NCBI GenBank assembly: GCA_030525445.1
Contig: JAUNEQ010000005.1
Span: 1 to 35,481, forward strand
DNA length: 35,481 nt
Source: Coriobacteriia bacterium
GTDB taxonomy: Bacteria > Actinomycetota > Coriobacteriia > Coriobacteriales > Eggerthellaceae
Reading direction: 5' to 3'
Positions 1 to 35,481 of the stretch are shown here, piece by piece. The translations under genes were made by a program, and so were the position numbers. Position 1 is the first letter of the stretch; each line of letters opens with the position of its first letter. A model generated the notes under the pieces. That model saw nothing but the letters and a program-made list of their open reading frames with translations, made no database searches and was not told the origin of the DNA.

Positions 1-159
1 GGGCGAAACCAAGGTTTGAGGTACGCGATTCTTGCCAGGGCAAAGTAGCAGCCAAAACAGCCATGAGTAACCGCAGGTCACAGCTTTATTATTCTCTATA
101 TAGAATAGTTATATTGCGGCATGCTCGAAATTCGCATACCTCAAACCTTGGTTTTGCCC
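1..159. repeat. Long imperfect inverted repeat at window edge
   Basis: Arms 1-28 and 132-159 are reverse complements over 28 nt with two mismatches; the core reads AACCAAGGTTTGAGGTA. The spacer of about 100 nt is AT-rich and holds a small palindrome (ATTCT/AGAAT) near 94-109. It lies about 70 nt beyond the dxr stop, so it could fold in the read-through transcript of the pyrH-dxr operon or be a small non-autonomous element. The left arm starts at base 1 and may extend outside the window. No gene is visible in 1-227. Confidence 0.6.
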
Positions 160-227
160 TCAAATCGGGGTGTTTTGGATCGAGGTCTGGCTAGGAGGGC
201 GGGTTTCTCTCGCCATCCCCCACCAGA

Positions 228-1406
228 TTAGCGGAGGCGCTCCAGATAGGCGGCTGCAGCGGCACGCGCGCGGGCGTCCACTTCTTCCAGCTGCTCCAAG
301 CTCTCGACCGGTTGCACATCGCACGCATCCATCGCGGCCTCCACGGCATCGGCGATGGAGAGGAACGGGCAATTGCCGGCAAGGAACGTCGCCACCGCCA
401 CCTCGTTAGCGGCGTTCATCGCCGCGGGCAGCGTGCCGCCCCTGCTGCCCGCCGCACGGGCAAGCGCGAGGCAACGGAACGTCTGCGTATCGGGCGCGGC
501 GAACTCCAAGCTCCCCAGCTGCCGGAAATCGAGCGGCTGCACCGGCGCGTGCCACCGTTCGGGATAGCTCAGCGCGAACTGGATGGGGATGCGCATATCG
601 GTGGTACCCAGATGCGCCTTCACGCTGCCATCGGAAAACTCCACCATGGAGTGGATCGCGCTCTGCGGCTGCACCACGACCTCGATCTTCTCGTAGGGCA
701 TCGCAAACAGGTGGTGCGCCTCGATGACCTCGAGGCCCTTGTTCATCAGCGTCGCCGAATCGATGGTGATCTTCAATCCCATCTTCCACGTGGGATGGTT
801 CAGGGCCTGCGCCACCGTCACGCCCGCGAGGTCGGCACGCGTCTTGCCGCGGAAGGGACCGCCCGACGCCGTCACCCACAGGCGCACGACCTCATCGGGG
901 TTCTCGCCCAGCAGGCATTGGTAGATGGCGCCATGCTCCGAATCGATGGGCAGCAGCGTCTCGTGCGTGCTCATGGGAATGAGCAGATCGCCGCCCACCA
1001 CGAGCGACTCCTTGTTGGCAAGCGCCAGCACCTTGCCGGCGCGCAGCGCCTCATAACTCGCCCGCAGGCCTGCAGCACCCACCAAGGCGTTCACCACGAG
1101 GTCGACCTCGGGCATGCGGCATAGCTCCAACACGGCATCAGGCCCACAAGCGGCTTCGGCAACGCCTTCCAAGGATGCGCGCACGTGAGCCATCTCGTCT
1201 GCGGACAGCTTGGTCCCCACCGCCACATGCGGCACGCCGAACTCGCGCGCCTGCGCGCATACCGTCTGCACGCTCGAGTTCACCGCCAAGCCCACGATGC
1301 TCAGGCGTTCGGGATTCTGCCGCACCACATCGAGCGTCTGCGTCCCGATGGACCCAGTGGATCCTAAAACGACGATGTTGCGATGTTCGGGCGCGCGTGC
1401 AAACAT
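228..1406 (-). CDS. dxr: 1-deoxy-D-xylulose 5-phosphate reductoisomerase
   Basis: This 392-residue protein is the usual length for DXR (IspC), which converts 1-deoxy-D-xylulose 5-phosphate to 2-C-methyl-D-erythritol 4-phosphate using NADPH and a divalent metal, the committed step of the MEP isoprenoid pathway. The N-terminal Rossmann motif GSTGSIG is at residues 15-21 and NKES is near 131-134. The metal-binding DSE motif is at 155-157, with the third acidic ligand in MNKGLE (E226). SGGPFRG (181-187) and the later PQSAIHSM segment are also typical. An AGAGGAAAG ribosome-binding site lies about 4 nt before the ATG. It is the last gene of pyrH-frr-uppS-cdsA-dxr, with a 93-nt gap after cdsA. It supplies isoprenoid precursors that UppS consumes. 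Confidence 0.97.
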   Translation of the reverse strand: MFARAPEHRNIVVLGSTGSIGTQTLDVVRQNPERLSIVGLAVNSSVQTVCAQAREFGVPHVAVGTKLSADEMAHVRASLEGVAEAACGPDAVLELCRMPEVDLVVNALVGAAGLRASYEALRAGKVLALANKESLVVGGDLLIPMSTHETLLPIDSEHGAIYQCLLGENPDEVVRLWVTASGGPFRGKTRADLAGVTVAQALNHPTWKMGLKITIDSATLMNKGLEVIEAHHLFAMPYEKIEVVVQPQSAIHSMVEFSDGSVKAHLGTTDMRIPIQFALSYPERWHAPVQPLDFRQLGSLEFAAPDTQTFRCLALARAAGSRGGTLPAAMNAANEVAVATFLAGNCPFLSIADAVEAAMDACDVQPVESLEQLEEVDARARAAAAAYLERLR

Positions 1407-1499
1407 GGCGCTTTCCTCTCCCCAGCTGTAATTGGACCGTCATTCATCATACACTGATTCCCCATCGCCCGAGAGAACGCCCTCGATGGAAGCGAGCGG

Positions 1500-2435
1500 C
1501 TAGAGGATGACGTTGGGCAGGCAACCGCCCATTGTGAGCAGAATCGCCGCCGTCACAGACGCGAGGAACAGCGAGTCGCAGCGGTCGAGCAAGCCGCCGT
1601 GGCCCGGCATGATCGTGCCGGAATCCTTCACGCCCACGTTGCGCTTGATGCGGCTCTCCACGAGGTCGCCGAGCACCTCCATGCCGCCGCACACCAGGCC
1701 GAAGATGAGCGCCATCCAGATGGGCATCTGCACGCCCGGCACGAACGACATGGCGACCCACATGATCATGCTGAAGATGAGGCCGGCGATGAAACCTTCC
1801 CAGCTCTTCTTGGGACTCGTCTTGGGCGCGAGCTTATGCTTGCCGATCTTCGATCCCACGATGTAGGCAAACGCATCGTTTCCCCAGATGGAAAGCAAGA
1901 GCAAGAATACCAGCAAGCCGCCCCATGGCTCCGCGAGCGCCTGGCGGATGACGATGATGCCCGAAAGCATGAGCCCGGTGTACATGGCGCCGAACAGCGT
2001 GATGCACACGTCGGTGATGCGAGACCGCATCCAATATGTGTACCACACCAGCAACACGAGCAGCAGGGCAAACGTCACGACGGCAACGCCCTTCAGCCCC
2101 CACAGCCACATGCTGAACGGATAGCATACGGCGGCCACGATGCCGATGGCCTCATTGGGCAGCTTGGCGTCGTTGCGCAAGATGAAGTAGAACTCGCCCG
2201 CGCAGATGGCGGCCGTCACCGCGAGCATGATGACGGTGGTGATGTCGTTGATGAGCACACCGGCCGAAGTGAGCGTAATGTACACGGCGCCAGTGCGCAA
2301 GCGAACCTGGAAGCTGCTCGCGTTCTTGAAGCGATCGGGCGTCTTCTCGTACGCTTTCGCCTTCGCGCGGGCGCCCATGCTCGTTTCCGTGTTCACCGGC
2401 TCCTGGTTCTTGATGCGTCGGAAAAAACCGCTCAT
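1500..2435 (-). CDS. cdsA: Phosphatidate cytidylyltransferase (CDP-diacylglycerol synthase)
   Basis: CdsA is a polytopic inner-membrane enzyme that makes CDP-diacylglycerol from phosphatidate and CTP for phospholipid synthesis. The 311-residue product has a basic, hydrophilic N-terminal stretch of about 45 residues, then multiple hydrophobic segments. The family signature is at residues 261-287, including SRIKRN, KDSG and PGHGGLLDR. The residue between DR and the final Asp is Cys, where the published signature usually has a hydrophobic residue or Thr; this is a minor deviation. The ATG lies 3 nt after the uppS stop, and a GGGGGAG ribosome-binding site sits inside the end of uppS, suggesting translational coupling. 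Confidence 0.96.
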   Translation of the reverse strand: MSGFFRRIKNQEPVNTETSMGARAKAKAYEKTPDRFKNASSFQVRLRTGAVYITLTSAGVLINDITTVIMLAVTAAICAGEFYFILRNDAKLPNEAIGIVAAVCYPFSMWLWGLKGVAVVTFALLLVLLVWYTYWMRSRITDVCITLFGAMYTGLMLSGIIVIRQALAEPWGGLLVFLLLLSIWGNDAFAYIVGSKIGKHKLAPKTSPKKSWEGFIAGLIFSMIMWVAMSFVPGVQMPIWMALIFGLVCGGMEVLGDLVESRIKRNVGVKDSGTIMPGHGGLLDRCDSLFLASVTAAILLTMGGCLPNVIL

Positions 2436-2438
2436 GCG

Positions 2439-3203
2439 CTACACTCCCCCAAACCGGCGATTGCGTCCCTGGTAGGACAGCAACGCGCGCAGGAACTCGT
2501 AGCGGTCGAAATCGGGCCACAGCACATCGGTGACATAAAACTCGGAATAGGCGATTTGCCACAACAGGAAATTGGAAACGCGCAGCTCCCCGCTCGTGCG
2601 GATGACGAGCTCGGGGTCGGGAATGCCCGCCGTGTATAGGCCCTGCTCCACGATAGCCTCATCGATTGCGGGAACCTCTCCCGTCTCGGCGGCTTGCTGC
2701 GCGATGGCCTGCATGCTGTGGATAATCTCTTGACGGGCGCCGTAGTTCACGGCAACCACGAGCGTCATGCCCGTGTTGTCTTTGGTCTGCTCCCAAGCCT
2801 CCTCGAACGCATGGCGCGTCGCCTCGGGAAGGATGCTCAGATCGCCGATGGTCATCACGCGGACGTTTTCCTCGTCGAGGCCGTCGACCTCGGCGAGCAT
2901 CGTCTTCGCGAACAGATCCATGAGCCCGACGACTTCATCCTGGGGGCGCTTCCAATTCTCGGTGGAAAACGAGTAGATCGTGAGATAACGCACGCCCACA
3001 TCGCTCGCGCAGCGAATGGTCTCGCGCACGGCCTCGATGCCGGCTTTGTGGCCGCGCAGGCGGTTGAGCGCGCGCTTCTTCGCCCACCGGCCATTGCCGT
3101 CCATGATGACGGCCACATGCTGCGGCACGCGCCCAGCGTCCAACGCGGCGGGATTCAACCCCACCGGTGGATTCGGGAAGATGTAGTCAAGCGGTTTGTT
3201 CAA
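2439..3203 (-). CDS. uppS: Isoprenyl transferase (undecaprenyl diphosphate synthase)
   Basis: This 254-residue cis-prenyltransferase condenses isopentenyl diphosphate units to build the polyprenyl carrier of peptidoglycan and wall-polymer synthesis. The catalytic motif MDGNGRWAKKR starts at residue 34, with the catalytic Asp at 35. FSTENWKRP follows near 80, and the C-terminal substrate-binding block contains RTSGELRVSNFLLWQ. Length and motif order are standard. The gene starts 8 nt after the frr stop and ends 3 nt before cdsA. Product chain length cannot be read from the sequence. Confidence 0.97.
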   Translation of the reverse strand: MNKPLDYIFPNPPVGLNPAALDAGRVPQHVAVIMDGNGRWAKKRALNRLRGHKAGIEAVRETIRCASDVGVRYLTIYSFSTENWKRPQDEVVGLMDLFAKTMLAEVDGLDEENVRVMTIGDLSILPEATRHAFEEAWEQTKDNTGMTLVVAVNYGARQEIIHSMQAIAQQAAETGEVPAIDEAIVEQGLYTAGIPDPELVIRTSGELRVSNFLLWQIAYSEFYVTDVLWPDFDRYEFLRALLSYQGRNRRFGGV

Positions 3204-3211
3204 CTGAAACC

Positions 3212-3769
3212 TTAGATAGTCATGATTTCGGCTTCTTTTTTCTTGAAGACCTCATCGACCTTGGCCACGTACTTGTCCGTGAGCTTCTGGACATCGGCTT
3301 CACCGCGACGCTGGTCGTCTTCGGTGATCTCGCCGGCCTTCTCGGCCTTCTCCAGATCCTCGTTCGCATCGCGGCGGACAGCGCGGATGCGCACGCGCGC
3401 TTCCTCGCTGTAGGTCTTGCACTGCTTCACGAACTCGCGACGACGCTCCTCGGTGAGCGACGGGAACGGAAGGCGCAGGCGCTGGCCGTCGTTGCTAGGC
3501 GTCACGCCGATGTTGCTCTGCATGATGGCATGCTCGATGGCGCCAAGGACACCCTTGTCCCAAGGCTCGATGATCAACATGTGCGCGTCGGGCGTCTTGA
3601 TGGCCGCCATCTGGTTGATGGGCGTGGGAACGCCGTAGTAGTCGACGCGAATCTTGTCGAGAATCATGGCGTTGGCGCGGCCGGTGCGCACCGAAGCGAA
3701 CGCCACCTCGAGCGAGTCAATCGCCTTTTCCATGCCCTCCTCGGCTTCGAGCATAATCTCGTCAATCAT
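3212..3769 (-). CDS. frr: Ribosome recycling factor
   Basis: RRF splits post-termination ribosomes together with EF-G. I chose the ATG at 3769, giving 185 residues, the canonical RRF length. It is preceded at about 7 nt by AAAGG, whereas a GTG at 3784 would add five residues with no ribosome-binding site of its own. Conserved features include the N-terminal helix (MIDEIMLEAEEGMEKA), the RTGRANA block, and the C-terminal helix ending in KKKEAEIMTI. It lies 63 nt downstream of pyrH. A TATAAT-like hexamer occurs on the minus strand in that gap near 3822, but no matching -35 is visible. Confidence 0.97.
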   Translation of the reverse strand: MIDEIMLEAEEGMEKAIDSLEVAFASVRTGRANAMILDKIRVDYYGVPTPINQMAAIKTPDAHMLIIEPWDKGVLGAIEHAIMQSNIGVTPSNDGQRLRLPFPSLTEERRREFVKQCKTYSEEARVRIRAVRRDANEDLEKAEKAGEITEDDQRRGEADVQKLTDKYVAKVDEVFKKKEAEIMTI

Positions 3770-3832
3770 TTCAGAGCCTTTCACTTATTCCGTCTCGTCT
3801 GGAAAACACGTTCAATCATTATACGCTTTACG

Positions 3833-4549
3833 CTACTGTACCGTGGTTCCCACGTCCTCGCCCTTCAACACGCGGGCGATATTGCCGGGTACCGTCATGT
3901 CGAACACGAGGATGGGCAGGTTGTTGTCCATGCACAAGCTCGTGGCGGTGCTGTCCATGACATGGAGTTCCTTGGCGAGCACCTCGAGGTAGGACAGTTT
4001 GTCGAAGCGAACGGCGTCGGGGTACTTCACCGGGTCCTTGTCGTAGATGCCGTCGACCTTCGTGGCCTTCAGCAGGGCCTCGGCGCCAATCTCGCACGCA
4101 CGCAGGGCGGCCGTGGTGTCGGTGGTGAAATAGGGGTTGCCGGTGCCAGCCGCGAAGATGATGACGCGGCCCTTTTCCAGGTGGCGAACCGCCTTGCGAC
4201 GGATGTAGGGTTCGCACATCTGGCGCATCTCGATGGCGCTCATCACGCGGGTGGGAATGCCCTTGCGCTCGAACGCATCCTGCAACGCAAGCGCGTTCAT
4301 GCAGGTGGCGAGCATGCCGATGTAGTCCGCCTGGCTGCGCTCCATGCCCTCCGCCGAACCGGCCATGCCGCGGAAGATGTTGCCGCCGCCCACGGTGACA
4401 GCAAGCTCGATGCCGTCTTCGACGATTTCCTTCACCTGGTCGGCAAGCTCGTCGACGACTTTCGGGTCGATACCATATCCAGCCTCGCCCATGAGGGCCT
4501 CGCCGGAAAGCTTCAGCAATACGCGACGGTACTTATACGTTTGGGTCAT
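3833..4549 (-). CDS. pyrH: UMP kinase (uridylate kinase)
   Basis: Bacterial UMP kinase of the amino-acid-kinase fold phosphorylates UMP to UDP in the cytoplasm. The chosen ATG at 4549 follows a GGGAG ribosome-binding site with 6-nt spacing and yields 238 residues, close to the family norm; an upstream ATG at 4576 would add nine residues. Visible motifs are LLKLSGEAL near the N-terminus, VGGGNIFRG, the [10 protein letters not shown] phosphate-binding loop, and [10 protein letters not shown]. It is first in the pyrH-frr-uppS-cdsA-dxr unit. The rpsB-tsf pair that often precedes pyrH is absent here; the upstream neighbour is htrA. Confidence 0.97.
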
Positions 4550-4600
4550 TACGCGCTCCCATCTACTCGACGCCATCTGGCCTAGTGTACCCTAAACGGG

Positions 4601-4667
4601 AATGGCCCCGCACGAAGCAGGGCCATTTCTATGAAACCCGCCAAAAGCACCGCGCACATGCGGGTTT
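4601..4667 (-). terminator. Two hairpins downstream of htrA
   Basis: Two stems lie between the htrA stop and the pyrH start. The first pairs AATGGCCC (4601-4608) with GGGCCATT (4620-4627). The second pairs AAACCCGC (4634-4641) with GCGGGTTT (4660-4667). On the minus strand the 4601-4627 stem is followed by a short CCCGTTT stretch, so it is a plausible but T-poor terminator separating htrA from the pyrH operon. Confidence 0.5.
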
Positions 4668-4699
4668 GCCTGTGGCTTTATCGCACCTAAAGCGTGCGG

Positions 4700-6184
4700 T
4701 TACTCGCCGCCGCGGCGCTTTTCCTTGCTGTTCGAGTCGCTACTTGCCGCGGCGTTGTTCTCCGCATCGGAGGTCAAGGTCACGTCCACGGTCTTGGTCT
4801 CGCCCTTGCGGTTGAACTCCACCGGGATGGTGTCGCCCACCTTGCTGCTGCGAATCTGCAGGATGACATCGGTCGCGCTCGTGACCTTCTTGCCGTTCAC
4901 CTTGGTGATGATGTCGCCCTCTTCGATGCCGGCTTCAGCGGCGCCGGCATAGGCGGCGGCCACGTATGCGCCCTCGCTCACCGCGAGGTTGTAGCGCTCC
5001 GCGGTGGCGGCGTCCACGTTCACCAGGGAAACGCCCAGCTGCGCGTGGCTCGGCTCCTCGCCGTTCATGATCTGGTTCGCGATGGAGATGGCATAGTCGA
5101 CGGGAATGGCGAAGCCCACGCCCGCGTTGCTGCCGCTATACGATGCGGCAAGCGTGTTGATGCCCACGAGCTTGCCGTCCTTGTCCACGAGCGCGCCACC
5201 CGAATTGCCCGGGTTGATGGGAGCGTCCGTCTGGATCATGTTGGCGTAGATGGCGCCGCCCTCGGTGTCCTGCAGGGACGCGGACGAACGGCTCACGGCG
5301 GACACGATGCCCGAACCCACGGACTGCTCCATGCCATACGGGGAGCCCACGGTCATGACCCACTCGCCCACCACGAGGTCGGCCGAGCTGCCCACCTCGA
5401 TGGGGGTGAGGTTCTCGGCGCCGTCGATCTTGATGACGGCGAGGTCGCTCGATGCGTCGGTGCCCACGACCGTCGCGTCGTACTGCTCGTTGTTCACGGA
5501 AACCTTCAGGCTGCTCTCACCCTCGATGACGTGGTAGTTCGTGAGGATGTAGCCATCATCGGTGAGGATAACGCCGCTTCCCAGGCCGCTCATCTGCTCG
5601 CCGCTCGACTGCTGGCCGAACCACCCGAAGGACGTCTGCTCCTGATACACGTAGATACACACGACGGAGGGAAGCGTCTTCGCAGCCACCACCTCGGGAA
5701 GGGTGACGTCTCCGCCCGTGACCGAGATCGTGGTGTTCCCACCGTTGCCGCCGCTTGCCACCGGGTTCGCCGCGTCATTGCTGGGAACGGCCCCGCCGCC
5801 GAAGCTCGAGACGGCAAGCGTGATGATCGTGGCGAGCAGGGCGCCGACGACACCGGCGACCAGCGATTTCACCCAACCGCCCGCCTGCGATGCGGCGGTC
5901 GTGGCGGAATGCGCCGGCTGCACGCTCGCCGGTCGGTACGACGGGTTCGCGTAGGTCTGTTGCTGCTGCGCCACCTGCTGGGCTGCGGGCGCCTGGCGGT
6001 AGGCCGGTTGCTGGACCGGCTGGGCGGCAGGCTGCGCTGCCGGCTGCACGGGCTGGGCGGTAGGCACGCCCATAGGCTGCGCGTTCATCTGCGAGGGACG
6101 GTACGCGGGCTGCTGCGCAGGCTGCGACGGTTCCGCCGACTGCGGGACGGAAGGATTCTGGTCGGGAATGCTCGTATCGGTCAT
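4700..6184 (-). CDS. Membrane-anchored HtrA/DegP-type serine protease with PDZ domain
   Basis: HtrA proteases degrade or check misfolded proteins at the cell surface. In this 494-residue protein, residues 1-100 form a Pro/Gln/Ala-rich tail with repeated YRP-type motifs (AYRPS, AYRQA, SYRPA). A single TM segment follows at 106-127, so the tail should be cytoplasmic and the protease outside. The chymotrypsin-like triad is complete: His218 in TNYHVIEG, Asp247 in SSDLAVIKI and Ser328 in NPGNSGGAL. One PDZ domain covers roughly residues 382-470. The C-terminus is short and charged. A GGAAAGG ribosome-binding site precedes the ATG. It is divergent from acpP, and hairpins at 4601-4667 isolate it from the pyrH operon. 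Confidence 0.94.
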   Translation of the reverse strand: MTDTSIPDQNPSVPQSAEPSQPAQQPAYRPSQMNAQPMGVPTAQPVQPAAQPAAQPVQQPAYRQAPAAQQVAQQQQTYANPSYRPASVQPAHSATTAASQAGGWVKSLVAGVVGALLATIITLAVSSFGGGAVPSNDAANPVASGGNGGNTTISVTGGDVTLPEVVAAKTLPSVVCIYVYQEQTSFGWFGQQSSGEQMSGLGSGVILTDDGYILTNYHVIEGESSLKVSVNNEQYDATVVGTDASSDLAVIKIDGAENLTPIEVGSSADLVVGEWVMTVGSPYGMEQSVGSGIVSAVSRSSASLQDTEGGAIYANMIQTDAPINPGNSGGALVDKDGKLVGINTLAASYSGSNAGVGFAIPVDYAISIANQIMNGEEPSHAQLGVSLVNVDAATAERYNLAVSEGAYVAAAYAGAAEAGIEEGDIITKVNGKKVTSATDVILQIRSSKVGDTIPVEFNRKGETKTVDVTLTSDAENNAAASSDSNSKEKRRGGE

Positions 6185-6383
6185 GCTTTCAACCTTTCCA
6201 CGGTTTTATTCATCCAACAGAATAGCAAGTCGTAAAGACGCTTATGAAATATTCGGCATAGCCGCGACAATGGATTCACGAAATACAACGGAAAGCGTAA
6301 GCAATTGTCAACGTCACGTTACCGGTAATCTAATATAATGAACTGCATAATCTAGACTTTGATACCGCGACAAAGGAGACACC
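6185..6383. promoter_or_regulatory. Divergent htrA/acpP promoter region
   Basis: This 199-nt AT-rich gap separates divergently transcribed htrA and acpP. On the plus strand a perfect TATAAT lies at 6334-6339, about 45 nt before the acpP ATG. No good -35 sits at 16-18 nt; a TTGTCA is present but 23 nt upstream. AAAGGAG at 6372-6378 is the acpP ribosome-binding site. The htrA promoter cannot be pinned down. Confidence 0.4.
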
Positions 6384-6602
6384 ATGGACGTCTTGCAAAC
6401 CATCAAGGACATCCTGCAGGAGAACCTCGACATCGACCCCGCAACCGTCACCCCCGAGAGCACGCTCGATGACCTGGGCATCGATTCGCTGGACACCGTC
6501 GAGCTCATCTGCGACCTCGAAGAGCGCTGCGGCATCGAGATGGGCTATCCGGAAGGCTTGAACACCATCAACGACGTCGTGACCTACATCAACAACCTGT
6601 AA
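6384..6602 (+). CDS. acpP: Acyl carrier protein
   Basis: This 72-residue acidic protein carries acyl chains on a 4'-phosphopantetheine arm during fatty-acid synthesis. The attachment serine is S35 in LGIDSLDTVEL, the canonical ACP motif at the start of helix II. The rest matches the four-helix ACP pattern with abundant Asp and Glu. A strong AAAGGAG site lies 5 nt before the ATG. It is the only convincing plus-strand gene in the window and stands alone: no fab genes flank it. Monocistronic expression between the divergent promoter region and the 6610-6699 hairpins is likely. A role in another acyl pathway cannot be excluded. Confidence 0.95.
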   Translation: MDVLQTIKDILQENLDIDPATVTPESTLDDLGIDSLDTVELICDLEERCGIEMGYPEGLNTINDVVTYINNL

Positions 6603-6609
6603 GAAAACA

Positions 6610-6699
6610 TGGGACGCCCCGGTTCTCGGGGCGTTCGTCCCATACGAAACGACGAGGCGAGCACATTGCTCGCCTCGCCGTTTCATACGGGACGAACGG
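6610..6699. terminator. Overlapping hairpins between convergent acpP and telA
   Basis: Two alternative structures share sequence. A short hairpin pairs ACGCCCCG (6615-6622) with CGGGGCGT (6628-6635). A long inverted repeat pairs 6633-6664 with 6668-6699, 32-nt arms with three transition mismatches and a 3-nt loop. No T-run follows on either strand. The position between convergent genes suggests bidirectional termination. Confidence 0.6.
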
Positions 6700-6719
6700 G
6701 CGTCACCTTCAGGCAATCC

Positions 6720-7880
6720 TTACGCGTCTTCTTTCCCTTGCGCCAGGCGGCGGTCGATCGTCTCGAGCCGGTCGACGTGCTTCTGGCCCTCTTCGGCGAT
6801 TTCGCGGAAATCCTCGATGGTCTTCTTGATGCGCGGAAGCGCAGCCTGCTTGTAGGTGCTGATGTCTTCAAGTGCCTGCAGCGTATCGGCGAACGATTCC
6901 TTGAGCGTGTCCACCGAGATGTTCGCCTCGGTCGCCTTCACCTGGATCTCGGCGCCTTGCTCCTTGAGCATGCGCGACGTGGCGGAAATCATCGAATTGG
7001 TCGCCTCGTTCAGCGAATCCACCTTGTCGAGGACGATGCGCTGGTTGTACAGCGCGCCCGCCACGGTCACGGCCACGCGCAGCGCGGAAACCGTCACGTT
7101 CTCGGCGCGGTCGACGGCGCGCATCAGCTCGAGGTTGTTGCGGCGGATGATGTTCATCGAGACGATGCCCTGCTGGTTCACCGTGAGCAGCTGCTGGAAG
7201 TCGAGGATCTTCTGGCGCAGCGGGAAGATGACTTCCTCCTCCACGAACTTGATGCGCTCGGGATCTGCAGATCCGTCGGCCTTGGCCTTGTCGCAGGCAT
7301 TGGTGAGATACGCATCAAGGTCGGTCGCCATCTCGATCTGCTGGTTCAGCTGCTTGGTGAGGTCGCGCATCGCGTCCTCTTCGAGCTCGAGCGTCACGTT
7401 GTCCTGCTTGAGCGTGTCCTTGCCATGTTCAAGCGACTGCACGATGCCCGCAATCTCGGCATCAGCGGTCTTGTAGCGCTCAAAGTAACGGCGCACCGGG
7501 TCGAACAGCTTCCCGAGCACACCCGATTTCGCGAAGTCCACGCCAGATGGGTCGAGGTCTTTCATGCGAATGGCAAGCTCTTCGAGCCCACGCGCCACCT
7601 CGCCCGATTCCCCGCCCTCGCGGGAAAGCTGCGACATGCGGCGCGACAGCATCTCGTTCTTCGCGCTCGATTGCTTCATGACGTCGCTGCCAAGCGTCTC
7701 CACGGCCGAAAGGATGTCGCGGCGGTCGGCGATGGAGTCGAGGTCGACGTTCATGATCTGGTCGCCGCGTTCGTTCGCGACGCCGTCGATGGCCTCGGCA
7801 TGGGCTTCGGTGACTGCAAGCTCTTGTTCTACCTGGGCTTTCGTTTCCTCGGGGTCGGGAATGCTCAAATCGAATGCCAT
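6720..7880 (-). CDS. TelA/KlaA-family protein (toxic anion resistance family)
   Basis: The 386-residue product is largely alpha-helical and acidic and matches the TelA/KlaA family. Family-like stretches include RRYFERY near the first third, a long helical region with many Gln, Leu and Glu residues, the block NIIRRNNLELMRAVDRAENVT, and SFADTLQALEDIS near the end. I place the start at 7880, where AAAGGTGG precedes the ATG by 5 nt; an upstream in-frame ATG at 7922 would start only 4 nt after the preceding gene and lacks such a site. The family was named for tellurite resistance, but its biochemical function is unsettled and no ter genes are nearby. It follows a membrane coiled-coil gene by 45 nt, probably in one transcript. 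Confidence 0.88.
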   Translation of the reverse strand: MAFDLSIPDPEETKAQVEQELAVTEAHAEAIDGVANERGDQIMNVDLDSIADRRDILSAVETLGSDVMKQSSAKNEMLSRRMSQLSREGGESGEVARGLEELAIRMKDLDPSGVDFAKSGVLGKLFDPVRRYFERYKTADAEIAGIVQSLEHGKDTLKQDNVTLELEEDAMRDLTKQLNQQIEMATDLDAYLTNACDKAKADGSADPERIKFVEEEVIFPLRQKILDFQQLLTVNQQGIVSMNIIRRNNLELMRAVDRAENVTVSALRVAVTVAGALYNQRIVLDKVDSLNEATNSMISATSRMLKEQGAEIQVKATEANISVDTLKESFADTLQALEDISTYKQAALPRIKKTIEDFREIAEEGQKHVDRLETIDRRLAQGKEDA

Positions 7881-7925
7881 GTCATCCACCTTTCCTTTTC
7901 GCGGAGGGCTTTCCCCTGCCACGGC

Positions 7926-8609
7926 TTATTGGTAGTACTTCATCTCCTCGGTGAGCGTGCGGATCTCCTGCAGGATCTCATCTCCACGGTCGGTTCGTTC
8001 GGTGCTCTCGAGCTTGCCAAGCTCGGCTTCGAGCTTATCGAGCTCGAGCAGCATCTGCCCGTTGCCGGCGACGATCTCCTTCATCCCATCGAGCCGGCCT
8101 TGGAGCATGCCCCAGCGCTCGACGGTCGTCGCGTCAGCTGTTTCGAGCGCACCGGGAACGTTGAACTGCCGCTCCATGCGCTTGAATTCATCGGAATCGA
8201 ATGCCTGGATGCCATTCGCGAGCTGTGCGGTGTTATGCGAAATGGCCTTGAACGCCGAATCGGCGCCCACGGCAAACCGGTCCCAGGTGATGGTCTCGGG
8301 CTTGAATTTCGAGTCGAGCGCGGCATAGAAGCTATCGCGTTTGCGCCCGGCGCTCTCGAGTGCGTTGATGCCAGATCGTGCAAGATCTCCCACCGCATAC
8401 CGGTGGACGTACTTCTTCAGCACTGCGATGACATGCTCATCCGAAATGATGCCCTCCGTGTCGATATGCTCGTATTGGGGTGGTTTGCCCAAGCTCTTCG
8501 CTTTGTTCGCGGCTTTCATGACCGCCCACACGATGAGGGCGACGATGAGGATGAACATCACCAGGGCGAACAGCAAAAGCCCACCCACTACGGTCATCAT
8601 GTCGTCCAT
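7926..8609 (-). CDS. Uncharacterised single-TM protein upstream of telA
   Basis: I do not recognise this family. The 227-residue protein starts with one strong hydrophobic segment (about residues 6-30) followed by Lys-rich sequence (KAANKAKSLGK), predicting an anchor with the bulk in the cytoplasm. The remainder is helical: a region with YVHRYAVGDLARSG, a central RMERQFNVP segment, and a C-terminal heptad-like region rich in Leu and Glu suggestive of a coiled coil. A GGAGGT site lies 5 nt before the ATG. The 45-nt gap to telA suggests co-transcription and perhaps a membrane docking role for the TelA protein; that is inference. Confidence 0.85.
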   Translation of the reverse strand: MDDMMTVVGGLLLFALVMFILIVALIVWAVMKAANKAKSLGKPPQYEHIDTEGIISDEHVIAVLKKYVHRYAVGDLARSGINALESAGRKRDSFYAALDSKFKPETITWDRFAVGADSAFKAISHNTAQLANGIQAFDSDEFKRMERQFNVPGALETADATTVERWGMLQGRLDGMKEIVAGNGQMLLELDKLEAELGKLESTERTDRGDEILQEIRTLTEEMKYYQ

Positions 8610-8820
8610 ACGCCACCTCCTGGATGTCGTCGTTCGCGCTCATTATCGCACGTGCGCGTTGGAGACGTTGCCCCAAACGAAATCTCCCGATGGATACGGC
8701 GCCATCCCGCAGCGCGGATGCCTGCCAAACAAAGGCAATGGCTGTGCGTAAACCTTTTTGCGCGACTTAAGGCGTTAATTTTTCGCCGTTCTGTTTGATT
8801 TTGGCGATTTCCGCGATTCT

Positions 8821-8975
8821 GATGTGCAGAATCTTCCGTATTGTTTGATTTTTCACCGAGGGATGCACGTATTGGCGGTTTTCGAGTTGCATATCCCCAG
8901 GTAGATGCGTTGTCGAAAACACCGTACTCAGACCCCCATCCACAAAATCAAACAATACGGAAGATTCTGCACATC
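8821..8975. repeat. 32-bp perfect inverted repeat with nested stem
   Basis: Arms 8821-8852 and 8944-8975 are perfect reverse complements (outer end GATGTGCAGAATC). The 91-nt interior has a second stem, GTTTTCGA (8878-8885) with TCGAAAAC (8913-8920), so the element could fold into one long rod. Just outside, GATTCTG and CAGAATC (8815-8833) form a small competing hairpin. It could be a MITE-like element or a structured RNA. No transposase or clear target-site duplication is seen. Confidence 0.75.
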
Positions 8976-9135
8976 TAAAAGCGAAATTTCGGCGTTTTCA
9001 AACATTTCGGGATATTTTTAACACCTCTGCAAGCCGTCGACGCGTATCACCTCGCGGCAAACGCATCCTCAGACCGGACAAGCGGGCTCCAGACCCGAAT
9101 TCACCCGCAAAGTACACCCATCCGCGAATCGCGAT

Positions 9136-9176
9136 GACGAAAAAGAGGGGCGAAGGCCCTTCGGCCTTCGCCCCTC
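9136..9176 (-). terminator. Intrinsic terminator of aspS
   Basis: A 14-bp perfect stem (GAGGGGCGAAGGCC at 9145-9158 with 9163-9176) has a 4-nt loop and is followed on the minus strand by a run of five T. It begins about 24 nt after the aspS stop. This is a textbook rho-independent terminator for minus-strand transcription. Confidence 0.88.
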
Positions 9177-9199
9177 CATCTCATATATGCCATGTGCCC

Positions 9200-10972
9200 T
9201 TACAACAGGCGCATGCCCACTTCCTTCAGCTGACGCTCGGTGACGGGCGTCGGGCTTTCCTGCATCAGGTCGCTGCCGGACGTCGTCTTCGGGAACGCGA
9301 TGACGTCGCGGATGCTGTCCTTGCCAGCAAGCAGCATGATCAGGCGGTCGAGGCCCAGGGCGATGCCGCCATGCGGGGGCGCACCGTGGTCGAGCGCGGT
9401 GGTGAGGAAGCCGAACTGCTCCTCGATCTGCTCTTCGGTGAGGCCCACGCGGCGAAGGATGCGCTTCTGCTCCTCGGACTTGTGAATACGCAGCGTGCCA
9501 CCGCCCGCCTCGTAGCCGTCCATCACCAGGTCGTACGAATAGCTGCCGCACGCGAGCGGATCGGTCTCGATCTTGTCGAGGTCCTCGCGACGCACCTGCG
9601 TGAACGGATGGTGCTCGGCAACGTAGCGACCCTCTTCCTCGTCGTAGCGGAACATCGGGAAGTTCACGACCCACAGCAGGGCGTGGCCCTCGCGCGGGAT
9701 GTTCAGCGCGTCGGCCATGTGCAGGCGCAGCGCGGACAACGAAGCGTTCGCAACATCGGCCGTGTCGGCCACGAACAGCACGAGGTCGCCCGGCTGGGCG
9801 TCCACCGCCTGCTTGATTGCGGCGAAGGTCTCGTCGTCGAAGAACTTCTTGATGGGGCTCTTCTCGGTGCCATCGCTCTTGAACGCCATCCAAGCCAGGC
9901 CCTTCGCGCCGTTGGCGGCAGCCACGTTCGCGAGCTTGTCGATCTCGCCGCGGCTCCAGTCGCCGGCACCCTTCGCGTTGATGGCCTTCACGACGTTGCC
10001 GTTCTCGGCCGCGCTGGCGAACACCTTGAAGCCGCAGCCCTTCACGAGCTCGGTGAGGTTCACGAGCTCCATGCCGAAGCGCACGTCCGGACGGTCGCAG
10101 CCAAAACGCTCCATGGCCTCGGAGTACTGCATGCGCTGCAGCGGGAAGGGATGCTCGACACCGATCTCGTCGAAAACCTCCTTCAGAACATCCTCCATCA
10201 TCGTGAGGATGTCATCCTCCTCGATGAAGGACATCTCGATGTCCACCTGCGTGAACTCGGGCTGACGGTCGGCGCGCAGGTCCTCGTCGCGGAAGCACTT
10301 GGCGATCTGGTAATAGCGCTCCACGCCGGAAATCATGAGCATCTGCTTCATCAGCTGCGGGCTCTGGGGCAGCGCGTAGAACTTGCCGGGGGTGATGCGG
10401 CTGGGCACCACGAAGTCGCGCGCACCTTCGGGGGTCGACTTGCCCAGGATGGGAGTCTCCACCTCCATGAAGTCACGCTCGTTGAGCGCCTTGCGGATGG
10501 CCTGGGCCACGGTGTGGCGCAGCTTCAAGTTGGCGAGCATCTCGGGGCGGCGCAGGTCCAGGTAGCGCCACTTCATACGCAGGTCCTCGGCGGTCTCGAT
10601 GCCATCCTCGATGGCGAACGGCGGCGTGACGCTCGTGTTCAGGACCTCAACGTCATGCACCATGACCTCGATTTCGCCCGTGGGCATATCGGGGTTCGCG
10701 CTTTCGCGCTCGCGGACGGTGCCGGCCACTTTGACGACCCACTCGCCGCGCATACGCTCGGCGTCGGCGAACACGCGGGCATCCACCACGTCGGGGTCGA
10801 ACACGCACTGGGTCTTGCCCTTGCGGTCGCGCAGATCCACAAACACCAAACCACCCAGGTCGCGCTGGCGCGCCACCCAGCCGGTAAGGACGACGTTTTC
10901 GCCCACGTTTTCCTTACGCAGCTCGCCGCAGGTGCGGGTATGCAGGCAATACTTGTTGCTAAAGTCGGTCAT
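9200..10972 (-). CDS. aspS: Aspartyl-tRNA synthetase
   Basis: This class II aminoacyl-tRNA synthetase charges tRNA-Asp. At 590 residues it is the bacterial-length enzyme: an N-terminal OB-fold anticodon-binding domain (VLTGWVARQRDLGGLVFVD), the catalytic core with motif 2 (FRDEDLRADRQPEFTQ), a GAD-type insertion domain, and C-terminal motif 3 (GGIALGLDRL, then DVIAFPK). A purine-rich AAGGGAAGAGGG site lies 5 nt before the ATG. It is a separate unit from leuB-hisS: 511 nt of non-coding DNA lies upstream and a strong terminator downstream. Whether it also charges tRNA-Asn cannot be judged without knowing if asnS or gatCAB exist in the genome. Confidence 0.98.
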   Translation of the reverse strand: MTDFSNKYCLHTRTCGELRKENVGENVVLTGWVARQRDLGGLVFVDLRDRKGKTQCVFDPDVVDARVFADAERMRGEWVVKVAGTVRERESANPDMPTGEIEVMVHDVEVLNTSVTPPFAIEDGIETAEDLRMKWRYLDLRRPEMLANLKLRHTVAQAIRKALNERDFMEVETPILGKSTPEGARDFVVPSRITPGKFYALPQSPQLMKQMLMISGVERYYQIAKCFRDEDLRADRQPEFTQVDIEMSFIEEDDILTMMEDVLKEVFDEIGVEHPFPLQRMQYSEAMERFGCDRPDVRFGMELVNLTELVKGCGFKVFASAAENGNVVKAINAKGAGDWSRGEIDKLANVAAANGAKGLAWMAFKSDGTEKSPIKKFFDDETFAAIKQAVDAQPGDLVLFVADTADVANASLSALRLHMADALNIPREGHALLWVVNFPMFRYDEEEGRYVAEHHPFTQVRREDLDKIETDPLACGSYSYDLVMDGYEAGGGTLRIHKSEEQKRILRRVGLTEEQIEEQFGFLTTALDHGAPPHGGIALGLDRLIMLLAGKDSIRDVIAFPKTTSGSDLMQESPTPVTERQLKEVGMRLL

Positions 10973-11483
10973 GAAGACCCTCTTCCCTTGTTTGAAACGA
11001 ACTGCCCTATGATATACCGCCCCTGGCCAATTGGAAGGGAAAACACCGTATCGTCAAGGCAAAACGGCAGAAGAAATACCGGGAGCATAAGATGCAGGAA
11101 TCCTCGTCCGGCCTGCATGGACCAAAGGAACCGCCCCCTTGGCTTACGGTATTCAGATGGTCGCTGCGTGCGCACTTTTTGACGCCCAATGTACGCCGGA
11201 GGCGACAAGTGTACTGAATGCTCGCTGATTTCGCTTCGTTTTCCGCATATTTTGAACGCGACCTGGGATTATGCTTTTGCGCGAGCGTACATTCAGATAC
11301 AAACCCGGTTTTGGTGTACACGCAGGCGCAAACTTGCGTACATTCAGGCGCAATCCTCGATGGTCACCGGTGCCGGGTGCCTCCGATCATCCGCGGCGAT
11401 AAATGAAGTTGGCCAAAGGGGCTGTTCCCTTTGACCAACCAAACACCCCAGGCTCGTCCCAGGGCTCCCATTCAACGTGTGCG
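10973..11483. other. 511-nt intergenic region upstream of aspS
   Basis: No gene is supported here; short open frames on both strands lack ribosome-binding sites and coding character. The region contains three similar GTACA-centred words at 11287, 11316 and 11338, two of them continuing into CAGGCGCAA. The exact 12-mer GCGTACATTCAG occurs at 11285 and 11336. A hairpin at 11409-11440 follows hisS. The aspS leader shows no convincing T-box core. Confidence 0.55.
11409..11440 (-). terminator. Hairpin downstream of hisS
   Basis: GTTGGCCAAAGGG pairs with CCCTTTGACCAAC across a 6-nt loop with one mismatch. It starts about 44 nt beyond the hisS stop on the minus strand. The flanking TTCATTT is only weakly T-rich, so this is a probable rather than certain terminator of the leuB-hisS unit. 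Confidence 0.5.
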
Positions 11484-12833
11484 TTATTCGGTAACGCCGG
11501 CTTCGCGTGCGGCAGCGCTGTCCGAGAAGCACTGGTAAATCGCTTCAGCCTGATCGATGGGCACTTCCACCTCGTTGTGGCTTGCCATGTTGCGCACCTT
11601 GGCGACGCCGCGGGCCACCTCGTCCGGCCCCAGAACCACCACGTAATCGGCCCGCAGCTTGTCCGCCTGCTTGAACTGGCCCTTCAGGCTGCGATGCTGG
11701 TGGTCGATATCGCCCTTGTAACCGATGTCGCGCAGCTTCTGCAGCATGCGGAACGCCAGAGGACGCACGGAATCGTCCACGCAGGCGATGTAGAAGTCGA
11801 GCTTCTGAGCGGGCTCGAAGGCGAACCCATGCGCCTGAAGCGCGAGCACGCAACGCTCGTAGCCCAGCGCGAAACCAAAGCCCGGCGTGTTGGCGCCGCC
11901 GATCTCGGCCATCAGCTTGTCGTAGCGGCCACCGCCGCCAATGGCGTTCTGGCTGCCCATGCCCTCGATCACCTGCACCTCGAACACCGTGCGGGTGTAG
12001 TAATCGAGGCCGCGAACCAGGGTGTAATCCTCCACGTAGCTCAGGCCGGTATCATCCAGGAGCGCCTTCACGGCATCGTAGTGATCGTGGCAGTCGTCAC
12101 ACAGGTTGTCCACGATGCGCGGCGCACCGGCCATCACGGCACGGCAGTCTTCCTTCTTGCAGTCGAACGCGCGCAACGGGTTCGTGTCGGCGCGGCGCTG
12201 GCATTCCTCGCACAGCCCGTCGGCGTGCTCCAGGATGTAGGTGCGCACGGCCTCGCGATATGCGGGACGGCAGTTCTCGCAACCCATGGAATTCACGAGC
12301 AGGCGCATCGCACCCGTCGGGATGCCAATAGCCTCGTAGAAGCGCATGAGCATGATAATGCCCTCGGCATCGATCGTGGGGTCGTCGGCGCCAAGGCACT
12401 CGATGCCCACCTGGTTAAACTGGCGCTGGCGTCCCTTCTGCGGGCGCTCTGCTCGGAACATCGGGCCCGCATAGGCGAGCTTCACCGGGGCGCCACCTTG
12501 CGTCACGAGCGCATGCTGCGCGACGGCACGCACGACGCCCGCCGTGCCTTCGGGGCGCAAGCTCAGCTGGCTCTTGCCCTTGATGTGGCCGCCGCCCATG
12601 AGCGTCTTCAGGTTCTCGCCGGAAATCGCGGTGAACATCTCCTTGGAGACGACGTCGGTCGCCTCACCGATGCCGCGCACGAACAGGCTCGTCTGCTCGA
12701 AAATGGGCGTCTCGATGGGCACATATCCGTAACGACCGAACACCTCATAGGCGGTATCGCGGAATTTCTGCCAGAACTTCGCCTCGTCGGGAAGCAGGTC
12801 GAAGGTTCCCTCTGCGCTTTGGATGCTTGCCAT
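11484..12833 (-). CDS. hisS: Histidyl-tRNA synthetase (with cysteine-rich insertion)
   Basis: This 449-residue class II synthetase charges tRNA-His. Motif 2 lies near MFRAERPQKGRQRQFNQ (residues 125-141), and the histidine-specific RGLDYYTRT is at 274-282. A C-terminal anticodon-binding domain ends the protein. Between the core motifs is an insertion with four cysteine pairs (C185/C188, C208/C211, C225/C230, C245/C248), suggesting one or two zinc sites. Similar Cys-rich insertions are known in a subset of bacterial HisRS. The ATG overlaps the leuB stop by one base (TAATG), so translation is probably coupled to leuB. That is an unusual pairing, since hisS more often neighbours aspS. Confidence 0.97.
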   Translation of the reverse strand: MASIQSAEGTFDLLPDEAKFWQKFRDTAYEVFGRYGYVPIETPIFEQTSLFVRGIGEATDVVSKEMFTAISGENLKTLMGGGHIKGKSQLSLRPEGTAGVVRAVAQHALVTQGGAPVKLAYAGPMFRAERPQKGRQRQFNQVGIECLGADDPTIDAEGIIMLMRFYEAIGIPTGAMRLLVNSMGCENCRPAYREAVRTYILEHADGLCEECQRRADTNPLRAFDCKKEDCRAVMAGAPRIVDNLCDDCHDHYDAVKALLDDTGLSYVEDYTLVRGLDYYTRTVFEVQVIEGMGSQNAIGGGGRYDKLMAEIGGANTPGFGFALGYERCVLALQAHGFAFEPAQKLDFYIACVDDSVRPLAFRMLQKLRDIGYKGDIDHQHRSLKGQFKQADKLRADYVVVLGPDEVARGVAKVRNMASHNEVEVPIDQAEAIYQCFSDSAAAREAGVTE

Positions 12834-13936
12834 TATAAGTACTCCGTAATCTTGTCGCCCATGGCCGCCGTGCCCAGGATCATATCTGCGGGCGTCGCCG
12901 CATCCGCTAGGTCGGCGGTACGATATCCCTCATCCAGCACACGCGCCACCGCCTGCGCGATGGCATCGGCCGCTTCTTGCATCTTGCAACTATAGCGCAG
13001 CATCATCTCGACGGAGAGAATCTGCGCAATTGGGTTCGCAATTCCACGGCCAGCGATGTCCGGCGCGCTGCCATGCACCGGTTCGTAGAGCGCCGTGCCC
13101 GCGCCCATGCTCGCGCTGGCCAGCATCCCCAACGACCCGCAGAGCACCGCCGCTTCATCCGACAAGATGTCGCCGAACGTGTTCTCGGACACGATGACGT
13201 CGAACTGGAGCGGGTCGAGCATGAGTTGCATGGCGGCGTTGTCCACGAGCAGCTCACGGTATTCCACATCGGGGTACTCGGCCGCGATGCCACGCGTCAC
13301 CTCGCGCCACATCCGGCTCACGCCCAATGCGTTCGCCTTGTCGATGGAATGCACACGCTTACGTCGGCCGCGCGCGATCTCGAAGGCCATGCGCACAATG
13401 CGCTCGACTTCGTATTCCGAATACTCCATCGTGTCGTAGGCGTATTGGCCGGGCGTGCCGTCGGGGCCAGCGCCCGGCACGTCATATAACCGGTCGCGCT
13501 TGCCGAAATACAGGCCGCCGGTAAGTTCGCGCACGATCATCACGTCAGCGCCGCGCACGAGTTCCGGCTTGAGCGGCGAGGCATCGATGAGCGGGTCATA
13601 CGTGCTCACCGGGCGCAGGTTCGCGAACAGCCCCAGGCCCTTGCGGATTCCGAAAAGCCCCTCTTCGACGCGGGGTGCGCGCGGGTCGGCCTCCCATTTC
13701 GGACCGCCAACCGCAGCCAGCAGCACGGCGTCGGCTGCACGGGCCGCCTCGAGCGTTTCCGCCGGCAGCGCCTGGCCCGTGGCGTCAATCGCAGCGCCGC
13801 CGATGAGGGCCTCCGTGCAACCGAATGCAACGCCAAAGCGCTCGCCGATTCGTGCGAGCACTTTCTTCGCTTCCGCCATGACCTCGGGTCCGATGCCATC
13901 ACCGGGAAGCACGCAGATGTTGAACCGCTCTCCCAT
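12833..13936 (-). CDS. leuB: 3-isopropylmalate dehydrogenase
   Basis: LeuB oxidatively decarboxylates 3-isopropylmalate to 2-oxoisocaproate with NAD+ in leucine biosynthesis. The product is about 367 residues. Motifs include GDGIGPEV at the N-terminus, [24 protein letters not shown], and the metal and cofactor-binding block [13 protein letters not shown] followed by [11 protein letters not shown]. Two ATGs are possible; I chose 13936 because AAGGA lies 6 nt upstream, while the ATG at 13942 abuts the site. Its stop overlaps the hisS start. leuA, leuC and leuD are not in the window. The 14015-14128 hairpin lies upstream. Confidence 0.97.
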
Positions 13937-14014
13937 GAGCATTCCTTTTCATGATTGTGGGTTTGCCGTCACCCATGGTACGCGAAAACAGACTGAAACG
14001 CCCCGGATGAAACA

Positions 14015-14128
14015 GGGTGGGACAAACCGGCCCGTAGCATATGGGACAAACGTGGGGGCGCGCACGGTTTCAAGACCGTCCGCGCCCCCACGTTTGTCCC
14101 ATATGCTACGGGCCGGTTTGTCCCACCC
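14015..14128. terminator. 54-bp near-perfect palindrome
   Basis: Arms 14015-14068 and 14075-14128 are reverse complements over 54 nt with one mismatch and a 6-nt loop (TTCAAG). The word TGGGACAAAC occurs twice in each arm. It sits between the two-TM protein gene and leuB, where transcription runs leftward, so it should terminate the upstream unit. On the minus strand it is followed by CTGTTTCATC rather than a T-run. The stem is far longer than an ordinary terminator. Confidence 0.75.
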
Positions 14129-14175
14129 GGGGCGAAAATCCTCCGGAGCCCGGGCGTCCCAACTTCGTGAAACGT

Positions 14176-15165
14176 TTAGAAGTAGTATCCGCCGTATCCC
14201 GGGTAGTTCGAAATCGCCACGGCGATCATGCCGGCGAATACGATGCACATGATGATGGCGAGCACGAATGAAATCACGAAGCCGATGACCGACCACATGA
14301 TGGAGTCCTTCTTCACCTGCGGGTGCTTATCGACGTTCACGAGCCACGCGATGAGCATGCCGGGGATGCCCAGCAAGAAGCCCACCACGAGCCAGCCGAA
14401 CTTCATGCCGCCCGAAAGCTGCGTGAGCGGGATGCCCGCCTCGTAGCTGTTCACCTGCGGGTCGGGCGCATACGTCTGGTGCTGCACTGCCTGCCCATAG
14501 GCATTGGGGCGGTAATCGGGGTTCGCGTACGTGGCCTGCTGGTAGCCCGTCGACTGCTGACGCCACGGCTCCACCGGCGGCTGCGACACTGCAGGCTGCG
14601 CTGCCTGGGCGGCCACGCCTGCGACGGCAGCACCCGCGGCTGCGGCGCTCGCAGCCGCCGCATACGGGCCGTCAGCTGCCTGAGCAGCCTCTTCCGGCAC
14701 AACCGGATCCTGCGGCATCTGCTCGGCAACCGGGTCCGCCATCGGGTCGACGACCGGCTCGGCCGTGGGAACTTCCGTCAGCGGGACATCAAACCCCGCC
14801 GTCGTCACGACCGGCTCCGGCATGGGCGTCGTCATCTCGGGTTCCGGATACGGGTTCGGCATCGGCGTCGTATGCTGCGGCGGCGCGGGGATCGCCTCGG
14901 TTGCCGGGTCGATCTCCACCGTCGGGTCGGCGGCAGACACCGCTTCCTCGGCAATGGGCTTGGTCGGCGTTGGGTCAGCGGAATCCTGCTCCGCCGGCAT
15001 CTCAATCTGCACGGTGGGCGCCTCGACGCCCTCGACCGCCTCCGTCGCCCGCTCGACAACCTCGTCGAGCATCTGGGTCGCTTGAGCTTGGGCCGCATCC
15101 AGCATCTGGGTCGCCTCGTTTTCGGCCTCGTCCATCGCCGGTGTCGTGTTCAGTTCTTCAGCCAT
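14176..15165 (-). CDS. Two-TM protein with long acidic, Pro/Ala-rich N-terminal tail
   Basis: I do not recognise a named family. The 329-residue product has about 250 residues of low-complexity, acidic Ala/Pro/Glu-rich sequence with two copies of ATQMLD near residues 18-34. TM segments follow at about 256-276 and 289-317, joined by a short Lys-rich loop, and the C-terminus is Tyr/Gly-rich. Residues 212-220 read TYANPDYRP, almost identical to TYANPSYRP in the HtrA tail. The start at 15165 follows AGAGGAAG by 4 nt; an ATG 15 nt upstream would overlap this site. It is the last gene after the redox cluster, 36 nt downstream of the COG2509-type gene. Confidence 0.85.
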   Translation of the reverse strand: MAEELNTTPAMDEAENEATQMLDAAQAQATQMLDEVVERATEAVEGVEAPTVQIEMPAEQDSADPTPTKPIAEEAVSAADPTVEIDPATEAIPAPPQHTTPMPNPYPEPEMTTPMPEPVVTTAGFDVPLTEVPTAEPVVDPMADPVAEQMPQDPVVPEEAAQAADGPYAAAASAAAAGAAVAGVAAQAAQPAVSQPPVEPWRQQSTGYQQATYANPDYRPNAYGQAVQHQTYAPDPQVNSYEAGIPLTQLSGGMKFGWLVVGFLLGIPGMLIAWLVNVDKHPQVKKDSIMWSVIGFVISFVLAIIMCIVFAGMIAVAISNYPGYGGYYF

Positions 15166-15201
15166 CGGACTTCCTCTCATCCGCCGTTCGTGTTGTTGCG
15201 G

Positions 15202-16908
15202 CTAAATCGCCTCATCCCGCGCATGCGCGAGCACCGCTTCCGCAACCTTCAGCCCATCGACCGCTGCCGACGTGATGCCACCGGCATAGCCTGGACCTTC
15301 CCCGCAAGGATACACTCCGGTGCGCCCTCTTTCCTCATCGTCGACGATACCTGCGCGCAAAATCGCCTGGAAATCATCTGCGCGGAGTATCCGCACGGGC
15401 GATGAAGACCGTGTTTCGGGCGCGGTCATCACCGCTGCCGGGTCCGCAAACCCATGCAACTTGCGGTCGAGGCGCGGAATCGCCGCCTCGAGCGCTCGCG
15501 AAACAAACGGAGGAAGGCATTCATGCAGGTCGGAAGGCACCGTGCCACGCGCGTACGTGGGCCCGACCGCCCCATCGTCCGTAGGAGCGTCGTGCATTCC
15601 CAAGAACGACCCGACAGTCTGCGCCGGCGCCTGATAGGGCGCGCCCCCGTTCTTAACGGCAAGCTCGTAGGCGGCGTGCTCGATGTCACGTTGGAACTGC
15701 ACGCCCCCCAGCGGCCCTTCATAGCCGAAGTCATCGGGGCCGATGCCCACCAGCAGCGCGGCATTCGCATTGCGGCCGTCTCGGGCATGATTGCTCATGC
15801 CGTTCACCACGACGCCGCCCTCCTCGCTTGCCGCGCAAACCACGGTGCCGCCCGGACACATGCAGAAGCTGTAGACGTTGCGCGGGTCGTCGCCCTTCAG
15901 GTGTTCCACGAGCTTGTATTCCGCAGCGCCCAAGGTGGGGTGATTCGCCGCCTTGCCCCACTGCGAATAGTTGATGTCGCGCTGGCGATGCTCGATGCGC
16001 ACGCCCACCGAAAACGGCTTCGGCTGCATCGTGAAACCCGCTTCGAGCAGCATCTGGAAGGTGTCGCGCGCGGAATGCCCCGTCGCCAGAATCAGGCGAT
16101 GGGCGGCAACGCGCTCGACCGTGCCATCGGGGCCACGCAGATCAATGCCCGCGAGTTTGCCGCCTTCCATATGCACGCCGGTGAGCTGCGTGCGGAACCG
16201 CACCTCGCCTCCCAGCGCAATCACCGCACGGCGCATCTCGCGCACCACGCCTGGTAACTTGTCGCTGCCGATGTGCGGATGCGCTTCCCAGAGGATCTCC
16301 TCTGGCGCGCCCGCATCGACGAACCAGTGCAGCACATGCGCGATACGCGGGTTCTTCGTGTTCGTGGAAAGCTTGCCGTCGGAAAACGTGCCCGCTCCGC
16401 CTTCGCCGAACTGCACGTTCGAGGCAGGATCGAGCGGCGCGCCCGCATTGAAGGCGTCCACGGCGCGCGAGCGGTCCTCCACCGCATCGCCCCGTTCAAC
16501 GACCAGGGGTTTCGCGCCTGCGCGGGCAAGATAGAGCGCGGCGAACAGCCCGGCAGGACCGGTGCCCACCACCACGGGACGCAGCTCGTCTGCCGGCCAT
16601 TGAGGCGGCACCAGCGGCGCATAGGGAACATGCTCTTTCACGCCGGATAGCTCTTTCGCCCCGGAGCGCGCGCGGTTCAACAAGGCGGCTTCGGCCTTCG
16701 CATCGTTCAGGGCAACCGCAATCGTGCAGACGAAATGCACGTCGGTTTTCTTGCGCGCATCGATGCCCCGACGGCACAGCCGGGCTTCCGCAATGTCCTC
16801 GGGCTTCACGCCCAGACGCCGCGCCGCCGCACGGCGCAGGAACATCACCGTATTCGCACCCGGAGCCCAGGCATCCAGCGGCACTTTCACATTGGAGACT
16901 TCAAGCAT
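15202..16908 (-). CDS. FAD-dependent oxidoreductase, COG2509-like
   Basis: This 568-residue flavoprotein resembles the uncharacterised FAD-dependent dehydrogenase group COG2509. An N-terminal domain of about 105 residues precedes the dinucleotide-binding motif GTGPAG at 115-120 (in VVVGTGPAGLFAALYLARAG) and the ribose-binding VVERG. Later motifs are QFGEGGAGTFSDGKLST, ILATGHSARDTF, and a C-terminal FAD-contact block with GEGPGYAGGITSAAVDG. A CMCPGG motif occurs mid-protein. No TM or signal peptide is seen, so it is probably cytoplasmic. Substrate is unknown. It lies 23 nt after the HI0933-type gene, in one transcript with a superoxide reductase-like gene, which suggests a redox role. Confidence 0.9.
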   Translation of the reverse strand: MLEVSNVKVPLDAWAPGANTVMFLRRAAARRLGVKPEDIAEARLCRRGIDARKKTDVHFVCTIAVALNDAKAEAALLNRARSGAKELSGVKEHVPYAPLVPPQWPADELRPVVVGTGPAGLFAALYLARAGAKPLVVERGDAVEDRSRAVDAFNAGAPLDPASNVQFGEGGAGTFSDGKLSTNTKNPRIAHVLHWFVDAGAPEEILWEAHPHIGSDKLPGVVREMRRAVIALGGEVRFRTQLTGVHMEGGKLAGIDLRGPDGTVERVAAHRLILATGHSARDTFQMLLEAGFTMQPKPFSVGVRIEHRQRDINYSQWGKAANHPTLGAAEYKLVEHLKGDDPRNVYSFCMCPGGTVVCAASEEGGVVVNGMSNHARDGRNANAALLVGIGPDDFGYEGPLGGVQFQRDIEHAAYELAVKNGGAPYQAPAQTVGSFLGMHDAPTDDGAVGPTYARGTVPSDLHECLPPFVSRALEAAIPRLDRKLHGFADPAAVMTAPETRSSSPVRILRADDFQAILRAGIVDDEERGRTGVYPCGEGPGYAGGITSAAVDGLKVAEAVLAHARDEAI

Positions 16909-16931
16909 GGGACCCTCTCAATAACGCAAGC

Positions 16932-18089
16932 TCACCGGGCTGCGGCGCTGCCGGCAAGCAACCCGCAGGTCCACGCCCAGTGGAGGTTGTAGCCTCCGCA
17001 GGGGCCGTCCACGTCCAGCGCCTCGCCCGTCACGAACAGGCCCGGCGCATCATATACCACCATCGTCGACGGGTCGACCTGGTCAATGGCCACCCCGCCC
17101 TGCGTCACCTGGGCGGATTTCTCCTCGAAGCGTTCCACCTGCACTTCGTAGCGCTTCAGGCGGCGCGCGACATCTACCGTGCGCTCGACGGGAAGCGCAC
17201 CCGCCGCATCAAGCCCCGCCTGATGCAGCACCGCACGCGCCACCGGGGGCAGGACCATGCCCGCAAGCAGCTGCTCGGCAGAGCGCTTCGGGAAACGCTT
17301 CGCGCGTTTCACGAGGTTATCCACGAGCATGATCTCGCTCACCTCGGGCAGGAAATCCAAGCGGATGACATCGCCCGTGCGCGCATGGCGCGACAGGTCG
17401 AACACGACGATGCCCGAAACGCCGAACGAGCGGAACTGGATCTCGCCACGCTCCTTCGCGACGATGTCGGCCCCGCGCAGCAGCGATGCCGTTCCTTTCA
17501 CGCGGATGTTGTCGAGCCCCTTCACGGAATCGTGGTCGGTGCGGACGGGGCACAGGCGCGGGTGACGAGGGACGAACCGCGTCCCTTGCGGCAACAGGTC
17601 CTGCGCGACTTGCCCGCCGCACGCCACGATCACGGCATCGAAGCGCTCGGTGCGCCCGTTTTCGAACTCGATGGCCCAGCGCTCCCCCACCGGTCGCAGG
17701 TGCGCGGCCTTGCATTCGCACGCAACCTGAACAGGCAGCTCCTCCAAGCGGAAACGCAGGACGTCGAGCACGCTCGAGGCCTTGTTCGCCGCCGGGTACC
17801 TGCGCCCAGCCGACTCCTCCATCGAAACGAGCCCCAGACCTTCGAACCAATCCCACACCCGCTGGGGCGGGCATGCCCGAAACGCCTGAGCCACGAAGGG
17901 CACATTCGCGTAATCATCGGGTTTCACCAGGGAGTTCGACCAGTTGCAACGCCCGTTTCCGCTCACCAATATGGAATGGCCGATGCGCTTGCCCGCCTCG
18001 AACAACGTCACGCGGGCCCCGGCATCAGCCGCTGTAATGGCAGCGGCGATGCCCGAAGCACCGCCGCCAATTATCGCGATATTCCGCAT
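16932..18089 (-). CDS. HI0933/YhiN-family NAD(P)/FAD-dependent flavoprotein
   Basis: This 385-residue protein begins with the FAD-binding motif GGGASG at residues 8-13 and the acidic ribose-binding stretch LFEAGKRIG. SGNGRCNWSN follows shortly after and is characteristic of the HI0933-like family, sometimes labelled aminoacetone oxidase family. The C-terminus has GEALDVDGPCGGYNLHWAWTCG, the family's final FAD-contact segment. The physiological reaction of most members is not established. It starts 12 nt after the superoxide reductase-like gene, so co-transcription is very likely. Two unrelated flavoproteins back to back suggest a small redox operon, but partner specificity is inference. Confidence 0.93.
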   Translation of the reverse strand: MRNIAIIGGGASGIAAAITAADAGARVTLFEAGKRIGHSILVSGNGRCNWSNSLVKPDDYANVPFVAQAFRACPPQRVWDWFEGLGLVSMEESAGRRYPAANKASSVLDVLRFRLEELPVQVACECKAAHLRPVGERWAIEFENGRTERFDAVIVACGGQVAQDLLPQGTRFVPRHPRLCPVRTDHDSVKGLDNIRVKGTASLLRGADIVAKERGEIQFRSFGVSGIVVFDLSRHARTGDVIRLDFLPEVSEIMLVDNLVKRAKRFPKRSAEQLLAGMVLPPVARAVLHQAGLDAAGALPVERTVDVARRLKRYEVQVERFEEKSAQVTQGGVAIDQVDPSTMVVYDAPGLFVTGEALDVDGPCGGYNLHWAWTCGLLAGSAAAR

Positions 18090-18101
18090 ATCCGCCTTCG
18101 C

Positions 18102-18473
18102 CTAGATCTCTGCCTTCCACAGGCCATGCAGGTTGCAGTACTCGTAAGCAGCAACCGGGGCGTCGCCCTCGGCCACCGCGAAGTCGGCAACGGGCTCCAT
18201 GCCCGGAGCGAGCTCGGCAATCTGATAGCCCTTCTGGGTCTCCAGGCAGATGAACGTGATGTAATGGGCCTCCATCATCGGATGCAGGACCTCGCCCACC
18301 TCCACATGCACGGCATTGCCGTTCACGGTTACGGCCGGGATGTGCTTCTCGAATGCAGCCTCTTCGGTGTTGGCCACGAGCTCGACCATCTTGCCGCCGT
18401 CTTCGCCGCAATTGTCGAACGGCTTCACGACAACAGAGCCGCATTTCTCGCACTTGTAGAACTTCAAAGCCAT
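18102..18473 (-). CDS. Superoxide reductase / desulfoferrodoxin-like protein
   Basis: Superoxide reductases reduce superoxide to hydrogen peroxide at a mononuclear iron without making oxygen, typical of anaerobes. In this 123-residue protein the five expected ligands are present: H44 in EKHIPA, H64 in LHPM, H70 in AHYI, and C113 and H116 in EYCNLHGLW. The N-terminus looks like a desulforedoxin domain (C8, C11 in CEKCG), but where desulfoferrodoxins carry a CC pair only C22 appears, so the Fe(Cys)4 centre I probably cannot form in the standard way. The GGAGAGGAGG site is very strong. It leads an apparent operon with two flavoproteins, one of which could be its reductase. Confidence 0.92.
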   Translation of the reverse strand: MALKFYKCEKCGSVVVKPFDNCGEDGGKMVELVANTEEAAFEKHIPAVTVNGNAVHVEVGEVLHPMMEAHYITFICLETQKGYQIAELAPGMEPVADFAVAEGDAPVAAYEYCNLHGLWKAEI

Positions 18474-18505
18474 GGTGCCTCCTCTCCGGAAGTTTCGCTG
18501 ACCCT

Positions 18506-18514
18506 ATCATACCA
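18506..18514 (-). promoter_or_regulatory. Possible extended -10 for the superoxide reductase operon
   Basis: On the minus strand TGGTATGAT forms an extended -10 about 33 nt before the ATG of the superoxide reductase-like gene. No clear -35 is present, which fits an extended -10 promoter but leaves the call tentative. Confidence 0.35.
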
Positions 18515-18536
18515 TTGGCGGTGCAGGGCTGCATAA

Positions 18537-18563
18537 TGGCCAAAACCTCAGAGGTTTTGGCCA
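18537..18563. repeat. 13-bp palindrome
   Basis: TGGCCAAAACCTC at 18537-18549 and its reverse complement at 18551-18563 flank a single base. It lies upstream of the superoxide reductase-like gene and at the far end of the gap after the giant gene. It may be a terminator remnant or an operator. Confidence 0.55.
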
Positions 18564-18570
18564 AGCCAAC

Positions 18571-18661
18571 GTGAAACGGCGTACCTGGTTGAGCGTTTCA
18601 TAGAAACCCCGTCTGTGCGCATGGGCGCCTATGAAACGCTCAACCAGGTACGCCGTTTCAC
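18571..18661. terminator. 33-bp perfect inverted repeat downstream of the giant gene
   Basis: Arms 18571-18603 and 18629-18661 are perfect reverse complements with a 25-nt loop. The arms contain GAAACG and CGTTTCA words similar to those in the 6633-6699 structure. It lies between the giant gene and the superoxide reductase operon, both on the minus strand, so it most likely insulates the two. Confidence 0.7.
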
Positions 18662-18685
18662 CGAGGGGGCGTTACATGATGAGAA

Positions 18686-18757
18686 CCCGGAGATGGGTCG
18701 AAAGTCCCGGGGACATCTGACCCATCTCCGGGGGCCGGCGCCGCGGGGGCGCCGGCC
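18686..18757 (-). terminator. Two further hairpins just after the giant gene
   Basis: A GC-only 10-bp stem (18733-18742 with 18748-18757, loop GCGGG) starts about 10 nt after the giant gene's stop. A 14-bp stem (CCCGGAGATGGGTC at 18686-18699 with 18719-18732) follows immediately. Neither has a T-run, but stacked stems at this position fit transcription termination. Confidence 0.6.
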
Positions 18758-18767
18758 TGTGCCGGTT

Positions 18768-20705
18768 CTACTTGACGGTGACCTTCACCTTCTTCCAGAG
18801 GCCATTGACGGCCTGGGCCCACACGACGCACTGGCCCTTGCCCTTGGCGACGATCTTGCCCTTGGCGTTGACGGTGGCGACCGACTTGTCGCTGCTGCGG
18901 AAGCGCAGGGCCTCGTCGGAGGCGTAGAGCCTCTTGAGCTTCTTGTCGTGGAAGAAGAGCTTCCTCGCCTTGTCGGCCGCCACGACCTTGCCGGTGATGC
19001 GGGTGGACTTGCCCTTCCTGAGGGTGACCTTCGTCTTGCTGAGCTTGAGCTTCTTGGCGTTCGTGAACTCGGCCGACTTCGTGTAGAAGTGCCCGGCGAC
19101 GCTCGTGGATATGGTCTTCCACTTCTTGCCGACCCTCTTCTGGGCCTTCACCTTGAACTTGTAGCACCGGTCGGCCTTAAGGCCCTTCACCACGCGCTTG
19201 AGCGTGCCCGTGCCCTTCACCACGGCGAGCTTCTTGATGGCCTTCTTGCCGTTGCACTTCTGGAAGTACACGACGTAGCGGGTGGCGCCGTAGACCTTGT
19301 TCCACGTGATGACGGCCTTCTTCGTGGACTTCACGACGGCCTTGGCCACGATGACGGAGTTGCCGTTCGGCTTGGGCTTGGGCTCGGGCTTGGCCGTCGT
19401 GTTGACCTTGAGGCTCACGTCGCCGTACTCGGAGGTGCCGGCGGCGTCGGCCTTCGTGGGCACCGTCGCGGTGAACGGCTTGGAGGCCGACTCGCCCACG
19501 TCGCCGTCGGCGGCGACGGAGACGCTGCTGCCGGAAGCCTTGCCGGTCACCTTGCCGGTCGACGTGATGTCCACGTCGCCGCCGGCCGTCGCGTCCACGT
19601 CGGTGGCGGGGCTCGTCAGGTCGAGCGAGGTGCCGCCGCCGGAGGCGGTGGCCACGTCGCCGGCGTCCACGTCGAGCGGGTTGTCGGTTGTGCCGATGGA
19701 GCCGCCGGCCGTGATGGTGGCGGAATCGGCCACGACGCCCGCGCCGGCGCCCGTGTCGGTGACGTCGCCCGGGGGGGTGATGACGGCATGGTCCTGGGCG
19801 ACTATCGAGTCGACCGGGAGGTCGGGCCAGCCCTCGATGTAGACGTTCTGGCCGTAGGCCCCGACGCTGCCGGCGTCGACCGAGATCGGGTCGCTCGCCG
19901 CGCCCACGTCGGCGCCCGCGCTCTTGAGCGTGGCCGTGCCGCCCGCGGTCACGTCGGCGGCGGTGCCGTCGCCGGTCACCTGCACATCACCGGTGGCCAC
20001 GAGCGTGACGTCGCCGGTGGCCGCGATGGCGGAGCTGTTCAGGTCGCCCTGGTTCTCGACGTTCACGGTCTCGGCGACGGAGCCGTCGGCCGCGCCGGCG
20101 ACGTTGAGCGTGCCGCCCACGTCGGTGGAGAGCGCGTTGTCTGCGGAGCCCACGCTATTGGCGGTTACGTTGAGGTCGCCGCCGGTCGTGATGGCGGGTT
20201 CGGCGGTGTTGGTGTCGGCCAAAACCTGATCGAGCTTGGCCTGGGCGGCTTCGAGAGCCGCCTGCGCCTCGGATGCGGCCTGCTCGGCGGCGATAAGGTC
20301 GCGCGCCTCCTGGGCAGCATGCTCGGCATCAGTTGCGGCCTGCGCGGCATCTGCCGCGGCCTGGTCGGCGGCCTGCTGGGCGGCCTGCGCGTCAGCAGCG
20401 GCCTGGTCGGCTGCAGCCTGCGCGACCTGCGCGTGAGCGGCGGCCTGCTCGGCCGTAGCCTGCGCGGTTTGCGCGTTAGCGGCGGCCTGGTCGGACACGG
20501 CCTGCGCGGCATCAACCGCAATCTGGGCGGCATCAATGGCATCCTGGTCGCCGGAAGCCTGCGCCTCGGCGAGTGCCTGCTGAGCATCTGCAAGGGCCTC
20601 AGCAGCCTGGTCTGCTGCGGCCTGCGCCTGGTCGGCGGCTTGCTGGGCGGCCTCGGCGTTGGCGGCGGCCTGCTGGGCATCGGCTGCGGTCTGCGCGGCG
20701 TTCTG
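18768..20705 (-). CDS. Giant surface protein, C-terminal part (after frameshift)
   Basis: This frame continues the giant gene after the frame break near 20705. It opens with an Ala/Gln coiled coil to about 20220, indistinguishable in composition from the end of the upstream frame. About 270 residues of FHA-like beta repeats follow (motifs such as GGDVDITSTGKVTG). A KPEPKPKP linker then leads to a Lys-rich fibronectin III-like module (ITWNKVYGATRYVVYF) and a bacterial Ig-like module (KSVATVNAKGKIVAKGKG). No LPXTG, TM segment or S-layer-homology domain ends the protein. The strongly basic tail may bind anionic wall polymers (inference). The frame stays open to 20813 but its first ~36 codons are out-of-frame translation, so no independent start is supported. 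Confidence 0.8.
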   Translation of the reverse strand, partial: QNAAQTAADAQQAAANAEAAQQAADQAQAAADQAAEALADAQQALAEAQASGDQDAIDAAQIAVDAAQAVSDQAAANAQTAQATAEQAAAHAQVAQAAADQAAADAQAAQQAADQAAADAAQAATDAEHAAQEARDLIAAEQAASEAQAALEAAQAKLDQVLADTNTAEPAITTGGDLNVTANSVGSADNALSTDVGGTLNVAGAADGSVAETVNVENQGDLNSSAIAATGDVTLVATGDVQVTGDGTAADVTAGGTATLKSAGADVGAASDPISVDAGSVGAYGQNVYIEGWPDLPVDSIVAQDHAVITPPGDVTDTGAGAGVVADSATITAGGSIGTTDNPLDVDAGDVATASGGGTSLDLTSPATDVDATAGGDVDITSTGKVTGKASGSSVSVAADGDVGESASKPFTATVPTKADAAGTSEYGDVSLKVNTTAKPEPKPKPNGNSVIVAKAVVKSTKKAVITWNKVYGATRYVVYFQKCNGKKAIKKLAVVKGTGTLKRVVKGLKADRCYKFKVKAQKRVGKKWKTISTSVAGHFYTKSAEFTNAKKLKLSKTKVTLRKGKSTRITGKVVAADKARKLFFHDKKLKRLYASDEALRFRSSDKSVATVNAKGKIVAKGKGQCVVWAQAVNGLWKKVKVTVK

Positions 20706-21690
20706 CGTCCAGCGCGGCGAAGGCAGCGGCCAGGTCGGCTGCCTGCTGGGCGGCCTCGGCGTCAGTGGCGGCTTGGTCGGCTGCAGCTTGCTCGTCGGCC
20801 ATGCGCTGCGCAAGCAGCTCGTCGGTCACGTCGTCGGGGTCGATGCCCAGCTCGTCGGCAATCTGCTGCTTCAGCGCCTCAAGCGCATCGTTGGCGGCGT
20901 CGGCGGCATCCTGAGCCGCCTGGGCTTCCTCGCGGGCCTCCTCGAGCGCGTCGAGACGCGCCTGGATGTCTGCCGCTGCGGCCGTGGCAGCCGCGGCCTC
21001 GGCGGCCTTATCCTCGGCGGTCTGCTTGTAGGCGTCCACCTCGGCCTTAAAGGCCTCATAGGCGTCCCGCGCCTCGTCGCGGGTAGCCTCGGCGGCATTG
21101 GCGGCATCCTGCGCTGCCTGGGCGGCATTGGCTACGGCCGCGGCTGCGGCTGCGGCTTCGTCTGCCACCGCCTGCGCGGCGGTGACGTTCTGGGCGAGCA
21201 GCTCGTCCGTCACGTCCGCAGCGTCGATGCCGAGCGCCGTGGCGATGTCCTGCGCAACCTGGTCGAGCGCGGCCCGCGCTTCGGCGATGGCGTCCGCGTC
21301 GCCGGCGGCCTCGGCATCCGCCAGGGCCTGCTCGGCCGCGGCGAGGGCGTCGGCCTGCGCCTGGGCCGTCTCGGCTGCCGCCTGGGCTGCGTCGCCGGCG
21401 GCCTGGGCATCCGCCAGGGCCTGCTCGGCTGCGGCGAGGGCGTCGGCCTGCGCCTGCGCGGCATCGACTTCGGCCTGCGCGTCGTCGGCTACAGCCTGGG
21501 CGTCAGCGGCAACCTGCGCCGCATCCGCAGCCGCCTGCGCGGCCGCTTCATAGGCAGCCTGGGCGGACTCGTATGCCTCCAGCAGCTGCTGCAGCGTCTC
21601 CTCGCGCAGCCGTGCGCTCTCCGCGGCGCTATCGGCCTCGGCCTGGGCCACGCGGGCCTCCTCGAGGAGGTCAGCCAGCGTGCTGATAAG
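20220..21690 (-). repeat. Ala-rich coiled-coil region of the giant protein
   Basis: About 490 codons encode Ala/Gln/Asp/Glu-rich heptad-like sequence. A motif of the form LGIDxxDVTDELLAQ occurs twice, near 21200-21235 and 20815-20855, about 380 nt apart. A near-identical tandem duplication of about 69 nt lies at 21298-21366 and 21391-21459 (period 93 nt, 31 codons). The frameshift sits inside this region. Confidence 0.8.
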
Positions 21691-24600
21691 GTCGTCGGTA
21701 TCGGCATCCACGAGCGCGCCGTCCTCGACGACCAGGTTGACATCGCCGCCGGCCACGATGGCGCCCACGACCATGTCGCCCACGACCTCGGTGAGGTACA
21801 CGTCATACCGCGCAACGGCATTCACGGTGCCGCCATCGGTGTCAAGCTCGATGGGCGCATCGGCGGAGCCGACATTGCCGTTGGTAGCCGTCAGCGTGAC
21901 GCCGGAGGCCGTGATGTTGGGCTCGGTCGTGGCATCGTCACGCACGTCCACAATGGCGACGGCCGTCAGCTCGACGTCTCCGTTCGCCACAATGGTGTTC
22001 ACGCCCAACTCGCCGCTCTTCTCGGTTATATCCACATCATCTGCGGCGGTAATGGTGAGCGAGCCGGTGGCGCGCTTGTCGTAATTCGCGATCTGCTCGT
22101 AATCCACATCCCATACGGTCGTGAAGGAGCCGGTCTCGCTATCGTAGACAACTGCAGGAACGGCGCCCGTGGCCTCGTTTTCGATACTCGTCGCGATGGC
22201 CGTGAGTTCAACCACGCCGGTCTCGATAACAAGGGCGTCAACATTGCCGGCAGCCGTAATGGTGATGTCGCTAGCCTGGACGTTTACGGACTCAGCCGCG
22301 TCGCCCACTATGTCGCCTGTCGCGGCGTCGATGGTCGAGAGCGCAACATCGCCGAACTCGGAGACGACCGCGCCCACGGTCATGGTGCCCGTGGCCTGGG
22401 TGATGGCGATGTCGCCGAGGTTCTTCACGTACGCGGAACCGGTGGACTCGCCCACCGCAATGGTGAGGCCCACCAAGGCGTCGAGCGCGTCGGGGTCGGT
22501 CGCGGGATAGGTCGTGGCGGCCCACGCGTCCCGCTCCAGGGCTGCAAGGTCCGTGGCGGTCATCAGCATCGACACGGCCTGCGCAAGCGTCGCGCCCGTA
22601 ACCTGTCCCTGCGCCTTCTGGCTGTCGAGCCAGGCGGCCAGCGCGTCAGCGTCACCGGCGGCGATGATGTCGTCAACCGCCTCGGCGGTAGCCGCATCGA
22701 GCGCGGCCACGGCCTCGGCGTTGCCGGCGAGGTGCGCGACAAGCCAGCCCGCGAGGTTGTCGATGTCGGCCAGGACATCCTCGACGTAGGCCGCACGTGC
22801 GGCCTCGTAGGCCTCGTGCGCCGTCGCGTTGGCTGCAGCCACCTCCTCTTCGGTGATGAGGCTTTCAACCAGCGCGGCAAGCTCTTCGTCGCTCATGGCA
22901 TCAAGCCCGGCGAGCCTCGGGTCGTCTGCGTCCAGGCGCGCGGTAATCCAGCTTGTGCGGTTTTCTTCGGTATCGGCCAGCACCGCTGCGGCAAGGTCGC
23001 CGGCGGTGATATTGGCTGCTGGGGCAACGTCGGTGTCGGTCACGAGCGCCGCCACGAGCGCCGCGATGGCCGCATCGTCGAGCGTGCCCTGCTCCTTCTG
23101 GCGGGCAAGCCACGCCGCGAAGGCGTCCGCATCGCCGGCGGCGATAATGGCGTCCACCGGGTCGGCAGCCGCCGCATCGAGCAGGGCGATAACGTCATCA
23201 TGCCCCTCGATACGCGCGAGAATCCACGCGGCCAGATCGGCGCTATCGCCGGAAACGACCGTCGTGGTCACGGTCTCGTCACCCAAGCTGCCGAAGTCGG
23301 TGCCGGTGGCCTCGTTGCCGTCCTCTGTCCGGCCGGTAACCTCGGCCAAGGTCTGGGCTCCCACCAGGTAGTAGTTCGCCGCATGCGCGATGTTGAGCGC
23401 GGTGCCCTCGGGCAGGTCGACTACCAGGTAGTCGTCGGCCGTGTTGATGTCGCCATCGGTGGTAAGGGTGAACTTGGCATCACCGGTGCCGACGATCACA
23501 TCGCCCACGATGCCGGCCTTTGCGTCGACAGCAACCGCGCTACCCGCAGCTGCGTCAATCTCGTCGAATTTCGCATAACCTGCGTCATTGCGCATGGTAA
23601 ACACTCCGTAGGCGCCAACTTCGGCCTTGTGGCCGGTGACAGACCCGTCCTCGACTTCGCCTGCGGGGTTGGTGTAGGCGCCTGCGGTTGCAAGCGTTAC
23701 GGAGCCGCCCGATGCCGCATCGGTGGCGTCAGCGACAACAACGTTCTGGAAGACGTTGTCGCGATGGGCTGTCAGCGTGGCCGTACCACCCGCAGCCGCC
23801 GTGAGGCAGCTTTCGGTGCCGTCCTCCTTGTAGACGCCCTTCACATCGCGGGCAGCCTCGAGCTCGAGCACGGCATTCTTGGCCACGTCGATCGTGGTGT
23901 AGATGATATCGAGGCTCGCGGTGTGGTGATAGCTCGCGCCCTCGGTAACGGTGAGGTCGTCGGGCAGCTTCACAGAGCCGTCGGTCTCGAGGTAGACATC
24001 GCCGGTGATGACGTTCTCATCGCCAGAGAGCGTCACGAACTCGACCTCGACCTCGCCGCCAGCCGTGCAAGGCGCGGTGACGAGCGGGTCATCATCGGTG
24101 CCGATATCGACGCCGTTGCCCGTGATAATCGTAATCGTGTCGCCCGTGATGGCCGGGGTCGGGTCGCCGTTGACGAGCGCTGCGCCAGCACCGGAATCGG
24201 CCAGCGTAACCGTCGTGTCGACGCCCACGATGCCGGAGAGCGCATAGGTGCTCCCGGACTCCGCGACAGCGACCCAGGCGTCGGTGGCCGGGACGACATT
24301 GCCATCGGAGTCGGCCAGCGTGCCATCGCGCAGCGTGTACTCGAGGAACACGAGCTTCTTGGCGGTGCCGGTGCCCGTGTAGTAGCGCTTGATGGTGAGG
24401 TAGGTTGTGCCACCGTACGTGATCTTGAACGTATCGGTAGTCGCATTCGTCCAGGTCGTGCCGTCGTCGAGCACCTTGGTCCCGGTGCCGGACGTGTGCG
24501 TGCCCTCGGTCGCCTGCTGGTACGTGCCATCGCTCCCGAGCACGTAATACAGGCCGTCGGCGGAGCGCGCCACCTCAGGCGAGAGCACCTCGAGGTAGAT

Positions 24601-27600
24601 GTCCTGGTTGGGCTTGAGGACAACGGTCGAGGCCTGCTGCGCGCCGTTTGAAACGGGCGTGTTCACGATGGTGTAGGTCGCGTTGAAGGTCTCGGTAGTG
24701 CCAATGGGCAGGTACCACGCCTGCTGCACCGCGCCAGCGCTCAGGTAGTTCGATGCGCTGCCCGCCGAGCCGCCGATCAGGTCGAGCGCGGCGAGCGCAA
24801 GCTGGGCGTTCTCAATCTGGGTGGTCGTGCGGGCGTTAGAGATCTGCTGCGCGAGCCAGGTGGCGTAGCTTGCCTTGTCGTTCAGGGCGTTAAGCGCCGC
24901 GCGGGCGCGCTGCGTCACGTTGACGTACTCGTCCTCGAGCAGCGCGATGTTGATCGCGAAGAGCTTCTTGGTGAGGCTCGCCGCGGCAAAGGCCGTCGTG
25001 TTGGTCAGCAGCGTCTTCCTGACTTCCAGGAGATTGGCGAGGTCCGTTTTGCTCCACGAGGACTCGACGCCATCTTCGCCCACGGTGACGGTCGCGAAGT
25101 CCTTGCTGCCAAGCGCCTTGTTGAACCACGCCACGAAGCCGGCGTAGTCGGTGGCCTCGCGGAAGTAGTACGTGCCGTCGTTGGCCACGTAGAGCGCCTC
25201 CGTGATCTGGTAGCCGACCTTCGAGGAGGTCGAGCTGGCCCAGACGGTGTCCTCGGGCAGGCTCGTGCTCTTCACCTGGGCCCCAGAGATGGGGCCGAGG
25301 AGGGTGAGCCTCGACGCAGTGTTGATCGTGGAGGCCGTGTAGTAGGTGATGCCAGATGCGAACGCGGTGATGCCCGTGGCCTCGACGTAGCAGCGATTCG
25401 TGCTGTCGAAGGTGTAGTACGTCGCGCTCGCGTCAAAGGCGGCATCGCTGGCGACTTCGGTGTACTCGACCGTCTTCGTCATCGAAACGGCGTTGGTGGC
25501 GACGGCGCCTTCGCTACCCGCCTGGTTGACGGTCAGCGTCGTGGCACCCGCGGAAGCCGTGTAGTAGGTCGTGCCGGATGCGAACGCGGTGATGCCCGAG
25601 GCCTCGACGTGGCGCGAGTTCACGCTGTCGTAGACGTAGTAGGTCGTGTTCGCGTCAAACGCGGCGTCGCTGGCGACTTCGGTATAGGTCGTCTCCTGCC
25701 CCAGAATGGCGTCGGCAGGCGTGAGCTTGATATAGTTGAAGGTCACCGTGTGCTCGTACGGATGCAGGATAACGTAGTTGTAGCGGTTCGAGGCCTTCTT
25801 CTTCGTGCCAGTCAGGTATGCCATGCGCAGGCAGTCGTAGGGCGTGGTCTCGAGGTTGGCTCTCGTGACAAGTTTATTCGAGAATTCGGTCGCGGTGACG
25901 GGGTTGTTCCCGTTGCCGTTCTTGCCGTAGACCGTCATCTTGGTGAGCGTGCTCTTCCAATCCTCGGTCCAGATGATGTTGCGCAGGTACTCGTAGAGCG
26001 AGCGGGCGTCGGCGTTGTTGCGGTACTCGTCGGATACTACGGCCGCAGCCCAATCGACATAGCAATAGTCGCCGCTCTTCTTGATGGCCGTCAGCGTGAT
26101 GTTGCTTCCGATGCTGATGCCCGCCATGTCCGCCACGGTCGCGCGCACCGCATACGAGGTGATGCCGGTGAGGACATATTCCTTGTAATCGCTCCGGTTG
26201 ATGTCGACGCCTTCGCGCTTATACGTGGGCGTGATGACCACCGTCGCCGTGGAGCCGAGGAAGCCGCTGATGCTTATGGTCTCGGGATGCGCAAGGACGT
26301 TTGCGATGGCCTCCGTGGGCGTGTTGTAGGTGGCATAGCCGTCGCTGTTGGTGTTGCCGGTCTTGCCGCCGTTGACGAGGAGATAGCCGATGAACTTGCT
26401 GCCGCCGTGAATCTCGCTAAAGATGACGTCGCCGTCGTCCGTGGTGCCCTTTTCCTCGTCGGTGTACGTGTCGTCGAGGTAGTCGTAGACCGTGCCGGAG
26501 CTCGTCTGCGCCTGCGAGACCTGCCAAGCCCCCATGGTGTCGGTGGAGCTATCGTAGGAGAGCAGGTACACGCAATTGGTGAACGTGGGCACCGTCATGG
26601 CGTTGAGCTGCTTGACGGCAGCGGACGCGGCGGCCGTGCCATTGGTGAGGTGCGTGTAGAGCCAGCTGTTGAGCGTGGTGCGGTTGCTGATCGCCGTGCC
26701 CGCCGTGTTGAGACCCGCGTGGGTGTAGACCACGGAGGTGAGGTCGCCGGTGGTGAGAAGGCTTGTGACAAGGCTCTTGAGAGCCGTGTCCGTGAGGTTG
26801 GCGGCGGCGAACCAGTTGGTGAGGCCGTCCACGCTGCCTGCCGCGACCTGGGCAGACGCGGTCGCCCAGTACCGCTTGTCGTACGCGGTGAGAAGCTCCG
26901 CGTTGCCGTCGAGCTTGAGGCGATCATTGATGAGCGTGAGCAGGTCGGTCTCGGAGGCGCCGTCCGTGGCGAGGATGCGACTCGCGATGGCGCTGGTCGC
27001 GATGGTCCTGCCGTCTGCGATGTCGTCGCTCGAGACGAGCTCGACGAGGTAGTCGGCCGCGGACTTCTCCGCGTTCCCGCCGATGTGGCCGGTGATGTAG
27101 TCCCACGCCTGGGCGCCGGTGTAGCCATCGGTCAAAAGCAGGACCGAAAGAGTCGGGTCGGTCGTGTCGGATCCGACCACCACGAGATTGTCGAGCTCGG
27201 CGAGCACGGCGGCATAATCGTCGTCCTTGAGCTTGCCGAGCAGCCAGTCGCCGAAGCCGGACCAGTCGGGCAGGTAGGCCACAAGCTCGGTCTCGGTATC
27301 GTAGTCCTCGTCAACGAGCAGATCGAAGACGATGGCCTCGAAGGCCTCCGCATCGAGCGTGCCCGAAGCGCCGCCCTTGGCGATCCAGGCCTGGAGCGCC
27401 GCGAGCTCGTCTGCCGTGGGCGTCTCGCCCGCCGACAGGTAGTTCGAGAGGACATCGCTGTACGCCAGGTCGTACGCCGTGAGAAGCTCCGCATTCTCGT
27501 CGAGCTTGAGGCGGTCGTTGATGAGCGTGAGCAGGTCGGTCTCGGAGGCGCCGCCCGTGGCGAGGATGCGGTTCGCGATGGCGTTGGCCGCGATGGCGTT

Positions 27601-30600
27601 ACCGCCCTCGATGTCCGCACTCGAGACGAGCTTGGCGAGGTAATCGGCTGCGAGCGTCGTCGCGCCCTCGGTGATGTGACTGGTGATGTAGGCCCACGCA
27701 TCCGCCCCGGTGTAGTCCGTACCCGCAAGCAGGGTCGAGAGCGTCGGATCCTCGTCTGTGCCTTCCGCGAGGGCGTCGAGCTCGGTCACAACGCTGGTAT
27801 AGCCGCTACTCGTGAGCTTGCCAAGCAGCCAGTCGCCGAAGCCGGACCAGTCGGGCAGGTAGGTCGCGAGGTCTGCCGCGGTGCCGTAGTCATCGCTGTC
27901 GATGAGCGCACCCACGAGCGTCTCGAGGGCCGCTGCGTCGAAGGTGCCCGTGGCACCGCCCTTGGCGATCCACGCGTGGAGCGCCGCGAGTTCGTCTGCC
28001 GTGGGCGTCACATCTGCGGAGAGATAGCTCGAGAGCAGGTCGCTGTAGGTCCTGTCGAGCTCTTCCAGAACGTCACGGTTGCCGGACGTGGAGAGCTGGG
28101 TGAAAAGCCACGCGTAGAGGTCGTCACGAGCCAGTATCGTAGCAGCCGCCGTCGCGCGTTCGGCGTCGGTGACGTCATCGTAGTCCTCGCTGTAGATCAG
28201 CTCGTTTACGAGCGTGATGAGCAGCGTGTCAGTGAGCGAGCCGCCCCACCTGTTGAGCCATGCATTGAACGCGGTGCCCGTCGTGAGGGTCACCGGGTCG
28301 CTTGCGCCGCCAAAGGCCGCGGCAAGCGTGTAGCTCGCGACGTTGAAGCTGGTGCCGGCGCTGACGAGCTGGTAGTAGGTAACATTGCCAAACGTCACCA
28401 GCTCGGTGGCGGAAAGCTCGGCCACGGTCGGGATCGAGACCGTGGCGGTGGTGCCGTCTTCGAAGGTCACGGTCTGCTCGACCGGCGTCGAGTAGTCGTA
28501 GACGATGACCGTCCCGTTGCCGGTGACGAGGTTCTTGATCCAGGCGCCGCTGACCGACGAGAGCAGCATCTCGAGCGAGGCGCCTTCGTCGATGGTGATG
28601 ACGCCCGTGGCCAGGTTGATGGACACACCGTCGCCGAGCGTGGCCACCAGCTGCCCCGCGGAATTCTTGCTGACCGCGTAGTCGGAGAGCTGCACGTCGA
28701 TGCTACCCTCGATGACACGGGTCACGATGCCATCGACATCCGTGTAGATGTAGGTGCCGTTGGGCAGCAGGAAGGTCATGCCGTCCTCGGTGCTGGCGAT
28801 GAGGTACGCCTGCAGCGCCTCGACATCGAGCGTAACCTCGGAAGCCAGCTCGCCCACCTTGGTGTCGGTGTACTCCAGCGTGCCCGGCGTGGGCATCGTG
28901 ATGATGATGGAGTCCGGGTCGCGATAGATTGTCATCGCGGTATTGACGTAGAGGTCGGTCGTGGCGTTGCCCGCGATGTCGCTCACGATGACGGCGCTAT
29001 CGCGCGGGGTGGCCGTTACGGTGTAGTAGGTCATGCCGGACTCGAACGCGGTGATGCCCTCGGCCTTGACGTAGCTCTTGCTCGTGCTGTTGTAGGTGTA
29101 GTAGGTCTTGTTCGCGTCGAAGGCCGTTCCGGCGGCGACCGCGGTGTACGAGATGGCGTCGGCCGACGCGAGCTTGACGTCGGTGATGCCGAAGTAAATG
29201 CTGCCCGCCGCATGCACGGACGTGGTCGGCAGCGCAGTGTCGAGCCAGGTGGCGTAGAGGTTCACGCGCTTGGCGGCGGTGCCGACGTCCTGCGCGCCGC
29301 TCACGGTGAACGTGTGCGCCCAGATGGGGGCGACGCGGATGCTCAGGTTGGTGGTGGCCACCGTCGGGTCGGTCACGTACAGGCTGCCGCGGTTGTCGGG
29401 ATCGGTCCAGGTGAAGCCCACGGAGCCCGTCGGGTTATAGACGAGGCCGCCCACGGTGACGTCGCCGCCGGCGTTGCTGATCACGGAGACCTCGGGGCGC
29501 ACGGGAGCGCCGTCGATGCCGCCGGTGACACCGGTCTTGTTGACGCCGGTGGCGGTGACGCCGTTGACGGACGGGTTGAGGTAGCTGGCATTCTCGACCG
29601 AGATGGCCCCGATGATGACGTCGAGGTCGGTGCTGTTTATGATCCGGACGTACGGGATCATGTTCTGGTCGTAGACCGCGCTCACCGGCACGTCGACCTT
29701 CGAGACACTGCCGTTCAGATTGCAGGTAACGTAGAGCGTGCCCTTGAGCGGGTTCGAAATCTTGCCAAACTGGACATAGCCGCCCTCGCCGCGCAGAATG
29801 CGGTAGATCTCGCGGCCGCTGTCGCGCTCGCCGCGCAGGCCGACGGTGCGCACGACGGGCGTGTACACGGTGCCGGAGACGTCGATGACGATGCCGGCCG
29901 CCGCGTCGCCCACGTAGAAGAGGTTGTTCGAGCCCAAGGTGTTCTCGCCCGGACCCACCGTGGCGGAGACGTTATCGCTTACGGGGTTGATGGTGTAGCG
30001 GTATATGGCCGCGAGGAACGATGACTTGTAGCCGCTGGCGTAGGTCTCGTAACGCAGGTCGTTCGTCGAGGTAATGTCGATGTCCGCACCGTAGATGGTC
30101 GTCGTGTCCATGTCGACCTTGGTCGTGAAGGTCGAATCCTTGGCCAGGTAGGCCTTGGCCGTGACATCGCCCACCGCGTAGATGGCGCCGTAGGCCCTCG
30201 AGTAGATGTTGTTACCCGAGGACGTGTTGCCGCTGCCAGTCACCTTCGGACTGGAGGTGGACGCCACGGTAACCGTGTCGTAGCCCCGGATGATCGTGTT
30301 GCGCACCGTGGTGAGGTTGTCGACGTGCGCTATCGCATCGCTCCAGGCGTCCACGTTGGCGCCGAGGGCGGCGCCGTAGGCGTAGGCGCTGTCGATGGCC
30401 TTCATCGTGGAGTTGAGCGACTCGATGGTGACGTTGCAGCCGGTGATGTAGGCCGTTGCCTTCTCGGCCGTGCTCGTGCTGTCCTCCCCCACCGTGACGG
30501 TGCTCGCGAGCTTGATGCTCGTGGTGGTGGCCGAGTCGGGCTCGGCGCCGACGCCGCGCGCATCGGCGCTCACATAATTGTAGAAGTACTCGAGCGAGGA

Positions 30601-33600
30601 GTCGGAGATGATGTTGATGGCGCCGAAGGTATCCTCGAGAACCGCGCCCGCGCCGATCGTCGTGCTCGCAGCGGAATCGATGGTGCTGTAGGAGCGCACC
30701 TTCGAGAAGCCCGCGAAGCCGCCGGCCTCGACGTAGCAGCGGTTCGTGATGGAGTCGTTGTCGCCGGCGACGGCCTTGAGGTCGATGTCGCTGAAATCGG
30801 CCGTGATCGTGGCACCCTCGCCAACCGTCACGCTCACCGTGCGGTTGACCGTGTTGTAGGCCTGAATCGAGCCCTTGCCGCTGAACACGCCCACCGAGTC
30901 GGCGGCGCTCACGGTGTCCTGCTTCACGTTGCCGCGGGCGATGACGCTGACGCCGACCCCCGCTGTGAGCTTGGCGCCTGCGCCGATGCTCGCGGTGGTG
31001 TCCGTGGTGGCCTCGGCCGTGGAGTAGGTCTTCGAGACGTCCACGCTCAGCGAGATGCTGCTGGCCTTGGCGTCGGACGCGGCCTCGGGCTTAGACTCGG
31101 AGGTCACAAGGATGCTGCCACCCGCGTCGAGCGTCGAGCCCGCGCCGATGCCGGCTTCGGTCTTGAAGTTGGACTTCGAATAGAACGTGACGTCGATCGT
31201 GCCATCGACAGAGACGTTGCCGCCGCCGTTGATCTTGCCCTCGGTGCTGCCGAGGTTCTTGGCGGTGATGGCAATGTCGTAGGGCGACGTGATGGAGGTG
31301 TCGTCGCCAACGGATGCCACGACGGTCTGCGGCGAGGAGGCCGAGCCCATATCGGTGTAGGCGCGAAGCACCGAAACCGTGGTGCCGCTGACCGAACCGG
31401 CGGTAATGGCCGTGCCGTTGACCGTGGCCTGCGAGGTGCCGATGATGGAGACGTTGCCCGTCGAGGTGAGCGCGAGCTTGCTCACTGAGGCGCTCACGTA
31501 GTCGCAGGAGCTGGCGCGGGCATCGAGGTCACCACCGGTTGCAAGCCCGACCGAGAACCCGGTCTTGGCGGCGGCGTCAGAGATGGCGTAAGTCTTCGCC
31601 GCAACGTTGAGCGGCCCCACCTCGTAGCTCGTAGCCGTGCTTCCCGCACCCGTGATGTAGGCCTTGTTGGTGGAAGCGCTCTTGGAGACGGCGGTGTTCA
31701 CCGTGATGCCGAGCAGGGCGATGCTGGCGCCGGAGGACGATCCCACCGTCGCAGTGGCCGCGATGGGGTCGTCGCTCGTACCGAGCGTCGAGGTGACGGC
31801 CATGAGGCCGGAGGTCGTCAGCGTGCCCGCGAAGGTGCTGTAGGCCTCCTGGACCACGCTCTGCGTGGCTGCGACGTCGTTGACAGCCACCTTGAAGCCG
31901 CTGATGCTCACTTTGGGCGTGCGGCCCTCGACGACGGCATGCGAGCTGCCGGTCGCCGTGACGGTGAGCGAGCCGGAGACGTCGAGCGTGCCTGTGCCGG
32001 CAAGTCCCGCCTTGGCGGCGGTGCCGGTCGTGGAGCGCGCGACGTTGGTGATGGAGGAAACGACGGAGACGGACAGGCCGCCGAGCGGGCCGTTGGCCGC
32101 GTAGGAGTAGGTGTCGTAGCTGGTTGCGACATTCGTCGCTCCGGTGTTGCTCGTGCCCGCAAGGCCGAGGATAGCCTCGAAGGTGCCCAGGGCCCAGGCG
32201 CGCGAGTCGGCGACGCCCACGTCGACGAGCGCGATGTCGACCGTCGGCGCAAGGGTATCGGAGTAGGCATAGGAGTGAGCGTTAACCAGGACATCCACCG
32301 TGCCGCGCGTGCCGCCGGCGGTGGGAGCCGTGTCGAGCGTGACGCCCTCGGCGATGGCGCGCACCGTAGCGTCCATGCGGGCCTTGCCCACCGCGACCTT
32401 GATGCCCAGGAGCGTAACGCGGACCTTCTCGCCCTCCTTATCCTTGCCGCCACCGTTGACACCGATCTTGGAGACGGCACCGTAGTTGGTGACGTTGGAG
32501 CCGGAGCCGGTGGGCAGGTTGAAGTTCGAGGCGATGCGGACCGCGCCGCCGTTCGTGGTGATGGTGGCGTCCGCAAGCCTGGCCTCCTGCGTGGCGTCCA
32601 GGTAAGCGAACGAGTTGTTGGAGACGATCTCGGCGCCGGAGACGCTCACGACGCCCGAACCCATCTGGGCCTGGGCGGTGGCGCGGCCGTTGGCCTCCAC
32701 CGTGAGCGCGCCGCCCGTGACGGCAAGCGTGCCCGTGCCGATGACCTCGGCGTTGTTCACGGTGGCGTTCTCGGCGTAGGCAACGTTCACCGTGACCGCG
32801 ATGGCAGCCATGGTCGAGCCGATGCCCGTGGCCTCGGCGGAGGTGATGTTGACGTCGTTGCTGCGACCCGCATAGACCGAGAGCGAACCGGTGGCAACCG
32901 TGGCACCCGTCGTGTCAACGACAGCGCGGTTGTCGGCGGTGAGGTTCGCGACAAAGACGTTTACGCCCACCGCGATGGCACCCGCATTGATGGCGAGCAG
33001 CTGGGTGTCTGACGTGGCGGCAAATCCGGCGTCGATGGTGGTGCCTCCGGTGACGGTGACGTTCTTGCCGAAGATGCCCGCGCGGGCCAGCGTGTCGTTG
33101 GAGACGACGAGCACGTTGGTGCTCACCGAGATGGCACCGGCGGAGACGCCCAGCGTGAGGGCCTGGCCCGCGGTGGTGATGTCGTTGGCGATGATGAGCG
33201 TGCCCACCGTCGCGGTGTTGTTGGTGCCGCCCGCGCCGACGATGGCCTCGGTGACCTTGCCGGTCACGATGGGCGTGGTGCCCACGTAGGTGAGGATGGT
33301 GGGCTCCATCGTGGCCACGGCGACGCCGATCTTGACGGCGATGGCGCCGGCGGAACCGCCGATGATGTTGGCATGCGAGCTGACGTTGGCCTTGGCGCCC
33401 ACGTCGAGCGTGCCGACGTTCGAAAGCGTCGTGGCCTTGCCCACAAAGGTGTGTACCATCATATGGTCGCCCGCGATCGAGGTCGCGCCGTTGACGGCGA
33501 TGGCGCCGCCCGCGAGGCTCGCCGCGAACGTCGTCGCGTCGAAGGTGGTGTCGGACTTGACGGCAACCGTGCCGGTGACGTTCTTGACGACGGCCGGGCC

Positions 33601-35481
33601 GACGATGCCGGCATAGACCATGCCGTTGCTCACAACGACGGCTGCAGAGGCCGTGACCGCCACGGCGCCGCCCGCGAGGCCGAAGGTGGCTGCGGCGGCA
33701 ACCGGGAAGTGCGTCTCGGCCTTGACGAGCACGCTCGCAGCCTTATCGACATTGCCGGCGATGAACGCATAAGAATTGCTGTCGAGACCCAGGTAGGCGA
33801 TGACCGGGGCGACTGCCACGGCCCCGCCGCCGGCGGAGACGGCCACGACGCGCACGCTGCGGCCGTTGAAGGCGTTGCCCACGTTGCCGTAATTGTCGTT
33901 GTCGATGCCCGCCTCGACCTGGTTCTGGAAGGCCTCGTTGCGCGCTGCCTCGTCGGAACCGGCAGGCGCACTCACCTTGGTGGAGCCGGTCCAGGAGGTG
34001 ACCTTCACATCGCCCGTGACGATAAGCGTGGAGCCCGCCTCGGTGTAGGCCGCGGCGTTGGCATAGGTGATGCCCACGGCCACGGTCGGGCTGACGGCCA
34101 CGGCGCCGCCGGCCACGGTGAAGGCCATGATGTCAAGGAGCAGGTGGCTCTTCGCGTCGACGGTGATGTCGTGTGAGGTGACCTTGGAGTCCGCGCCCAC
34201 AAACGCGCGCACGGTGTCACTGCCGTTGATGACCGGCACGTCGGCGTCACCGAGGTCGGTCGCCGTGACGGCCTTACCCGCGGTGGAGGTGACGGTGCTG
34301 TTCATCGTGGCATTGTTCTGCGCAACGTAGTAAGTCTTGCTCGTGTTGAGCACGATATCCTGGGTCTGGACATAGGAGCCGCTCTTCAGCTCGTAGTAGG
34401 TGCCCAGGCTCTCCTGCTCGGGGCTGTCCACCTTGACGTAGGTGACACCCGCGAGGTCGTCGCCGTTCACGCCCTCATCAGCGTGGCTCTCGCCGTCGCC
34501 CGCGAGGTCGTCGCGCAGGCTGGTACCAGAGAGCTTCTCGTAGATGGCCTTGGTCGCCTCGGGATTGGGATCGACCTGCGCATAGTAGGTCTTGCCCGTC
34601 ACGAGCGTGGTGTCCTCGGTCAGGACGTACGGGGTGGCGTTCTTCTCGTAGTAGGTGGAGAGGTCTTCGGCCTTGGGGTGCTTGACCTTCTTGTAGGTGC
34701 CCGCAACGTCACCGTCAGAGTGATCAAGGTAGTAGTAGACCTTATTGGGGTCAACCTCGGTGTCGGTGGTCTTGAGGTAGTCGCCCGTATACTCGTAATA
34801 GGTGGCAAGGTCATCGGCCGCGGGTGTCGTAACCTCCTCGTAGACGTAATCCTCCAGAAGCAACGACTCCAGAAGATCCGCCCAGAGTTTGTCGGGGTCG
34901 AAGAAGGTGACTTCGCCGTCCTCGTCGCCGTCTGAGTCATCGAGGAAGTAGTAGACCTTGTTGGGATCGACCTCGGTGTCGGCGGTCTTGAGATACTTGC
35001 CCGAGTTCGTGTACTCGTAGTAGGTCTCGAGGTCGTCCGCCGCAGGCGACGCGACCTTCCTGTAGGTGCCCACGACGTTGCCATCTTCGTCCAGCACCGG
35101 CGCAGGGTCCTGTGATCCGAGCAGCGCGTCGTGCGAGTCTTGGTCGAGCTTGCCGCCCACGACGGTTACGAGCACGGTGACGCCCACGCCCACGGTGCCG
35201 CCAGAGACGGTGGCCAGGTACATCTGGACGTCGCGGTCGCCGAAGGCGGTCACGCTCACATCACCCGTGCAGGTGACGGTGGTGCTCTTGCCCAGATAGG
35301 CCTCGATGGTGTTGCTCGACTTGGCCACGATGGCGGTGACGCCCACGCCCGCGGTGCCGGCGACGGCCGCAGTGGCGCCGATGCCGAGCATCGTGAAGTC
35401 GTCGGTGGCGTTCACGGTGAGGCTCGCGGCCTTCACGGCTGTGGCAACCGCCTCGGCGCCGTCCTCGGTGCCCACGTAGGC
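20599..35481 (-). CDS. Giant LktA/FHA-like filamentous surface protein (partial)
   Basis: The gene enters from the right edge; its start is outside the window. About 4,925 in-frame codons are credible down to roughly 20705, after which this frame yields Arg/Pro-rich nonsense to a stop at 20599. Repeats of about 40-70 residues with alternating hydrophobic strands, such as AGAIAVGVNVFVANLTADN, fill 30000-34300 and resemble leukotoxin LktA-family filamentous adhesins and haemagglutinin-type beta-helices. Inserted are YYE modules (34318-35070), FDANxTYY modules (25330-25693 and about 29010-29150), helical tandem modules (about 26600-28340 and 22540-23260), further beta sequence, and a coiled coil. 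Adhesion or a surface filament is the likely role. Signal peptide and secretion route are not visible here. Confidence 0.85.
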   Translation of the reverse strand, partial: AYVGTEDGAEAVATAVKAASLTVNATDDFTMLGIGATAAVAGTAGVGVTAIVAKSSNTIEAYLGKSTTVTCTGDVSVTAFGDRDVQMYLATVSGGTVGVGVTVLVTVVGGKLDQDSHDALLGSQDPAPVLDEDGNVVGTYRKVASPAADDLETYYEYTNSGKYLKTADTEVDPNKVYYFLDDSDGDEDGEVTFFDPDKLWADLLESLLLEDYVYEEVTTPAADDLATYYEYTGDYLKTTDTEVDPNKVYYYLDHSDGDVAGTYKKVKHPKAEDLSTYYEKNATPYVLTEDTTLVTGKTYYAQVDPNPEATKAIYEKLSGTSLRDDLAGDGESHADEGVNGDDLAGVTYVKVDSPEQESLGTYYELKSGSYVQTQDIVLNTSKTYYVAQNNATMNSTVTSTAGKAVTATDLGDADVPVINGSDTVRAFVGADSKVTSHDITVDAKSHLLLDIMAFTVAGGAVAVSPTVAVGITYANAAAYTEAGSTLIVTGDVKVTSWTGSTKVSAPAGSDEAARNEAFQNQVEAGIDNDNYGNVGNAFNGRSVRVVAVSAGGGAVAVAPVIAYLGLDSNSYAFIAGNVDKAASVLVKAETHFPVAAAATFGLAGGAVAVTASAAVVVSNGMVYAGIVGPAVVKNVTGTVAVKSDTTFDATTFAASLAGGAIAVNGATSIAGDHMMVHTFVGKATTLSNVGTLDVGAKANVSSHANIIGGSAGAIAVKIGVAVATMEPTILTYVGTTPIVTGKVTEAIVGAGGTNNTATVGTLIIANDITTAGQALTLGVSAGAISVSTNVLVVSNDTLARAGIFGKNVTVTGGTTIDAGFAATSDTQLLAINAGAIAVGVNVFVANLTADNRAVVDTTGATVATGSLSVYAGRSNDVNITSAEATGIGSTMAAIAVTVNVAYAENATVNNAEVIGTGTLAVTGGALTVEANGRATAQAQMGSGVVSVSGAEIVSNNSFAYLDATQEARLADATITTNGGAVRIASNFNLPTGSGSNVTNYGAVSKIGVNGGGKDKEGEKVRVTLLGIKVAVGKARMDATVRAIAEGVTLDTAPTAGGTRGTVDVLVNAHSYAYSDTLAPTVDIALVDVGVADSRAWALGTFEAILGLAGTSNTGATNVATSYDTYSYAANGPLGGLSVSVVSSITNVARSTTGTAAKAGLAGTGTLDVSGSLTVTATGSSHAVVEGRTPKVSISGFKVAVNDVAATQSVVQEAYSTFAGTLTTSGLMAVTSTLGTSDDPIAATATVGSSSGASIALLGITVNTAVSKSASTNKAYITGAGSTATSYEVGPLNVAAKTYAISDAAAKTGFSVGLATGGDLDARASSCDYVSASVSKLALTSTGNVSIIGTSQATVNGTAITAGSVSGTTVSVLRAYTDMGSASSPQTVVASVGDDTSITSPYDIAITAKNLGSTEGKINGGGNVSVDGTIDVTFYSKSNFKTEAGIGAGSTLDAGGSILVTSESKPEAASDAKASSISLSVDVSKTYSTAEATTDTTASIGAGAKLTAGVGVSVIARGNVKQDTVSAADSVGVFSGKGSIQAYNTVNRTVSVTVGEGATITADFSDIDLKAVAGDNDSITNRCYVEAGGFAGFSKVRSYSTIDSAASTTIGAGAVLEDTFGAINIISDSSLEYFYNYVSADARGVGAEPDSATTTSIKLASTVTVGEDSTSTAEKATAYITGCNVTIESLNSTMKAIDSAYAYGAALGANVDAWSDAIAHVDNLTTVRNTIIRGYDTVTVASTSSPKVTGSGNTSSGNNIYSRAYGAIYAVGDVTAKAYLAKDSTFTTKVDMDTTTIYGADIDITSTNDLRYETYASGYKSSFLAAIYRYTINPVSDNVSATVGPGENTLGSNNLFYVGDAAAGIVIDVSGTVYTPVVRTVGLRGERDSGREIYRILRGEGGYVQFGKISNPLKGTLYVTCNLNGSVSKVDVPVSAVYDQNMIPYVRIINSTDLDVIIGAISVENASYLNPSVNGVTATGVNKTGVTGGIDGAPVRPEVSVISNAGGDVTVGGLVYNPTGSVGFTWTDPDNRGSLYVTDPTVATTNLSIRVAPIWAHTFTVSGAQDVGTAAKRVNLYATWLDTALPTTSVHAAGSIYFGITDVKLASADAISYTAVAAGTAFDANKTYYTYNSTSKSYVKAEGITAFESGMTYYTVTATPRDSAVIVSDIAGNATTDLYVNTAMTIYRDPDSIIITMPTPGTLEYTDTKVGELASEVTLDVEALQAYLIASTEDGMTFLLPNGTYIYTDVDGIVTRVIEGSIDVQLSDYAVSKNSAGQLVATLGDGVSINLATGVITIDEGASLEMLLSSVSGAWIKNLVTGNGTVIVYDYSTPVEQTVTFEDGTTATVSIPTVAELSATELVTFGNVTYYQLVSAGTSFNVASYTLAAAFGGASDPVTLTTGTAFNAWLNRWGGSLTDTLLITLVNELIYSEDYDDVTDAERATAAATILARDDLYAWLFTQLSTSGNRDVLEELDRTYSDLLSSYLSADVTPTADELAALHAWIAKGGATGTFDAAALETLVGALIDSDDYGTAADLATYLPDWSGFGDWLLGKLTSSGYTSVVTELDALAEGTDEDPTLSTLLAGTDYTGADAWAYITSHITEGATTLAADYLAKLVSSADIEGGNAIAANAIANRILATGGASETDLLTLINDRLKLDENAELLTAYDLAYSDVLSNYLSAGETPTADELAALQAWIAKGGASGTLDAEAFEAIVFDLLVDEDYDTETELVAYLPDWSGFGDWLLGKLKDDDYAAVLAELDNLVVVGSDTTDPTLSVLLLTDGYTGAQAWDYITGHIGGNAEKSAADYLVELVSSDDIADGRTIATSAIASRILATDGASETDLLTLINDRLKLDGNAELLTAYDKRYWATASAQVAAGSVDGLTNWFAAANLTDTALKSLVTSLLTTGDLTSVVYTHAGLNTAGTAISNRTTLNSWLYTHLTNGTAAASAAVKQLNAMTVPTFTNCVYLLSYDSSTDTMGAWQVSQAQTSSGTVYDYLDDTYTDEEKGTTDDGDVIFSEIHGGSKFIGYLLVNGGKTGNTNSDGYATYNTPTEAIANVLAHPETISISGFLGSTATVVITPTYKREGVDINRSDYKEYVLTGITSYAVRATVADMAGISIGSNITLTAIKKSGDYCYVDWAAAVVSDEYRNNADARSLYEYLRNIIWTEDWKSTLTKMTVYGKNGNGNNPVTATEFSNKLVTRANLETTPYDCLRMAYLTGTKKKASNRYNYVILHPYEHTVTFNYIKLTPADAILGQETTYTEVASDAAFDANTTYYVYDSVNSRHVEASGITAFASGTTYYTASAGATTLTVNQAGSEGAVATNAVSMTKTVEYTEVASDAAFDASATYYTFDSTNRCYVEATGITAFASGITYYTASTINTASRLTLLGPISGAQVKSTSLPEDTVWASSTSSKVGYQITEALYVANDGTYYFREATDYAGFVAWFNKALGSKDFATVTVGEDGVESSWSKTDLANLLEVRKTLLTNTTAFAAASLTKKLFAINIALLEDEYVNVTQRARAALNALNDKASYATWLAQQISNARTTTQIENAQLALAALDLIGGSAGSASNYLSAGAVQQAWYLPIGTTETFNATYTIVNTPVSNGAQQASTVVLKPNQDIYLEVLSPEVARSADGLYYVLGSDGTYQQATEGTHTSGTGTKVLDDGTTWTNATTDTFKITYGGTTYLTIKRYYTGTGTAKKLVFLEYTLRDGTLADSDGNVVPATDAWVAVAESGSTYALSGIVGVDTTVTLADSGAGAALVNGDPTPAITGDTITIITGNGVDIGTDDDPLVTAPCTAGGEVEVEFVTLSGDENVITGDVYLETDGSVKLPDDLTVTEGASYHHTASLDIIYTTIDVAKNAVLELEAARDVKGVYKEDGTESCLTAAAGGTATLTAHRDNVFQNVVVADATDAASGGSVTLATAGAYTNPAGEVEDGSVTGHKAEVGAYGVFTMRNDAGYAKFDEIDAAAGSAVAVDAKAGIVGDVIVGTGDAKFTLTTDGDINTADDYLVVDLPEGTALNIAHAANYYLVGAQTLAEVTGRTEDGNEATGTDFGSLGDETVTTTVVSGDSADLAAWILARIEGHDDVIALLDAAAADPVDAIIAAGDADAFAAWLARQKEQGTLDDAAIAALVAALVTDTDVAPAANITAGDLAAAVLADTEENRTSWITARLDADDPRLAGLDAMSDEELAALVESLITEEEVAAANATAHEAYEAARAAYVEDVLADIDNLAGWLVAHLAGNAEAVAALDAATAEAVDDIIAAGDADALAAWLDSQKAQGQVTGATLAQAVSMLMTATDLAALERDAWAATTYPATDPDALDALVGLTIAVGESTGSAYVKNLGDIAITQATGTMTVGAVVSEFGDVALSTIDAATGDIVGDAAESVNVQASDITITAAGNVDALVIETGVVELTAIATSIENEATGAVPAVVYDSETGSFTTVWDVDYEQIANYDKRATGSLTITAADDVDITEKSGELGVNTIVANGDVELTAVAIVDVRDDATTEPNITASGVTLTATNGNVGSADAPIELDTDGGTVNAVARYDVYLTEVVGDMVVGAIVAGGDVNLVVEDGALVDADTDDLISTLADLLEEARVAQAEADSAAESARLREETLQQLLEAYESAQAAYEAAAQAAADAAQVAADAQAVADDAQAEVDAAQAQADALAAAEQALADAQAAGDAAQAAAETAQAQADALAAAEQALADAEAAGDADAIAEARAALDQVAQDIATALGIDAADVTDELLAQNVTAAQAVADEAAAAAAAVANAAQAAQDAANAAEATRDEARDAYEAFKAEVDAYKQTAEDKAAEAAAATAAAADIQARLDALEEAREEAQAAQDAADAANDALEALKQQIADELGIDPDDVTDELLAQRMADEQAAADQAATDAEAAQQAADLAAAFAALDAERRADRSRCPAGRRQRRGRPASRRPGAGRSRPGC
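25331..25695 (-). repeat. FDANxTYY module, two tandem copies (third at about 29010-29150)
   Basis: Two copies about 140 nt long with a 222-nt period (aligned starts at 25334 and 25556) encode units of the form YTEVASDAAFDA followed by GITAFASGxTYYTA. A third, more divergent copy lies near 29010-29150. They interrupt the beta-repeat architecture and look like horizontally spread cassette modules. Confidence 0.75.
26888..28069 (-). repeat. Two tandem copies of a 591-bp helical module
   Basis: Long near-identical segments recur exactly 591 nt (197 codons) apart, for example the DNA at 26888 and 27479 encoding LLTLINDRLKLD, and that at about 27232 and 27823 encoding LPDWSGFGDWLLGKL. The units are predicted helical, unlike the surrounding beta repeats, and retain high DNA identity, so duplication is fairly recent or maintained by gene conversion. 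Confidence 0.82.
34318..35070 (-). repeat. Four YYE/KTYY modules in the giant protein
   Basis: Four units of roughly 40 residues share the pattern Y-x-K/E-V, then a P, then L-x-T-Y-Y-E, then Y-x-x-T-x-D-T, then K-x-Y-Y. Approximate spans are 34943-35070, 34727-34846, 34577-34698 and 34318-34443. Similar short modules are known in phage tail and other surface proteins (family recollection, not searched). Confidence 0.75.

Follow-up and report, generated by a model that had tools for sequence, protein, structure and literature searches.

Long palindromic repeats of 100-250 bp, such as NEMIS/Correia, ERIC and similar families, are dispersed between genes, and to our knowledge they have no cognate gene of the kind described below. 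Among nucleases, Vsr acts at CCWGG-related sites. The closest parallel to the locus studied here is the REPIN-RAYT system, in which REP doublets go with a REP-associated tyrosine transposase. In the published account (PMC3116915), REPINs are inverted doublets with conserved ends, in which the length of the spacer matters more than its sequence; they are dispersed between genes, each repeat class occurs in sequence flanking the single-copy gene that belongs to it, and the hairpins show compensatory changes.

We hereby analyse a hairpin lying in the window, that is, the whole 35,481-nt stretch of DNA presented above, which is contig C90 of the source genome (G000; 2.23 Mb in 288 contigs, 82% complete). 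With modest confidence, we lean towards reading it as an orphan, non-coding copy of a REPIN-like dispersed palindrome, of which there would be one class per type of nuclease, with the nuclease acting in trans to spread or maintain it.

Results

Anatomy of the element

The hairpin occupies the gap between aspS and a 227-aa gene that adjoins a TelA-family gene. A sequence-only reading had described two perfect 32-bp arms around a 91-nt interior with an inner 8-bp stem, in an AT-rich intergenic island, and these particulars hold: the arms (8821-8852 and 8944-8975) are complementary at 32 of 32 positions with a spacer of 91 nt, the inner stem appears in the predicted fold, and GC content is 0.45 at 8800-8999, compared with 0.55-0.68 in other 200-nt intervals outside the intergenic gap. 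On either strand the predicted fold is very stable (-78.5/-83.0 kcal/mol, z ~ -10) and is equalled by none of 200 shuffles. The inverted repeat is therefore real, but the extent of 155 nt given to it was too narrow, since a weaker pair of units flanks the perfect arms and the two-fold symmetry reaches over 251 bp, of which the repeat first noticed is the core. The position remains intergenic, but the distances to the gene ends, put at about 210 and 225 nt, are for the full element only 164 nt (start of the 227-aa gene, 8609) and 177 nt (stop of aspS, 9200).

The full element is composed of four units of about 30 bp (consensus roughly TGwTAAnAATtnnCGTnaTGTTTGATTTT), two direct units in each half with starts 50 nt apart; the second half mirrors the first about a CCAGG dyad that falls inside a conserved centre (Table 1).

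Table 1. Positions in the window of the element, its parts and a neighbouring hairpin
Feature	Position	Strand	Basis
Whole palindromic element, 251 bp, type A	8773..9023	.	Gapless alignment of half-elements and unit scan
Unit 1 (outer left), CGTTAATTTTTCGCCGTTCTGTTTGATTTT	8773..8802	+	Unit scan
Unit 2 (inner left), exactly 50 nt after the start of unit 1; with 8821-8822 it makes the left arm first noticed	8823..8852	+	Arm comparison and unit scan
Unit 3 (inner right), reverse complement identical to unit 2	8944..8973	-	Arm comparison and unit scan
Unit 4 (outer right)	8994..9023	-	Unit scan
Conserved centre TATCCCCAGGTAG; CCAGG at most 2 nt from the exact dyad, 8898	8892..8904	+	Sequence reading
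Terminator-like hairpin after aspS, with T-run; outside the element	9145..9176	-	Inverted-repeat search; T-run read from the sequence

Three other features of the window were noted. A second palindrome of this sort lies at 3-157 (arms GCGAAACCAAGGTTTGAGGTACGCGA matching at 24 of 26 positions, centre CGCAGGTCA) and by eye is like the class found near the nuclease gene on contig C147; an inverted repeat of 26/26 with a 60-nt gap follows leuB at 14016-14127; and a single ORF of 4958 aa, 20599-35475 (-), fills the window's end.

Copies in the source genome and its relatives

A search of the genome for other copies, as the sequence-only reading had suggested, returned six further ones (contigs C128, C206, C39, C146, C232 and C21) and a remnant on C256, so the hairpin, hereafter type A, is not a single-copy sequence; the copies on C146 and C232 are cut by contig ends. 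Twelve halves from the seven loci, one of them cut by a contig end, align over 80 columns with no internal gap. All 14 TGTTTGATTT sites of the source genome lie inside type-A copies, the reversed-pattern control having none, and in G142 the same is true of 19 of 21 sites. A half-element model matches 9 of 138 genomes of the bacterial family (E <= 0.01); as this model derives from a single genus, the count would miss more diverged classes.

A unit scan of 31 loci from eight genomes found four units in 20 of them; in these, unit 2 follows unit 1 at 50 nt in 19 cases and unit 3 follows unit 2 at 118-121 nt in 18, the other two distances being 100 and 114 nt, figures to be read with the fact that the loci were first found with a model of the same layout and that the weight matrix was refined on them. 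Four loci of G143 have units with another core, GGTTCGGTACGATT, in an unchanged layout, as would be expected if the units follow a trans-acting protein.

In genome_contigs the unit-pair pattern occurs in 13 stretches, four of which, from Coriobacteria/Eggerthellaceae, match the half-element model well; the named records are the Coriobacteriaceae/Eggerthellaceae MAGs SIG39, RGIG2516 (goat jejunum) and RUG13381. The nine others were taken as chance, since two match weakly (E 0.02-0.03) and seven have no match at E <= 1. The pattern is absent from viral_contigs, and an exact 27-mer of the element has no match in genome_contigs.

The copy on C206 sits between convergent genes and, by eye, the genes adjacent to the other type-A orphans have no common theme; nor was a transposase recognised by eye among the listed neighbours of type-A copies. 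On C146, as read from the sequence, the centre is reversed relative to the flanking repeat; an inverton was considered and set aside, since the orientation of the centre relative to the neighbouring repeat differs in this one copy only.

Half-elements with two direct units only stand just before a gene start in G001:C119 (L056) and G143:C41 (L098). A CAACGGTGGTTTAACATAGAGG-like motif lies beside type-A copies on contigs C39, C128, C146 and C256 of the source genome (L022, L019, L021, L058) and at the serC locus of G142 (L116), several of these motifs having a REP-like TCATCCTGAGCG repeat nearby; it is a candidate nested insertion or another mobile repeat.

A linked family of nuclease genes

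The C39 copy lies 5' of a gene of about 326 aa, the product of which has a C-terminal domain that is Vsr/EDxHD-like and homing-endonuclease-like. A type-A element stands 5' of the orthologous gene at G000:C39, G002:C29 and G142:C122, with different neighbouring genes, and the C39 and C122 proteins are 71% and 63% identical to that of G002; the element is thus conserved in close relatives, beside orthologous genes in two other genomes.

At E <= 0.1, Pfam gives nothing for the 326-aa protein of G002. In an alignment of 25 family members, eight match MTES_1575 and seven DUF559 at this threshold, three match the PADLOC homing-endonuclease model, and no Y1 transposase model is present among the eight Pfam families listed. 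Residues D232, E243, H249 and D258, in the C-terminal half, are invariant and look catalytic. The 25-member profile, compared with solved structures, matches 3r3p (PDB name 'Mobile intron protein'; E 5.8e-6), which we take to be I-Bth0305I, and 3hrl (E 0.013). Judged by C-terminal similarity and catalytic-type residues, the linked protein would belong with the Vsr/EDxHD nuclease superfamily. An AbiEi-like N-terminus, suspected at first, was discarded, as the search against solved structures matches the C-terminal part only, and a single-sequence structure prediction was too low in confidence to use (mean pLDDT 38.7).

Of 237 genomes sampled from the order, 198 contain the family (E <= 1e-10); the highest number of matches in one genome is at least 12, with mostly only nine candidates scored per genome. 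No relative was found in viral_contigs or in phage records; plasmid records gave one, from Collinsella aerofaciens, annotated 'hypothetical protein'. Four genomes that carry type-A units and are 70-89% complete have no clear orthologue of the C39 nuclease, its best match being 44% in G001 and 32% in G151, with none in G123 and G143. The palindrome belonging to the G150 orthologue is built of a unit unlike that of the other elements in this genome.

Palindromes flank many family members, typically in a different version for each kind of gene. With palindromes defined by at least 22 of 26 arm matches, a gap of 60-125 and a position within 800 nt of the gene, 44 paralogue loci of six genomes gave a 5' palindrome in 14 and a 3' palindrome in five; 25 have none on either side, some of the flanks being truncated, and two of these (L135 and L138) carry type-A-like elements of four or three units that score lower. 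Twenty base shuffles of each 5' flank long enough reached maxima of 17-20. A distance of 20-333 nt separates the end of a 5' palindrome from the point where the alignment of the gene product starts. A second set of 20 genes, from G005, G096 and G097 of two other genera, gave 5' palindromes in 11, 3' palindromes in six, at least one in 14 and none in six, and at three loci (L242, L244, L256) palindromes with like arms stand on both sides of the gene; here the 3' flank covered about 200-280 nt, and the genes were drawn from the best-scoring matches listed, several of them orthologous to each other, including orthologues common to G096 and G097. Control stretches taken arbitrarily 30 kb away, unmatched for intergenic content, contained a palindrome in 3 of 40; as CCTGG occurs close to the centre of two of these three, they too could be orphans.

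In 27 pairs of gene and palindrome, the more alike the proteins, the more alike the arms (Mantel r 0.21, P 0.0005); the signal comes from related proteins only, r being -0.03 below a similarity ratio of 0.45. Of 26 palindromes, 11 match the dyad motif GACCWGGTC at 7 or more of its 9 positions; the corresponding figures are 3.7% for shuffles and 3 of 52 for flank controls.

Orphan palindromes of other classes

Two further paralogues of the source genome were tested, and both have related palindromes elsewhere in it. For the C23 gene, sequences 72-76% identical to its palindrome lie on C141, C253 and C63. For the C164 gene the matching stretches are shorter and lie on C54, C62 and C229, with a palindrome at C54 (21/26) and C62 (22/26) and none seen at C229. 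In 400 kb of the single-contig genome G005 we found 20 palindromes, two shuffles giving none; three of the 20 are the REP-like TCATCCTGAGCG repeat, and four classes recur (3, 2, 2 and 3 copies). One recurring class has the arms of the palindromes flanking the L244 nuclease gene, which lies at 1.73 Mb, some 1.4-1.6 Mb away. When the classes are aligned, homology drops abruptly near the arms in several, and in class d it extends further. A separate case among the 20, at G005:C1:256760-256910 (L291), consists of two inverted parS-like sites, GTTTCACGTGAAAC; the pair probably serves ParB.

Site occupancy and arm evolution

Occupancy of a site varies between related genomes, as two gaps illustrate (the names serC, pcrA, efp and pepP were assigned by reading protein sequences). 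The serC-pcrA gap contains a type-A element in G142 and G150, and in G143 it is 200 nt long with no element. In the efp-pepP gap, a nuclease gene and its element are present in G002, and G000 has a different palindrome (26/26) whose arms resemble those near the C147 nuclease gene. At the aspS locus an empty site was looked for in G001, where the order of genes is not the same, and in G002, where the contig stops. Inspection by eye of the flanks of type-A and type-B elements, the copies of which have diverged, revealed no target-site duplication. At the loci compared, divergence of the flanks was too great for an exact empty-site junction to be aligned. Another hairpin, 3' of efp in G001:C187 (L210), has perfect arms of about 34 nt and a gap of about 32 nt, and is tighter than the elements described here.

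In the source genome, the two inner arms of one copy resemble each other more than they resemble those of other copies (exact permutation, 1 of 120), and the outer units show no such effect. Over all genomes the inner-arm likeness has P 0.035, with G151 showing the reverse, and the case for re-perfecting of the arms outside the source genome is weak.

Discussion

From the layout of the element and its pairing with a nuclease gene, we infer that the nuclease binds the units, cleaves near the dyad and mobilises the palindrome. The N-terminal part of each nuclease would recognise its own ~30-bp units, several protomers would assemble on these regularly spaced sites, and the nuclease domain would nick or cut the CCWGG-like dyad or a position close to it. 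When the cut hairpin is repaired or replicated across, the palindrome could be copied in trans to further intergenic sites, and the same copying could re-perfect the two arms.

The main rival, which we judge unlikely, is that each protein is a DNA-binding autoregulator with an incidental or dead nuclease domain, the palindromes being its operators and the orphans its regulon. The distance between the 5' palindromes and their genes would suit this explanation, and four like sites at fixed intervals recall a cooperative operator. However, several palindromes are 3' of the gene or on both sides of it, and an orphan lies between convergent genes, which argues against operator and regulon as the whole story; moreover, the neighbours of the other orphans share no theme by eye, the occupancy of a site changes from one related genome to another, and the invariant D, E, H and D look catalytic.

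A MITE had been proposed by the sequence-only reading and, of its three guesses, comes nearest, the element being dispersed, intergenic, non-coding and multi-copy. That the family is moved by an ordinary transposase as yet unfound, the nuclease genes being passengers or insertion hot spots, is nonetheless quite improbable in our opinion: dispersal, the abrupt end of homology just outside the arms in several G005 classes and presence or absence at the serC-pcrA site would all be explained, but no target-site duplication was seen, no transposase was recognised by eye among the listed neighbours, and related nucleases keep related arms across genomes and neighbourhoods.

A replication or recombination site was another of these guesses, and we do not favour it. 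The element would in this case be a chromosome-organising or recombination site (bound by a nucleoid protein, dif-like, or an inversion switch), to which its strict layout, intergenic position and the reversed centre on C146 could be referred; we give this very little credence, because type A occurs in so few genomes of the family, as counted with a model from one genus, and because the many classes per genome and the gene pairing would be left unexplained. Least probable of all is the third guess, a structured non-coding RNA, which the very stable fold and the likeness of inner arms within copies of the source genome recommend, but no Rfam match to the element reaches the gathering score, the outer units do not keep pairing, and four copies of one motif, both direct and inverted, suit DNA binding better than RNA.

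Returning to the nuclease-linked palindrome, the pairing of element and nuclease suggests a kind of small selfish DNA that had not been recognised before, and no description of such a system was found among the literature matches listed, whose coverage leaves out most subscription journals. More tentatively, and with rather less than even confidence, we propose a new class of intragenomic replicator, in which palindromes would be spread and kept symmetrical by Vsr-like nucleases, not transposases, which would cut the dyad and let the hairpin be copied by fold-back; each genome, throughout the order to which Eggerthellaceae belong, would house many classes side by side, differing in specificity. 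If this is true, the REPIN way of life was invented independently here, on the basis of a mismatch-repair or homing-type nuclease. It would also assign a function to a large gene family that Pfam does not cover as a family, present in most of the genomes sampled from a major gut order, explain a burden of hairpins, some of them at assembly breaks, and supply natural pairs of DNA-binding nucleases and ~30-bp targets from which recognition rules could be read.

Comparison with known systems

By the features tested, the element is neither RAYT/REP nor a classical MITE. Like a MITE it is short, non-coding, multi-copy and dispersed, with inverted repeats; unlike one, it is tied to nuclease genes, and neither a target-site duplication nor a parent transposon was seen by eye. 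In general description, NEMIS/Correia and ERIC are similar to it in size class and in intergenic dispersal. With EDxHD/Vsr-like homing endonucleases such as I-Bth0305I the linked protein shares the C-terminal similarity reported above, whereas here the gene, at the loci read, is free-standing and chromosomal, and its family has undergone a large paralogous expansion.

REPIN-RAYT remains the nearest system, since type-A elements, too, are inverted doublets found at scattered sites, and their spacer varies in sequence while keeping its length. The differences are that the linked protein has a Vsr/EDxHD-like nuclease domain and not an HUH tyrosine transposase, that the units are of about 30 bp with four per type-A element and 251 bp overall, and that each genome has many paralogous nuclease genes. 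As for one gene per repeat class, type-A elements stand beside orthologous genes in three genomes and arms follow proteins in similarity; no orthologue was detected in G001, G123, G143 and G151, and 25 of the 44 loci have no palindrome at the threshold used. The linked enzyme being of another superfamily, the system would work like REPIN-RAYT and is not a member of it.
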